From Gallionellales bacterium GWA2_60_142 (GTDB taxonomy: Bacteria; Pseudomonadota; Gammaproteobacteria; Burkholderiales; Gallionellaceae), in NCBI GenBank assembly GCA_001801085.1, contig MGWR01000061.1, positions 1-64,000 on the forward strand: DNA of 64,000 nt, in the 5' to 3' direction. How positions within the stretch are numbered: the first letter of the stretch is position 1; each line of letters begins with the position of its first letter. The notes beneath the pieces were generated by a model. It saw only the letters and a program-made list of their open reading frames with translations, was not told where the DNA came from and did not search any database. The translations under genes were made by a program, and so were the position numbers. Of the stretch, positions 1-64,000 are shown one piece after another.

Positions 1-1
1 C

Positions 2-1447
2 TGGGCGGTGTTCGGCCCGCAGATGCTGAAGATCAAGGACAGGCACGACAACCAGTTCTGCTTCGGCCCGACCCACGAGGAAGTCATCACCGACATCGCT
101 CGCCGCGAAATCCGCAGCTACCGCCAACTGCCTGTGAACTTCTACCAGATCCAAACCAAGTTCCGCGACGAGGTGCGTCCCCGCTTCGGCGTGATGCGCG
201 CGCGCGAGTTCATGATGAAGGACGCCTATTCCTTCCACGCCGACTACGCCAGCCTGGAACAGACCTACCGCGTGATGTACGAAACCTATAGCCGCATCTT
301 CACCCGACTGGGCTTGCAGTTCCGCGCAGTCGCGGCGGACACGGGTGCTATCGGCGGCTCCGGCTCGCACGAGTTCCATGTGCTGGCCGACGCAGGCGAA
401 GACGCGCTGGCGTTCTGTCCGGACTCGGACTACGCGGCTAACGTGGAACTGGCCGAAGCGGTCGCACCGAGTGCATCGCGCGCGCCTGCCTCTCAGGAAA
501 TGCAGAAAGCCATCACTCCCGGCCAGAAGACTATCGGGGAAGTCGCCGCGTTCTTCAACGCCTCCGCGCAAAATATATTGAAATCCATCGCGGTCGTGAC
601 GCACGAAGACGAATTCGTGCTGCTGCTGCTGCGCGGCGACCATACGTTGAACGAGATCAAGGCCGGCAAGGTACTGGGCGAATTCCGTTTCGCCAGCGAC
701 GATGAAATCCATCGCAACATGAACTGCCGTGCCGGCTACATCGGCCCCGTTGGCAGCCAGGTGCGCACACTGATCGACCGCTCCGCCGCCGCAATGAGCG
801 ACTTCATCTGCGGCGCGAACGACGACGGCTTCCACTACACCGGCGTGAATTTCGGACGCGACGTGCATCTGGACGAAGCCAACGTGCATGACCTGCGCAA
901 CGTCGTCGCGGGCGATGCCTCGCCGGACGGCAAGGGCAATCTGGAAATCTGCCGCGGCATCGAAGTCGGGCACATCTTCCAGTTGCGCACCAAATACGCC
1001 GAGGCGCTGAACGCGACCTTCCTCGACGCGCAGGGCAAAACGCAGGTTATGGAGATGGGCTGCTACGGCATCGGCGTATCGCGCATCGTCGCCGCGGCGA
1101 TCGAGCAAAACTACGACGAGCGCGGCATCACACTGCCGCCCGCGATGTCCCCGTTCCAGCTCGCCATCGTGCCTATCGGCATGGGCAAGAGCGAGGCGGT
1201 GCGCAATGCGGTGGAGCAGTTGTATGCGGACTGCAAGGCTGCCGGCATCGAAGTGCTGCTGGACGACCGCGACGAGCGGCCCGGCGTGATGTTCGCCGAC
1301 ATGGAGCTGATCGGCATCCCGCACCGCATCGTCGTCGGCGACCGCGGCCTGAAAGAGGGCAACGTCGAATATCAGGGAAGACGCGATGCCGCCGCGCAAG
1401 CCGTTCCCTTGCAAAGCGCGCTGGGGCTCGTACAATCGAAACTATGA
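2..1447 (+). CDS. proS: Prolyl-tRNA synthetase, 5' end missing
   Basis: Charges tRNA-Pro with proline in the cytoplasm. The reading frame is open from base 2, so the true start lies upstream of the window; about 481 codons are present against roughly 570 in the bacterial family, so some 90 N-terminal residues are missing. Visible parts in order: class II motif 2 ([16 protein letters not shown]), a long insertion resembling the YbaK-type editing domain that removes mischarged Ala-tRNA-Pro, motif 3 ([17 protein letters not shown]), and a C-terminal anticodon-binding domain. The insertion marks the bacterial-type (long) ProS. Its stop overlaps the start of the transglycosylase gene by 4 bases (ATGA), suggesting translational coupling. 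Confidence 0.97.
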
Positions 1448-2127
1448 AAACGAGATACGGGACACAGGATTCAGGATACAGGGGGCGGCAGACGCATGCG
1501 CCCCTGCGTCATGCTGTCGCGCCACTTCTCGCATTGTTGCTGTTCGCCTCCGGCGCATACGGCGGCGCGCAACGCGAAGAATCGCTGTCGGCCAGCGTGC
1601 GCGCCGTACTGCAACACAGCGTTTCCGACCTCGCCGCGCCCAAGCTGGCTTTTGCCAACAAATCCGATGCCGAAGCCTGGCTGAACGAGATGTCGCGCCG
1701 CCTGCAGAAACGCATGCCGGACAAAGAGGCGCGCATCGACTTCCTGAGCACGGTGCATTACGAGGCAACCCGCGCCGGACTTGACCCGCAACTGGTGCTG
1801 GGATTGATCGAAGTGGAAAGCGGCTTCAAAAAATATGCCGTATCGCGGGTAGGCGCGCGCGGCTACATGCAGGTGATGCCGTTCTGGGTGAAATACATCG
1901 GCGCCAATGACCACAACTTGTTCCACCTGCGCACCAACCTGCGCTACGGTTGCACCATTCTGCGCCACTACGTGGACATCGAGAAGGGCGACCTGTATCG
2001 CGCGCTGGGCCGCTACAACGGCAGTCTGGGCCGTCCGGAATACCCGAATCTGGTGCGCGCCGCCTGGCACAACCACTGGATCATACCGCGCAGAACGGCA
2101 AGCAACGCTTACCCCGCCGCCAGCTAA
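1444..2127 (+). CDS. Lytic transglycosylase (SLT domain), exported
   Basis: Predicted periplasmic murein lytic transglycosylase that cleaves the MurNAc-GlcNAc bond. The 227 residue product has a hydrophobic export segment at about residues 27-41 ([16 protein letters not shown]) and an SLT domain from about residue 110: LIEVESGF contains the expected catalytic Glu, followed by [12 protein letters not shown], the family's GxMQxxP signature, and ALGRYNGS near the end. The ATG overlaps the proS stop. Odd: residues 3-14 are encoded by a run of near-identical heptamers (1450-1484), giving an unusual polar N-terminus ([12 protein letters not shown]) before the signal segment; the true start could be further downstream. 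The C-terminal 15 residues look unstructured. Confidence 0.85.
1450..1484. repeat. Heptanucleotide tandem array, copy 1
   Basis: Five consecutive imperfect 7-mers (acgagat, acgggac, acaggat, tcaggat, acagggg). It lies within the first codons of the transglycosylase gene. Similar heptamer arrays occur at 10624-10705, 16131-16165 and 22966-22993. Confidence 0.6.
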
Positions 2128-2597
2128 TTCAGTTTCTTGTTCTTGATGTAGGTCTCAATGCCGGCTCGCGTCACCTCGCCGGCCTGATAGCTGACCAGTT
2201 CGCCGTTCGGAGCATACAGATAGCTGGTCGGCAGCACGTCCACCGCACCGATCTGCGCCGACATCTTGCGATCTCCCAGCACCAGCGGATAACTGATCTT
2301 GCTCTTGCCAGCAAACTCGGCGACCGAAGCCCGCGTCGAATCCAGCGCCACGCCGATGACCACCAAGTCTCTATCCTTGTGCGCGTCGTGCAAAGAAATC
2401 AACTCGGGTATCTCGGACAGACAGGGCGGACACCAGGTCGCCCAGAAGTTGACCAGCACCCACTTGCCGCGATAGTCCGCCAGCCTGTGCGTCTTGCCGG
2501 ACATATCCTGCAGCGTGAAGCCCGCAGCACAAGCTGAAGTGGATATTGCCAGCAACAACAGGCCAGCCAGCCAACGCCCCGCCATGAATCGTGCCAT
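2124..2597 (-). CDS. TlpA-family thiol:disulfide oxidoreductase
   Basis: Periplasmic thioredoxin-like protein of 157 residues from the ATG at 2597. It begins with a signal segment (AGRWLAGLLLLAISTSACAAG) whose Cys could also be a lipobox residue, then a thioredoxin fold with the active site WCPPC at about residues 54-58 in the typical context VNFWATWCPPC, and a cis-Pro loop (VLPTSYL). TlpA/ResA-type proteins reduce disulfides for cytochrome maturation or protect secreted thiols; the partner here is not shown. It starts 4 bases after the yqhA stop, so both are probably in one transcript with yihY. An upstream in-frame ATG at 2669 would run into yqhA and lacks a signal peptide; a second ATG at 2585 is possible. 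Confidence 0.85.
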   Translation of the reverse strand: MARFMAGRWLAGLLLLAISTSACAAGFTLQDMSGKTHRLADYRGKWVLVNFWATWCPPCLSEIPELISLHDAHKDRDLVVIGVALDSTRASVAEFAGKSKISYPLVLGDRKMSAQIGAVDVLPTSYLYAPNGELVSYQAGEVTRAGIETYIKNKKLN

Positions 2598-2601
2598 GAG
2601 A

Positions 2602-3177
2602 TTAATGACCGTGCCTGTCCGAGGACTGCTCGCCTGCTCCGCCATGGGCACCCGCAGGCTCGGAGGCATGGGTGAAGTACAGCGCGATCGCGATCAGTGC
2701 GATCGCCGCACCCAGATAGACCAGATCGAGCGGCGTGCTCAGGTGCATGTTCAACGCCTCCTCGAACAGCGTGACGATCATAATCATCAGGATCACCTTG
2801 GCCAGACGCGACTTCAGATCGTCCAGACTGTTGATCACCAGTATCTTGCTGGAGGCCTTGCTGCCGTGCGCCTGGTCGATATCGCTAATGAACAGCTCGT
2901 ACATGCCCAACGAGAAGATCATCATCACCGTCGCCAGCAGGTAGCCGTCCACCACCTCGACGATATGCGACACCGTGGCATCGTGCAGCGCCTTGCGCGC
3001 CTCGACGGTCAGGCTGGAATCGGCGTAATGCAGCGCATGGGAGAACAGGTTCACCACGTCCACGGTCGCCATGTAGAAGATCGCGATGCCCGCCAGCAGA
3101 CTCCCCACCACCGCCGTCAATACCATGAAACGGCTGTTCCACAGCGCGCCCTCGAACAATCTTTCCAGCAAACCCAT
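2602..3177 (-). CDS. yqhA: YqhA/UPF0114 family membrane protein
   Basis: Inner-membrane protein of unknown function, 191 residues from the ATG at 3177, chosen because AGGAG lies at good spacing upstream. The start MGLLERLFEGALWNSRF resembles the family's conserved N-terminus. Hydrophobic segments lie at about residues 18-38, 74-94, 125-145 and 150-170. The C-terminus is short and rich in His, Gly and Ala (GAHGGAGEQSSDRHGH), which could bind metal, though this is only composition. It sits between yihY and tlpA in a minus-strand run of three envelope genes. Confidence 0.85.
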   Translation of the reverse strand: MGLLERLFEGALWNSRFMVLTAVVGSLLAGIAIFYMATVDVVNLFSHALHYADSSLTVEARKALHDATVSHIVEVVDGYLLATVMMIFSLGMYELFISDIDQAHGSKASSKILVINSLDDLKSRLAKVILMIMIVTLFEEALNMHLSTPLDLVYLGAAIALIAIALYFTHASEPAGAHGGAGEQSSDRHGH

Positions 3178-3255
3178 GTCGTACTCCTGACTATAAAAAT
3201 AACGATAAAAAACGTCGCGCATTAAAACGTAAATGACCGATCACGCGCAAGCACA

Positions 3256-5809
<2,554 letters not shown>

Positions 5810-5825
5810 CATCCAAAACGAAAAA

Positions 5826-5849
5826 GGCACGGGAGCACCGTGCCTTTTT
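5826..5849. terminator. Bidirectional intrinsic terminator
   Basis: Perfect 7 bp stem GGCACGG/CCGTGCC with a 5-base loop, flanked by five A on the left and five T on the right, so it can stop transcripts from the HugZ-like gene (plus) and from the convergent pentapeptide gene (minus). Confidence 0.85.
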
Positions 5850-5867
5850 CATCCATCCCGAAACGAT

Positions 5868-6887
5868 TTAACGCTTCCTGTTTTTCGTCGCCGTGGCAGC
5901 CGGAGCCTCCTGAACGGCAGGCGCAGACTCAACCTTGCGTTCCGGCATGCAGCTGCTGTTGCTCACTGTGCCGTTCGGCATCACCGTGTTGCACAATGTC
6001 GCGCCGGTCAGCGTCGCATCCGCGATGTTTGCACCGGTCAGGTCGCCATCGGTCAGGTCCGCGTTCAGCAGGATCGCTCCGGTCAGGTTGGCGCGCTCCA
6101 GTTGTGCGCCGCGCAGCATCGCTTTGTTCAAGTTAGCGTCGGTCAGGTTGGCCTGCGACAGGTTGGCGCGGGTCAGGTTGGCGCGCACCAGATTCGCCTC
6201 GGTCAGGTTGGCCTTGCCGAGGTTCGCCTTGAACAGATTGGCCTGCGCCAGATTGCCCATGTAAAGCTGCGCGCCGGCCAGATTGGCGGAACCCAGGTTG
6301 GCCTCGGCCAGCGCGGCATTCAGGCATACGCTGCGCGGCTGGATCACACAGCCGTTGATCGCACCCTCAACCGCCGCCTCGACCTGTCCGGCCTTCGCGG
6401 GCTTCACAGCAGCACAGTTCGGGCCGCTATTCACGATACCGTTCGGCATCGTCGTGCGGCAGAACGTGGTCTTGACGAACTTCGCGTTCTCGATCTCGGC
6501 ATCGCTCAGGTCGGCATCGGTCAGGTTCGCCCCGCTGAGGTTCGCCCCCTTGAGTTTGGCACCGGTCAGGTTGGCACCGGTGAAATTGGCACCGGTCAGA
6601 TCGGAGTTATAGAGCGTGATGCCGGTCATATCTGCGTCGGTGAAATTGCCGCCAGACAAATTGCCGTGATAGATGTTTGCTTCCTTGAGATTGGCCTTGG
6701 AAAAATCGGCCTTGGACAGATCGCCCTCGACCCAACGAGCCTCATGCACATCCGCACCGACCGCACTTTTGCCGGCCAGTTGCGCGTGCGGACACTGGGA
6801 ATGCGGGATGATCGAACACTCGGCCCAGCTCGCATTGGCGAACAGCGCACTCAACAGGAACATGCTACCCAACAGAATTCTTTTCAA
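5868..6887 (-). CDS. Exported pentapeptide-repeat protein with internal duplication
   Basis: 339 residue secreted right-handed beta-helix protein. The start is taken as TTG at 6887: GGAGG lies 5 bases upstream and it gives a clean signal peptide (KRILLGSMFLLSALFANASWA); an upstream ATG at 6923 would spoil it. The mature part has two similar halves. Each opens with C-x-I-x-P-x-S-x-C (CSIIPHSQC, CVIQPRSVC), runs through A(N/D)LxxA-type pentapeptides, and closes with C-x-T-x-MPNG-x-V ending in a Cys (FCRTTMPNGIV, LCNTVMPNGTV). The paired Cys at each end suggest disulfide-capped helices. A basic tail (TKNRKR) ends the protein. Function unknown. Confidence 0.85.
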   Translation of the reverse strand: MKRILLGSMFLLSALFANASWAECSIIPHSQCPHAQLAGKSAVGADVHEARWVEGDLSKADFSKANLKEANIYHGNLSGGNFTDADMTGITLYNSDLTGANFTGANLTGAKLKGANLSGANLTDADLSDAEIENAKFVKTTFCRTTMPNGIVNSGPNCAAVKPAKAGQVEAAVEGAINGCVIQPRSVCLNAALAEANLGSANLAGAQLYMGNLAQANLFKANLGKANLTEANLVRANLTRANLSQANLTDANLNKAMLRGAQLERANLTGAILLNADLTDGDLTGANIADATLTGATLCNTVMPNGTVSNSSCMPERKVESAPAVQEAPAATATKNRKR

Positions 6888-6966
6888 GACAACCTCCGGT
6901 GAAGTTCGTAAAAAACGGCGCACAAAACGTGCGCCGCTGTATCAGAGCAGGTTGCCGGAAAAAAGT

Positions 6967-8502
6967 TCACACCTGCGGATGCGCGCGCTCCCCCGAACTG
7001 TGCAACTTGTTGAGCGCATTGAGATAAGACTTGGCGGAAGCCACGACGATATCGGTGTCCGCGCCCTGACCGTTGACGATGCGACCGCCCTTGGACAGGC
7101 GCACCGTCACCTCGCCCTGCGCGTCGGTTCCGCTGGTGATGTTGTTCACCGAATACAGCAGCAGCTCGGTGCCGCTGTGGACGATCTGCTCGATCGCCTT
7201 GAACGTCGCATCCACCGGTCCGCCGCCCTGCATCTCGGCGCTCGCCTCCTCGCCGCCGACGCTCAACGTGACTTGCGCCTTCGGCAGGATGCCGGTCTCG
7301 GAATGCGCGCGCATCGCAACGAGGCGGAAATGCTCGCAGAACTGCGAAACAAACTCGTCGCTAACCAGCGATTGCAAGTCCTCGTCGAATATCTCCGACT
7401 TACGATCCGCCAACTCCTTGAAGCGCGCGAACGCTGCATTCAAGGCCTCTTCGCCGTCGAGCACAATACCCAGCTCCTGCAAGCGCGAACGGAAGGCAGC
7501 ACGCCCGGAGAGCTTGCCCAGAGTCAGCTTGTTCGTGCTCCAGCCCACGTCCTCGGCGCGCATGATCTCGTATGTCTCGCGATGCTTGAGCACGCCGTCC
7601 TGATGGATGCCGGACTCGTGTGCGAACGCGTTCGCACCGACGATGGCCTTGTTCGGCTGCACCGGATAGCCGGTGATGCTGGACACCAGTTTCGAGGTCG
7701 GCACGATCTGCGTGGTGTCGATGCGCGTATCGCAGGTGAAAATGTCGCGGCGCGTCTTCACCGCCATCACGATCTCTTCCAGCGAGGCATTGCCCGCGCG
7801 CTCACCCAGGCCGTTAATGGTGCACTCGACCTGACGCGCGCCGTTCATCACCGCAGCCAGCGAATTGGCGGAAGCCATGCCCAGATCGTTGTGGCAATGC
7901 GTTGACCAGATCACCTTGTCCGAATTCGGCACGCGGGCGATCAACTCCCTGAAGCGCTCGCCCCACAACGCCGGAACGCTGTAGCCCACGGTGTCCGGAA
8001 CATTGAGCGTCGTAGCGCCCGCCTGGATCACCGCATCGAACACCCGCACCAGAAAGTTCATCTCGGAACGCACCGCATCCTCGGCCGAGAATTCCACATC
8101 GTCGGTGTATTCGCGCGCCCACTTCACCGCCTGCACCGCGCGCTCAACGACCTGATCCTCGGTCATGCGCAGCTTGTGCTGCATATGGATAGGGCTGGTC
8201 GCAATAAAGGTGTGGATGCGCCCACGTTTGGCCGGCTTGATCGCCTCGCCTGCACGGCGCACGTCGTTCTCGCTGGCGCGCGCCAGCGAACACACTGTGG
8301 AATCCTTGATGGTCTCGGCGATCGCGTGGATCGCATCGAAGTCGCCGGGACTGGCCGCAGCGAAACCCGCCTCGATCACGTCCACGCCCAGCTTCTCCAA
8401 CTGGCGCGCGATGCGCAACTTCTCTTCCTTGGTCATCGAAGCGCCCGGGCTCTGCTCGCCATCGCGCAAGGTGGTGTCAAAAATTATCAATTTGTCTGTC
8501 AT
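6967..8502 (-). CDS. leuA: 2-isopropylmalate synthase
   Basis: First committed step of leucine synthesis: condenses 2-oxoisovalerate with acetyl-CoA. 511 residues from the ATG at 8502, which has GGAGC upstream and begins the family's conserved opening ([17 protein letters not shown]). The TIM barrel has the metal-binding STHCHNDLG, the [14 protein letters not shown] accessory region, and a C-terminal LeuA allosteric domain (from about residue 390) that binds leucine for feedback inhibition. It is the last gene of the ilv-psd-pssA-leu group but has its own promoter and a candidate leader peptide at 8587-8667. Confidence 0.97.
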
Positions 8503-8534
8503 GTCAAAAGCTCCATCGCGGATAGGTTTATCCT

Positions 8535-8557
8535 GCGACAACCTTCAGGGTTGTCGC
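8535..8557 (-). promoter_or_regulatory. Leader hairpin upstream of leuA
   Basis: Perfect 9 bp stem GCGACAACC/GGTTGTCGC around a 5-base loop, between the stop of the Leu-rich small ORF and the leuA start. A second small hairpin (GGATA/TATCC, 8520-8533) follows, close to the leuA ribosome site. There is no U-run, so a classical intrinsic terminator is not evident. Confidence 0.5.
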
Positions 8558-8586
8558 GCACATTGCATCGGATTGTGTGAGTGAGA

Positions 8587-8667
8587 TTAGCGCGCGCCGC
8601 GCAGCAGCAGCGCAGCCAGCAGGCTGAACGTGGAGTGAAGCAACGCGATGTAGGTAGAGAAGTGCAT
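8587..8667 (-). CDS. Candidate Leu-rich leader peptide of leuA
   Basis: A 26 residue ORF directly upstream of leuA: MHFSTYIALLHSTF followed by SLLAALLLRGAR. Seven of 26 codons are Leu (one TTG, one CTT, five CTG, with a CTG pair and a CTG triplet near the end). A promoter-like sequence ends 7 bases before its ATG, so the mRNA could begin at the start codon, and a strong hairpin lies between it and leuA. This is the arrangement of amino-acid attenuation leaders, in which ribosome stalling at Leu codons changes RNA folding. The role is inferred; CTG is also a common codon here, so the enrichment is suggestive only. Confidence 0.5.
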   Translation of the reverse strand: MHFSTYIALLHSTFSLLAALLLRGAR

Positions 8668-8674
8668 GGGCAAG

Positions 8675-8703
8675 AATATAGCGGCTTTGCCAGAGCCGCG
8701 CAA
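8675..8703 (-). promoter_or_regulatory. leuA leader promoter
   Basis: On the minus strand TTGCGC (8698-8703), 17 bp spacer, TATATT (8675-8680), then 7 bases to the leader ATG. The spacer contains the inverted repeat GCGGCT/AGCCGC (8681-8686, 8694-8699), a possible operator. Confidence 0.55.
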
Positions 8704-8737
8704 ATTTTTATGGGGGCTTGTCACCGCTATTTAGCCA

Positions 8738-8998
8738 TCAATTCAACAGCGGATGATCCTTCGGCAATTGCTTCGAATACCAGATCGCGAGCTTGTGGCG
8801 TAGCGTCTTCTCGGCAACCTGGTCTTCCGGCAGCGGCTGGATGACTTTGTCGTGCACCAGCAGGCGGTAGATATAGAGCAGCTTTTCGCTGGCCGAATCA
8901 GTCGGCTCGAACTCGACCACGCCACGCCCTTCCGCATACTTCACGCCAGCTAGCAGCGCTTCCTTGAATAGGGCGTTTTCATTTTTCAATTTCTTCAT
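8738..8998 (-). CDS. Small conserved-looking protein, possibly DUF5062-like
   Basis: 86 residues, starting MKKLKNENALFKEALLAGV, with a good GGAGG 6 bases upstream of the ATG. It appears soluble and alpha-helical, with charged helices (EKLLYIYRLLVHDKVI; RHKLAIWYSKQLPKDHP), no signal peptide and no Cys. The length and opening recall the DUF5062 family from memory, which I cannot verify. It lies between pssA and the leuA leader on the same strand, separated from pssA by a hairpin repeat, so it probably has its own promoter. Function unknown. Confidence 0.7.
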   Translation of the reverse strand: MKKLKNENALFKEALLAGVKYAEGRGVVEFEPTDSASEKLLYIYRLLVHDKVIQPLPEDQVAEKTLRHKLAIWYSKQLPKDHPLLN

Positions 8999-9107
8999 GG
9001 CGACCTCCGTTGAACGTTAGCGGCGCTGCCGCTTGCAAACACATTGAGGCGCATTCTGCGCCTGTTCGGAGATTTATTGAAGGGTGGTGGTTTTGTGCGG
9101 ACGGTTT

Positions 9108-9178
9108 TGTGGGAACGGATTTAGCCGCGATTGCTGCGTATTACTTTATCGCCTATCGCGGCTAAAGCCGCTCCCACC
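9108..9178. repeat. REP-like inverted pair, copy 1
   Basis: Two inverted modules, left gtgggaacggatttagccgc and right gcggctaaagccgctcccac, separated by about 30 bases. Same family as 45235-45304 and 48277-48347. Copy 1 has a mutated left arm. Confidence 0.7.
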
Positions 9179-9207
9179 AAGATAGCGGCCAATCCGGATG
9201 CGTTGCG

Positions 9208-9963
9208 TCAAACGGACGGCGGTACAGCGCGCTTGCCGAAGCGGCGCACCAGCCACAGAACGTAGCCGGACAGCGCGTAGATCAGGAACAGCGCGAACAG
9301 CACGCCGGGCGGGTAGCTGGAGATCAGGATGAAGAACAGCGCTATCAGAAAGATCACCACGAACGGCACGCTCTTGCGCATGTTGATGTCTTTGAAACTG
9401 TAGAACGGCAGGTTGCTGACCATGGAGAGGCCGGCGAACACCGTCAGCGCGGCGGCATACCAGCTCAACTGGCTGCCCTTGAAGCCGTAGTCCAGCATCA
9501 CCCAGACGAAACCTGCCACCAGCGCGGCGGCAGCCGGACTGGGCAGCCCCTGGAAGTAGCGCTTGTCGACCACGTCGATGTTGGTGTTGAAGCGCGCCAG
9601 GCGCAATGCGGTCGCGGCGCAGTAGATGAAGGCGGCGAACCAGCCCCACTTGCCCAGACCCTTGAACGCCCATTCGTACATCACCAGCGCGGGCGCAACG
9701 CCAAACGACACCATGTCGGACAGGCTGTCGTACTCGGCGCCGAATTCGCTCTGGGTGTGGGTCAACCGGGCGACGCGACCGTCCAGCCCGTCTAGCACCA
9801 TCGCGATGAAGATCGCCACTGCAGCGAACTCGAAGCGACCATTCATCGCCTGCACGATCGCGTAGAAACCGGCGAACAGCGCACCGGTGGTGAACAGGTT
9901 GGGCAGCAGATAGATGCCGCGGCGGCGCAGGTTCATTGTTTTACGGGTGGTGATGTCGTCCAT
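9208..9963 (-). CDS. pssA: CDP-diacylglycerol--serine O-phosphatidyltransferase
   Basis: Makes phosphatidylserine from CDP-diacylglycerol and serine at the inner membrane, the substrate of the adjacent psd product. 251 residues with about 7 membrane segments. The CDP-alcohol phosphotransferase motif DG-x2-AR-x8-G-x3-D-x3-D is visible as DGLDGRVARLTH followed by GAEYDSLSD at about residues 58-80. It starts 12 bases after the psd stop, so psd-pssA is one unit. This is the short multi-pass (Bacillus-type) enzyme, not the soluble E. coli type. Confidence 0.95.
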   Translation of the reverse strand: MDDITTRKTMNLRRRGIYLLPNLFTTGALFAGFYAIVQAMNGRFEFAAVAIFIAMVLDGLDGRVARLTHTQSEFGAEYDSLSDMVSFGVAPALVMYEWAFKGLGKWGWFAAFIYCAATALRLARFNTNIDVVDKRYFQGLPSPAAAALVAGFVWVMLDYGFKGSQLSWYAAALTVFAGLSMVSNLPFYSFKDINMRKSVPFVVIFLIALFFILISSYPPGVLFALFLIYALSGYVLWLVRRFGKRAVPPSV

Positions 9964-9975
9964 GTGTTCAGACTA

Positions 9976-10623
9976 TCAGCTTTGCGGCAGCACGGCCAAT
10001 ATCGTGGTGGTCGCCGACACCTTGTCGCCGATGCTGACCTTGACCTGGGCATCCAGCGGCAGGTAGACATCCACGCGCGAGCCGAAGCGGATGAAACCGT
10101 AGCGCTGACCGCGCGCCAGTACATCGCCGGGCTTGATGTAGCACAGGATGCGGCGGGCGATCAGTCCGGCCACCTGCACGAAAGTCACGGTGCGGCCGTC
10201 GTTGGTCGTCAGCACGACCGCGTTGCGCTCGTTCTCCAGCGACGCCTTGTCCAGATCGGCGTTGACGAATTTGCCGGGAAAATACTGCACCTGCTCGACC
10301 TTGCCGTCCACTGGACTGCGATTGGAGTGCACATTGAACACGTTCATGAACACGCTAATCAGGATAGCGTCGCGTTTGCCGTACGGGTCCTGCGTACGCT
10401 CGACTTTGATCACGCGGCCGTCTGCGGGCGACAGCACCGCATCGGCATCCTGCGGAATCTCGCGCGGCGGATCGCGGAAGAACTGCAACACGAAAATAAA
10501 AACGATCCACAACGGGATCGACCATACGACGCACCAGACGGTGGCGGCGATGGCGAGAATCAGGGATATGGCCAGAAACGGCCAGCCCTCGCGGGCGATG
10601 ATGGGATGCGGATAATTATTCAT
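9976..10623 (-). CDS. psd: Phosphatidylserine decarboxylase (short form)
   Basis: Converts phosphatidylserine to phosphatidylethanolamine. 215 residues, the short proenzyme class. N-terminal membrane segments ([22 protein letters not shown]) precede the soluble domain ([10 protein letters not shown]). The self-cleavage site is GS in [13 protein letters not shown] near residue 185; the Ser becomes the pyruvoyl group. ATG 10623 is used because the upstream extension to 10689 is only translated heptamer repeat. It follows ilvC and precedes pssA on the same strand. Confidence 0.93.
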
Positions 10624-10705
10624 GGGAAGTGGGGAGTGGGAAGTAGAAAGTGGGACGTAGAAAGTGGGAAGCGGTTTCCCACTCCCCACTCCCCACTCCG
10701 GCTCC
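10624..10705. repeat. Heptanucleotide array forming a fold-back, copy 2
   Basis: The whole ilvC-psd gap is built of 7-mers. Read on the minus strand, GTGGGGA/GTGGGAA units are followed by complementary TTCCCAC, TTTCTAC and TCCCCAC units, so the RNA can fold back (GTGGGAA, 5-base loop ACCGC, TTCCCAC). The array ends directly at the psd ATG. Confidence 0.7.
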
Positions 10706-11845
<1,140 letters not shown>

Positions 11846-11849
11846 ATGT

Positions 11850-12341
11850 TTAAAGCTTCAGTATCCTGTCGCCGCGCCCAATACCCGAAGCGCCGGTGCG
11901 CACCGTTTCGAGAATCAGTTCGCGGCCGATCGCTTCCAGAAAGTTGTCCAGCTTGGAACCCGCGCCGGTCAGCTCGATGGTGTAGGTCTCGTTCGACACG
12001 TCAATGATGCGGCCGCGGAAGATGTCCGTCATGCGCTTCAGCTCGTCTCTGTCCTCGCCCTTCGCCTTGATCTTGACCAGCATCAACTCGCGCTCCAAGT
12101 GCTCGCCTTCGGAGAGGTCCATCACCGCGACCACGTCCACCAGCTTGTTGAGCTGCTTGTTGATCTGTTCGATCACCGCATCGGAACCGCTGGTGACAAT
12201 GGTCATGCGCGACATGGTCGGGTCTTCGGTCGGCGCAACGGTCAGCGACTCGATGTTGTAGCCGCGCGCCGAGAACAGCCCGGCCACGCGCGACAGCGCG
12301 CCCGCTTCGTTTTCCATCAACAGGGAAATAATGTGTCTCAT
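11850..12341 (-). CDS. ilvN: Acetolactate synthase regulatory (small) subunit
   Basis: Regulatory subunit that gives valine feedback inhibition to the catalytic subunit IlvB. 163 residues from the ATG at 12341. N-terminal ACT domain (RHIISLLMENEAGALSRVAGLFSARG) at residues 2-75 and a C-terminal ALS_ss_C region (ELTGAGSKLDNFLEAIG). The ATG overlaps the ilvB TAA by one base, and GGAGG lies inside the ilvB end, so the two subunits are translationally coupled. Longer upstream extensions only re-read ilvB in another frame. Confidence 0.97.
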   Translation of the reverse strand: MRHIISLLMENEAGALSRVAGLFSARGYNIESLTVAPTEDPTMSRMTIVTSGSDAVIEQINKQLNKLVDVVAVMDLSEGEHLERELMLVKIKAKGEDRDELKRMTDIFRGRIIDVSNETYTIELTGAGSKLDNFLEAIGRELILETVRTGASGIGRGDRILKL

Positions 12342-14050
12342 TACAGGTCCTCCGCCAGTATAACTTCGGACAAGCCCTTGCCGCCCGGCACCATCGGGAA
12401 CACGTTTTCGGTCGAGTCGGTGCGGAAGTCCATGAACACCAGATCGTTCTTGCGCGCGAACGCTTCCTTGATCGCCGGCTCGACATCCGCCGGATTCTCG
12501 ATGAGCATGCCGACATGACCGTAGGCCTCGGCCAGCTTGACGAAGTCGGGCAGCGCGTCCATGTAGGACTGCGAATAACGATTGCCGTGGAAGAACTCCT
12601 GCCACTGGCGCACCATGCCCAGATAGCGATTATTCAGCGCCAGCACCTTGATCGGCAGGTTGAACTGCTTGCAGGTCGACAGCTCCTGGATGTTCATCTG
12701 GATGCTGCCCTCGCCGGTCACGCAGGCCACGGTCTCGCCCGGATTGATCAGCTGCACGCCCATCGCGGCCGGCAGGCCGAAGCCCATCGTGCCCAGACCG
12801 CCGGAATTGATCCAGCGGCGCGGCTTGTTGAATTTGTAGTACTGCGCCGCCCACATCTGATGCTGTCCCACGTCGGAGGTGATGAAAGCATCGCCGCCGG
12901 TAATCTTGTGCAGTGTCTCGATCACATACTGCGGCTTGATGACCTCGGTGGAATTCTTGTAACGCATGCCGCCGCCCTTGGCGCGCCATTCGTTCACCTG
13001 CTTCCACCAGGAAGCCAGCTCCGCCGCTTCCGGCTTTTGCTTGCTGCTCTTCAACACGTCCAGCAACTCGCCCAGCGCCAGCTTCAGGTCGGCGACGATG
13101 GGCAGGTCCACCTTGACACGCTTGGCGATAGAGGAAGGATCGATGTCGATATGGATGATCTTGCGCGGCACTTCGGCGAAGTGCGCCACGTTGCCGATGA
13201 CGCGATCGTCAAAGCGCGCGCCCACGGCCAGCAGCACGTCGCAATTCTGCATCGCCATGTTGGCCTCGTAGGTGCCGTGCATCCCCAGCATGCCGACGAA
13301 CTGATTGTCGCTGGCCGGGAAGCCGCCTAGGCCCATCAGCGTGTTGGTGCATGGTGCGCCCAGCAGGCGCACCAGTTCGATCAGCTGCAATGACGCATCG
13401 CCCTGCACCACGCCGCCGCCGGCGTAGATCATCGGACGCTTGGCCTCCAACAGCATCTGCGCCGCATGACGGATTTGCGTGCTGTCGGCCTTGCCCGGCG
13501 GGTTGTAGGAACGGATGCTGACGCTGGCCGGATACTCGAAATGCGCCTTCTGGTTGGAGACATCCTTGGGGATGTCCACCAGCACCGGGCCGGGACGCCC
13601 CGTCTTGGCCAGATAGAACGCCTTCTTGATCGTAGAGGCGATGTCCTTCGGGTCCTTGACCAGGAAATTGTGCTTCACGCAGGGACGTGTAATGCCCACC
13701 GCATCGACTTCCTGGAAGGCATCCTCGCCGATCGCGTAAGTCGGCACCTGACCGCTGATGATGACCATGGGGATGGAATCCATGTAGGCCGTCGCAATGC
13801 CGGTCACGGCATTGGTCAGGCCGGGGCCGGAAGTGACGATAGCCACACCGACCTTGTCCGACGAGCGCGCATAGCCGTCGGCGGCATGCACCGCAGCCTG
13901 CTCGTGGCGCACCAGCACATGCTTGACCTTGTCCTGCTTGAACAATTCGTCGTAAATGAACAGCACCGCCCCGCCGGGATAGCCAAATGCGTACTCGACC
14001 TGCTCTTCCTGCAAACAGCGGATGATTATCTCCGCGCCGGTCAATTCCAT
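12341..14050 (-). CDS. ilvB: Acetolactate synthase catalytic (large) subunit
   Basis: ThDP-dependent enzyme making acetolactate from two pyruvates, first common step of branched-chain amino acid synthesis. About 569 residues from ATG 14050 (14059 also possible). The glycine-rich opening AFGYPGGAVL and catalytic Glu in HVLVRHEQAAVHAADGYAR are at about residues 25-60; the central FAD/DHS-like domain follows; the ThDP motif is GEGSIQMNIQELSTCKQFNLP. First gene of the ilvBN-ilvC-psd-pssA run, with a strong promoter at 14089-14117. Confidence 0.97.
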   Translation of the reverse strand: MELTGAEIIIRCLQEEQVEYAFGYPGGAVLFIYDELFKQDKVKHVLVRHEQAAVHAADGYARSSDKVGVAIVTSGPGLTNAVTGIATAYMDSIPMVIISGQVPTYAIGEDAFQEVDAVGITRPCVKHNFLVKDPKDIASTIKKAFYLAKTGRPGPVLVDIPKDVSNQKAHFEYPASVSIRSYNPPGKADSTQIRHAAQMLLEAKRPMIYAGGGVVQGDASLQLIELVRLLGAPCTNTLMGLGGFPASDNQFVGMLGMHGTYEANMAMQNCDVLLAVGARFDDRVIGNVAHFAEVPRKIIHIDIDPSSIAKRVKVDLPIVADLKLALGELLDVLKSSKQKPEAAELASWWKQVNEWRAKGGGMRYKNSTEVIKPQYVIETLHKITGGDAFITSDVGQHQMWAAQYYKFNKPRRWINSGGLGTMGFGLPAAMGVQLINPGETVACVTGEGSIQMNIQELSTCKQFNLPIKVLALNNRYLGMVRQWQEFFHGNRYSQSYMDALPDFVKLAEAYGHVGMLIENPADVEPAIKEAFARKNDLVFMDFRTDSTENVFPMVPGGKGLSEVILAEDL

Positions 14051-14088
14051 CACAAACACCCTAGATTTAAGCCAAAAAAGAACCGCGT

Positions 14089-14117
14089 AAGATAAAGGTT
14101 AGCGGCATTTTGGTCAA
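14089..14117 (-). promoter_or_regulatory. ilvB promoter
   Basis: Minus strand: TTGACC (14112-14117), 17 bp spacer, TATCTT (14089-14094). The 5' leader to ilvB would be only about 30 bases, leaving no room for an attenuator. Confidence 0.7.
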
Positions 14118-14274
14118 CCTTGGAAACGGTTTTTTAAACGTCCCTTCCGCCGGAATGGCGAATTTCCACCCCCCGACCGGGGTTGAAGAGGGACTGGCGA
14201 TGCCCGCATGCGCACTGCATAATGGGCCGCCCTGCCGCGGTTCTCATCGGGCGAATTACGGAAAAGGAGGGCGC

Positions 14275-15477
14275 ATGATAAAAAAAATAGGCATCGGCGA
14301 TTTGCGCCCAGGCATGTTCGTTCATGACCTCAACTGCGGCCATATCTACCATCCGCTGCTGCAAACACGGTTCAAGCTCAACGACGCCGGCGACATCGAC
14401 CGCCTGATCGAGCGCGGTGTCTCCGCGGTTTATATCGACACCGCGCTCGGCATCGACGCACCCAATGCCCCGACCGCCGACGAGGTGCGTCGCGACATCG
14501 ACGATGCACTGCTGAAAATGGCGCGACACTCCACCGCTCCCGATATGGTCAACCCGCCCCCGCCGGAAACCGACATACGCTACGCCCACCATGTCTACGA
14601 GGAAGCCAGCCTGACCGTGCGCGAACTGATGGGCACGGCGCGACTGGGCCGGCATGCGGCGCTGGAACAGGTGCAACCGGCCGTGCAGGACGTGATCGAA
14701 TCGATCTTCCGCAATTCCGCTCCGCTGCTGCAGCTCGGCACGATACGCGACGCGAACCAGTACCTGTTCTACCACTCCGTCGCCACCTGCTCGCTGCTCG
14801 GTGCATTCTCCCGACAGCTCGGCATAGGCCGCGACATCACCCGGCAGATCGCCGTCGGCGCGATGCTGCACGACATCGGCAAGACCCGCGTGCCGGAAGC
14901 GATCCTCGACAAACCGGGGCGGTTGACCGAGGACGAATTCGAGGAAATGAAACGCCACGTCGAGTACGGCATGGAAATGCTCGCCGACACCTCCTGGCTC
15001 ACGCCGGTGTCGCTGCAGGTCGTGTCGCAGCACCATGAACGCTACGACGGCACCGGCTATCCGCATGGACTGAAAGGCGACCAGATTTCCGAGTTCGGCC
15101 AGATGGCGGCCATCGTCGACGTCTACGACGCGATCACCAGCAAGCGCACCTACCATGCGGCGATGGAGCCGGTCGAAGCGATACGCAAGCTGCGCGAATG
15201 GAGCGAACAGCATTTCAACGTCGAACTGGTCGAGCATTTCATCTGCTGCATCGGCATCTACCCGGTCGGCACGCTGGTCAGACTCGAAAGCGGACTGCTG
15301 GGCGAAGTGACGACGCACAATCCCGCGGACCTGCTCAGACCGGTGGTGCGCGTCGTCTACGACGGCAAACGGCGATGCCGCATCACGCCCCACGAGCTCG
15401 ACCTGTCGGCACAATCGGCGGATCGCATCGTCGGCTACGAATCCGCCGCCCAATGGGGAATAACCCCGGCACAATAA
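14275..15477 (+). CDS. HD-GYP domain cyclic-di-GMP phosphodiesterase with DUF3391
   Basis: 400 residues from the ATG at 14275, preceded by GGAGG. N-terminal DUF3391-like domain (IGIGDLRPGMFVHDLNCGH, residues 5-90), then an HD-GYP domain from about residue 165: HDIGKTRVPEAIL carries the HD pair, HHERYDGTGYPHGLKGDQIS the HHExxDGxGYP signature, and GQMAAIVDVYDAITSKRTY the third block. All metal ligands and the GYP motif appear intact, so it should hydrolyse cyclic-di-GMP. No receiver domain and no membrane segment. It reads divergently from ilvB and converges with sodB. Confidence 0.92.
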   Translation: MIKKIGIGDLRPGMFVHDLNCGHIYHPLLQTRFKLNDAGDIDRLIERGVSAVYIDTALGIDAPNAPTADEVRRDIDDALLKMARHSTAPDMVNPPPPETDIRYAHHVYEEASLTVRELMGTARLGRHAALEQVQPAVQDVIESIFRNSAPLLQLGTIRDANQYLFYHSVATCSLLGAFSRQLGIGRDITRQIAVGAMLHDIGKTRVPEAILDKPGRLTEDEFEEMKRHVEYGMEMLADTSWLTPVSLQVVSQHHERYDGTGYPHGLKGDQISEFGQMAAIVDVYDAITSKRTYHAAMEPVEAIRKLREWSEQHFNVELVEHFICCIGIYPVGTLVRLESGLLGEVTTHNPADLLRPVVRVVYDGKRRCRITPHELDLSAQSADRIVGYESAAQWGITPAQ

Positions 15478-15479
15478 AA

Positions 15480-15504
15480 AATCCCGGAGGATCGCTCCGG
15501 GATT
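15480..15504 (-). terminator. sodB terminator
   Basis: 10 bp stem AATCCCGGAG/CTCCGGGATT, 5-base loop. On the minus strand it is followed by a T-run, so it ends sodB; it may also act on the HD-GYP transcript. Confidence 0.85.
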
Positions 15505-15528
15505 CAGACCAACTCGCTACGGGATAAC

Positions 15529-16113
15529 TTACGCGAAATTTTTCGCGACGAAGTCCCAGTTCACCAGATTATTCAGGAAGGTCTCGACGAACTTCGGACG
15601 CAGGTTGCGGTAGTCGATGTAGTAGGCATGCTCCCACACGTCCACGCACAGCAGCGCGCGGTCGGCGGTAGTCAGCGGCGTGCCGGCCGCACCCATGTTG
15701 ACGATGTCCACGGAACCGTCGGCCTTCTTCACCAGCCAGGTCCAGCCGGAGCCGAAGTTTCCGACCGCGGAAGTCTGGAACGCCTTCTTGAACTCGTCGA
15801 ACGAACCCCACTTCGCATTGATCGCGTCAAGCAGCGCACCGCTCGGAGCGCCACCGCCGTTTGGCTTCATGCAGTTCCAGAAAAAGGTGTGGTTCCACAC
15901 CTGCGCGGAGTTGTTGTAGATACCGCCAGCTGGCGCCTTCTTGATGATAGCTTCGAGGTCGAGGCTCTCGTACTCGGTGCCCTTGATCAGGTTGTTCAGG
16001 TTCGTCACATAGGCTTGATGGTGCTTGCCGTAGTGGTATTCGAAGGTCTCGGCGGACATGTGCGGTTGCAGCGCGTCTTTCGCATACGGCAAAGCTGGCA
16101 GGGTATGTTCCAT
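15529..16113 (-). CDS. sodB: Superoxide dismutase, Fe type
   Basis: Dismutates superoxide in the cytoplasm. 194 residues from ATG 16113, chosen because AGGAG precedes it at good spacing; the upstream extension to 16212 re-reads the leader. Family signatures: [49 protein letters not shown] (metal ligands Asp and His). The context [13 protein letters not shown] and overall sequence match FeSOD rather than MnSOD. A promoter is at 16164-16192 and the 5' leader carries heptamer repeats. Confidence 0.95.
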
Positions 16114-16130
16114 TTTTATTCTCCTGTGGA

Positions 16131-16165
16131 CAGTGGATCGGATACCGGAATCCGGGATGGCGGAT
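16131..16165. repeat. Heptanucleotide array, copy 3
   Basis: Units cagtgga, tcggata, ccggaat, ccgggat, ggcggat lie in the sodB 5' leader between its -10 box and ribosome site. Confidence 0.45.
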
Positions 16166-16192
16166 TCTAGCCAATTAGATGGGCGCGGACAA
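16164..16192 (-). promoter_or_regulatory. sodB promoter
   Basis: Minus strand: TTGTCC (16187-16192), 17 bp spacer, TAGAAT (16164-16169), about 50 bases before the sodB ATG. Confidence 0.6.
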
Positions 16193-16277
16193 TGATTGAG
16201 TGATTTTATCACCCATTATCCGATCCTGCCGCGCAGGTAAATACAGCATCCACCTCATTCGGATTTAATATCGCGCC

Positions 16278-16751
16278 ATGAGCCAACCCCGCTTCCTCTG
16301 CGACGAAATGCTGGGCCACCTGTGCCGCTACCTGCGCGCCGCCGGCTACGACACGCTGCTCGCGAACGGCGGCCGGCGCGACGCCGAACTGCTGCGGCAA
16401 TGCCGCGAAGAAGGCCGCTATTTCCTGACGCAGGACACGCTGATATCCGAACACAAGGCCGCCGACGGCATCGCGCTGATCCTGCCGCATGCGCCGCTGG
16501 ACCACCTCGTCGAACTGATCGACGCGCGCTTCCATATCGACTGGCTGGCCCATGCCTTCACCCGCTGCCTGATGGACAACACCCCGCTGGTTCCCGCCGA
16601 CGAAGCCGCGACGGCGCGCATCCCGCAAGACGCGCGACGCCCCGACGAACCATTGTGTCATTGCCCGACATGCAGAAGAGTCTACTGGCGTGGCTCGCAC
16701 TACAAGCGCATGCATGCGAGACTGGAGGCGTGGCAGCGGAAAAATACATAG
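16278..16751 (+). CDS. Mut7-C RNase domain protein
   Basis: 157 residues matching the Mut7-C (DUF82) family: an N-terminal PIN-like nuclease part (FLCDEMLGHLCRYLRAAGYDT; YFLTQDTLI) with acidic residues at positions 9-10 and 54, and a C-terminal zinc ribbon (CHCPTCRRVYWRGSHYKRM). Presumed RNase; substrate unknown. There is no Shine-Dalgarno; TAATAT ends 6 bases before the ATG, so it may be transcribed leaderless. The gene is GC-rich like the chromosome, unlike its neighbour at 16837. Confidence 0.85.
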   Translation: MSQPRFLCDEMLGHLCRYLRAAGYDTLLANGGRRDAELLRQCREEGRYFLTQDTLISEHKAADGIALILPHAPLDHLVELIDARFHIDWLAHAFTRCLMDNTPLVPADEAATARIPQDARRPDEPLCHCPTCRRVYWRGSHYKRMHARLEAWQRKNT

Positions 16752-16836
16752 GCCTTTCGGCATATTGTTTTCGGAGGGGATTTGGAGCAGGCTTGCGACT
16801 CTTTATGCCTCAAGATAAACCGAGAGTACTCTTGCC

Positions 16837-17838
16837 ATGAATAGATCATTGAAGCTTTCCGTCGTACAGGGCGACGCCTTCACATTTGAAGGCGATGTAT
16901 TGGTGCTTAAGTACGCCCAGAGCCTTTATGGATTGGACAAGGCTGTTCACATGCGGATTCGACAGCAAGGGATTGCTCTGGAATTACCCGATGTCAACGA
17001 TGAGGTAATTATTGAAACCCATGGAAGCCTGCTCGCAACCAGAGTCTTATTTGTTGGCGTAAAGCCGCTAAGACAATTCAATTATTCTGAAATTCGCGAC
17101 TTTGCAAGAAGAGCACTTGCCTCGCTCACTCACAAGGTACCAAGTGCTCGTCACATCGTATTCACAGTACATGGGGCGGGTTATGGACTGGACGAAACGG
17201 AAGCATTTGAATCGGAAGTTGCTGGAATCGTAGAAGCCGTAACCGGAGGCAATTTCCCAAAATCTATTGAGGCCATAACATTCATTGAATCCGATCAAGG
17301 GCGCGCTGACCGATTGTCCAAATCACTGAAGAAGCTATTACCGACGGGGAGCTTGCTCATTGATGGATACAGCTCGGTTTCAACGTTGACCGCTGAATCT
17401 CAAGATACTCTTCGAACTGCTGGTTATTCTTCAGCAGGGAAACCTCACATATTTGTTGCGATGCCGTTTGCAGCAGAAATGGACGATATTTATCACTATG
17501 GAATTCAAGGTGCAGCAAACGCATCAGGATTACTTTGTGAGCGAGCTGATCTCTCTATTTTCACTGGTGATGTTATGGAATGGGTCAAAGCACGAATAGC
17601 ATCTGCAAAGTTAGTGGTCGCAGATCTTTCGTCGGCAAACCCAAATGTCTATCTCGAAGTCGGCTACGCATGGGGTTGCCGCGTTCCGACAGTTTTGCTG
17701 GTCCGAGAAACTAGTGACTTAAAATTCGATGTAAAAGGACAACGTTGCATTGTCTACAAGTCAATCAAGCAGCTGGAGGAGTCCTTGCAGCGTGAATTGC
17801 AGGGATTGCCTCAAATAATTCCTCATCTCTATAGCTGA
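16837..17838 (+). CDS. Two-domain protein: macro/M17N-like plus nucleoside-deoxyribosyltransferase/TIR-like
   Basis: 333 residues, soluble. Residues 5-165 look like a macro-type or peptidase-M17 N-terminal fold: VVQGDAFTFEGDVLVLKYA, VLFVGVKPL, then HIVFTVHGAGYGLDETEAF, which resembles the glycine loop that holds ADP-ribose in macro domains. Residues 205-325 look like the nucleoside-2-deoxyribosyltransferase/TIR-like superfamily: HIFVAMPF at the first strand, VVADLSSANPNVYLEVGYAW with the conserved Asp and candidate catalytic Glu, then VPTVLLV. Such folds hydrolyse NAD or nucleotides in several anti-phage systems. Codon use is AT-richer than the neighbours and a 600 bp repeat mosaic follows, which suggests acquisition. 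Defence role is inference; domain calls are by eye. Confidence 0.6.
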   Translation: MNRSLKLSVVQGDAFTFEGDVLVLKYAQSLYGLDKAVHMRIRQQGIALELPDVNDEVIIETHGSLLATRVLFVGVKPLRQFNYSEIRDFARRALASLTHKVPSARHIVFTVHGAGYGLDETEAFESEVAGIVEAVTGGNFPKSIEAITFIESDQGRADRLSKSLKKLLPTGSLLIDGYSSVSTLTAESQDTLRTAGYSSAGKPHIFVAMPFAAEMDDIYHYGIQGAANASGLLCERADLSIFTGDVMEWVKARIASAKLVVADLSSANPNVYLEVGYAWGCRVPTVLLVRETSDLKFDVKGQRCIVYKSIKQLEESLQRELQGLPQIIPHLYS

Positions 17839-17849
17839 CCCTGCGGTCA

Positions 17850-18415
17850 TGCAAGCGTAGGGCGCTATAACCGACAAGCATTGCATCGCATGGGAACCAT
17901 CAGCGTGGCGACAGCCACGCTGACTACAAAAAACAAACCGTGCGCGCAGCGCACACCACGCCCGCCTTTCCTTCCCCTGTGCGCCGCCGAGTAGCGGAAA
18001 ACGGTCAGGGGTAGTCGGCGAGGACTGTCTGAGCGCGTAGCGCGAGTTCCGCAGCCGCCTGACCGTTTGAGCAACGCAGGGAACCGCGCAGCGGCGGCAA
18101 ACCGGGGTCGCCTTTTCTTCGGTCACCTTCTTTTGGCGAAGCAAAAGAAGGTGACTTGCTGCCGGGCAACCCCCGGCGATTTTGGTTTTGGTCGTTCATG
18201 TTTCGATACGGCCTTCGGCCTACTCAACACGAACGGACAGAGCGACATCCCAGCTTCTACCCTCACCCTAGACCTCGTAGGGCGCAATCCCCGCAAGGGG
18301 GAGGCCGTGGTTGTACAGCCGCTAAAGCGGCAACAACCACGCACTAACCAACGGGCATTGCGCCGTATAAATCGCAAACATCCGGTGCAATGCGCTACGC
18401 TTATTGCACCCTACA
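17850..18415. repeat. Mosaic of dispersed hairpin repeats, no gene
   Basis: The 603 bases between 17838 and lptG hold no credible gene. They contain a perfect 14 bp stem (18122-18135 with 18142-18155, gtcaccttcttttg/caaaagaaggtgac), GCCGGG/CCCGGC beside it, the stem GGTGCAAT/ATTGCACC (18384-18391, 18403-18410), tagggcgc-type modules near 17860 and 18270, and a run of inverted segments around 17990-18070. Short ORFs here are low-complexity and lack ribosome sites. This looks like nested mobile repeats. Confidence 0.6.
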
Positions 18416-18441
18416 ACTGCTACGGAACTCACCGGACAGCT

Positions 18442-19515
18442 TTATCTTCTTTCGGTCCACCACAGCAGCGCCATCCCCAACAGCAGGAACAATCCGGTCA
18501 TCGCCGTGGCGCTGAATAGCGGCTGCCAGTTGTTCAGCGCCCCGAGACTGGCGAATAAGCGCCCGACGAAGTGAAACACCAGCCCCAGCGCGATGCCCAT
18601 GAACACCATTCCGCTGATCCCGCCGGAACGACGGTGGTACGACGCGAACGGCAGCGCCAGGATCATCATCACCAGCAACGCGAACGGATAGACCAGCTTG
18701 TTCCACATCGCGATCTCGTAGCGCGCGCTCTGCTGCCGGTTCTCCTTCAGGTGGGCGGAGTATTGGTACAAGTCATAGGCCGACATCTGTTCCGGCACCA
18801 CCAGCAACACGCTCAGGATGCCCGGATTCAGCGCCGATTCCCATTGCCGCGCATCCATCTCCTCGATATTGATCCCCTGCCGGGAAAACCGGGTCTCACG
18901 CACATCGTCCAGACGCCAGAGCCCCTGTTCGACGAAATGCGCCTCGCCGGCATGCGTGATCGACTGCAAGCGATACGACTCGTCGAAACGGTAGATATCG
19001 ATATTCAACAGGCTGGTGTCCGGCATCACGTTCTTCACGTTCACGAAACTGAGCTCGTCTTTCACCCACACGCCGGAGCGGAACTCCTTGAGTGAGACCT
19101 GCGCGTTCTGCGCCTTCAGCCGGAGTTGCTGGGCCAACCGCTCGCTGGGCGGCGCGACGAACTCGCTGAACGCGAAGCTCAACGCCACCAGCGGCAGCGC
19201 GATCTTGAACAGCGCGCCCATCATCTGCCACAGCGACGCACCCGAGGCGCGATAGATGGTCAGCTCGGAGCTGGATGCCATCTGCACCAACGCGAATATC
19301 GTGCCCACCAGCACCGCCACCGGAAACAGTTCGTAAATATGTCCAGGGATGGTCAGCGCCACGAACATCAGCACATAGCCGATATGATACTGATCCTGCA
19401 TCACATTGAGCTCATGGATCAGGTCGAGAAATGCGAACAGCGCGATCAGCGCGGCGAAGACCAATGCAATGCTGAGATAAATCTCGCGACCGAGATAGCG
19501 GGTCAGCAGATTCAT
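18442..19515 (-). CDS. lptG: LPS export ABC transporter permease LptG
   Basis: 357 residue inner-membrane protein that, with LptF and LptB, extracts LPS and feeds it to the LptC-A-DE bridge. Three N-terminal and three C-terminal membrane segments surround a periplasmic beta-jellyroll region (about residues 130-265). Family features: TRYLGREIYLSIALVF at the start, SSSELTIYRASGASLWQM at the coupling region, and the C-terminal segment GISGMVFMGIALGLVFHFVGR. It overlaps lptF by ATGA. Confidence 0.93.
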   Translation of the reverse strand: MNLLTRYLGREIYLSIALVFAALIALFAFLDLIHELNVMQDQYHIGYVLMFVALTIPGHIYELFPVAVLVGTIFALVQMASSSELTIYRASGASLWQMMGALFKIALPLVALSFAFSEFVAPPSERLAQQLRLKAQNAQVSLKEFRSGVWVKDELSFVNVKNVMPDTSLLNIDIYRFDESYRLQSITHAGEAHFVEQGLWRLDDVRETRFSRQGINIEEMDARQWESALNPGILSVLLVVPEQMSAYDLYQYSAHLKENRQQSARYEIAMWNKLVYPFALLVMMILALPFASYHRRSGGISGMVFMGIALGLVFHFVGRLFASLGALNNWQPLFSATAMTGLFLLLGMALLWWTERR

Positions 19516-20612
19516 ATGCTCGGCTCCTGCCGGACGCGGCCTTTACCGAACCGCCACGGGGCCAGCGTCATGCGGTGCCGGAACATCAGCAACGTCACCG
19601 CCAGCATGACCGCATGAATCCCCCACAGGCCGATGCCGGGAGACAGTCGGCCCTGCGCGACCCACGAGTTGCTGACGCTGATCAGATTGCTGTACAGCAT
19701 GTACAGCACGATCGCCAGCACCATATTGAGCGAACGGCCGGCGCGCGGATTGACGTAACTCAACGGAATGGCCAGCAACGCGAGTATCACGGCGCTGATC
19801 GGCAACCCAACCCGCCAGTCCAGTTCGGCATGGCTCACCAGACTGCGCTCCCGCAGCAGCTCGGGCGTGGACATTGTGCGTGCCCACGGCCGGGCCTCTT
19901 TCGGCGGGACGCTGTCGATACGGATCGCGTAACGCTCGAACTCGACGATGTTGTAGTCGCGCTGTCCGGGTGTGCCTTCGTAACGCGTTCCGTTGAGCAG
20001 CACCAGGAAACGATCCCCGTTGGGCAAAGTTTCCTGCAAGCCTTCGCGCGCCACCATCGTGCCCAGCTTGCCGTTCTGCTCCGACTGCACAAAGATATTT
20101 CCAACCCGGTTGGCGCCCACGCTTACGTTCTCGACGAAGTACACCCGATCAGCCTGTTTCGACTCGCGAAAAGTGCCCGGAATCGCCGCCGCAACATCAT
20201 CGCGACTCTCCAGCTTGCGCTTGTAGTCCTCGGCCTTCAACAACGCCCAGGGCGAAAGCACCAGACTGAGCAACGCGATCAGACCAACTACCGGCAAGGC
20301 ATACCACAACACCGGACGTATCCAGCGCGTCAGCCCGATGCCGCAGCCGAACCACACCACCATCTCGCTGTCGCGGTAGGCACGCGACATGGTCAGTAGG
20401 ATAGAAATGAACAGGCTGATCGAAAGCAGCACCGCCAGATAGTTCATCGCCGCGAAACCGAGCAGCGCCAACACCCCTTCCACGGCGATCCGTCCGCTGA
20501 CCGCATCGCCCAGCAGCCGGATCAACTGGCTGACCACGACGATGCCGAGCAGCGCCGCAAACACCAACAGGCCGTTGCTGGTGAGTTCGCCCACCAGCGC
20601 GCGGTGGAACAC
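19512..20612 (-). CDS. lptF: LPS export ABC transporter permease LptF
   Basis: Partner of LptG, 366 residues from GTG 20612 (VFHRALVGELTSNG), which matches where LptF proteins normally begin. An ATG at 20666 would add 18 residues of a basic, unusual N-terminus; the reading frame further upstream overlaps pepA on the other strand and is not used. Six membrane segments flank the periplasmic domain (VYFVENVSVG; TRYEGTPGQRDYNIVEFERYAI). SEMVVWFGCGIGLTRWIRP is the coupling helix that contacts LptB. Read divergently from pepA. Confidence 0.9.
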   Translation of the reverse strand: MFHRALVGELTSNGLLVFAALLGIVVVSQLIRLLGDAVSGRIAVEGVLALLGFAAMNYLAVLLSISLFISILLTMSRAYRDSEMVVWFGCGIGLTRWIRPVLWYALPVVGLIALLSLVLSPWALLKAEDYKRKLESRDDVAAAIPGTFRESKQADRVYFVENVSVGANRVGNIFVQSEQNGKLGTMVAREGLQETLPNGDRFLVLLNGTRYEGTPGQRDYNIVEFERYAIRIDSVPPKEARPWARTMSTPELLRERSLVSHAELDWRVGLPISAVILALLAIPLSYVNPRAGRSLNMVLAIVLYMLYSNLISVSNSWVAQGRLSPGIGLWGIHAVMLAVTLLMFRHRMTLAPWRFGKGRVRQEPSI

Positions 20613-20629
20613 TCCAATGCGTGGCGGCT

Positions 20630-20659
20630 TTGACTTTGTGCGGCGAGTGTGCGGATAAT
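20630..20659 (+). promoter_or_regulatory. pepA promoter
   Basis: TTGACT (20630-20635), 18 bp spacer, GATAAT (20654-20659). Transcription would start near 20666, 35 bases before the GTG start. Confidence 0.65.
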
Positions 20660-20700
20660 CCGGCATCGAGAAGAGATTCGAACATCTGAAGGAGAGACGC

Positions 20701-22056
20701 GTGGAATTTAGCATAAAACAAGGTAGCCCGGAAAAACTGAAGAGCGGCACTGTCGTCGTCGGCGTATACGAAGGCGGCAAACTTTCGACACCGGCCCAGA
20801 CGCTGGACAAGGCCGCGGAACACCATCTGAGCGACGTCATCGCCAACGGCGACATGAACGGCAAGGCCGGCAGCACGCTGATGCTGCACCATGTCCCCGG
20901 CATCGCAGCAGAACGCGTGCTGCTGGTCGGCCTGGGCAAAGCCGCCGACCTCGCCGCCAAGCCTTATCTGGATGCGTTGCGTGCCGCCTTCGCCGTGCTG
21001 CAGAAGACCGCGGGCAAGGATGCCGCACTGTTCCTCACCGACCTCGCGGTCAAGGATCGCGACGTCAGCTGGAAAGTCAAACAGGCGGTGCTGCTCGCCG
21101 CCGAGTCCGGCTTCCGTAGCGACCAACTCAAGAGCAAACCAGCCGACGCATCCACATTGCGCAAGGTCGTGCTGGGCTGCGCCGACAAACCGGATGCCGC
21201 CGCGCAACGGGCACTGGCCCAGGCCGAAGCGATCGCAAACGGCATGGATCTGACCAAGGAACTCGGCAACCTGCCGGGCAACATCTGCACGCCAAGCTTC
21301 CTCGCCGCCAAGGCATTGGCGCTGGGCAAGGCGCACAAGAACATCAAGACCACCGTGCTGGAAGAGAAGGACATGCAGAAGCTGGGCATGGGCTCGCTGA
21401 AGCCGGGCGGCGACATGGACGAGATGAAGTACGACATGAGCGGCGCGGGCAGCGTGCTCGGCACGATGCAGGCCATCGCCGAAATGGGCCTGAAGCTGAA
21501 TGTGGTCGGCGTGATCCCGACCTGCGAGAACATGCCTTCCGGCAAAGCCACCCGCCCCGGCGACATCGTCACCTCGATGTCCGGCCAGACCATAGAGATC
21601 CTGAACACCGACGCCGAAGGCCGTCTGATCCTGTGCGACGCACTGACCTATTCGGCGAAGTTCAACCCGGACACCGTGATCGACATCGCCACGCTGACCG
21701 GCGCTTGCGTGATCGCACTGGGCAACGTCGTCAGCGGCATGTTCGCCAACGACGACAAGCTCGCCGCAGAGCTCGTCGCAGCGGGAGATCAATCGCACGA
21801 CCGCGTGTGGCAACTGCCGCTGTGGGACGACTACCAGCCGCTGCTGGACAGCAACTTCGCCGACATGGCGAACATCGGCGGACGTGCGGGCGGCACCATC
21901 ACCGCAGCCTGCTTCCTGTCCCGCTTCACCAAGGATTACCGCTGGGCGCACCTGGACATCGCCGGCACCGCCAACAAATCCGGCAAGGACAAGGGCGCGA
22001 CCGGCCGTCCCGTGCCGTTGTTGACGCAGTACCTGATCAATCGCACTGCCAAATAA
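20701..22056 (+). CDS. pepA: Leucyl aminopeptidase (M17) with active-site deletion
   Basis: Cytosolic M17 aminopeptidase, usually a hexamer. It starts at GTG 20701 with GGAGAG upstream. Length is 451 residues against about 495-500 in the family. The N-terminal domain (SIKQGSPEK to about 165) and the signature NTDAEGRL, with the metal ligands Asp and Glu and the catalytic Arg, are intact. However KLGMGS (about residue 232) joins directly to LKPGG: roughly 45 residues normally between these, including the GKGxTFDSGG motif with the metal-binding Lys and Asp, are missing in frame. Catalytic loss is expected, though DNA-binding or structural roles of PepA might remain. Either a real deletion or an assembly error. 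Confidence 0.9.
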   Translation: MEFSIKQGSPEKLKSGTVVVGVYEGGKLSTPAQTLDKAAEHHLSDVIANGDMNGKAGSTLMLHHVPGIAAERVLLVGLGKAADLAAKPYLDALRAAFAVLQKTAGKDAALFLTDLAVKDRDVSWKVKQAVLLAAESGFRSDQLKSKPADASTLRKVVLGCADKPDAAAQRALAQAEAIANGMDLTKELGNLPGNICTPSFLAAKALALGKAHKNIKTTVLEEKDMQKLGMGSLKPGGDMDEMKYDMSGAGSVLGTMQAIAEMGLKLNVVGVIPTCENMPSGKATRPGDIVTSMSGQTIEILNTDAEGRLILCDALTYSAKFNPDTVIDIATLTGACVIALGNVVSGMFANDDKLAAELVAAGDQSHDRVWQLPLWDDYQPLLDSNFADMANIGGRAGGTITAACFLSRFTKDYRWAHLDIAGTANKSGKDKGATGRPVPLLTQYLINRTAK

Positions 22057-22078
22057 TCGGCTTCGATGTCAGACGCCC

Positions 22079-22207
22079 TTGAAAATCGTTACGAGCAAGT
22101 CCAAGTGCAAGGAGCCGCGCAGTGAAAGACGAGACATACCATACAGGTAGGCGAGGATTGAACGAGCACGCGACGCCGCAATTGGACTGCGCAGTAGATT
22201 TGCGAGG
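22079..22207. repeat. Degenerate ~130 bp imperfect palindrome (same family as 53743-53883)
   Basis: It begins ttgaaaatcgttacgag and ends gcagtagatttgcgag. Arms share agtccaa-tgc in inverted orientation, with a central TACC/GGTA hairpin. Read against the reverse complement of 53743-53883 it matches at many positions (tgcaagg, gaggatt, gagcac, acgccgca, gcagtag). Its right end supplies GAGGG in front of holC. Confidence 0.55.
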
Positions 22208-22213
22208 GTGGCT

Positions 22214-22645
22214 GTGACCAAGGTCGATTTCTACACTGGTAGCGAAGACAAGCTGCGCACCGCCTGTCAGCTGAGCCACAAGGCGATGCAAAACGGCGTG
22301 CGCGTCGTGCTCAGCGCACCGGATGAAGCGACCACCGAGGCGCTGGACAAGCTGCTGTGGCAGTACCCGGCCACGGCGTTCATCCCGCACAGCCGCAGCG
22401 ATGCGGCGGAGTCGGAAGAAATGCCCGTCGTGCTGAACAGCGGCAGCGAGCGCTTCCCGCACCACGACCTGCTCATCAGCCTGCACAACGAATGCGTGCC
22501 GTTCTTCAGCCGCTTCGAGCGAGTCATCGAGATCGTCGGCACCGATACCGAAGACAGCAAACTGGGGCGGGAGCGCTACAAGTTTTACAAGGATCGCGGC
22601 TACGAGCTGCGCCACATCGACCTGTCCGGAGCGAAGAACGCATGA
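22214..22645 (+). CDS. holC: DNA polymerase III chi subunit
   Basis: Clamp-loader accessory subunit that contacts SSB. 143 residues, fold signatures: KVDFYTGSEDKLRTACQLSHKA at the start, LDKLLWQYPATAFIPH, and KFYKDRGYELRHIDLS at the end. The start is taken as GTG 22214, because GAGGG (22204-22208) sits 5 bases ahead; GTG 22208 would overlap that site. It follows pepA, as in many betaproteobacteria, and overlaps the next ORF by ATGA. The ribosome site appears to come from the end of a repeat element. Confidence 0.88.
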   Translation: MTKVDFYTGSEDKLRTACQLSHKAMQNGVRVVLSAPDEATTEALDKLLWQYPATAFIPHSRSDAAESEEMPVVLNSGSERFPHHDLLISLHNECVPFFSRFERVIEIVGTDTEDSKLGRERYKFYKDRGYELRHIDLSGAKNA

Positions 22646-22968
22646 GCCCCGATCCGTCCGATAGCTCATCGACCGACTTGCCGGTGCTGACCCAGGTGGT
22701 CGGCACACCCGCGCCGGAAGACCTGCCGACGCTGACCGAAGTCGTCACGCCCCCGCCTCCCGCCGCACACACGCTCAGCGAAGAAGAGATACAGCAGTTG
22801 CTGAGGCTGCTCGAATCGCGCCTCGAAGTCGTGTTCACGCAGAAGCTCAGCCTCCATCTGGAAAGACTGCAACGCTTGGCCGTCAAACAGGCCGTCAACG
22901 AATTCCGCGCCGCACTGCCGGAATTGCTGCACGAAATACTGAACACCCCGCCCAAACCTCGCCCGTAA
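22642..22968 (+). CDS. Hypothetical protein coupled to holC
   Basis: 108 residues, starting in an ATGA overlap with holC. The N-terminal 45 residues are Pro/Thr/Ser-rich and likely disordered, with the internally repeated motif LPVLTQVVGTPAP / LPTLTEVVTPPPP. The C-terminal half is a predicted amphipathic helix (SEEEIQQLLRLLESRLEVVF; HLERLQRLAVKQAVNEF). No membrane segment or Cys. Its position between holC and valS suggests a conserved operon partner; I do not recognise a function. Confidence 0.75.
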   Translation: MSPDPSDSSSTDLPVLTQVVGTPAPEDLPTLTEVVTPPPPAAHTLSEEEIQQLLRLLESRLEVVFTQKLSLHLERLQRLAVKQAVNEFRAALPELLHEILNTPPKPRP

Positions 22969-22993
22969 TCCCCCATCCGCAATCCAGAGTCCA
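22966..22993. repeat. Heptanucleotide array, copy 4
   Basis: Units taatccc, ccatccg, caatcca, gagtcca directly at the stop codon of the holC-linked ORF and before the valS promoter. Confidence 0.45.
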
Positions 22994-23031
22994 CAAACGC
23001 ATACAGCGCACAGGATTCCGCCCCTCCGCTT

Positions 23032-23040
23032 TGCTATAAT
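23032..23040 (+). promoter_or_regulatory. valS extended -10 promoter
   Basis: TGC TATAAT (-10 at 23035-23040, preceded by TG in the extended -10 position), with no clear -35. The valS start is 45 bases after the -10 box. Confidence 0.5.
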
Positions 23041-23084
23041 CGCGCCCCTCTACAGCCGCCTGGCTGATCTATCACCGCACGAAT

Positions 23085-25889
23085 ATGACTCAGCAAAAAG
23101 AACTCGCCAAAAGTTTTGACCCCAAAGACATCGAAGCGCGCTGGTATCCCACTTGGGAAAACGCCGGCTACTTCAAGGCCGGACTCGATCCAAAAAAGAC
23201 CGAATCTTTCTGCATCCAGTTGCCGCCGCCCAACGTCACCGGCACGCTGCACATGGGCCACGGCTTCAACCAGACTTTGATGGATGCGCTCACGCGCTAC
23301 CACCGCATGCGCGGCGACAACACGCTGTGGCAACCCGGCACCGACCATGCGGGCATCGCCACGCAGATCGTGGTGGAGCGCCAGCTCGACGCGCAGGGCG
23401 TCTCGCGCCATGATCTCGGTCGCGAGAAGTTCATCGAAAAAGTGTGGGAGTGGAAGGAATACTCCGGCAACACCATCACCCAGCAGATGCGCCGCTTAGG
23501 CACTTCGCCCGACTGGTCGCGCGAGCGCTTCACCATGGACCCGAAACTGAACAAGACCGTCACCGAGACCTTCGTGCGCCTGTTCAACGAAGGCCTGATC
23601 TATCGCGGCAAACGTCTGGTGAACTGGGACCCGAAACTGCACACCGCCGTCTCCGACCTCGAAGTGGTGCAGGAAGAAGAAGACGGTTTCATGTACCACA
23701 TCCAGTATCCGCTGGCGGATGGCTCCGGCCATCTGGTGGTTGCGACGACGCGTCCCGAGACCATGCTGGGCGACGTGGCGGTGATGGTGCATCCGGAAGA
23801 CGAGCGCTACAAACACCTCATCGGCAAGCAAGTCACGCTGCCGCTGTGCGACCGCACCATCCCCGTGATTGCCGACGATTATGTGGATAAGGAATTCGGC
23901 ACCGGCGTGGTGAAGGTCACGCCTGCACATGACTTCAACGACTATGCCGTGGGGCAACGCCACAAGCTGGAAATGATTTCCATCCTCACGCTGGATGCGA
24001 AGATCAACGAACACGCGCCCGCAAAATATCAAGGCCTCGACCGCTTCGCTGCACGCAAGCAGATCGTCGCCGACCTCGAAGCCGCCGGTCTATTCATCAA
24101 GGCCGACAAGCACAAACTCAAGGTGCCGCGCGGCGACCGCACCGGCGTGGTCATCGAACCGATGCTGACCGACCAGTGGTTTGTGGCGATGAGCAAGGCG
24201 GGCCCAGAAGGAAAATCCATCACCGAACAGGCGCTGGAATGCGTGAGCTCCGGCGAGATCAAGTTCCACCCCGAGAACTGGGTCAATACCTACAACCAGT
24301 GGCTGAACAACATCCAAGACTGGTGCATCTCGCGCCAACTGTGGTGGGGCCATCAGATTCCCGCGTGGTACGGCGTGAACGGCGAAGTGTTCGTCGCGCG
24401 CGACGAGGCCGAAGCGCGCCACTTGGCCGATAAGGCCGGTTACGCCGGACAGCTCGACCGCGACAACGACGTGCTCGACACCTGGTTCTCCTCCGCGCTG
24501 TGGCCGTTCTCCACACTGGACTGGGAAGAAGGCAAGCCGTTCGACGCGCAGAACGAATTCGTGAAGCAATACCTGCCCTCCTCCGTGCTGGTCACCGGCT
24601 TCGACATCATCTTCTTCTGGGTAGCGCGCATGGTGATGATGACCAAACACATCACAGGCCAAATCCCGTTCAAGGACGTGTACGTGCACGGCCTGATCCG
24701 CGATGCAGAAGGCCAGAAGATGTCCAAGTCCAAAGGCAACGTGCTCGACCCCATCGACCTGATCGACGGCATCGATCTCGACTCACTGGTGAAGAAACGC
24801 ACCACCGGCCTGATGAATCCGAAGGATGCGGAGAAGATCGAGAAGCGCACCCGCAAGGAATTCCCGGAAGGCATCACCGCCTTCGGCACCGATGCGTTGC
24901 GCTTTACCTTCGCCTCGCTCGCCTCGCCTGGACGCGACATCAAGTTCGACATGCAGCGCTGCGAAGGCTACCGCAACTTCTGCAACAAGCTGTGGAACGC
25001 CACGCGCTTCGTGCTGATGAACTGCGACGGCAAGGATGTGGGCCTCGACGAGAGCCTGCCGCTGGAATTCTCCGCCGCCGATCACTGGATGATCGGCGAA
25101 CTGCAGAAGGCCGAAGCCGAGATGGCGACGCACTTCGCCGACTACCGTTTCGACATGGCCGCGCGCGCCGTGTACGAACTGGTGTGGAACACCTATTGCG
25201 ACTGGTATGTGGAACTGGCCAAGGTGCAGATGGCGAACGGCGATGAAGCACAACAGCGCGGGACGCGTAGAACATTGGTGCGCGTGCTGGAGACCATCCT
25301 GCGCCTCGCCCACCCCATCATCCCGTTCATCACCGAGGAGTTGTGGCAGTCGGTTGGGCCGATGGCGAAGGCCAAGGGCGACAGCATCATGCTGCAAGCC
25401 TATCCCAAGGCCGACAGCAGCAAGATCGACGATGCCGCCATCGCGCAGATCGCGCTACTGCAGGAACTGGTCAACGCTTGCCGCAGCCTGCGCAGCGAAA
25501 TGAATCTGTCGCCTGCCGCCCGTGTGCCGCTCATCGCGGCCGGCGATGCGACGGTATTGAACGCACTCGCTCCTTACATCAGCAGCCTCGGCAAACTCAG
25601 CGAAGTGCAGGTCGTCGCCGAACTGCCGGAAGGCGATGCGCCGGTGTCCATCGTCGGTAACGTCAAGCTGATGCTGAAGGTGGAGATCGACGTCGCGGCC
25701 GAACGCGAACGCTTGGACAAGGAGATCGCCCGCCTGAGCAACGAGATCGTCAAGGCAGAAGCCAAGCTATCCAACGAGAGCTTCGTCGCGCGAGCTCCGG
25801 CGGCAGTGGTGGAGCAGGAGAAGAAACGTCTGGAAGGTTTCGGCGCTACGCTGGCGCAGTTGCAGGCTCAGCGCAAGAAGCTGGGGTAA
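23085..25889 (+). CDS. valS: Valyl-tRNA synthetase
   Basis: Charges tRNA-Val. 934 residues, full length. Class I motifs: [13 protein letters not shown] carries the HIGH-type motif (HMGH, about residue 48) and [12 protein letters not shown] the KMSKS motif (about 545). The CP1 editing domain that clears Thr-tRNA-Val is present ([29 protein letters not shown]). The C-terminus has an anticodon-binding helical bundle and a coiled-coil arm ([21 protein letters not shown]), which is typical of ValRS. ATG 23085 has no strong Shine-Dalgarno. Confidence 0.98.
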
Positions 25890-25893
25890 CACG

Positions 25894-25973
25894 TAGGGTG
25901 GGCACGTTTTTTGTGCCCACGCGGTCGGCTCATGTTATTTCCGCGTGGGCACAAAAAACGTGCCCACCCTACT
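25894..25973. repeat. GTAGGGTGGGCAC inverted repeat, copy 2
   Basis: Nearly perfect palindrome: gtagggtgggcacgtttttt on the left and aaaaaacgtgcccaccctac on the right, with inner arms gtgcccacgcgg and ccgcgtgggcac. It lies just after the valS stop, between convergent genes, and can act as a terminator. Confidence 0.85.
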
Positions 25974-25976
25974 TCC

Positions 25977-26225
25977 CTACCGGCGACGAATCAGAAAGAT
26001 AAATTCCCCGCCCTCTTCGACCGACAACAGCAACTCGTTGCCGGTCTTCTTGCAGAAATCGATAAAGTCGTTCGGCGAACCCTTGTCGGTCGCGACAATT
26101 TTCAGCACCTGCCCGCTGGTCATACCGGCCAGCGATTTCTTTGCGCGCAGAATGGGCAACGGGCAGGCCAGTTGCCGCACATCCAGTTCGACATCGAACG
26201 GGAAATTCTTTTCTTCTTCCATCAT
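25977..26225 (-). CDS. TusA-family sulfurtransferase
   Basis: 82 residues, sulfur carrier of the TusA/SirA type. The conserved Cys is in ELDVRQLACPLPILRAKKSL (Cys-Pro-x-Pro motif, about residue 20), followed by LKIVATDKGSPNDFIDF. It starts at 26225, overlapping the rhodanese stop by 4 bases (ATGA), so the two are translationally coupled. Rhodanese and TusA pairs relay sulfane sulfur for tRNA thiolation or, in sulfur oxidisers, for thiol-bound sulfur metabolism; which one applies cannot be told here. Confidence 0.88.
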   Translation of the reverse strand: MMEEEKNFPFDVELDVRQLACPLPILRAKKSLAGMTSGQVLKIVATDKGSPNDFIDFCKKTGNELLLSVEEGGEFIFLIRRR

Positions 26226-26536
26226 GCAATCGGCAGACCGGCTTGTGCCCAGCCGATGATGCCGCCCTGCAGGTTGTACACATCGGCGAAGCCATTGGCG
26301 GCAGCGAATGCCGCCGCTTGCGCCGAACGCCCGCCCATCTGGCAATAAAACACCGTGGTCGCCGCCTTGTCCATTTCGCTGATACGCAACGGGATCAGGT
26401 GCAGCGGCAGCGGCTCGCCTTGAGGAATTTTGCCGCGCGCCACTTCCGCGTCGGTGCGCACATCCACCAGACGCAAACCACCCTGTTGCAACCTCGCTTG
26501 CAACTCCGCAGCGGTGATGTTTTTGAAATCAGCCAT
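26222..26536 (-). CDS. Single-domain rhodanese sulfurtransferase
   Basis: 104 residues from ATG 26536 (MADFKNITAAEL). Rhodanese fold: RLVDVRTDAEVARGKIPQG near residue 30 and the active-site loop VFYCQMGGRSAQAA with the catalytic Cys near residue 67. It has no signal peptide, so it is cytoplasmic. Upstream frame extension to 26626 lacks a ribosome site. It hands persulfide sulfur presumably to the coupled TusA-like protein. Confidence 0.88.
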   Translation of the reverse strand: MADFKNITAAELQARLQQGGLRLVDVRTDAEVARGKIPQGEPLPLHLIPLRISEMDKAATTVFYCQMGGRSAQAAAFAAANGFADVYNLQGGIIGWAQAGLPIA

Positions 26537-26664
26537 GTTTCCGTTCCTTGTTTCGAAGGGCGGCGATTCTAGCGCAAATCGGAGCCGCAACCTATGCCCG
26601 GCCATGTTGTTGCCGCATTTCGGCACCCGAGGAACCGCCGGCGAAAACGGTTATCATACGGGTC

Positions 26665-28095
26665 ATGAAAAAACTGCCCTTGTTGCTGTTGCTGTGTCTT
26701 TCAACCCCCGCGCTGGGCGACGGACTGCCCGACCTCGGCGACACATCCCAGGCCGTGCTGACGCCGTTGCAGGAACGCCAGATCGGCCAACAGAGCATGC
26801 TGCAAATACGCTCCGGCAAACAGTATTTCGACGACACGGAAATCCACGACTACCTCAATCAGATCGGTTACAAGCTGGTCGAGAACAGCGCCGAACCCAG
26901 CACCGGTTTCGAGTTCTTCGCGCTCGACGATTACAACGTCAACGCCTTTGCGATGCCCGGCGGCTTCATCGGCGTGAACGCCGGCCTGCTGCTCACCGCA
27001 CAGAGCGAATCGGAACTGGCTGCGGTGCTAAGCCACGAAATCGCCCACGTCACCCAGCATCATCTGGCCCGCATGGTCGCAGGCTCGCAGAACGACACGC
27101 TGGCCTCGATGGCCGCGCTAGCGGTCGCGATCCTCGCCGCACGCAGCAACTCGCAGATCTCGGAAGCGGCGCTGGCCGGCATGCAGGCGCGCAGCATCCA
27201 GAGCCAACTGGATTACACCCGCACCCACGAACAGGAGGCGGATCGCATCGGTTTCGAGATCCTGCTCAAGTCTGGATTCAACACCCACGCGATGCCGGAA
27301 TTCCTGGATCGGTTGCAGACCGCCACCCGCCTGCTGGAAGGCAACATGCCGGGCTATTTGCGCACCCACCCAATCACCAGCGAACGCGTCGCCGACATTG
27401 CCAACCGCGTGCAGAAACAGCCCTACCGGCTGGTGCCGGACAGCCTGGACTTCCAGTTGGTGCGCACCAAACTGATCGCAAGACAGAAGACCACGCAGGA
27501 CGCCATCGCCTACTTCAGCGACGCGCTCGGCGCGCAGAAACACGGCAATCCGATCGCCCAGCGCTACGGATTGATCGTTTCGCTGCTGCGCACCCATGAA
27601 ACCGAACGCGCCGCGCAGGAACTGGCGAAGCTGCGGAAACAGGCGAAGAGCGACCCGGCCGCCAGGCACAACGCGATGATAGAAACGCTCACCGGACGGG
27701 TGAAACGCGCGATGCACGACGACGCCACCGCGTTCTACCGCACTGCCGTGCAGGACTTTCCGCAGCACCGCGCGCTGGTCTACGACTATGCCGAACTGCT
27801 GATCGACGGCGGACAAGCCGAGATCGCCGCGAAGCTGCTCACCGAGCAGCTCGTCCGCCATCCCAGCGACACCACGCTGTATGACTTGCAGGCGCGCAGC
27901 TACGCAAAACTGGGGAAGCGCTTCGAACAGCACCAAGCGCAGGCCTACGGCTATGCCTGGCAAGGCCGGCTGCACGCCGCGCTCGAACAGCTAGAACTGG
28001 CCAAACAGTCCGGCGGCAACTTCTACCAGTTGTCGGTGATCGAGAGCGACTTGCGGGAATTGAGGGAGATGCTGGATGCGCGCATTCAAAAATAG
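26665..28095 (+). CDS. bepA: M48 metalloprotease with TPR (BepA/YfgC-like)
   Basis: Periplasmic Zn protease involved in outer-membrane protein (LptD/BAM) quality control in E. coli. 476 residues: signal peptide (KKLPLLLLLCLSTPALG), M48 domain with HEIAH at about residue 130 and the third ligand Glu in THEQEADRIG, family loop NAFAMPGGFIGVNAGLL, then TPR repeats from about residue 300 (ALVYDYAELLIDGGQAEIAA). TATCAT sits 7 bases before the ATG at 26665 with no ribosome site, a leaderless candidate, although the -35 is poor. Confidence 0.9.
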   Translation: MKKLPLLLLLCLSTPALGDGLPDLGDTSQAVLTPLQERQIGQQSMLQIRSGKQYFDDTEIHDYLNQIGYKLVENSAEPSTGFEFFALDDYNVNAFAMPGGFIGVNAGLLLTAQSESELAAVLSHEIAHVTQHHLARMVAGSQNDTLASMAALAVAILAARSNSQISEAALAGMQARSIQSQLDYTRTHEQEADRIGFEILLKSGFNTHAMPEFLDRLQTATRLLEGNMPGYLRTHPITSERVADIANRVQKQPYRLVPDSLDFQLVRTKLIARQKTTQDAIAYFSDALGAQKHGNPIAQRYGLIVSLLRTHETERAAQELAKLRKQAKSDPAARHNAMIETLTGRVKRAMHDDATAFYRTAVQDFPQHRALVYDYAELLIDGGQAEIAAKLLTEQLVRHPSDTTLYDLQARSYAKLGKRFEQHQAQAYGYAWQGRLHAALEQLELAKQSGGNFYQLSVIESDLRELREMLDARIQK

Positions 28096-28309
28096 TAGAG
28101 CCGCCTTCATCCAATAACCATTGTGGCAACATCGAACATGTTCGGCGCAATCAAGGCTAATGCCGACCGGGGTGCGATTCAAACTGATGTGGAACTTGTA
28201 AAAATCGAGGGCCCCTCCCCCTTGCAGGGAGAAGGAACAGATTTTTCTCTAATGGACAATCTGTGATTAATATCTCAACTGGCGCGATATTTACCAGGAA
28301 AGGAATACT

Positions 28310-29596
28310 GTGACTCAGGAAACAGTCGCCATCGTTGGGCTGGGTTATGTGGGATTGCCACTGGCCGTTGAATTTGGCAAGAAATTTACAACTATCGGGT
28401 ACGACTTATCCGAGCGCAAGATAGCCAGTTACCGCAATGGCCTCGACCCATCCGGAGACGTTCCCAGCGAAGATTTTCGTGCCGCAAAGCACCTGTCCTT
28501 TACCACTGACCCGTCGCATTTATCCGGATCGGATTACCTTATCATCGCCGTCCCGACCCCGGTCGATGCGGCGCACCAGCCCGACTTCGCCCCGCTGATA
28601 TCCGCTTCCGCGACCGTGGGAAAACACCTGAAACAAGGTGCGGTGGTCATTTTCGAATCCACGGTTTACCCGGGCGCGACCGAGGAAGTTTGCATTCCGG
28701 TATTGGAGCGCGAATCCAACCTGAAATGGATGAAGGATTTTCACGTCGGCTATTCCCCGGAGCGAGTCAATCCGGGCGACAAGGAAAGGACCATCACAAA
28801 AGTGATCAAAGTCGTATCCGGCGACGATGAAGCGACGCTAAACAAAGTGGCCGCGCTATATCAAAGCATCATTGCCGCCGGCATCCATAAAGCGAGCTCC
28901 ATCAAAGTGGCCGAGGCCGCCAAAGTGATCGAAAACACCCAGCGCGACCTGAACATCGCGCTGATGAATGAGCTGTCCCTGATCTTCCACCGAATGAATA
29001 TCGATACTTTAGAGGTGCTGGAGGCGGCAGGAACGAAATGGAATTTTCTGCCTTTCCGTCCCGGCCTAGTTGGGGGGCATTGCATCGGAGTTGACCCCTA
29101 CTATCTGACGCACAAGGCGGAGATGCTGGGCTATCACCCCCAGGTGATCCTGGCTGGCCGCCGCATCAATGACGGCATGGCCACCTTTGTCGCACACCAG
29201 ACGATCAAACAGTTATCCAGCTCCGGCAACCCGGTCAAAGGCGCGAAAATCATCATTCTCGGGCTGACCTTCAAAGAAAACTGCACCGACTTACGCAATT
29301 CAAAAGTGGCGGATATCGTGCATGAATTGCAGGACTTCGGCTGCAACGTATCGGTGCATGATCCCATGGCATCCCCTCAAGAGGCCGAATATGAATACGG
29401 AATTTCCCTGGTTGCTTGGGATGATTTACCCGAAGCCGATGCGATCATTGCTGCCGTATCGCACAAAGCATATTTGTCCATGCCGCAAACCGCCCTATTG
29501 GCGAAACTGAAACCAAGCGGAATATTTGTCGATGTAAAGTCAGCCTATGATTCCGCCGCGATAGAAGGTGCCGGCTACAAAGTGTGGCGGCTGTAA
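28310..29596 (+). CDS. Nucleotide-sugar dehydrogenase (UDP-GlcNAc/GalNAc 6-dehydrogenase type)
   Basis: NAD-dependent four-electron oxidation of a UDP-sugar at C6, giving a uronic acid for surface polysaccharide. 428 residues from GTG 28310, with AGGAAAGGA upstream. Rossmann motif AIVGLGYVGLPLAVEFG at residues 8-24; catalytic Cys in GGHCIGVDPYYL near residue 258; C-terminal UDP-binding domain (GLTFKENCTDLRNSKVADIV). The sequence resembles TviB/WbpO-type enzymes more than UDP-glucose dehydrogenase; the exact substrate is inference. First gene of the polysaccharide region. The 214 bases upstream hold only two weak hairpins. Confidence 0.9.
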   Translation: MTQETVAIVGLGYVGLPLAVEFGKKFTTIGYDLSERKIASYRNGLDPSGDVPSEDFRAAKHLSFTTDPSHLSGSDYLIIAVPTPVDAAHQPDFAPLISASATVGKHLKQGAVVIFESTVYPGATEEVCIPVLERESNLKWMKDFHVGYSPERVNPGDKERTITKVIKVVSGDDEATLNKVAALYQSIIAAGIHKASSIKVAEAAKVIENTQRDLNIALMNELSLIFHRMNIDTLEVLEAAGTKWNFLPFRPGLVGGHCIGVDPYYLTHKAEMLGYHPQVILAGRRINDGMATFVAHQTIKQLSSSGNPVKGAKIIILGLTFKENCTDLRNSKVADIVHELQDFGCNVSVHDPMASPQEAEYEYGISLVAWDDLPEADAIIAAVSHKAYLSMPQTALLAKLKPSGIFVDVKSAYDSAAIEGAGYKVWRL

Positions 29597-29736
29597 CCGC
29601 CCTTACCCATGCGCCCCACCTCTTTCAGTTTTTCTGTCGCGGTCAACTGCCAAGCGCCGACGATTGATACCTCGCACAATGTGTTGACCAAGTGACCGGC
29701 TACCCGCAAAATCGCAATGCCACCCCTCAAACCGCA

Positions 29737-30546
29737 ATGAGTACGATGACCATCTCCCCCCTGCGCATTTCCGCGAATATCTGGCGCAATCGCTACCTGC
29801 TCGGTCAACTCATCAAGCGCGACGTGCTTCTGCGTTACCGGGGAGCGATATTCGGCGTGCTGTGGATTTTTCTCAGCCCGCTAATCATGCTGGCGATTTT
29901 CGCGTTTATCTTCGGCCAGATTTTTCAGGCGCGCTGGCCGCAACAGGAAAGCGGCATCCCTTTCTGGGTGCTGCTCTTCAGCGGCCTCATCGCTTTCAAC
30001 ATTTTTGCCGAGACCATTTCCCGAGCTCCGACCTCGGTGCGAGGCTATCCCAGCTTTGTCAAAAAAATTATTTTTCCGGTGGATATTTTGCCTATCGTAC
30101 CGTTGGGAGCGGCATTGGTGCATGGGGGATTCAGCTTTCTGATCCTGCTTGCCACTTTGGCGTGGACGGGACACTTGCATGCAAGCCTCCTGCTGTTCCC
30201 TTTATTGATCGTCCCTTTGCTTCTGCTCGCATTGGGACTGTCATGGTTCATCGCAGCATGGGGAATATTTCTCAGAGACATGACACAGATCGTGCCGGTC
30301 TTCGTGCAAATGCTCATGTTTCTTTCGCCCGTGTTCTACCCAATCAGCGCGGTGCCCGAATCACTACGCACGCTCTACCAGCTCAACCCGCTGAGCACAG
30401 TAATCGAAGCCACCCGCGCCGCAGTCGGCGGGCATTCGGTTGATTGGAGCGGGTGGGGAATGGCATTTGGTTTCTGCCTGATTGCAGCGATACTGGGATA
30501 TGCTTTCTTCCAACACAGCAGGGATGAATTTGCCGATGTGCTCTGA
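29737..30546 (+). CDS. wzm: Polysaccharide ABC exporter permease (Wzm-like)
   Basis: Membrane half of an ABC transporter that exports lipid-linked O-antigen or capsule. About 269 residues with six membrane segments; ABC-2 features (LGQLIKRDVLLRYRGAIFGVLW; FLSPVFYPISAVPESLRTLYQLNPLS). The start is uncertain (29737 or 29746; a GTG at 29692 adds a polar tail) because no clear ribosome site exists. It overlaps wzt by about 11 bases. Confidence 0.88.
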   Translation: MSTMTISPLRISANIWRNRYLLGQLIKRDVLLRYRGAIFGVLWIFLSPLIMLAIFAFIFGQIFQARWPQQESGIPFWVLLFSGLIAFNIFAETISRAPTSVRGYPSFVKKIIFPVDILPIVPLGAALVHGGFSFLILLATLAWTGHLHASLLLFPLLIVPLLLLALGLSWFIAAWGIFLRDMTQIVPVFVQMLMFLSPVFYPISAVPESLRTLYQLNPLSTVIEATRAAVGGHSVDWSGWGMAFGFCLIAAILGYAFFQHSRDEFADVL

Positions 30547-31867
30547 CATTGCCATCTCGGTCAAGAACCTGAGTAAAACCTACCGCATCTTTGAGCACCC
30601 GACTGATCGGATAAAACAAATGCTCACCTTGGGCAAGGTGCGCTTCCACCGCGAATTCACCGCCTTGCAGGATGTCTCCTTCGAGATCAAAAAGGGAGAG
30701 GCCGTCGGTATCATCGGCCGCAACGGATCAGGCAAGAGTACGCTGTTGCAATTGATCTGCGGCATCCTCAAACCCACATCCGGCGAGGTGCGGATCAATG
30801 GGCGCATTTCCGCGCTACTGGAACTGGGTTCAGGATTCAACCCGGAATTTACCGGGCGGGAAAATATCTATTTTCAAGGTGCAGTGATGGGAATTCCCAG
30901 GGAGGAAATGGAAGGTCGTTTCGACGATGTTGTTTCCTTCGCTGATATAGGGGAATTCATTGATCAACCGGTACGTACGTACTCCAGCGGGATGTATGTA
31001 CGCTTGGCGTTTGCGGTGAATATTTTATCTGACCCGGAAATCATAATTGTGGACGAAGCTCTAGCCGTAGGAGATGAAAAGTTTCAAAGGAAGTGTTTTG
31101 CGCGTTTGGAGCAACTGAAAAGCAGGGGCTTATCAATTCTTTTTGTGTCGCACTCTACAGAACACATAGCTGAATTATGCGAGAAGGTACTGTTACTAGA
31201 TCATGGGGAACGGCTTAAGTACGGCGCACCTCTTGAAACGATACGTGCCTACCAAAAGCTGATTTACGCTCCCTTTGAAAAACAGGATCATTTGGCTCAA
31301 GAATTCCGTGCCGCAGATCGGACAGACGATATTATAAATATCGACATCGAGAATGAATCAGCGAATGTTTCCAATGAGCGACCTTCCCTCAATTTTGATC
31401 CTGGCCTCGTACCTGAAACAACCACAGCTTATCCAGTGCAAGGCGCTGAGATCGAAACAATACGGATACTTAATGCCCAGGGGGACGTTGTCAACGTGCT
31501 GCAACCGGGATGTAACTACCAGTTTGTAGTCTCCGGTCGCTTTTTGACGAACGTTGAGGGTGTCTATTTTGGTATTCACATACGGTCAATTTCCGGGGTA
31601 GTCATCACCGGACAACGATATCCGGAAGAAGGAAAGTACGTCGAACATATTGAGGCAGGGAAAGCTTTCAAAATCAACTTTGGATTTAGAATGGATTTGC
31701 TCCCGGGTGTGTATTTTGTTGGTGGAGGAATATGGTCAAGCCACGAGCCTAATTGCCCACACCGCATTTTGGATGCACTCATGTTTCGTGTTACCCAGGA
31801 AAAAAGCCCTAAATCTTTTGGCTATGTGGATATATCAGCAAATGAGTCTATTATCGAATTATTCTGA
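30536..31867 (+). CDS. wzt: Polysaccharide ABC exporter ATPase with C-terminal glycan-binding domain (Wzt-like)
   Basis: 443 residues from ATG 30536 (30524 possible). The ABC domain has Walker A GRNGSGKST (about residues 61-69), signature TYSSGMYVRLAF, and Walker B IIIVDEALAVGDEKF. Residues about 290-443 form a beta-sandwich like the Wzt C-terminal domain that recognises the capped O-antigen end (IRILNAQGDVVNVLQPG; GVYFGIHIRSISG). In known systems such domains bind a terminal methyl or phosphate cap, which fits the methyltransferase and sulfotransferase genes that follow. Codon use becomes AT-richer through the second half. Confidence 0.9.
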   Translation: MCSDIAISVKNLSKTYRIFEHPTDRIKQMLTLGKVRFHREFTALQDVSFEIKKGEAVGIIGRNGSGKSTLLQLICGILKPTSGEVRINGRISALLELGSGFNPEFTGRENIYFQGAVMGIPREEMEGRFDDVVSFADIGEFIDQPVRTYSSGMYVRLAFAVNILSDPEIIIVDEALAVGDEKFQRKCFARLEQLKSRGLSILFVSHSTEHIAELCEKVLLLDHGERLKYGAPLETIRAYQKLIYAPFEKQDHLAQEFRAADRTDDIINIDIENESANVSNERPSLNFDPGLVPETTTAYPVQGAEIETIRILNAQGDVVNVLQPGCNYQFVVSGRFLTNVEGVYFGIHIRSISGVVITGQRYPEEGKYVEHIEAGKAFKINFGFRMDLLPGVYFVGGGIWSSHEPNCPHRILDALMFRVTQEKSPKSFGYVDISANESIIELF

Positions 31868-32459
31868 GCAACCTTCTACCGCGGTGTTGCAGATTCTCAA
31901 ATCCTGCTTTGATCGAACGGAGGGAATGGTAAGCTTCGACGAAGCCGTGTTACTTTACTGCCTTGCGAAGGATGTGCGTAGCGGATGCATTGTAGAGGTA
32001 GGTTCTTATCGAGGCAGGTCGTCGGTATTCCTTGGGAGGGGGTCACTTGATGGCGCGAATGTTCCAGTGTTTGCGATAGATCCACACAAGAGCTTCATTG
32101 GCATTCTGGGGGGGATATTCGGACCTAAAGATCGAACCGCGTTCTATCGAGCTATGCTTGATAACGATTGTAGCGAGATCGTTTCATTGATTAATTTGAG
32201 TAGCGAGAGATTTTCCTCGTCATGGAGTGAGTCCATATCACTCCTGTGGATTGATGGAGATCATAGTTATAAGGGGGTCAAGAGAGATTTCGAATGCTGG
32301 CTGCCCCACTTGGAAACCAATGCCGTAATTGCGTTCGATGATGCAACCGATCCTAAACTTGGCCCCCGCAAACTTATTGATGAGTTAACTGTATCGGGGC
32401 GATTTGAGGAAGCTGCAAATGTTGGCAAAGTCATTGTAATAAGGCAATGTCAAAAATAA
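31842..32459 (+). CDS. Class I SAM-dependent methyltransferase (Methyltransf_24-like)
   Basis: 205 residues. The start ATG 31842 overlaps the wzt end by 26 bases; longer frames re-read wzt. Motif I is IVEVGSYRGRSSVFLGRG at about residue 48, then VFAIDPHKS (acidic end of strand 2) and LLWIDGDHSYKGVKRDFECW. This pattern is common in enzymes annotated as cephalosporin-hydroxylase-like or O-methyltransferases of polysaccharide clusters. It probably methylates a sugar residue, perhaps the chain-terminating cap read by Wzt. AT-rich. Confidence 0.75.
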   Translation: MSLLSNYSEQPSTAVLQILKSCFDRTEGMVSFDEAVLLYCLAKDVRSGCIVEVGSYRGRSSVFLGRGSLDGANVPVFAIDPHKSFIGILGGIFGPKDRTAFYRAMLDNDCSEIVSLINLSSERFSSSWSESISLLWIDGDHSYKGVKRDFECWLPHLETNAVIAFDDATDPKLGPRKLIDELTVSGRFEEAANVGKVIVIRQCQK

Positions 32460-32474
32460 ATTTGGTAGATACAT

Positions 32475-34676
32475 ATGATTGACATTCACGATCGGACATC
32501 GCGGGACAAAGGGAATTTGTTTGGCTATCTCGGCATTAACAGCTTTTGTTCCGAGCGTTATAAGCTATTTTATGTCGCCACCCCCAAAGTTGCCTGCACA
32601 TCACTTAAATGGTGGTTTGCTGAAATAGAGGGTATCTCTAGCGATCTAATACTAGCAACAGATAGCGACGAATCAGATCCGGAATTGGTTATTCATGATG
32701 CACTTGGTAAAGTTTCATCTGGAATAACTGGCTTATCTCCGAGCGAACTCGAAATTCCCATAATCTCGGAAGATTATTTCAGGTTTGCAGTAGTACGCAA
32801 TCCATATAAGCGCATCTTCTCTGCTTGGCAGTCAAAAATATTGCTGCAAGAACCATTGCAGGCAGAGCCATTTCTCAATTGTGATTTTTGTCATAGACCA
32901 ATTAAATGTGTGGCGGACATCGCATCGTTATTTGAGGAGTTCCTAGAACACATTGCTACCTTTCCAGAAGAGTGGTTGGATGCTCATTGGAAACCCCAAG
33001 CAGACTTGCTAAGGCCGGATATCATTTCGTACTCTCTCATTAGCAGGATTGAGGAGCCAGAAATACTGGTTCGCGCGTTGCGCGAGCATGTTAAATTTGA
33101 AATCGTGAGCCCTTTCGCTGCCAATCATAAAAATGTGAGTTTAATTCCATATTCGCGGGAATTTGTCACAGATAGATCGGCTGAGCTTATTGGAAAAATG
33201 TATGCCCAAGATTTTATAGCGTTTGGATATGATATAGCCCCTCCTGAGTCAAAAAACAAAATTTCTTCAGATCTGCTGAAAACCGCAATTCATGGCATTA
33301 CACTTGTTCGTGGGCGCAACAAACAGATTGCAAACATTCGTCGCTCTCTAAATGAGCAAATTAGATTGCTGGGGGACATTATAGCGACGCGTGATAACCA
33401 AATCATGAGCCTTGATTCCGAATTAACAGCAGTTTATTCCAGCCACTCGTGGATGGTAACTCGACCATTGCGTGCAATAAACTCCCTGTTGCATCGTTCA
33501 AAGCTGGAGCTAAAAAAGCTCACCACTTCACTGAAAAGGAACGGCATTAGAGTAACTGTCTTCAAAATTATCATGCGCTTGAGAAGAGGCTTGGTAGAAT
33601 TCCCGTCCATTACTACGGATACATTTTATTCCACAAAAAACGCTATTGATGATCAAAAAGCGCTGGAAGAGACTTTCAAGAAAAAGCTAACCTTGATCTC
33701 AATGGTAAAGAACGAGAAAGGCATTCTCGAAACTTTTGCCGGGCATGCGCTGGGCTTATTTGATCGAATAATACTTGTAGACCACAGATCAACAGATGGC
33801 ACCAAGGAATACATTAAGGCACTTAGCGAGCGGTATCCGGCGGTCGAATTCTTTTCGTTTGATGAACCTGGCTATTATCAATCTCAGCTAATGACATGGA
33901 TTGTCAAAAATATAGTGCATCAAGATACTCTTGGCTGGGTTTTCTTTCTTGACGCAGACGAATTCCTGCCTTTTGAATCTAGAGAGGAATTTAACCGCGT
34001 ATTAGCAAAATATAACGCTTCCCCTGTGATCTCTATGCCATGGCTTAATCTGGTTCCATTGGACATGCATTCAGGTGCGGTTATCGGAGGGAAATTCTTA
34101 AAATCGGATAGCTACGCTGCCCACTGCAAAATTGCGTTCCAACCTAACTTAATCCCAATAGATGATTACATTGTGGCACAAGGCAATCATGCGCTCCTTG
34201 TTGGAGCTAATCACTCACAATCGCTGCCCGTAGAGCGGGGCTTCCCAATCTATCATTTTCCTATAAGAACAAAACAGCAACTTCGTAATAAAATTTTTCA
34301 TGGCGTCGAATCGTATCGCAGCATGGGAAAGAATCGCGTAGAAGGGTTTGGAGCTCACTGGGACGAAATTAATAAAATTATGGATAGGAACGGGCTGACT
34401 GACGAGTTGATGGCAGGCATGATTGTCAGCTATGGCGAGCCGATGAAGCCACCCTACATAAAAAACATAAGTGAGCTGATGCGGGAGGGATATTCAGTCA
34501 TTCAGGTGAATAGTTGCTACTCAAAACCTTCGGTTAATTTTAACGATATACCTCGTAACCAAGAAAGCAGAACTGATAGTTTAAAACAGCAGCGCGTAAA
34601 AGACGTTGATGTCGGTTTGAACGAGTGGGGGCGTATAACATACGATGACGATAAACGTGTTCTGCATTTATGTTAA
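32475..34676 (+). CDS. Fusion of sulfotransferase and GT2-like glycosyltransferase
   Basis: 733 residues in one frame. Residues 1-260 resemble carbohydrate sulfotransferases (Sulfotransfer_2): the PAPS 5'-phosphosulfate loop YVATPKVACTSLK (33-45) and 3'-phosphate loop FAVVRNPYKRIFSAW (105-119). Residues about 280-340 are a linker/coiled coil with SSHSWMVTRPLRAIN, a motif often next to polysaccharide glycosyltransferase domains. Residues about 400-640 resemble Glyco_tranf_2_4: LISMVKNEKG, VDHRSTDGTKEYI, FFLDADEFLPF (DxD-like) and HFPIRTKQQ. It may add a sugar and sulfate it, or sulfate one made elsewhere. AT-rich, like its neighbours. Confidence 0.75.
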   Translation: MIDIHDRTSRDKGNLFGYLGINSFCSERYKLFYVATPKVACTSLKWWFAEIEGISSDLILATDSDESDPELVIHDALGKVSSGITGLSPSELEIPIISEDYFRFAVVRNPYKRIFSAWQSKILLQEPLQAEPFLNCDFCHRPIKCVADIASLFEEFLEHIATFPEEWLDAHWKPQADLLRPDIISYSLISRIEEPEILVRALREHVKFEIVSPFAANHKNVSLIPYSREFVTDRSAELIGKMYAQDFIAFGYDIAPPESKNKISSDLLKTAIHGITLVRGRNKQIANIRRSLNEQIRLLGDIIATRDNQIMSLDSELTAVYSSHSWMVTRPLRAINSLLHRSKLELKKLTTSLKRNGIRVTVFKIIMRLRRGLVEFPSITTDTFYSTKNAIDDQKALEETFKKKLTLISMVKNEKGILETFAGHALGLFDRIILVDHRSTDGTKEYIKALSERYPAVEFFSFDEPGYYQSQLMTWIVKNIVHQDTLGWVFFLDADEFLPFESREEFNRVLAKYNASPVISMPWLNLVPLDMHSGAVIGGKFLKSDSYAAHCKIAFQPNLIPIDDYIVAQGNHALLVGANHSQSLPVERGFPIYHFPIRTKQQLRNKIFHGVESYRSMGKNRVEGFGAHWDEINKIMDRNGLTDELMAGMIVSYGEPMKPPYIKNISELMREGYSVIQVNSCYSKPSVNFNDIPRNQESRTDSLKQQRVKDVDVGLNEWGRITYDDDKRVLHLC

Positions 34677-34713
34677 AAAGCAAGCAAAATTTTCAACTCA
34701 TTAAGATAAAGTC

Positions 34714-35532
34714 ATGACTAGTGAATGTGAGCAGCTCATAAATTTTATTGAACCCGCTGGAACTCCGATAAAAATTCTTGTCCCTACAGCCTGGGGTGGG
34801 CATATTCCCTTCATGTTCTGTTTAATGAGCCTAATGCGACCGCGTACATACGTCGAATTAGGCACACACTATGGGGCAAGTTTTTTTGCTGTTTGCCAAG
34901 CAATCGAGGAGTACAAAATTGATTGTTTTCCCGTGGCAATCGATCTATGGGTAGGTGACAAACATGCAGGATATTATCAGGAAGATGTATATAGCACCTT
35001 CAAATGGATCCACCAAAACAAGTACAGCGGTGTTGGATCTGCACTAAGGAAGGACTTTAGCGAGGCTGCTCAAGATTTTGAAGCAAAAAGCATTGACCTT
35101 ATCCACATTGACGGCCTGCACACTTATGAAGCCGTGAAGAATGATTATGAAACATGGCTGCCCAAGGTAACTGAAAATGGTGTGCTCCTTTTTCATGACA
35201 CGGCAGTTCGAGAACGGGGATTTGGTGTTTGGGAACTTTGGGATGAGATCAAAGATAAGCACGCCAGCTTCAATTTTACACATACTCATGGCCTAGGGAT
35301 TATCGCCCTCGGCAGGGCGGACACGAATCCCATTGTCGCTCTTCTGGAAATAATTAATTCCTCAAAAGGCTCCATGGAGTCATTTGACAATTTCTTCAAA
35401 CTCATTGGCGAGCGTGTTACGGGAGAATCCTTAGCCAAAAATGAACTTGAGAGGAATCAGGAGAAATTTAGAACCCTTAGTATATTTCGAAGCCTTGCCC
35501 GGCACGCTCGATCCTTTCTTAATTCGCGATAA
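34714..35532 (+). CDS. Class I SAM-dependent methyltransferase (Methyltransf_24-like), second copy
   Basis: 272 residues. Motif I YVELGTHYGASFFAVCQAI near residue 46, DLIHIDGLHTYEAVKNDYETWLPKV near 128 and LLFHDTAVRERGFGVWELW near 152 are the usual set. It resembles the methyltransferase at 31842 in layout (HIDG-x-H-x-Y-x-x-V-K-x-D) but is longer and clearly diverged. No signal or membrane part. Its stop TAA shares one base with the ATG of the next gene. Probably O-methylation of a sugar in the exported polymer; the exact target is unknown. Confidence 0.75.
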   Translation: MTSECEQLINFIEPAGTPIKILVPTAWGGHIPFMFCLMSLMRPRTYVELGTHYGASFFAVCQAIEEYKIDCFPVAIDLWVGDKHAGYYQEDVYSTFKWIHQNKYSGVGSALRKDFSEAAQDFEAKSIDLIHIDGLHTYEAVKNDYETWLPKVTENGVLLFHDTAVRERGFGVWELWDEIKDKHASFNFTHTHGLGIIALGRADTNPIVALLEIINSSKGSMESFDNFFKLIGERVTGESLAKNELERNQEKFRTLSIFRSLARHARSFLNSR

Positions 35533-36791
35533 TGGACAAGAAAAGTCTTGCACGCGTTGCGAATTATATTGACGTGCCTTGGTATGCCAAACAAGTGGGT
35601 AAAAGATTTTTCACCTCATCTGCTGCAGCTAGTCATTATATTCGCGAAGGTGAGCTACGCGGTGATTGGCCCAACCCAATTTTTGACCCGCACTTTTACC
35701 GACAACAGATGCATTTGCCGTTGACGCAGTCATCCCTTGAGCACTTCATTAATTCAAGAACTACGGGTGTTCTTCCTTGCAAGTTCTTTGATGTCGATTG
35801 GTACGAACTACGAAACCCCGAGTATGCATATTTCGGCTGCGGCCTACTTCACTACTTAATGGTTGGCAGTAAAGAATATCGGGATCCCAGCCCGCAAGTA
35901 GACATGATTGCTTTGTCACGAAATTATGGGGATATTGGCGATGGTGCTGTTCTAGTTAATGCCCTCTCCACGGGGCTTATAGATTGCATCTCAACGGATG
36001 CTGTTACGAATGACGATGCCCATCTGGTTCAACGTCAGCAAGAATTTCGCAGAAAAATAACATCCACATTAAATAAAAGAGTTGATAAACCACTGCACGG
36101 ACGTAACTTGCTCTTTGTTCAATGCGATAAAGAGACGGAATTTTGGTCATGGTTCGATAAAAACCGCCCCAGAAATTGGGATGTTTTCTTGAATTGTTAC
36201 GCTGGCAATTTTCCTGGGACAGAATCCGCAGAGCATGTTTGCATTCAAAATGGCACTAAGTTTACGGGTATCTTAAATTGCTGGTTGAATCATATGGCAG
36301 TATTTGATATGTATGAATACATCATGTTCATAGATGATGATCTGGAGTTCAAATTCGACGATGTCTCTCTTTTTTTCAAAGAAATGCAGCGGGCTGGCCT
36401 TGATTTAGCGCAACCCTCCCTCTCATATGATTCGTATTGTTCTTGGCCGGTATATTTTAATGCCTCAAGGGGTGGCACAAGGAATACTAATGGCGTGGAA
36501 ATTATGATGCCAGCCTTGTCTAAACGTGCTCGGGTTTTGCTCTTGCCATATTTCGTGTTTAGTGTGAGCGGATTCGGCTTGGATATTCTTATGGGAAAGA
36601 TTGCAGGAGACAAAGGATTTTTGTCTGGCGTTATAGATGTCATCACGGTAAAACATAAAAAGAAAATTGATGTATCTGGCGGAAGCTATTACGAGTATTT
36701 GCGTAAATATTCTATCAATCCCCAATACGAACTCCATCGAATAATTAAATTGTTCAAAACCAGCACCTCCTTGACAGAAATTTCTACATAA
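35532..36791 (+). CDS. Probable glycosyltransferase, DUF707-like
   Basis: 419 residues, AT-rich. The N-terminal 130 residues contain two copies of the FDxxWY/FY module seen beside many polysaccharide glycosyltransferases (IFDPHFYRQQ; FFDVDWYELRNPEY followed by LLHYLMVGSKEYRDPSP). The C-terminal 220 residues look like DUF707: YIMFIDDDLEFKFDD (candidate metal-binding Asp cluster), VEIMMPALSKRA, and VSGFGLDILMG. DUF707 proteins are thought to be sugar transferases, without proof. It starts with a one-base overlap (TAATG) with the methyltransferase, so it is in the same transcript. Confidence 0.6.
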   Translation: MDKKSLARVANYIDVPWYAKQVGKRFFTSSAAASHYIREGELRGDWPNPIFDPHFYRQQMHLPLTQSSLEHFINSRTTGVLPCKFFDVDWYELRNPEYAYFGCGLLHYLMVGSKEYRDPSPQVDMIALSRNYGDIGDGAVLVNALSTGLIDCISTDAVTNDDAHLVQRQQEFRRKITSTLNKRVDKPLHGRNLLFVQCDKETEFWSWFDKNRPRNWDVFLNCYAGNFPGTESAEHVCIQNGTKFTGILNCWLNHMAVFDMYEYIMFIDDDLEFKFDDVSLFFKEMQRAGLDLAQPSLSYDSYCSWPVYFNASRGGTRNTNGVEIMMPALSKRARVLLLPYFVFSVSGFGLDILMGKIAGDKGFLSGVIDVITVKHKKKIDVSGGSYYEYLRKYSINPQYELHRIIKLFKTSTSLTEIST

Positions 36792-36959
36792 ACCTGCCTC
36801 AAAAGAAGTGCAAAGACTGCGCATTGATGTAGGACACCTTCAATTCAAATGCCAAATAAACAACAGCGGGGCTTCCCCAAGACTAAATGAACAGCTTGGC
36901 TTGATATCTCGCAAATTTCCGTATTTTGAACAGGAGCTCTCGAAGGAAGGTACAGTGCA

Positions 36960-37952
36960 ATGAAGGTTCTCGTCGTCGGGGGCGCTGGCTATATAGGCTC
37001 ACACATGGTCAAGATGTTGTTGGATGCTGGCTACGAGGTGGTCACGCTAGACAATCTTGTCGCAGGTTATCGGGATGCTGTTTTGGGCGGAGAATTTATT
37101 TATGGGGATATTGCTGATTATGTAATGCTTAACCACTTGTTTTCTCTCCATCATTTTGATGCAGTGATGCATTTTGCCAGTCATATCCAAGTTGGGGAGT
37201 CAGTTCGTGACCCAGCCAAGTATTACCGGAACAACGTGACCAACACACAAAACTTGCTTGATGCAATGGTTGCGCAAGGTATACGCCACTTCATTTTTTC
37301 CTCCTCGGCGGCGATATTCGGCGAGCCACACTACACCCCTGTTGATGAAGCGCATCCAAAGATTCCAATCAACCCTTATGGCCACAGCAAACTAATGGTG
37401 GAACAAATACTGGCAGACTATGATCGAGCCTATGGGCTAACTTCTGTTTGCTTACGTTACTTTAACGCGGCGGGCGCGCACCCGGATTGCTTGCTGGGTG
37501 AGAGGCACAATCCAGAAACCCACCTGATCCCGCTGATTTTGCAGGTAGCCTCCGGTCGGCGTGAGGCTGTTTCCGTTTTTGGCAGAGACTACCCTACTGC
37601 GGATGGAACCTGCATCCGTGATTACATCCACATTATGGATTTATGCCAAGCTCATCTACACGCATTGGAACAACTGATGCATGGAGGAACAAGCGCGGCC
37701 TACAATTTGGGAAATGGCGATGGTTTTTCCGTGCAGCAAGTGATTAATGAGGCGCGAAAAGTGACGGGCCGCAAGATCAAGATTATTGATGCGCCACGTC
37801 GTGAAGGTGATCCGGCGGAGTTGGTTGCCGACTCTACACTGGCCCAGAAAAAACTTGGTTGGTTGCCATGTTATGCTGAATTGGAGACCATCATCCGGCA
37901 TGCATGGCAATGGGAATGCAAGCAGTTGGGCTCCCATCAAAGTCAGGATTGA
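36960..37952 (+). CDS. galE: UDP-glucose 4-epimerase
   Basis: Interconverts UDP-glucose and UDP-galactose (or the GlcNAc/GalNAc pair). 330 residues, extended SDR: NAD loop VVGGAGYIGSHMV at residues 5-17, FSSSAAIFGEP with catalytic Ser at about residues 122-132, and PYGHSKLMVEQ with the Tyr-x3-Lys pair at 147-151. GGAAGG precedes the ATG. GC content rises again compared with the genes just upstream. It likely supplies a galactose-type donor to the local glycosyltransferases. Confidence 0.93.
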   Translation: MKVLVVGGAGYIGSHMVKMLLDAGYEVVTLDNLVAGYRDAVLGGEFIYGDIADYVMLNHLFSLHHFDAVMHFASHIQVGESVRDPAKYYRNNVTNTQNLLDAMVAQGIRHFIFSSSAAIFGEPHYTPVDEAHPKIPINPYGHSKLMVEQILADYDRAYGLTSVCLRYFNAAGAHPDCLLGERHNPETHLIPLILQVASGRREAVSVFGRDYPTADGTCIRDYIHIMDLCQAHLHALEQLMHGGTSAAYNLGNGDGFSVQQVINEARKVTGRKIKIIDAPRREGDPAELVADSTLAQKKLGWLPCYAELETIIRHAWQWECKQLGSHQSQD

Positions 37953-37992
37953 CCGCTACCGATTATCTTGATGCCACCTATTTACGGGCTGG

Positions 37993-38922
37993 TTATTCTG
38001 ACAACAATTCACTACGGCAAGGCCCCATGCGTCGATGCATACCATCCGAAATTCCAGCAAAGAATGCACGTAATTTAAAGATTGGATTCTTTTGCAGCAG
38101 CGCAATCGATCCGGCCTCCAGCAGCAACCACACCATTCGCTGGAGGCACCATACAGGCTCAACTTTCCAGTAGTCCATCGCGCTAACGAGCGAGTTCCGG
38201 GCGATATAGTACTTGCGTAGCGGCGAGTGATCGGGAGGTGCGAGACCCAGCAGAAATCTATGTGGGCGATCCGCATCACCGATGCTGTGTTCCATCACCG
38301 GCAGGCGACTGATATACACGCGATATCCCTTGGATCGAGCCCTCAGGCAAAACTCGTGGTCCACTTGATCAATGAAATAGTCGTCACGAAACCCGCCTAT
38401 AGCCGTGGCCAGGCAGGTGTCGATTAAGCAGCCCGCAGTAATGACCGTCTTCTGCTCGATAAACTCCACTCCCGCATCCATCCGGATCCTCAACTGCTTT
38501 TTGCGATAATCATAATAATTTCCGCCGATCACTGATGGGCGCTTTCCGCAGGACTCATATACCTGAAGAAGTGTGAGCACCATGTCCGGATAGCATTTCG
38601 TATCCTGATCCAGCGTGAGTATCCACTCGAAGCCCAGTTCGACTGCCACGCCCAACCCCTGGCTTAACGCTGCAGCAATCCCCAAATTGGATCGGTTTTC
38701 AATCACGAGTATTTGCGCATCATTCCCATAAAACTCTTTAAGTCCAAGAATGCGATCCTCCTCAGGCGTGTTATCTACAACCACCACCTTTCCCACCTGA
38801 GGAAGTAGCACATGAAGCCGCGCCTCAAAGCCTTGATCCGGAAAATATGCCACCACAACCGCACATACGGATGAGGGTTTCAACGTACCACTCTTATCTG
38901 GAACCTGATGTATGGAAGGCAT
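37993..38922 (-). CDS. Family 2 glycosyltransferase, rhamnosyltransferase-like
   Basis: 309 residues. GT-A fold: AVVVAYFPDQGFEARL (residues 20-35), VVVVDNTPEE, NLGIAAALSQGLG, then WILTLDQDTKCYP holding the DxD-type motif (QD), and YFIDQVDHEFCLRARSKGY, a pattern of rhamnosyl and related transferases. A weak C-terminal membrane association is possible (WLLLEAGSIALLQK). It converges with galE and diverges from the next glycosyltransferase. Confidence 0.82.
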   Translation of the reverse strand: MPSIHQVPDKSGTLKPSSVCAVVVAYFPDQGFEARLHVLLPQVGKVVVVDNTPEEDRILGLKEFYGNDAQILVIENRSNLGIAAALSQGLGVAVELGFEWILTLDQDTKCYPDMVLTLLQVYESCGKRPSVIGGNYYDYRKKQLRIRMDAGVEFIEQKTVITAGCLIDTCLATAIGGFRDDYFIDQVDHEFCLRARSKGYRVYISRLPVMEHSIGDADRPHRFLLGLAPPDHSPLRKYYIARNSLVSAMDYWKVEPVWCLQRMVWLLLEAGSIALLQKNPIFKLRAFFAGISDGMHRRMGPCRSELLSE

Positions 38923-39067
38923 GCCTCACAACCTTGCTAATTTGTTTGACGGGGATCATTCCTAATGAACTGCCGATTGATCAGAATCCACTATACTGAA
39001 CGCCACGTACTGGCCGGAAGTGGCCGTTCCCGCCTCACTGTGCTTTACACCCAACATGGAAGTAAGA

Positions 39068-40006
39068 ATGTCCAATTCTGGCAACACCAACAGTCGAATA
39101 TCGCATGCCTGCGTCATCGTCACGCTAAACCCGGATACAGCACAGTTCCATCGTGTATTGGACGCATCACTTGCTCAATCGCCGGCAGTCATTGTAGTGG
39201 ATAACGGATCATCGCCGCAGTTCGTCGCCAGCCTGCACAACTATGCTGTGAATTCCACTAACCTGCATGTACTGCCGCTGGGGCGGAATTTTGGCATTGC
39301 CGCAGCACTCAATTTGGGAATAGCTGAAGCGAAATCCCGGGATGCCGAGTTTGTCCTGCTACTCGACCATGACAGCATTGCCGAGGCAGGGCTTCTGGAT
39401 GGATTGCTCCTGGCAATGAAAGAGACGCAACATTCCGGTGAAAAAATTGCCGCAATCGGAGCGAAGATTTTCGATCCGCGCTCAGGCGAAGAACTGGGGT
39501 TCTATCGCATGCACAATGGACACTGGGACAAGATCAAGTGTGAGGTATCGACCCATGGATTGCTTCCCTGCGATTATCTGAACTCGTCCGGCAGTTTCAT
39601 TCCCATTTCCGCATTCGAAGACATCGGACCGTTCAACGAACAATTCTTCGTCGATCACGTCGATACGGAATGGTTCATGCGTGCCCAATCGTTGGGATAT
39701 GCATGTTACGGTTTCTGCGGAGGCGCACTCGAACACTACATGGGCGATGCGGTAATCCGTTACTGGCTTTTCGGATGGCGGCATATGCCGCGCCGCAGCC
39801 CCCAAAGGCACTACTATATCGTGCGCAACAGCTTGTGGCTCTATCGCTATGCTTATGTCCCACTCGCCTGGAAGTTTAACAATTTCATCAAGCTATTATT
39901 TACACTCCTTTACTTCTCCCTTTTCGACATGCAACGAGCTGATCAATTCAAACGGATCCTGAAAGGATTGATCGATGGCATCAAAGGAGAACACCGAGCA
40001 GCATGA
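39068..40006 (+). CDS. Family 2 glycosyltransferase, rhamnosyltransferase-like (paralogue)
   Basis: 312 residues from ATG 39068, with GGAAG 5-6 bases upstream; an ATG at 39020 is possible. It shows the same motif order as the gene at 37993: ACVIVTLNPD, VIVVDNGSS, NFGIAAALNLGIAEA, FVLLLDHDSI, FFVDHVDTEWFMRAQSLGYACY. The two genes are divergently transcribed paralogues that may add successive residues. Product specificity is not shown by the sequence. A C-terminal hydrophobic stretch (FNNFIKLLFTLLYFSLF) suggests membrane contact. Confidence 0.82.
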   Translation: MSNSGNTNSRISHACVIVTLNPDTAQFHRVLDASLAQSPAVIVVDNGSSPQFVASLHNYAVNSTNLHVLPLGRNFGIAAALNLGIAEAKSRDAEFVLLLDHDSIAEAGLLDGLLLAMKETQHSGEKIAAIGAKIFDPRSGEELGFYRMHNGHWDKIKCEVSTHGLLPCDYLNSSGSFIPISAFEDIGPFNEQFFVDHVDTEWFMRAQSLGYACYGFCGGALEHYMGDAVIRYWLFGWRHMPRRSPQRHYYIVRNSLWLYRYAYVPLAWKFNNFIKLLFTLLYFSLFDMQRADQFKRILKGLIDGIKGEHRAA

Positions 40007-40012
40007 GAAGTA

Positions 40013-41221
40013 TTACTGCTCAACCAGTTTTCCAATCAATGCAGCATAGCGAGAAGCCACGATTGACCAATCGAAATTTCGTATTACATGGTCTCTACCC
40101 TTGATTGCCAGTTGCCTGCGCAACTCAGGCTTCGCCAATAACGTCACCACCGCGCTGACAATCGCTTCCGGACTTTTCTGCGGTACGAGAAAACCGGTAT
40201 CCTCATGAACAACGACGTCCCGTATCGCAAGCAAATCGGAGGCGACAACCGGGCATTCACAGGCCAGAGCCTCCACCAGCACCAGTCCCAGCCCCTCCTG
40301 ATCGCCTTGGACTGTGACAATGGATGGCGCCACGAAAACTGTTGCCCGTCTATATAGCTCGGGGATTTCCGAATTATTCAGAGAACCAAGGAAAGTGACC
40401 GCGTGGGCGATACCGAGCCGGTCGGCCTGCTGCTTCAACGCATTTTCTTCAGGACCATTACCGACAACGCTGAGATGCACGCCAGGACATTGCCTGATGA
40501 TTTCCGGCATTGCATCGAGCAAATAGGTGACGCCTTTTTTTTCAACCAAACGCCCGACAAACAGCAATTCGTTATCAGAGCACACACTTGTTGTGCTTGG
40601 TGAAAAACGCTCCCGTGTATCGACGCCCATGGAGATGGTTCGCAACTGCTCCGTCTTCGCCCCCAGCGACAGGGCGCAATCCGCCACTGCCTTGCTGACT
40701 ACCGTCAGCAGCGACGAACTGCGGATGACCCAGCGTTTTATCCGGTTTAGCAGCCAACCGTTCAATCCCAGCAGATCGCCGCCATGCGAAGTACAAATCC
40801 AAGGCGGCATATTTTTGATGAGCAGGCCGACAATCGCGACTGTCAGCCCTTGCGGGATAATCCAGTGCGCATGGATTGCATCAATACGTTGATGCCTCAA
40901 AATTCGCCATAGTGCAGCAAGTTGCGAGATGAAAAAAAACGGCAGCAAGAGATAACACCAGCGGCTTCGCTTAAGGTTGGCAAGGATCCCCCCCTGATAG
41001 GCCAGCCTTTCCCATCGCGCAAAAAAATAGCGGAAGCGCACAACATCGATACCCGCCATACTCTCGGAACACTTCGCCCCATCGGCATGAGGCGCCAGCA
41101 CGAGCACATCGAATTGACCATCTAGCCTCCGACACAATTCAAAAACAAACGGAGGCTCTTTATCCCCAACCCATCTGGGGAAGGTAGAGGTCAATACCAA
41201 TACTTTTTTTCTACTGGTCAC
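40013..41221 (-). CDS. Family 4 glycosyltransferase
   Basis: 402 residues, retaining GT-B. The N-terminal domain begins KVLVLTSTFPRWVGDKEPPFV; the C-terminal donor-binding domain has ELLFVGRLVEKKGVTYLLDAM, ISMGVD, and EGLGLVLVEALACECPVVASD (the E-x7-E signature of GT4, near residue 300). It overlaps the upstream DPM1-like gene by 11 bases, so it belongs to the same minus-strand transcript as the GT-C gene. Likely sugar donor is a UDP- or GDP-sugar, not determinable here. Confidence 0.85.
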   Translation of the reverse strand: MTSRKKVLVLTSTFPRWVGDKEPPFVFELCRRLDGQFDVLVLAPHADGAKCSESMAGIDVVRFRYFFARWERLAYQGGILANLKRSRWCYLLLPFFFISQLAALWRILRHQRIDAIHAHWIIPQGLTVAIVGLLIKNMPPWICTSHGGDLLGLNGWLLNRIKRWVIRSSSLLTVVSKAVADCALSLGAKTEQLRTISMGVDTRERFSPSTTSVCSDNELLFVGRLVEKKGVTYLLDAMPEIIRQCPGVHLSVVGNGPEENALKQQADRLGIAHAVTFLGSLNNSEIPELYRRATVFVAPSIVTVQGDQEGLGLVLVEALACECPVVASDLLAIRDVVVHEDTGFLVPQKSPEAIVSAVVTLLAKPELRRQLAIKGRDHVIRNFDWSIVASRYAALIGKLVEQ

Positions 41222-42068
41222 TGTCTTTATAAGCCAGCATGGTGATTTGCTCGGACACCAAACCGATCAAGAAAACAACCATCGCCGTGATAAACAGCAG
41301 CGCGCTCATGTTGGTAAAGCGGTGCAATGTCAGATAGGTATAGGCATAATTACCCGCGCCCAGCAGGAAAAAAAGCGCGCTGATCGGGAAGAATAGTTTC
41401 AGCGGCGAATACAACGAACCGATTTTGAAAATGATAAGCAGAAACCTCACCCCATCGCGCATGATGCGCATATGGCTGCTGTTGCCAATACGCTTGGGAG
41501 CATGGATGGGCACATACCCCACGCTATAGCCCGCCCGGAAGAAACTCATGGTAATGGTAGTCGGATAGGAAAACCCATTCGGCAGCATGTAAAGGAACTT
41601 GCGGAACTTGTCGGCCTTGACCGCCCTGAAGCCCGAAGTCAGATCGTCCACTTTTTGCCCCACCATCCAGCTAGACAACCAATTGTAGAACCCGTTGGCG
41701 AACGCCCGGTGCGCGCCGGCCTGCGAACCTCTGCTGCGCGCACCCACCACCATGTCGTAGCCTTGGGCGAGTTTCTCCAGCAACAAAGGAATATCTTGCG
41801 GCTGATGTTGGCCGTCGGCGTCCATGAAAACCAGCACATCCCCATTCGCGGCGCGCGCGCCGGACTTAACCGACGCGCCATTACCCTTTGGGTAAGGATG
41901 ACTGAACACTCGCACGGGGAACTCCGCGCATACCGCCAGTGTGTCGTCATCCGAACCGTCGTTAACAATGATGATTTCCGCATTCGGCAATATCGTCACC
42001 ACTTCCGGAAGCAAATGGCGCAATCCTTCCGCCTCGTTACGCGCCGGAATAACCAATGTGAGATTCAT
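41211..42068 (-). CDS. Polyprenol-phosphate sugar transferase (DPM1/GtrB-like)
   Basis: 285 residues. GT2 catalytic domain similar to dolichol-phosphate-mannose synthase: TLVIPARNEAEGL, IIIVNDGSDDDTL, VLVFMDADGQHQPQDI (DxD), VVGARSRGSQ. Two C-terminal membrane helices (FFPISALFFLLGAGNYAYTYL; MSALLFITAMVVFLIGLV) match GtrB. It would charge undecaprenyl phosphate with one sugar, used by a GT-C enzyme on the outer face. The GT-C gene 45 bases upstream on the same strand fits that role; no GtrA-like flippase gene is seen. Confidence 0.82.
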   Translation of the reverse strand: MNLTLVIPARNEAEGLRHLLPEVVTILPNAEIIIVNDGSDDDTLAVCAEFPVRVFSHPYPKGNGASVKSGARAANGDVLVFMDADGQHQPQDIPLLLEKLAQGYDMVVGARSRGSQAGAHRAFANGFYNWLSSWMVGQKVDDLTSGFRAVKADKFRKFLYMLPNGFSYPTTITMSFFRAGYSVGYVPIHAPKRIGNSSHMRIMRDGVRFLLIIFKIGSLYSPLKLFFPISALFFLLGAGNYAYTYLTLHRFTNMSALLFITAMVVFLIGLVSEQITMLAYKDSDQ

Positions 42069-42112
42069 AAACGGCCTTGTCTTTTGTTATAAACACGCAG
42101 GGGAGCTGCGCG

Positions 42113-43858
42113 TCATTTTAACAGCTCCGCCTTTGGCCGGATTTCCGGCGGCAGGTTGGCAAACGCCGAGACTATCTGGTCCCTGAGGCTACCGGCTAGC
42201 TGCGGATTCGACAAGGCCGCACGGTAAAGGCGCTCAACGACTTCCGCATTGACTACAAAATAACCGCTGGCAATATCCCGGGTCGCGCCAATGAGAGAAT
42301 TCTTGTTTGGCGGCCCAAAAGGAACCGTCGCAAGGCGCTGCTCCAGTTCTACAAGCAAAGCGTCCTCCTGCGGCAATCTTCTTTCCGCATTCACCGCCAG
42401 AATACCTAGCAACCCAGCAATGCTGGTCGGCGCGTTATCTGCGGCCTGCCGATAATGAAATAGCGCCTTGTTATAGAGATCGACCGCATCCTCCTGCGAG
42501 GTGGGCGGCAAATGGTCGTAAAGTGCTGCTAGGTCGGTATGCGCCCGCACCGAACCCGGATGCCGCTCCGCCTCCAACATGCGCATCTGGAGCGTATCGC
42601 CCCACTGCAGGGCGCGGGTTGCGGTCAGTCCGGCGAACAGGACTACCAGCACCACGAAAGCCGCCCGGCGCAGGCGCAAACTGGACAAATGAATCCGGGA
42701 ATTTAATGCGTAATAGGCCAAGGGCAGCAGAATGCCGAGCATGGGCAAATAATTGCGGTGTTCGAAGGCGATTTCCAGCGGGATGACGGTGGACTCCAAC
42801 GCATGACCGGTCAAAAAGAACGCAATCCCGAAAGCACTTATGGGGTGCTTGTTGCGCAATGCGAATGCGCCCCCCATCAGCAATAACAGACCCGCAATGG
42901 CAGGTAACGTCGTCCATGGCGCAAGCAGGCTCCTCGAAATCAGGAAATCGTCGTGGTGCAGCCCCATCTCGCTCATGCTAGGCAGCACAATCATGTGCAT
43001 GTAGAACCACAGCACGCGCACCTCCGTCATCAAGCGCTCGGACAGCGAAAAATCGCGCCACGAATATCCCGCCAGAATCAGCTCGGGATTATTCAGAACG
43101 TAAATCAGACCTGCTAACACGGGGATTGCGGCCGACAGTCCCACCATCGCCACCAGAATGCGGCGACTGCTTTGATCGGACGCATTCCAGCGCAGCAAGG
43201 TCGCCTCAATCACCAGAATGAACAAGGGCAGCAAGGCGCCGTTTTCCTTGCTGAGCGCAGCAAGCGGCGTGAAAAGGAATATGGCCGTACTGATCGCAAT
43301 AAAACCCGACCTATTTCCGCCCTGCAGTTTTTCTCTGCCATACAGATACAACACCAGTCCGGCCAGCGTGAACAATGCCGACAGGCTGGTCATGCGCTGC
43401 ACCACATACAGCACTCCGGTCAGGTTGAAGGGATGCAGCAGCCAGGCTGCGGCGACGGCGAGGGCAACCCAGGTTGCGAAATCCCTTTGCGGTGCTGCCC
43501 GCCGAATGCGCAGATGCAGGCCGAGCAGCATCCGGACAAACACGAATACCAATATCCCGTTGACCAGGTGGATCGCCAGGTTGGTTGCCTTGAAATAATA
43601 GGGGGCCATGCCCGAAAAATAATAATTGACAGCGAAACTCGCCATGCTGATGGGCCGCCCCAGCGGGCCGGCGCCGCCCGAGAAGGCTGCCTGCCAGAGT
43701 ACGGCGAAATCCAGACTTTCGATTCTCAGGTAGTGATTCAGGCGGAGGTTGGCCCCATCGTCGAAAACGAAATGCCCCTCCAGTCCCGGCAGGTAGCAGA
43801 TTACAGCAAGGGCGCAAATGCAAAACAATAAGGCGAGTTTAATAATGAGAATACGCAT
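42113..43858 (-). CDS. GT-C-like membrane glycosyltransferase with C-terminal TPR region
   Basis: 581 residues with about 10 membrane helices. The N-terminal loop FVFDDGANLRLNHYL carries an Asp-Asp pair where PMT/TMTC-type GT-C enzymes have their acidic motif; PLGRPISMASFAVNYYF follows. The final 150 residues are soluble and helical, compatible with TPR or similar repeats (VRAHTDLAALYDHL; DLYNKALFHYRQAADN). It starts just after the pilA terminator. Candidate role: transfer of an undecaprenyl-linked sugar to pilin or LPS. That is inference from neighbours (pilA, GtrB-like); O-antigen ligase/polymerase is the alternative. Confidence 0.6.
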   Translation of the reverse strand: MRILIIKLALLFCICALAVICYLPGLEGHFVFDDGANLRLNHYLRIESLDFAVLWQAAFSGGAGPLGRPISMASFAVNYYFSGMAPYYFKATNLAIHLVNGILVFVFVRMLLGLHLRIRRAAPQRDFATWVALAVAAAWLLHPFNLTGVLYVVQRMTSLSALFTLAGLVLYLYGREKLQGGNRSGFIAISTAIFLFTPLAALSKENGALLPLFILVIEATLLRWNASDQSSRRILVAMVGLSAAIPVLAGLIYVLNNPELILAGYSWRDFSLSERLMTEVRVLWFYMHMIVLPSMSEMGLHHDDFLISRSLLAPWTTLPAIAGLLLLMGGAFALRNKHPISAFGIAFFLTGHALESTVIPLEIAFEHRNYLPMLGILLPLAYYALNSRIHLSSLRLRRAAFVVLVVLFAGLTATRALQWGDTLQMRMLEAERHPGSVRAHTDLAALYDHLPPTSQEDAVDLYNKALFHYRQAADNAPTSIAGLLGILAVNAERRLPQEDALLVELEQRLATVPFGPPNKNSLIGATRDIASGYFVVNAEVVERLYRAALSNPQLAGSLRDQIVSAFANLPPEIRPKAELLK

Positions 43859-43870
43859 AGATGTAAAAAA

Positions 43871-43886
43871 GGGGGCTTACGCCCCC
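43871..43886 (-). terminator. pilA terminator
   Basis: Stem GGGGGC/GCCCCC (with AAG and CTT extending it) and loop GTAA on the minus strand, followed by TTTTTT. It separates pilA from the GT-C gene, so downstream genes would depend on read-through or their own promoter. Confidence 0.85.
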
Positions 43887-43915
43887 TTCATTATGTCGGA
43901 TTAATCAATCAATGA

Positions 43916-44377
43916 TTAAGACTTAGGATAGTATTTTGTAGGAACAGTACCGCCAACAGCCCACTCTACTCCACCAGCGCCGCAAGTCGGTGTCCATGTA
44001 ACAGTCTTAGTTATAGTATCAGAGGGTAATCCAGTCGCTACAGTCGTGGCTGTAATCACACCTGTAGCTGCCGTAACAGCACCACTTGCCATATATTTTG
44101 CAGCCGATACATTAAGCGAGTTATCAGCCGTTCCAGTGACAGCAGCAAGAGAAGCGCCAGTTAGTGTTACAAAATCACCAGCTTCATCAACGCCGCCTTC
44201 GCTACAATAAAGACCGATAGCAGTCCGCGCCGGGCTGGTCAGGCTGGTCAGTTCAGTCAGCTTGGACTTGACTGTGTAGTCCTGGTAAGCCGGAATCGCC
44301 ACTGCCGCCAGAATGCCGATGATCGCAACCACGATCATCAGTTCGATCAGGGTAAAACCTTTTTGTACGTTTTTCAT
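43916..44377 (-). CDS. pilA: Type IV pilin (major pilin, PilA-like)
   Basis: 153 residue prepilin. Class IVa leader MKNVQKG, cleaved before Phe8 (GFTLIE), with the essential Glu at mature position 5 and a hydrophobic helix ([19 protein letters not shown]). Two Cys (58 and 132) could form a disulfide. The mature chain is very rich in Thr, Ala and Ser, and the protein ends in PKS, with Ser as the last residue, the position glycosylated by TfpO in some Pseudomonas pilins. Transcription appears sigma-54 dependent (44466-44480). AGGAG precedes the ATG. Confidence 0.95.
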
Positions 44378-44465
44378 GTAAAGCTCCTTTAAGAGTTATT
44401 AGCCATTCGATCAAGCCATCGGCCCGGTCTACGGTTAACACACATCGTGTGTTGCCTGAGTTAAC

Positions 44466-44480
44466 GCAATAGCCGTGCCA
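44466..44480 (-). promoter_or_regulatory. Sigma-54 promoter of pilA
   Basis: Minus strand TGGCACG-gcta-TTGC: a near-perfect -24/-12 element (TGGCACG at 44474-44480, TTGC at 44466-44469). Start of transcription is expected near 44455, about 78 bases before the ATG. PilS/PilR control is expected from known type IV pilin systems; those genes are not in the window. Confidence 0.85.
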
Positions 44481-44591
44481 AGATCGCAACTCTATGTTTC
44501 ATATAGACACAACAAGATACCGAAACAGCCTCATCGGGATTAAGGCGACCAATATTGACTGCAAACTGACGATTTTTGTCACTCAACAACC

Positions 44592-45167
44592 TCAAGCGCT
44601 ATGCAACTTCAGCATCGCCGCTTCGCTCTTGCCCTCGACGACCAGATGGGCGACATCCTGCGCGCGCTGCATCGCTTCGTCTATCAGCGCCCGCTCCTCG
44701 CGGCGCGGGTCGTTCAGCACAAAGTTGGACACTTCGCTGCGTTCGCCGGGATGGCCTATGCCGAGGCGCAGCCGCCAAAAGTCCTTCGTGCCCAGATGAG
44801 CGATGATGTCCTTCAGGCCGTTGTGTCCGCCGTGGCCGCCACCTAGTTTCAGCTTGGCGCTGCCCGGCGGCAGGTCCAGTTCGTCGTGCACGACCAGGAT
44901 CTCGGCCGGAGCGATCTTGTAAAACTGCGCCAGCGCACCGACCGCGCGGCCGCTGACGTTCATGAAGGTCTGGGGCTTGAGCAGGAAGATTTCGCGCCCA
45001 TGCAGTTGGCCGCGCGCAGCCAATCCGTGGAACTTGGCCTCGCTCCTGAAACTCAGGTTGTGCATGCGCGCGAACTCATCCAGCCACCAGAATCCGGCGT
45101 TATGGCGGGTGTTCTCGTATTCGCGGCCGGGATTGCCCAGCCCGACGATCAGGCGTATCGAACTCAT
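44592..45167 (-). CDS. pth: Peptidyl-tRNA hydrolase
   Basis: Releases tRNA from stalled peptidyl-tRNA. 191 residues. Family motifs: [21 protein letters not shown] at the start with catalytic His in [29 protein letters not shown] with the catalytic Asp, and [15 protein letters not shown]. It is the last gene in the prs-rplY-pth order, separated from rplY by a REP-like repeat and terminator. Confidence 0.97.
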
Positions 45168-45234
45168 GATGCGTTAATCCAAAAAATCATTAGAGAAATT
45201 CATAAAGGGTCGCCCCTACCAAAACTGCCCCCCT

Positions 45235-45304
45235 GTAGGAGCGGCTTCAGCCGCGATAGACACATCGCACATCACCATCCCTTCGCGGCTAAAGCCGCTC
45301 CTAC
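45235..45304. repeat. REP-like inverted pair, copy 2
   Basis: gtaggagcggcttcagccgcgata on the left and the inverted form ttcgcggctaaagccgctcctac on the right, about 23 bases apart. Same family as 9108-9178 and 48277-48347. Confidence 0.85.
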
Positions 45305-45337
45305 AAAGGGCTAGCGGTTATTCCGCAACCAATAAAA

Positions 45338-45370
45338 AACCCGCCATGCCGGTATCAGCGATGGCGGGTT
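45338..45370 (-). terminator. rplY terminator
   Basis: 10 bp stem AACCCGCCAT/ATGGCGGGTT with 13-base loop; on the minus strand it is followed by TTTTTTATT. Confidence 0.85.
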
Positions 45371-45393
45371 GTGTGGGTCAGCAGACCCCGTTA

Positions 45394-46026
45394 TTACTTC
45401 TTGGCGGCAGGTGCAGCGGCCTCGGCTGCCGGTTCGGCAGCAGCCGCTTCGATTGCACCGCGCGGCACTTGCACGGTTGCCACCACGGCTTCGCCTGTGT
45501 GAGTGCCGTGTGCAGCGATTTCCACGCCCTTCGGCAGCTTCAGGTCGGCGACGTGAACGGAATGGCCCAGTTCCAGCTTGCCCAGATCCACTTCGATGAA
45601 GGCCGGCAGGTCTTTCGGCAGGCAGGTGATGTCCAGATCGTGGATCACGTGGCTGATCTTGCCGCCGCCGGTCTTCACGCCGGGAGCGATTTCTTCGTTC
45701 AGGAAGTGCAGCGGCACCTTCTTGTGCATCTTGTGCGTCGGGTCGATGCGCTGGAAGTCGATATGCTGGACTTGCTGGCGGAACGGGTGCATCACGAAGT
45801 CGCGCAGCAGCACGGTTTCCTTCTTGCCTTCGACATTCAGCGACAGCACGGAAGCGTGGAACGCCTCGGAACGCAGCTTGTAGTAGATCTCGTTATGGTC
45901 CAGATCGATCGCGACGGCGTCGCCGGAACCGTAGACAACACCTGGCACGCGGCCGGTGTTACGCAGACGGCGGCTCGCACCCGTACCTTGCGTCTTGCGA
46001 ATTGTTGCATTGATTTCGATAGTCAT
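45394..46026 (-). CDS. rplY: 50S ribosomal protein L25 (CTC/TL5 type)
   Basis: Binds 5S rRNA. 210 residues from ATG 46026 (MTIEINATIRKTQGTGASRRLRN), with GGAGAAG upstream; the longer frame to 46083 lacks support. N-terminal L25 beta-barrel (KTQGTGASRRLRNTGRVPGVVYG) and the long C-terminal CTC domain (VDLGKLELGHSVHVADLKLPKGVE). The Ala/Glu-rich tail (AAAAEPAAEAAAPAAKK) is common in this form. Downstream of prs and followed by a strong terminator. Confidence 0.95.
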   Translation of the reverse strand: MTIEINATIRKTQGTGASRRLRNTGRVPGVVYGSGDAVAIDLDHNEIYYKLRSEAFHASVLSLNVEGKKETVLLRDFVMHPFRQQVQHIDFQRIDPTHKMHKKVPLHFLNEEIAPGVKTGGGKISHVIHDLDITCLPKDLPAFIEVDLGKLELGHSVHVADLKLPKGVEIAAHGTHTGEAVVATVQVPRGAIEAAAAEPAAEAAAPAAKK

Positions 46027-46110
46027 TTCACTTCTCCAAAAAACAGAATCCTCCGCGACCAGAGGATTCAACATTTGCGGCAACCAACATGGTTACCGCT
46101 AAAACTTGTT

Positions 46111-46210
46111 GTAGGGTGGGCACCGCTTTTGTGCCCACGCGGATTCTTACAGCGTGGGCACACCCAAAGGGTGCAAGAACCTCTTCGAGGCAAAAAAGTG
46201 CCCACGCTAC
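46111..46210. repeat. GTAGGGTGGGCAC inverted repeat, copy 3
   Basis: It begins gtagggtgggcaccg and ends tgcccacgctac, with inner arms gtgcccacgcgg and agcgtgggcaca. An extra hairpin-bearing insertion (acccaaagggtgcaag...) makes it longer than the other copies. Between prs and rplY. Confidence 0.8.
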
Positions 46211-46213
46211 TAC

Positions 46214-47164
46214 TTACTCGGTGAACAGCGAGCTCACCGATTCTTCGTTATTGATGCGACGGATGGTTTCCGCCAGCAATTCTGCGGTACTCAGTTGGCG
46301 AATGCGCTTGCAGTTGCGTGCGGCTTCGTTCAACGGAATGGTGTCGGTGACCACCAGTTCGTCCAGCGCGGAGTTTTCAATGCGCTCGATCGCGGGACCG
46401 GACAGCACCGGATGCGTACAGTAGGCCAGCACGCGCGATGCACCCTTTTCCTTCAGCGCGTTCGCGGCTTCGCACAGCGTGTTGGCGGTGTCCACCATGT
46501 CGTCCATGATCAGGCAGGTGCGGCCTACCACGTCGCCGATGATGTTCATCACCTTCGCCACGTTCGGCTTCGGGCGGCGCTTGTCGATGATCGCCAGATC
46601 TGCATCCAGTTCCTTCGCCAGCGCGCGGGCACGCACCACGCCGCCAACGTCCGGCGACACGACGATCAGATTCGGGTAGCTGCACTTGCGCACATCGTCC
46701 AGCAGAATCGGGCTGGCATAGATGTTGTCCACCGGCACATCGAAGAAGCCCTGAATCTGGTCGGAGTGCAAGTCCATCGTCAGCACGCGGTCCACGCCGG
46801 CGCTGGAAAGCATGTCGGCGACAACCTTCGCGGTGATCGCGACGCGTGCGGAACGCGGACGGCGATCCTGGCGCGCATAGCCGAAATACGGGATCGCGGC
46901 AGTGATACGGCCGGCGGAAGCGCGCTTGAGCGCATCCACCATCACCATCACTTCCATCAGGTTATCGTTGGTTGGTACACAGGTGGACTGCAACACGAAA
47001 ACGTCCTTGCCGCGCACGTTCTCCAGCAGCTCGACCATCACTTCGCCGTCGGAGAAGCGGCCTACTGTGGCGCGACCGAGATTGATATTGAGATGCTGCG
47101 CGACTGCTTCCGCGAGCTTAGGATTGGCATTGCCGGTGAACACCATCAACCTGTCGTGTGACAC
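46214..47164 (-). CDS. prs: Ribose-phosphate pyrophosphokinase
   Basis: Makes PRPP from ribose 5-phosphate and ATP for nucleotide, His and Trp synthesis. 316 residues, normal length. Motifs: [39 protein letters not shown] (ATP site), [13 protein letters not shown], and the PRPP-binding [17 protein letters not shown] (about residues 218-234). It follows tRNA-Gln and ispE on the same strand and precedes rplY. Confidence 0.97.
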
Positions 47165-47272
47165 GTCAACCCCTTAAAGAAACGAGAAAATGAGGCGATG
47201 CCCCAATAAACAGAATTTCGACGCCTATCGACGCGAGCTTCGCTCACATTGACAGACGCCAAAACCGAAATT

Positions 47273-47347
47273 TGGCTGGGGAGGTAGGGATCGAACCTAC
47301 GAATGCCGGAATCAAAATCCGGTGCCTTACCACTTGGCGACTCCCCA
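47273..47347 (-). tRNA. tRNA-Gln (UUG)
   Basis: 75 bases with encoded CCA. Acceptor stem TGGGGAG/CTCCCCA; anticodon stem CCGGA/TCCGG around the loop TTTTGAT, giving anticodon TTG (Gln, CAA); T loop with GTTCGATCC. It lies between ispE and prs, a known betaproteobacterial order. Confidence 0.97.
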
Positions 47348-47386
47348 TCTAACTTTGTACGGGCACGGCGCGCCGCGCCCCTACCC

Positions 47387-48229
47387 TCAATCAGACACCC
47401 AATCGTGCAACGGGTGCTTCATCAAACCTTGCGCAACCACACCGCGCATATCCTCCGGCAATTGCCCGAGCACCGCTTCCGCCTGGCTGCGGCTCGCAAA
47501 CTCCGCGAATACGCATGCTCCCGATCCGGTCATCACCGCCTTGCCGTAGTTGCTCAGACTGTCTATATGTCGAGCCACTTCCGGGTAGAGCTTGCACGCC
47601 ACCGGCTGCAAATCGTTGCGCAATTTTGTCTGCGGCATCGAGAGGGCGCGCATTGTGATGGAAACGGAATCTCGTGTCAATTCCGGATGCGTAAAAATTT
47701 TCGCGGTCGGCACATGGGCCGGCGGGAACAGCACGACATACCAAGCTTCCGGCAAGGCGCAGGCTTGCAATTCCTCGCCCACCCCCTCGGCGAAGGCGTT
47801 CTCGCCGAACACGAACACCGGCACATCCGCCCCCAGCTTCAAACCCAATTGCATCAGGCGTTCGCGCGACAGACCGAGAGACCATAAACGATTCAACGCG
47901 ATCAGCGTGGTCGCCGCATCCGAACTGCCTCCGCCCAGCCCGCCGCCCATAGGGATGCGCTTCTCTATCGCGATATCAACGCCCATCGTGCAACCGGTCT
48001 CCGCTTGCAGCAGGCGGGCTGCGCGCACGCACAGATCATGTTCTTCCGGCACGCCCTCGACGCTGTTGGTGCGATGCACCTCGCCGTCGTTGCGCGACTC
48101 GAAGTGCAGCGTGTCCTGCAGATCGATGAAGCGGAACAGCGTCTGCAACAAGTGATAGCCGTCCGGGCGACGACCGACCACATGCAGAAACAGGTTGAGT
48201 TTCGCCGGAGCGGGGCAAGTCAGCTTCAT
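47387..48229 (-). CDS. ispE: 4-diphosphocytidyl-2-C-methyl-D-erythritol kinase
   Basis: Fourth step of the MEP isoprenoid pathway. GHMP kinase of 280 residues from ATG 48229 (MKLTCPAPAKLNLFLHVVG); the ORF extends to 48241. GHMP motif IPMGGGLGGGSSDAATTLIALNR at about residues 96-118 is the ATP loop; PAPAKLNLFLHV and GSGACVFAEF are the other signatures. Between lolB (upstream) and tRNA-Gln. Confidence 0.95.
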   Translation of the reverse strand: MKLTCPAPAKLNLFLHVVGRRPDGYHLLQTLFRFIDLQDTLHFESRNDGEVHRTNSVEGVPEEHDLCVRAARLLQAETGCTMGVDIAIEKRIPMGGGLGGGSSDAATTLIALNRLWSLGLSRERLMQLGLKLGADVPVFVFGENAFAEGVGEELQACALPEAWYVVLFPPAHVPTAKIFTHPELTRDSVSITMRALSMPQTKLRNDLQPVACKLYPEVARHIDSLSNYGKAVMTGSGACVFAEFASRSQAEAVLGQLPEDMRGVVAQGLMKHPLHDWVSD

Positions 48230-48276
48230 TCTAACGACCATGGCGGTTGACGCTCCCCCGAATGATGAAGCGCCCT

Positions 48277-48347
48277 GTAGGAGCGACTTTAGTCGCGATA
48301 GACACGCTCCAACTCCACGTAACCTTCGCGGCTAAAGCCGCTCCTAC
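48277..48347. repeat. REP-like inverted pair, copy 3
   Basis: gtaggagcgactttagtcgcgata on the left and the inverted ttcgcggctaaagccgctcctac on the right, 25 bases apart. The left arm has compensating changes (gac/gtc) that keep its inner stem paired. Confidence 0.85.
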
Positions 48348-48493
48348 GAAAACCGCCGCACGATTGGCGGCATTACCCAGCAGTTGAATTGAAACATACA
48401 AGTAAGCTAGCGAGCTTTTTCGTGATTTTGCGAGCATCCGCTGTGCGGATTGCCTGCTTACCCCGCTTCGTGAATAAAGGTTTTGCAGCCCCA

Positions 48494-49060
48494 TCACTTT
48501 CCCCACTCCCATTCGTCAATCAGCAACTGAACCTGCAACTCATCGCGGCTCAGTTGCAAGCGCGACGGCAGGCTGTCCGCAACGTCGCCGTCATAGCGCA
48601 GATAGCGCACTTCCCAGCCGTTCTGCTGCAACAGGGCTATCCGTCCGCGCTCGTCGCGCTCGATCTGCGCCTCGCCGTCTGTCGCCTGCCCCAGCACCCA
48701 CCGATGCAATCCGCCCAACGGTAACTGCCAGCCCAGCACCTGCTGCATCAGCGACTCGGCGTCTGCCGCTTGGTATTGCTTGCTGCCGTCGTCCAGCGTC
48801 GCGCCCTGCGCATCGCGATAGACGCGCGCCGCGGTCTGGCCCAGAGGCCCTTGCAACAGCAGTTCGTCGGAGTCTGTCCGGTGCACCCAGCGCATTCCGG
48901 CGGAATGGCGAGTGCCGTTATGTTTGATCGCGATGCGCCCGTTCAATGCAAACGGCGCGGACTCAATCTGCGCGGGACGCACCACAGGTTCGGGCGCGGT
49001 CGGCAGCAGCGAACAGCCGCCCAGCAACATCAGCAAAACCAACAACGCAATCGGTCGCAT
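48494..49060 (-). CDS. lolB: Outer-membrane lipoprotein LolB
   Basis: Inserts lipoproteins into the outer membrane after receiving them from LolA. 188 residues with a lipoprotein signal peptide ending in lipobox LLGGC (Cys16), then a LolA/LolB-like beta half-barrel (FALNGRIAIKHNGTRHSAGMRWVHR; LLLQGPLGQTAARVY). It starts directly after the stop of the TPR lipoprotein gene (TAAATG). The spacer to ispE holds a REP-like repeat and otherwise nothing I recognise. Confidence 0.92.
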   Translation of the reverse strand: MRPIALLVLLMLLGGCSLLPTAPEPVVRPAQIESAPFALNGRIAIKHNGTRHSAGMRWVHRTDSDELLLQGPLGQTAARVYRDAQGATLDDGSKQYQAADAESLMQQVLGWQLPLGGLHRWVLGQATDGEAQIERDERGRIALLQQNGWEVRYLRYDGDVADSLPSRLQLSRDELQVQLLIDEWEWGK

Positions 49061-50791
49061 TTATGGCGTCGTGAATTTCTTGATGACCGCTTGCAGCAGC
49101 GCGTTGTCCGGATGGGCCTTGAGGGTGTCCTGCCAGACTTTTCGTGCCTCTTCCTTGTCGCCGCGCACCCACAGCACTTCGCCCAGATGCGAAGCGATCT
49201 CGGGATCGGGATTGCCGGCAAAGGCGCGGCGCAACATGTTCACGCTGTCGTCCAGCCTGCCGCTGCGGTAATAGCCCCAACCGACGCTGTCCATGATCGC
49301 GGCATCGTCCGGCGCGAGTTGCAGCGCCTTTTCCACCAGCGCCAGTGCCTCATCGAGGCGCTCATTGCGCTCGATCAGGCTATAGCCCAACGCGTTATAG
49401 GCATGTGCGTGATCCGGTTTGAGCTGGATCAGCTTGCGCAGCAATTGCTCGGCCACATCGTGCTTGCCGTTCTTGTCGGCCAGCATCGCGGCCTCGTAGA
49501 GCAAATCGGGATGGTTGGGCAGTTTCTCCAGGCCCTGCTGCAACACCTGATAAGCATCGACATTGCGCTGCGCCTCGCGCAGCAACTGCGCCTCGATCAG
49601 CAGCAGCTGCACGCGCTGCTGGTTGTTGTCGGCGCGTATCTGCCGCAGGTGCGCGCGCGCCGGCTCCAGCCCATCGCGCTTGTTCAGCAGATAGAGGATG
49701 CGCAACTGCGCGGCGAAACGATGCTCGCCATCCTTGACCTCGCGATAATGGGCCAGCGCCTCTTCCTCGCTCTCTTTCGCCTCGCTCAACTGGCCGAGGT
49801 AATACTGCACCCGGTCCTGGTTCTTCTTGCCTTCGCCCAGCGAGAGCCGCAACTGTTCCTCCGCCCCCTTGAAGTCCTTCAGTTGCAGGGAAATCAGCGC
49901 GATGGCGAACGCCATGTCGGGATTGTCCGGGCTATCCTTTGCCAGGCGCTGGAACTCGTCGCGCGCCGGTTTGTAATGTTTCTGCTCCAGCAATGCGCGG
50001 GCGTATTGCAGACGTATCTCGCGCGCATCCGGATAACTGACCAGATAGCGGCGCAGCGCCTCCAGCCCCTGCTGCGGCTCGTTCTTCAGCAACAGCTGCG
50101 CTTCCAGCGAGACCGCCGTGTCCCACTCGGGCCGCAAGCTGCGCGCCTGCTTTGCCTCGGACAAGGCCAGCGCCACATCGCCAGCCAGTTGCGCCAACTG
50201 CGCCACAGACCAGCGCGCCTCGGCTACCTGCGGATAGGGCTGCGCCAACTCCTGCATCAGCTGCAGCGCCGCCTGTTTATCCGCGTAGGGGGCCAATTGC
50301 TGGAAGACCTGAATGAACACCGGCCCGGGATCGGTTCCGGCCGCCTGCAACTGCTTGGCGTACTCCTGCTTCGCCTCCCCCAGCTTCCCTCCGCGCAGCA
50401 GGATGGAAGACAGCATGCGCCCGGCCACCGACGCGCCCGGCTCGACTTCTTGCCATTGTCTGAAGGCATCGATAGCCCGCTCCATCTGGCCGGACTCGAC
50501 CGCCAGTTGCGCCGCGCGCCGCGCCAAGCGCGGGTCGCGGGTCTTACGCGCCAGATCGGCGCTGCCTTCCAGCGCCAGCGCCTGATGGCCGCGCTGGCTG
50601 GCAATCTCGGTCAGCAAGTATTCGTAGAGCAGCTCGTCGGTCAGCTCGACATTGGGCAACACCGGCGCGACTTCGACCTGCTGCGGCTCGACGGATACAG
50701 CGGGCGCGACCGGCTCCACCTGCTTCGGGACCTGCGCACAGGCGGTCAGCAACAGACTGCCGACGACCAGATATTTGAACGATGAATTCAT
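49061..50791 (-). CDS. TPR-repeat lipoprotein upstream of lolB
   Basis: 576 residues from ATG 50791. Signal peptide with possible lipobox LLTAC (MNSSFKYLVVGSLLLTAC), a Pro/Val-rich linker, then about 12 tetratricopeptide repeats. The last ones are canonical (PDHAHAYNALGYSLIERNERLDEAL; DDAAIMDSVGWGYYRSGRLDDSV). It is the conserved neighbour of lolB and ispE in many betaproteobacteria; its role is probably scaffolding in the periplasm or at the outer membrane, without direct evidence. It reads divergently from the ABC transporter genes. Confidence 0.9.
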   Translation of the reverse strand: MNSSFKYLVVGSLLLTACAQVPKQVEPVAPAVSVEPQQVEVAPVLPNVELTDELLYEYLLTEIASQRGHQALALEGSADLARKTRDPRLARRAAQLAVESGQMERAIDAFRQWQEVEPGASVAGRMLSSILLRGGKLGEAKQEYAKQLQAAGTDPGPVFIQVFQQLAPYADKQAALQLMQELAQPYPQVAEARWSVAQLAQLAGDVALALSEAKQARSLRPEWDTAVSLEAQLLLKNEPQQGLEALRRYLVSYPDAREIRLQYARALLEQKHYKPARDEFQRLAKDSPDNPDMAFAIALISLQLKDFKGAEEQLRLSLGEGKKNQDRVQYYLGQLSEAKESEEEALAHYREVKDGEHRFAAQLRILYLLNKRDGLEPARAHLRQIRADNNQQRVQLLLIEAQLLREAQRNVDAYQVLQQGLEKLPNHPDLLYEAAMLADKNGKHDVAEQLLRKLIQLKPDHAHAYNALGYSLIERNERLDEALALVEKALQLAPDDAAIMDSVGWGYYRSGRLDDSVNMLRRAFAGNPDPEIASHLGEVLWVRGDKEEARKVWQDTLKAHPDNALLQAVIKKFTTP

Positions 50792-50866
50792 GGCGATACT
50801 GCTTTTGATGCGGGCGCACATATTAGGTTATATTAGCCCGCACCCACAACCACGACCATTTCCGCC

Positions 50867-51649
50867 TTGTCCGACACCGCTCCCGAGATCACCATTTCCG
50901 CGCGCAAGCTGACGCGCCGCTTCGGCAATCAGAAAATCATCCACGACGTATCGCTGACCCTGCGGCGCGGCGAAGTGCTGGGGCTGCTCGGCCATAACGG
51001 CGCGGGCAAGAGCACCACGATGCAGATGCTGACCGGCTGTTTGCTGCCGGACAGCGGCGACATCGAGGTCTGCGGCATCGACCTGCTGCGCCAGCCGATA
51101 CTGGCGAAAATGCATCTCGGCTACCTGCCGGAGACCCCGCCGCTTTATCGCGAACTCCGCGTAGACGATTACCTGACCTTCGCAGCGCGCCTGCGCGGCA
51201 TCAAGAACGGAAAAGTCGCCGCCGCGCTGGCGCAAGCCAAACAACGCTGCGGACTGGAAGCGATCGGCGGCAAGATCATCGCGACGCTGTCCAAAGGTTA
51301 TCAGCAGCGCGTCGGCATCGCCCAGGCCATTGTCCACAATCCCGAAGTGATCGTGCTGGACGAACCCACCGTCGGCCTGGACCCGGCGCAGATACGCGAC
51401 ATCCGCTCGCTGATCCGCGAACTGGGCGATAGCAGCAGCGTGATCCTCTCCACCCATCTGCTCGGCGAAGTGGAAAGCCTGTGCGACCGCGTCGAGATCA
51501 TGCAGAAAGGCAGGCTGATCTACGGCGACACGACTGCGGCGCTGGCGAACTACGGCGGCGAGCCGGGCCGGCTGGAAGAGAACTTCATCCGCATCACCGA
51601 GCGCGAAACTGCGGCTAACGCAGCAACCAGCGCGGGGGACGGCAAATGA
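50867..51649 (+). CDS. ABC transporter ATPase (GldA/NatA-like)
   Basis: 260 residues from TTG 50867; no ATG or GTG exists nearby. Walker A LLGHNGAGKSTTMQML at about residue 41, signature TLSKGYQQRVGIAQAI, Walker B VIVLDEPTVGLDPAQI, H-loop STHLL. It precedes a multi-pass permease and a GldG-like protein with 4-base overlap to the first. Together they form a GldA-GldF-GldG-type exporter, a system known from gliding motility in Bacteroidetes but widespread in Proteobacteria with unknown substrate. Confidence 0.88.
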   Translation: MSDTAPEITISARKLTRRFGNQKIIHDVSLTLRRGEVLGLLGHNGAGKSTTMQMLTGCLLPDSGDIEVCGIDLLRQPILAKMHLGYLPETPPLYRELRVDDYLTFAARLRGIKNGKVAAALAQAKQRCGLEAIGGKIIATLSKGYQQRVGIAQAIVHNPEVIVLDEPTVGLDPAQIRDIRSLIRELGDSSSVILSTHLLGEVESLCDRVEIMQKGRLIYGDTTAALANYGGEPGRLEENFIRITERETAANAATSAGDGK

Positions 51650-52389
51650 TCCGACTGATCGCCATGCGCGAACTGCGCAGCCTGTTCACTCTGCCCTCCA
51701 CCTGGCTCATTTTCGCCGCACTGCAATTCGTCTTTGCATGGTTCTTCCTCGCGCGGCTGGAGGCGTTCCTCGAAGTGCAGCCGCAACTCGCGCAACTCGC
51801 CAATCCACCCGGCGTGACGATCACCGTCGCCGCGCCGATGTTCAACACCATTGCGCTGCTGCTGATGATGCTGACGCCGATGTATACGATGCGGCTGATC
51901 GCCGAGGAGCGGCGCAACCAGACGCTGCCGCTGCTGCTGTCCGCGCCGCTGTCCGAGCTCCACATCGTGCTCGGCAAGTTTCTCGGCATGTTGGTCTTCC
52001 TGATCGCACTGAGCGCCAGCGTGCCGCTGATGCTGTACAGCCTGGCGCTCGGCACTGAGCTAGACCACGGCCTGATGCTCTCCAACCTGATCGGCCTGTT
52101 GTTGCTGACCGCCAGCTTCACGGCGCTGGGACTCTATATCTCCGCGCTGACCGTCCAGCCGGTGATCGCCGCCATCGGCGCGCTGGCAGCGCTGGTCGGC
52201 CTGTGGCTGGCCGACATCGGCGCATCCGCGCCGGACTCCCCGTGGCATGCGATCTCGCCGCTCGGCCGCTTCCAGAACTTCAACGCCGGCCTGCTGGACA
52301 GCAGCGACGCGATGTTCTTCGTGTTGTTCACCGGCGTATTCCTGCTGCTGACGATACGGCGTCTGCACAACAACCGCACATACGGATGA
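51646..52389 (+). CDS. ABC-2 type permease (GldF-like)
   Basis: 247 residues with about six membrane helices (LPSTWLIFAALQFVFAWFFL; FNTIALLLMMLTPMYTMRLI; GKFLGMLVFLIALSASVPLML). The motif TMRLIAEERRNQTLPLLLSAPLSE is the cytoplasmic coupling loop of the ABC-2 family (EEKxxGTLE-type). The start overlaps the ATPase stop by ATGA. Short for a permease but typical for GldF. Confidence 0.87.
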   Translation: MIRLIAMRELRSLFTLPSTWLIFAALQFVFAWFFLARLEAFLEVQPQLAQLANPPGVTITVAAPMFNTIALLLMMLTPMYTMRLIAEERRNQTLPLLLSAPLSELHIVLGKFLGMLVFLIALSASVPLMLYSLALGTELDHGLMLSNLIGLLLLTASFTALGLYISALTVQPVIAAIGALAALVGLWLADIGASAPDSPWHAISPLGRFQNFNAGLLDSSDAMFFVLFTGVFLLLTIRRLHNNRTYG

Positions 52390-52392
52390 GAC

Positions 52393-53742
52393 ATGATGCG
52401 TAAATTTTTCAGCTCCCTGTCTCTGCGCAACGTGCTGTTCGTGCTGTTGCTGATCGCCGTCGCCTCGGGTGCAAGCCATCTCGCCTCGCGTTACAAACTG
52501 CAGCGCGACATCACGCTCAATGCCAGCAACAGCCTGGAGCCGGGCAGCGTGACGGTGCTCAAACAAATGACCGGCCCGGTCACCATCGTCGTCTACGCCA
52601 CCGAACACGATGCGCGCCTCGGCGACATCCGCAAGCTGATCCGCGAATTCGTTTCGCTCTACCAGCGCTACAAGCCCGACCTGAAACTGGCCTTCATCGA
52701 TCCAGAGAAGGAGCCGGAGATGGCCCGCGCCGCCAGTATCCAACTCAACGGCGAGATGGTCGTCTCCTATGCCGGGCGCAGCGAACACCTGACCCAGCTC
52801 AACGAACAGGTGCTCACCGCCACGCTACTGCGTCTGGCGCACACCCGCGACCAGACCGTGATGTATCTGGACGGCCACGGCGAACGCAAACTCGACGGCG
52901 CAGCCAACCACGACTTGGGCGAACTATTCGGCGCGAAATTGAAACAGAACGGCTTCCGCATCGCCAGCCTGAACCTGGCGCTCGCGCAGGAAGTACCGGA
53001 CAACGCCAGCGTGCTGGTCGTCACCCAGCCGCAGGTTCCACTGCTGCCCGGCGAGACCGACAAACTGCTGCGCTACATCGAGCGCGGCGGCAACCTGCTG
53101 TGGCTGGTGGACGCCGAACCGCTGCGCGGGCTGGAGCCGCTCGCCGAGAGGCTTGACCTGCTGCTGCCGCCGGGCGTGGTGATCGACCCTTCCGCCGCCG
53201 AGATGAACGCGCCGGTGACCTGGTCGCTGGGCGCGGCCTACACGCCCCACGCGATCACCCGCGACTTCAACCTCATCACCGCGTTCCCCTCGGCTCGCTC
53301 GCTCGCATGGAACGAGAGCGAAGAATGGGAACACCATGCGCTGCTCGAAGTCGCGCCGCGCGGCTGGGTCAGCCGCTCCGCCGCACAGGCCAAACCGCGC
53401 TTCGACAAGCAGCACGACACGCCGGGCCCCGTCGTCATCGCCGCGGCATTGCAGCGCCACATCAACGACCGCGAGCAGCGCATCGTCGTCGTCGGCAGCG
53501 GCGCATTCCTGTCCAACAGCTTCGCCGGCAACGGCGGCAACGTCGATCTCGGCGTGAATATGGTCAACTGGCTGGGCAGCGAGGAACACCTGATCACGCT
53601 GCAACCGCGCGCCGCGAAGGACAGCCAGCTGACACTCAGCCGCACCCAGCTCACCGCGATCAGCGTCGGTTTCCTGATTGTATTGCCGCTATTGCTGGCC
53701 GCGGTCGGCGCGAGAATGTGGTGGAAACGCCGCCGCGCCTGA
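52393..53742 (+). CDS. GldG-like ABC-associated membrane protein
   Basis: 449 residues: one N-terminal membrane helix (NVLFVLLLIAVASGASHLAS), a large periplasmic region matching the ABC_transp_aux/DUF4350-type domains (PVTIVVYATEHDARLGDIRKL; GNLLWLVDAEPLRG; RIVVVGSGAFLSN), and a C-terminal helix (AISVGFLIVLPLLLAAVGAR). Three bases separate it from the permease stop. Substrate unknown. Confidence 0.85.
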   Translation: MMRKFFSSLSLRNVLFVLLLIAVASGASHLASRYKLQRDITLNASNSLEPGSVTVLKQMTGPVTIVVYATEHDARLGDIRKLIREFVSLYQRYKPDLKLAFIDPEKEPEMARAASIQLNGEMVVSYAGRSEHLTQLNEQVLTATLLRLAHTRDQTVMYLDGHGERKLDGAANHDLGELFGAKLKQNGFRIASLNLALAQEVPDNASVLVVTQPQVPLLPGETDKLLRYIERGGNLLWLVDAEPLRGLEPLAERLDLLLPPGVVIDPSAAEMNAPVTWSLGAAYTPHAITRDFNLITAFPSARSLAWNESEEWEHHALLEVAPRGWVSRSAAQAKPRFDKQHDTPGPVVIAAALQRHINDREQRIVVVGSGAFLSNSFAGNGGNVDLGVNMVNWLGSEEHLITLQPRAAKDSQLTLSRTQLTAISVGFLIVLPLLLAAVGARMWWKRRRA

Positions 53743-53883
53743 CAGGCTATTGCAAAACTACTGCGGTGGTCATCTGCGGCGTTGCGCGGTGCTCGGAATC
53801 CTCATGTACTTTGAGTACATTCCGGTTCCTGCGCTCCGTGCGCCTTGCAGCTGACCATCCTCGCTACGTTTTTCAATAGCCTG
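53743..53883. repeat. 141 bp imperfect palindrome with 10 bp terminal inverted repeats
   Basis: CAGGCTATTG at the left and CAATAGCCTG at the right, perfect inverted ends. Central palindrome ATGTACTTTGAGTACAT. Starts immediately after the gldG-like stop. No ORF: a MITE-like non-autonomous element. A degenerate relative is at 22079-22207. Confidence 0.8.
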
Positions 53884-53921
53884 TACATGAAAGACAAAGT
53901 TCATTCATTTCACGACCAACC

Positions 53922-54737
53922 ATGCCTGAGTTACCCGAGGTAGAAACCACGCGACGCGGCCTTGCGCCACATCTGGTCGGCGCAACCGTCGCGAATGTCG
54001 TCATTCGTCATCCGCAACTGCGCTGGCCTGTCCCATCCGAGCTGCCGGAACTGTTGCGCGGCCAGACGATCCGTTCGTTGCGCCGCCGCGCCAAATACCT
54101 GCTGGTCGAATTCGAACATGGCACGCTGATCCTGCATCTGGGCATGTCGGGCAGCCTGCGCATCCTGCCCGCCACGACACTGCCGGAGAAACACGACCAC
54201 TTCGACCTGGTGCTGACTAACGGCACACTGATGCGCTTGCGCGACCCGCGCCGTTTCGGCGCAGTGCTGTGGCACGAGGGCGATGTTCACAAGCACCCGC
54301 TGCTCGCCGCACTCGGCCCGGAACCGCTCGAAGCGGACTTCGACGAAAACCATCTGTATCTCGCTACGAGAAACCGGACCGCCGCGATCAAGCTGGCGAT
54401 CATGGACAACCATATCGTTGTCGGCGTCGGCAACATCTACGCCAACGAGGCGCTGTTCCGCGCCGGCATCAGGCCGCAGCTCGCGGCGGGCAGGCTGAGT
54501 CGCGCACGCTGTGCCAAGCTGGTCGCGGAGATACGCGCGACGCTGGAAGAGGCCATCTCGAAGGGCGGCAGCACGTTGCGCGACTTCGTCAACAGCGACG
54601 GCAAACCCGGCTACTTCCAGCAGCACTACTGGGTGTACGGCCGCGCCGGCGAGCCCTGCCGCCGTTGCGGCAACCCCATCAAACAGGTCAAACAGGGGCA
54701 GCGCTCCAGCTTCTACTGTCCCGACTGCCAGCGCTAG
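53922..54737 (+). CDS. mutM: Formamidopyrimidine-DNA glycosylase
   Basis: Base-excision repair of 8-oxoguanine and Fapy lesions, bifunctional glycosylase/AP lyase. 271 residues. N-terminal Pro-Glu ([14 protein letters not shown]) with Pro2 as the catalytic nucleophile; [17 protein letters not shown] is the DNA-binding helix; the C-terminal zinc finger [10 protein letters not shown] ... YCPDCQR has all four Cys. The ATG has a weak ribosome site. A MITE-like repeat lies directly upstream. Confidence 0.97.
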
Positions 54738-54862
54738 GCAGTTCTACTCCCCGCCGCAATACAGTCCACGACCACCCCGGCTGGGCAATTCTGCGTATTG
54801 AACCCTGCGTCGCTGACGCGCAGGATGCCACTGCACGGTTCGTCTATCCCAGGAGAATAATC

Positions 54863-55204
54863 ATGAACAACCATCCGCTGGCATCCATCCTGCTCGCCAT
54901 ACTGTTCGGTTCCACTCCAGCACATGCCGCTAACGGCAAGGTCACCATTTCCGCGCCGGCGAAGGGCGCAGTGGTCGCGGCAAACGCCAAGCTCAAGCTG
55001 AGTTACGAGGCCGACACCGGCTACGACGGCGACCATCTCCATCTCAACGTAGACGGCAAGCGCACGGATGTCATCCGCCAGCTGAAGGGAACCATAGAGG
55101 TCGACGGGCTCGCGCCGGGCAAACACCAGCTGTGCCTGCTGGTGAACACCAAGGGCCATGTCCCGACCGGCCCGGAATCCTGCGTCGACGTCACCGCCAA
55201 ATGA
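54863..55204 (+). CDS. Small secreted protein, function unknown
   Basis: 113 residues with AGGAGAATAATC before the ATG and a signal peptide (NNHPLASILLAILFGSTPAHA). The mature part looks like an immunoglobulin-like beta-sandwich (KVTISAPAKGAVVAANAKLKLS; GDHLHLNVDGKRTDVI; GKHQLCLLVNTKGHV) with two Cys near the end (LCLLV, ESCVDV) that may form a disulfide. The overlap ATGA couples it to the next membrane protein, so the pair probably works together. I do not recognise a family. Confidence 0.75.
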   Translation: MNNHPLASILLAILFGSTPAHAANGKVTISAPAKGAVVAANAKLKLSYEADTGYDGDHLHLNVDGKRTDVIRQLKGTIEVDGLAPGKHQLCLLVNTKGHVPTGPESCVDVTAK

Positions 55205-55629
55205 GCACGACCCAGAATCTGGTGTACTCGGCCATACAGGTCGTGCACAACTTCGGCGCGGTCGCGACGGTGGGCGGCTCCATCGCCGCGATGCTCGCGC
55301 CGCCCGAAGCCCGCAGGAAAATTGCCTGGCTGGTTCTCGCCGGATGGACGATCCAGGCCGTCAGCGGCCCTTCATTCGGGATGGCGAGCTATTACTTCGA
55401 TGAAAAATTTCCCGACATCGGCGAAATCGCGATCACTGCACTGACGATAAAGATCGTATGCGTGGCGCTCGGTTTCACGCTCGTGGCGGCATACTTCTGT
55501 CCATGCGAACGCTATCTGGCTTCTTGCGCCAACTGCCTGGAGCGGCTCCGGAGCCTGATATGGCCCGCATCGACGCTACTCGCCGTCACGGCGCTGACCG
55601 CCGCCGCGTTCCTGCGCTGGTTCGCCTGA
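55201..55629 (+). CDS. Small membrane protein with four predicted helices
   Basis: 142 residues; ATG overlaps the preceding stop. Predicted helices at about residues 16-34 (HNFGAVATVGGSIAAML), 41-60 (IAWLVLAGWTIQAVSG), 78-98 (AITALTIKIVCVALGFTLV) and 120-138. A short loop has CPCERYLASCANC, four Cys within 13 residues, which could bind metal or form disulfides. Resembles cytochrome-like or CopD-type small membrane proteins only in length; no haem-binding His pair is clear. Function unknown. Confidence 0.7.
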   Translation: MSTTQNLVYSAIQVVHNFGAVATVGGSIAAMLAPPEARRKIAWLVLAGWTIQAVSGPSFGMASYYFDEKFPDIGEIAITALTIKIVCVALGFTLVAAYFCPCERYLASCANCLERLRSLIWPASTLLAVTALTAAAFLRWFA

Positions 55630-55678
55630 GTCTGGTCGCCCGCGCCATACCCATCAAACAGCATTCCTCCAGACCGGG

Positions 55679-55684
55679 TATAAT
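55679..55684 (+). promoter_or_regulatory. Probable -10 of the helicase gene
   Basis: TATAAT in GGGTATAAT, with no convincing -35. It would leave a 5' leader of about 125 bases before the TTG start at 55818, long enough for regulation. Confidence 0.4.
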
Positions 55685-55817
55685 CCGCCCCGCCCAGCGC
55701 CCAACCAATCTGCGCTGCGGCCTTTTCATCCCACTCCAGATCGTTTCGATCCCTTAATTCGTCTGCCCCGATTGGTGCCGTTCCACTGGAACGGCAGGCC
55801 GTCGCAGGAGTTTTGTT

Positions 55818-57359
55818 TTGTCAGAAAAAATCAGCACGTCCAATGAAATCACTTTCGCCAGCCTGAAGCTGGCCGAACCCATCATGCGCGCAATCGCCGA
55901 TGCGGGTTACACCAACCCCACGCCGGTACAGGCGCAGGCGATCCCGCTGGTGTTGCAAGGCGGCGACCTGCTGGCCGGCGCACAGACCGGCACCGGCAAG
56001 ACCGCCGGTTTCACGTTACCCATCCTGCATCGCCTGACCGAGAAGCCCGCGGCGAATCCGCGCGCAGGCGCTCCGCGCTGCCTGATCCTGACCCCGACGC
56101 GCGAACTCGCCGCGCAGGTGGAAGAGTCGGTGCAGACCTACGGCAAATACCTGCCGCTGAAATCCATGGTGATGTTCGGCGGCGTGAACATCAATCCGCA
56201 GATCAAGGCCCTGCGCGGCCAGGTCGACATCCTGGTCGCGACACCTGGTCGCCTGCTCGATCACGTCGGCCAGAAGACGCTGGATTTATCCGCCGTCGAG
56301 ATCCTGATCCTGGACGAGGCCGACCGCATGCTGGACATGGGCTTCATCCGCGACATCAAGAAGATTCTCGCGCTGCTGCCGAAGCAGCGCCAGAATCTGC
56401 TGTTCTCCGCAACCTTCTCCGACGAGATCAAGACGCTGGCCGACGGCCTGCTGCACAACCCCGGTTTCGTCGAGGTCGCGCGCCGCAACACCACGTCCGA
56501 ACTGGTCGAGCAGAGCGTGCACCTGATCCCGCAGAAGCTGAAGAGCTACCTGCTCGCGCACCTGATCAAGCACAACGACTGGAAGCAGGTGCTGGTGTTC
56601 ACCCGCACCAAGCACGGCGCGAACCGTCTGGCTGAGAAGCTGGACCGTGACGGCATCCCGGCCATGGCGATCCACGGCAACAAGAGCCAGTCGGCGCGCA
56701 CCAAGGCGCTGTCGCAGTTCAAGGACGGCTCGCTGCCGGTGCTGGTCGCGACCGACATCGCCGCGCGCGGACTGGACATCGACCAGTTGCCGCATGTGGT
56801 GAATTTCGAATTGCCCAATGTGCCGGAAGACTACGTGCACCGCATCGGCCGCACCGGCCGCGCGGGCAGCAACGGCGCAGCGATCTCGCTGGTGGACAGC
56901 GAAGAGTTCGCGTACCTGAAGAGCATCGAGCGCCTGATCAAGCACACGATTCCCAAGGTGACGATAGACAGCTTCGTGCCGCCGACAAACATTCCGGCGG
57001 AAGCGCCGCGCCCGCCTATGCCGCAACACGGCCAGCGCCGCCACAGCAACACCACCGCCAGTGCGCCGCGCGCAGGCAACGGCCAGAAGCCGCGCGATGG
57101 ACAAGGCCAAAAGCCGCGCAATCCGCAACAGCAGCCGGTGCGCAACGGCCAGCCGCCCCGCCCCGCTCAGCCCGGCAAACCGCGCCAGCCGCAAGCGCCA
57201 AAGGCAGGAGAGCCATTGCTGTCCGAAGCCGCACGCCATCAGGCGATGCCGCAGCCGGGACTGTTCCAGCCCGCACCTCACGCCCGTCGTGAGCGTGGTG
57301 CAGGACAAGGCGCAGGGCAAGGACGCGGCGCACCGCGCGGCGGTCGCGGTCACGGCTAA
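55818..57359 (+). CDS. rhlE: DEAD-box RNA helicase, RhlE type
   Basis: ATP-dependent RNA helicase in ribosome assembly or RNA decay. 513 residues from TTG 55818, chosen because AGGAG (55806-55812 region) precedes it. Motifs: Q motif ([18 protein letters not shown]...[10 protein letters not shown]), [54 protein letters not shown]. The C-terminal 130 residues are Pro/Gln/Arg/Gly-rich and disordered ([26 protein letters not shown]), a typical RhlE tail that binds RNA. Confidence 0.93.
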
Positions 57360-57373
57360 ACCGGAACGTGGAG

Positions 57374-57399
57374 CTAGCGGGGGCGGCAGCCCCTGCTAG
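57374..57399. terminator. Hairpin between convergent genes
   Basis: CTAGCGGGGGC (57374-57384), loop GGCA, GCCCCTGCTAG (57389-57399), one G.T pair. It has no T-run and overlaps the stop of the small secreted protein gene. Confidence 0.55.
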
Positions 57400-57719
57400 T
57401 CGCGGGTGTAGACCGTGTCCACGCCGTTGTCAGTCACAGTCAGCTTGTCGTCGAATATCCGGTACGGGAGCTGGCGGAACACTTTGCGGTTCTTGAGCTG
57501 GATCGCGCCGTTGCCGGCGGCATAGTGGTAACGCCGCCCCTTGTAGACGACGATGCCATTGGATTTGAAGGTGATCGTCGCCCCCACCTCGCTACGCCAA
57601 ACGCCGACCAATTTCGCCGAAGGTTTGCCGGCGATCTGGCGCGGTGTCTCACCGGCGCTTGCAGCCACAGGCAAGCCCAGCGACAACAACGCAACGAACA
57701 AAATCGAATTACGCGACAT
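57396..57719 (-). CDS. Small secreted protein, function unknown
   Basis: 107 residues from ATG 57719 (MSRNSILFVALLSLGLPVAASAGE), giving a clean signal peptide with cleavage after ASA. The mature 85 residues look like a small beta-barrel (KLVGVWRSEVGATITFKSNGI; KGRRYHYAAGNGAIQL; PYRIFDDKLTVTDNGVDTVY), resembling lipocalin-like or DUF5640-like stress proteins. No Cys. Function unknown. The stop lies in a hairpin shared with the rhlE end. Confidence 0.72.
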   Translation of the reverse strand: MSRNSILFVALLSLGLPVAASAGETPRQIAGKPSAKLVGVWRSEVGATITFKSNGIVVYKGRRYHYAAGNGAIQLKNRKVFRQLPYRIFDDKLTVTDNGVDTVYTRD

Positions 57720-57896
57720 CGCGATCTCCATATCAGACTGTCCACGAAAAGCACGAAAGTCACTAAGAAATAGTGCCGTTTATATTTCATGAATTTCGTG
57801 TCTTTGCGAGTTATTGCCCGAGGGCAATATCCCTGCGAGAACCAATTCGTGGAAAAATAGTTTTCAGTCTTTTGCGCCAGCAAGTAGCGCAAGCCA

Positions 57897-60701
<2,805 letters not shown>

Positions 60702-60795
60702 GCGTATCTGCGGGGGAGTCGTTTTTCCCCGCCCCCGCCCCCGCTTCACTGCGCTACGGCAGCATCACCGCCATGGCGCAGTGCCCCCGCCGACC

Positions 60796-62151
60796 CTATT
60801 TTTTCGGCTTTTTCTCTTCCTCCTTGCCGAACAGGCCTTCGACCCAGCCCCCGACTTTTGCCCCCACCGAAGTGCCGAGTCCCGGCCCTAGGATGACAGT
60901 GCCAACCGCCGCGCCCGCCATGGTCCCGCTAGTTGGATAGAGCAACGGAGCGTCGACCGTTCCCGCCACATTGAGCGGAACGTTGGCACTGGCGCCCAAC
61001 GCCTTGACCTGCGCGTTGATGCGTCCAGACAGCGCCTTGTTCGGGGAAACGTTCACATCGCCGTCGACAGACAGCGCACCCGAGACTATTCTGAGTTGCG
61101 TGAAACGATAGCCGCCGCGCTCCATGACGAGATGCCCGGACAACTGCTCGAAACGCGTGTCTCCGCCGGTCGTTCCCTGCTTGCTCAGGCTGGTGGCGGC
61201 CTCCTGGATATCGACGCCATGGAGTACGCCATTCTGAACGTTAAACAGCGTTTCCAACCGCAATGCATGCACAAGCTGATCTGCGGATGCCGCCGAAGCG
61301 GAGAAAACCGGTTTGGCACTCAGCCTGCCGCTGACACGAGTGCCAAGCGACAGCATGGGAGCGATCTTTTGCGTCTCCACCTGCTTGATGTCGAGATTGC
61401 CGCCGAGCTGCAGTCCTTTCTTCCAGCTGATGGTCATTTTGCCGATAGCGCTGCCGCCATAGAGCCTGGCCCTCACCTCGCCCAGGCTGGCATCGTCGAG
61501 CGTCGCTACCCCCTTGACGACCAGCTCGTCGAACACGAGCGGCGGCCCGACCTGCGATGTCCACGATTTTGCGCTGACATCAATCAGATATTTTGATTTG
61601 TCTGACTTGACGAGCGCCTTGAACTTGCCGTCCTGCATGGTAATCGATGCATCCTCCGGCGCTCCCTTGCTGTCGAGGCTTACGCGCGCATCAAACGGGC
61701 CGAGACTCGCCTTGCCGAAACTGACCAGCGCCTTGTTGAGGCGGATGCTCTCGACACGGGCTTGCTGCGGTTGTTCCGGCAGCTGACCGGCATCCGATCT
61801 GGCCCAGGCCGCAATTTTGTCCATCCCTTTCTGCGTCAGTACCAGAGAATCGATTTCGATGCTCTTGATGACCGTGGTCGGTTGCAGCAACGAGAAAAGA
61901 GCGGGGGTCACCACCACCTTGCCGAGCCTGATGTCATGGGTTTTGCCGACCGCGATGCCGTCGATCGTGACATGCGGCAATGGCAACGCGCTGAACCTGA
62001 TGCTTTTTACCGTCACCGGCTCTTTGAGTCCGGCCGATGCTTTTTTTTCGATCTGCGGAATGTAATCGTCGAGAGAAATGAAGAACGGCAACGCCACCGC
62101 AATCGCGAGCAGTATCGCCAGTGAGATCAGTATGCGTTTAAGCCATTTCAT
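60796..62151 (-). CDS. AsmA-family envelope protein
   Basis: 451 residues. N-terminal anchor (KRILISLAILLAIAVALPFFI) then a periplasmic part of AsmA/DUF748 type: VTVKSIRFSALPLPHVTIDGIAVG and LTQKGMDKIAAW near the start, and a C-terminal AsmA-like block (GVLHGVDIQEAATSL; QLSGHLVMERGGYRFTQLRIVSGALSVDGDVN). It ends with a Gly-rich hydrophobic stretch (AGAAVGTVILGPGLGTSVGAKVGGW) and a basic tail. Relatives help lipid transport to the outer membrane; the role here is inferred. The 93 bases to icd hold only GC-rich sequence. Confidence 0.85.
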   Translation of the reverse strand: MKWLKRILISLAILLAIAVALPFFISLDDYIPQIEKKASAGLKEPVTVKSIRFSALPLPHVTIDGIAVGKTHDIRLGKVVVTPALFSLLQPTTVIKSIEIDSLVLTQKGMDKIAAWARSDAGQLPEQPQQARVESIRLNKALVSFGKASLGPFDARVSLDSKGAPEDASITMQDGKFKALVKSDKSKYLIDVSAKSWTSQVGPPLVFDELVVKGVATLDDASLGEVRARLYGGSAIGKMTISWKKGLQLGGNLDIKQVETQKIAPMLSLGTRVSGRLSAKPVFSASAASADQLVHALRLETLFNVQNGVLHGVDIQEAATSLSKQGTTGGDTRFEQLSGHLVMERGGYRFTQLRIVSGALSVDGDVNVSPNKALSGRINAQVKALGASANVPLNVAGTVDAPLLYPTSGTMAGAAVGTVILGPGLGTSVGAKVGGWVEGLFGKEEEKKPKK

Positions 62152-62360
62152 GATCGTCGCCGTTTTTCATGACATTGTTCGCTGCCGAATCCAGGCAAGG
62201 CATGAGTGACCTCCTCTCGATTGCACGTCCATCCATCGCATCTCAATCGCCCGGTTCTGCAATGGCAGCCATATTACCAAGATGGGGCGATGTCTGCGTT
62301 TTTCAGCCGTCAGCCAAAATGCAGGCAGGAAAGGATGCGCCCGAAAGCGGCGCCAATAAA

Positions 62361-62387
62361 AAAGCCCGCCGAATCTCGACGGGCTTT
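62361..62387 (-). terminator. Cold-shock gene terminator
   Basis: AAAGCCCG/CGGGCTTT stem (plus two inner pairs), followed on the minus strand by TTTTTTATT; located after the cspA stop. Confidence 0.85.
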
Positions 62388-62409
62388 CAGGCAACAAAAA
62401 AACCGCGGA

Positions 62410-62613
62410 TCAGGCGGCTTGGATGTTGGAGGCTTGCTTGCCCTTGGGGCCTTGAACCACTTCGAAAGAGACCTTCTGGCCTTCCTTCAGGGACTTGAAA
62501 CCGCTCATGTTGATTGCGGAGAAATGCGCGAACAAGTCTTCGCTGCCGTCATCGGGAGTAATAAAACCGAAACCCTTTGCGTCGTTGAACCACTTAACTG
62601 TACCAGTTGCCAT
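62410..62613 (-). CDS. Cold-shock protein (CspA family)
   Basis: 67 residues, single cold-shock OB-fold that binds single-stranded RNA and DNA. RNP1 motif KGFGFI (residues 13-18) and RNP2 motif DLFAHFS (about 26-32) are intact, with the usual start [13 protein letters not shown] and end [11 protein letters not shown]. Strong terminator downstream. The 246 bases between its start and clpS hold no gene; a long structured 5' leader, as in many csp genes, is possible but not demonstrated. Confidence 0.96.
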
Positions 62614-62859
62614 GTGATAACTTCCTTACGAGAAAAACGGGGAAGCCCCCCGCGAGACTGTTTGAATCTTAAGATCGCACACGGCAAAACCAGTACTGCA
62701 GATACCTTAAAATCAAACACCGGCGCACTTTTTACATTCATTTCGCCGACATCGTCAAGTGGGTATGCAAAATATTTTTCGAATAAGCTTGAAAAAGCAT
62801 CGCTAATCCCCGAGCATGCGCTTGAAACCCCATGCAAGAATCACCACTGTAGAAACATC

Positions 62860-63168
62860 ATGGCAACTAAACAACACAGCAGTACGGTACTCGCGCCGGA
62901 ACAGACGAAGTTAAAGCCGCCGCCGCTGCACAAGGTAGTTCTGTTCAACGACGATTACACGACGATGGATTTTGTGATCGATGTTTTGCAACGCTTTTTC
63001 GCCATGGATCGCGAACGTGCACTGCAAACCATGCTCAAAGTACATAATGAAGGTTCGGCGGTATGCGGTGTCTATTCCCGCGACATCGCCGAAACCAAGG
63101 TCGCGCAAGTGACCGAATACGCCAGGCAAAACGGGCATCCGCTGCGATGCGGAACGGAGGAACTCTGA
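62860..63168 (+). CDS. clpS: ClpA adaptor ClpS
   Basis: Delivers N-degron substrates to ClpAP. 102 residues, with flexible N-terminus ([21 protein letters not shown]) and ClpS core: [20 protein letters not shown] at 27-46 holds the NDDYT motif of the N-degron pocket, followed by [17 protein letters not shown]. Only one base separates its stop from the clpA ATG, so both are in one operon. Confidence 0.96.
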
Positions 63169-63169
63169 A

Positions 63170-64000
63170 ATGATTGCACAAGAATTGGAAGTCAGCCTGC
63201 ATCTGGCCTTTGTCGAGGCAAGACAGAAGCGCCACGAATTCATCACCGTCGAGCACCTGTTGCTGGCGATGCTGGACAACCCGTCCGCGGCGCAGATACT
63301 GCGTTCATGCAACGTAGACATCATCGAACTGCGTCAGGTCGTTGCAACCTTCATCGATCAGCACACCCCCATCGTCCCCGGCGAAGGCGAAGTGGACACG
63401 CAGCCCACGGTCGGCTTCCAGCGCGTGATCCAGCGCGCGATCCTGCATGTGCAATCCGCCAACAAGAAGGAAGTGGTCGGCGCCAACATCTTGGCCGCGC
63501 TGTTCGGCGAGAAAGATTCGCATGCGGTGCACTTCCTCGCCGAGCGCGGCGTCAGCCGCCTCGACGTGGTTAATCAGATCGTGCACGGCATTTCCAAGAG
63601 CGATGCGGGCAAGGTCGTGCAACCGCAGGGCGAGAACGAAACCGAACAGCCCGCGGCCGACGACGGCGTGCTGAAGAACTACACCGCGGACCTGAACGCC
63701 GTCGCACTGGCCGGCAAGATCGACCCGCTGATCGGGCGCGACCTCGAAATCGAGCGCGTGATCCAGACGCTGTGCCGCCGCCGCAAGAACAATCCGCTGC
63801 TGGTCGGCGAGGCCGGTGTCGGCAAGACCGCGATCGCGGAAGGCTTGGCGCGCCGCATCGTCGAAGGCGACGTGCCGGAAATTCTCAAGGATGCTCACGT
63901 CTATTCGCTGGACATGGGCTCGCTGCTGGCAGGCACCAAGTACCGCGGCGATTTCGAGCAGCGCCTCAAGTCCGTGCTCAAGGAACTGAGCGACATCCCC
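63170..64000 (+). CDS. clpA: ATP-dependent Clp protease ATPase ClpA, 3' end missing
   Basis: AAA+ unfoldase of ClpAP. The first 277 codons are in the window, with no stop to base 64000. ATG 63170 follows the clpS stop and has GGAGG upstream. N-terminal Clp-N repeats ([46 protein letters not shown]) occupy residues 1-145, then the first AAA module: [17 protein letters not shown] and Walker [14 protein letters not shown] near residue 215. It continues into [13 protein letters not shown]. Confidence 0.97.

Follow-up and report, generated by a model that had tools for sequence, protein, structure and literature searches.

A 333-residue protein joining a macro/M17N-like domain to an NDT/DrHyd-type domain in a Gallionellales genome, a candidate nucleotide-responsive N-glycosidase

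Introduction

DNPH1 is a nucleotide-monophosphate hydrolase and is not known as an NADase, and Retron-Eco1 reportedly involves NAD+ hydrolysis with an effector of the NDT type. TIR, DrHyd and SLOG domains are grouped in excerpts of PMC9503650 as one class with NADase effectors, alongside macro domains as processors or sensors of ADP-ribose (ADPr), and DrHyd is listed among the effector domains of conflict systems in excerpts of PMC7159879 and PMC8195603, the former also listing macro domains. According to the available portion of PMC11204291, the macro domain of Thoeris ThsA binds ADPR, with an adenine-contacting role seen for D83, and ThsA has a transmembrane part and works beside a separate TIR gene. 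In Swarozyc, according to the available part of PMC13174449, a phage portal activates DUF4062, a TIR-like NADase.

The stretch analysed here, termed the window, comprises 64,000 nucleotides of a contig from Gallionellales bacterium GWA2_60_142, has a gene content that points to a betaproteobacterial host, and contains a complete forward-strand gene at 16837..17838, an ORF with an ATG start encoding 333 amino acids. A preliminary description had proposed that this protein fuses a macro or M17 N-terminal (M17N) fold to an NDT/TIR-like fold and had called it a candidate for an undescribed system, a designation that fits the excerpts of the literature searched for it, in which no description of a fusion of macro with deoxyribosyltransferase or with NADase was found.

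Each of the closest described systems covers part of this architecture. The fold and the best profile match of the N-terminal domain are common to the N-domain of M17 leucyl aminopeptidase (PepA, PF02789), but the window protein is without a peptidase domain, and GD and HG..YG motifs of the macro type occur in its N-domain; filing as an M17 peptidase was rejected on the NDT fold of the C-terminal half, the Pfam matches including no family of M17 catalytic domains. With MacroD (PF01661) the fold is common (Z ~16), whereas the NAAN of MacroD is replaced by KYAQ. The Thoeris domain kinds, TIR-like and macro, are present in both, in separate genes there and on one chain here, and filing under Thoeris was rejected on the lack of a ThsA/ThsB gene pair and of a recurring partner across phyla. 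The DNPH1/Rcl and NDT superfamily (DrHyd; PF05014, BcmB) shares the fold and Glu motif of the C-terminal domain, which differs in being fused to a macro/M17N domain and in scoring below the PF05014 cut-off. The idea of a sensor joined to a TIR-like NADase is common to DUF4062/Swarozyc and CAP12 TIR, whose partner domain differs; filing under Swarozyc was rejected, no match to DUF4062 (PF13271) being found among 52 members.

Homologue search and alignment

Homologues were sought in 84,980 species genomes with the motif HGxx[YF]GLDExEA in back-translated form, a scan that gave 70 loci, 68 of which encode relatives of the window protein by tblastn, the other two (L062, L082) being chance motif matches outside the family. 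Family counts are lower bounds, members with another motif being missed by this pattern, and the invariance of H112, G113, Y/F116, G117, L118, D119, E120, E122 and A123 is likewise forced by it. Interrupted or cut copies (L067, L079, L101, L102, L103, L113) were kept out of the alignments, the fullest of which has 63 rows (62 loci and the window), while A1 (52 rows) and A4 (39 rows) are subsets picked by hand to avoid redundancy. Invariant in A1 outside the pattern are Y83, G130, F206, D217, E235, R236 and I254, together with A262, V271, L273, G276, A278 and I310. The C-terminal domain follows the motif in 63/63 rows, no other partner domain being seen among motif-bearing members.

With the N-domain as protein query, searches of 398 and 369 genomes returned noise only beyond the window itself, three candidates from them (L032, L034, L046) being judged by eye to be unrelated enzymes, and a profile search of the 398 genomes recovered the window only. 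Viral contigs held no confirmed relative, the nine matches of a looser motif there all being chance, and phage and plasmid records held none covering 80% of the query. A reading of the gene as phage cargo was rejected, the gene not having been found in phage or viral records.

Predicted structure and domain assignment

Structure prediction from the single sequence gave a pLDDT of 36; the AF2 model used instead, built on the 52-row alignment A1, has a mean pLDDT of 92.4 and a pTM of 0.91, with the two halves confidently modelled as separate folded domains. The sequence blocks quoted in the preliminary description are present in the ORF, namely GDAFTFEGDVLVLKYA at residues 12-27, HGAGYGLDETEAF at 112-124, HIFVAMPF at 204-211 and NPNVYLEVGYAW at 268-279. 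The two-domain make-up is invisible to Pfam alone, which gives a single sub-threshold Nuc_deoxyrib_tr match (E 0.026, residues 252-295, 15.1 bits against a cut-off of 28.8). NCBIfam adds one meaningless match (E 0.19) and the PADLOC 'Effector, TIR' model matches residues 252-316 at 7.4e-11, so that Pfam, NCBIfam and PADLOC name the C-terminal half at most.

The N-terminal domain (residues 2-187, 16840..17397, forward strand) has a macro/M17N fold, matching the PepA N-domain 1gyt_A with Z 16.3 (rmsd 2.5, 162 aligned), macroH2A 1yd9_C with Z 16.2 and PARP9 macro 2 (5ail_B) with Z 16.1 (VIA-align 2), while model residues 2-189 also reach Z ~15-16 to YmdB and an Oceanobacillus macrodomain. Profile comparison by hhalign gave probabilities of 94.1 (local) and 95.7 (global) to 25 PepA N-domains over 159-168 columns, 41.4 (local) and 77.2 (global) to 32 MacroD domains in a collinear alignment of 150-155 columns at ~25% identity, 21 to a smaller set of 20 MacroD domains, and 2.8 to the PepA of the window alone. 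The closest profile is thereby M17N, followed by MacroD. Compared directly, the MacroD and M17N profiles do not match each other (probability 0.2), and the C-domain profile matches neither (<1 each); since the N-domain matches both families, which miss each other, it is intermediate in sequence, and its family connects M17N with macro domains at the sequence level. At the level of Pfam, PF02789 is touched by 6/52 members (best E 0.0037), and the nine families that these 52 match at E<=0.1 do not include PF01661 (Macro).

The macro GD motif is kept in QGDAF around Asp13 (16867..16881, forward strand), which aligns with the macro GDIT/ADVT block, and the HGAGYGLDETEA loop (residues 112-123, 17170..17205, forward strand) is collinear with the macro STGVYG loop. 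Residue 13 is D in 51 of the 63 rows, N in four, G in one and X in one, with six gaps, while K25 and A27 are present in 57/57 rows with a letter. We take the position of Asp13 to be that of the adenine-contacting Asp of macro domains, and NAAN, which is absent from the N-domain, to be the catalytic/ribose motif of MacroD. The conserved Asp13 and the collinear loop suggest, from alignment, a retained pocket.

The C-terminal domain (residues 200-325, 17434..17811, forward strand) has the NDT/DNPH1 fold (DrHyd, TIR-like), with Z 15-16 and rmsd 1.7-2.4 to DNPH1, the match to 8rps_B reaching Z 16.2 (rmsd 1.9, 121 aligned; VIA-align 2), and no TIR chain among the 50 structure matches listed. Foldseek agrees on the folds and adds the CMP N-glycosidase BcmB (4jen_B). 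Among the 52 aligned members, PF05014 is touched by all at E<=0.1 (best 5.2e-6) and the PADLOC 'Effector, TIR' model (PDLC00733), which we take to be of CBASS origin, also matches all (best 7e-16); CAP12-PCTIR_TIR (PF10137) is touched by three (best 0.0088), and the TIR families PF13676 and PF01582 are not among the matches. By hhalign the C-domain profile aligns with NDTs over 43 columns (probability 92) and with CAP12 TIR over 78 (probability 74), and in a sequence search of the PDB the family profile matched CMP/hydroxymethyl-CMP hydrolases only (4 chains, E 0.07-0.96). The NPNVYLEVGYAW block (17638..17673, forward strand), aligned with the NDT Glu block, holds Glu274 (codon 17656-17658) as the putative catalytic residue, the conserved Glu of the NDT/DNPH1 superfamily being presumably the nucleophile. 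Residue 274 is Glu in 60/63 rows and Gln in three; these three (L088, L106, L111) are all from Chloroflexota and are perhaps inactive versions. The two folds proposed beforehand are thus both upheld by structure search, neither half falling into an unrelated fold, and the Glu looked for in the C-terminal half is intact in all but these three rows.

Distribution and evolution

The 52 rows span 12 phyla and, in a tree built by a quick method with no bootstrap, the label 'phylum' needs 21 changes where the minimum possible is 11; this is an unnamed family, laterally spread over many bacterial phyla. The window sequence groups with Chlorobiaceae (L060) and Crenothrix (L096) at an SH-aLRT of 99, both being 79% identical to it. 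Myxococcota rows need two label changes and form nearly one clade. One sequence labelled Comamonas sp. (L077, BNCN01000010.1) falls inside the Myxococcota rows, and its record may be misnamed.

Ten of the 68 copies look interrupted, with stops inside the match in four (L067, L070, L075, L095) and a split over frames in six (L071, L074, L079, L102, L103, L113), many of them lying on MAG contigs where assembly error is possible. Interruptions of this kind would suit an accessory gene that can be dispensed with, provided that they are not assembly errors. Four further loci have a stop at the match end, as judged from coordinates, and are outside this count, while L096 and L101 are truncated by an edge. 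At L103:5086-7205 the two domains are encoded in different frames by pieces separated by ~1.2 kb, the split falling between residues 171/179, which represents either a linker insertion or a natural split.

Pairwise identity is higher in the C-domain than in the N-domain in 1316/1326 pairs, with means of 57% and 40%, a difference to be expected if the sensor of an enzyme evolves faster than the enzyme itself. Ratios of dN/dS, from those of 13 pairs tried that had usable dS, some being saturated, range from 0.06 to 0.59 in the N-domain and from 0.03 to 0.17 in the C-domain, and judging from these values both halves are under purifying selection.

Genomic site and neighbourhoods

The gene has a GC content of 46.3% in a window of 57.7%, and a GC3 of 41.7%, where five reference genes of the window, taken in frame, have 81-84% (two more, out of frame, being left aside). 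Its flanking genes are, by eye, Mut7-C-like and lptF-like, and no ThsA/ThsB-like pair lies beside it among neighbours judged in the same way. On one side it is flanked by an interspersed repeat mosaic (17839..18441, unstranded), which occupies the space up to the lptF-like gene and matches 33 genome places, its own included, mainly through one ~220 nt block at 17967-18190 plus shorter blocks. Rfam gave no match to the mosaic at E<=0.1, and no match to a sigma-70-type promoter was found.

The adjacent sodB and Mut7-C-like genes are kept in four related genomes (G009, G027, G021, G018), similarity to which ends with the Mut7-C-like gene (window 16735-16738). Neither the 333-residue gene nor the lptF-like gene was found at this site in these genomes, in stretches of 12 kb each (3.7 kb for G018), and the site is therefore variable. 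The N-domain was not found in 198 relatives (199 genomes searched, own included), all matches in the relatives beginning at query residue 152 or later. The gene is foreign and horizontally acquired, on the basis of GC3, the variable site, the missing N-domain in relatives and the patchy tree; the preliminary description had already suggested acquisition from AT-rich codon use and the adjacent repeats, and both observations stand.

Neighbours were scanned at 39 non-myxobacterial loci (<=8 kb each; 189/193 ORFs of >=140 aa, some antisense ORFs included), with 23 myxobacterial-type loci lying outside the family scan. Most homologues whose adjacent genes were read by eye have neighbours without an evident conflict role, and neither a recurring partner gene across phyla nor a recurring nucleotide-metabolism neighbour was found. 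Cross-phylum neighbour clusters amount to two locus pairs at different distances, one with a CheB-like gene (L059 together with a locus of myxobacterial type) and one with a topoisomerase-like gene (L070 and L114), while neighbours of the myxobacterial homologues are partly shared.

TIR, SIR2 or DUF4062 neighbours occur at 4/39 of the non-myxobacterial loci. Near L060, the nearest homologue, lies a SIR2_2-TIR_2 fusion protein with an nSTAND1-WD40 protein after it on the same strand (L060:3666-6902), and the opposite flank of the homologue holds a type I MTase fragment; L090 has TIR-kinase and TIR-FGE proteins as neighbours, and L099 a DUF4062 (PF13271) protein. The L058 homologue lies 98 nt from an opposite-strand gene for a protein of 541 aa that has a TIR near its C-terminus, assigned on a motif and on PDB TIR chains at 6e-6 and weaker. 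An AIG1 GTPase neighbours L057, and a WD40 neighbour at L073 was set aside as not of conflict type.

At 1e-10, raw PADLOC matches comprise 13 families over 98 flank proteins and 33 over 91 (many from one kinase), against nine families over 120 control proteins (120/126 ORFs sampled at 20 fixed positions across 12 genomes belonging to the host's phylum), family counts not being convertible to protein counts. Control taxa are unmatched, and the raw counts are therefore no evidence of enrichment. A small TIR profile found 0 in the 120 control proteins, the same profile also having missed the TIR at L058. The raw PADLOC matches are not clearly above the rough control, and as a sign of a conflict role the TIR/SIR2/DUF4062 neighbours at the four loci are suggestive only.

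Proposed function

What follows on activity and substrate, on the ligand and its switching, and on the role in the cell is our inference. The C-terminal NDT/DrHyd domain would be an N-glycosidase cleaving a nucleotide glycosidic bond via Glu274, most likely with NAD+ as substrate, and the N-terminal macro/M17N-like domain, whose packing against it is predicted with confidence, would offer a regulatory pocket for an ADP-ribose-like nucleotide that switches the enzyme; less likely, the N-domain would take a protein trigger. The best reading, to which we give even chances of being right, is accordingly worded as a self-contained nucleotide-binding switch with an NAD+/nucleotide N-glycosidase. The gene is probably an accessory conflict gene, most likely serving as an effector in abortive infection or cell suicide; a defence function is plausible, and the gene may be a one-gene NAD-linked defence switch. 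Speaking for this reading are the two predicted folds, the conserved Glu274, the 'Effector, TIR' matches of all 52 members, the better conserved C-domain, the patchy tree, the interrupted copies and the TIR/SIR2/DUF4062 neighbours at four loci, with the DrHyd class, Swarozyc, ThsA and Retron-Eco1 as precedents. Standing against it are the greater nearness of the N-domain to M17N than to MacroD, the best known M17N members not being known as ADPr binders, the absence of NAAN, the small share of loci (4/39) with such neighbours and DNPH1 as the best structural match of the C-domain; the near-single clade of Myxococcota with partly shared neighbours looks more like a resident function than a conflict role.

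A bolder form of the same reading, tentative and on balance doubtful, is a one-protein immune or suicide switch in which a macro/M17N-type pocket reading ADP-ribose or a cyclic derivative gates the DrHyd NADase of the same chain. If this were true, reader and maker of an ADP-ribose-type signal would reside in one 333-residue protein, the effector product would be the sensor ligand, so that this Thoeris circuit in one polypeptide could be self-amplifying or self-limiting, and feedback in NAD-based immunity would become testable with one purified protein.

The structural match that defines the C-domain can also be read as house-cleaning, in which the domain, like DNPH1 or BcmB, strips abnormal (deoxy)nucleoside monophosphates of their base, the N-domain serving for structure or specificity. 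DNPH1 being the best structural match, CMP/hydroxymethyl-CMP hydrolases being the only PDB sequence matches, many homologues lying amid genes without evident conflict role and the Myxococcota members forming nearly one clade all agree with it, whereas the patchy cross-phylum spread and the interrupted copies (10/68) are unlike a housekeeping enzyme, nucleotide-metabolism genes do not recur as neighbours and the N-domain keeps conserved pocket-type residues, leaving this reading unlikely in our estimation.

Two further readings turn on the N-domain. Its nearness to M17N rather than MacroD and its faster evolution would suit a domain that binds protein or oligomerises, for instance as a phage-protein sensor, with the C-domain as an NADase released on binding, and DUF4062/Swarozyc with its phage portal, as described in the available part of PMC13174449, provides a precedent; Asp13 and the loop collinear with macro ligand loops suggest instead a retained pocket, and such a protein-switched effector is considered improbable. 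The protein might alternatively regulate or scavenge ADP-ribose-type signals from neighbouring TIR/SIR2 systems, not being itself a toxin, in keeping with the processing of ADPr derivatives by macro domains in excerpts of PMC9503650 and with the TIR/SIR2 genes near some homologues; with TIR/SIR2/DUF4062 neighbours at only 4/39 loci, the MacroD Asn motif not conserved and no conserved partner, this is judged very unlikely. Between these alternatives, the nucleotide-binding switch with its N-glycosidase is retained as the preferred reading.

Related DrHyd-type proteins

C-domain relatives with other partner domains are common in related genomes. The host genome itself encodes a second DrHyd protein at L241:2582-3421 (G000:C48), which has 46% identity over window-protein residues 198-325, carries a different, C-terminal partner, and sits, by eye, between dksA-like and pnp-like genes. 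Proteins of more than 600 aa with an N-terminal DrHyd domain (L011, L012, L018, L029) are recurrent in relatives, and some plasmid matches of this N-terminal domain are annotated 'TRAFs-binding domain'. DrHyd-type matches also occur in proteins of 35 phage records (H41-H70), mostly of Streptococcus and Staphylococcus phages, the rows listed having 24-30% identity.
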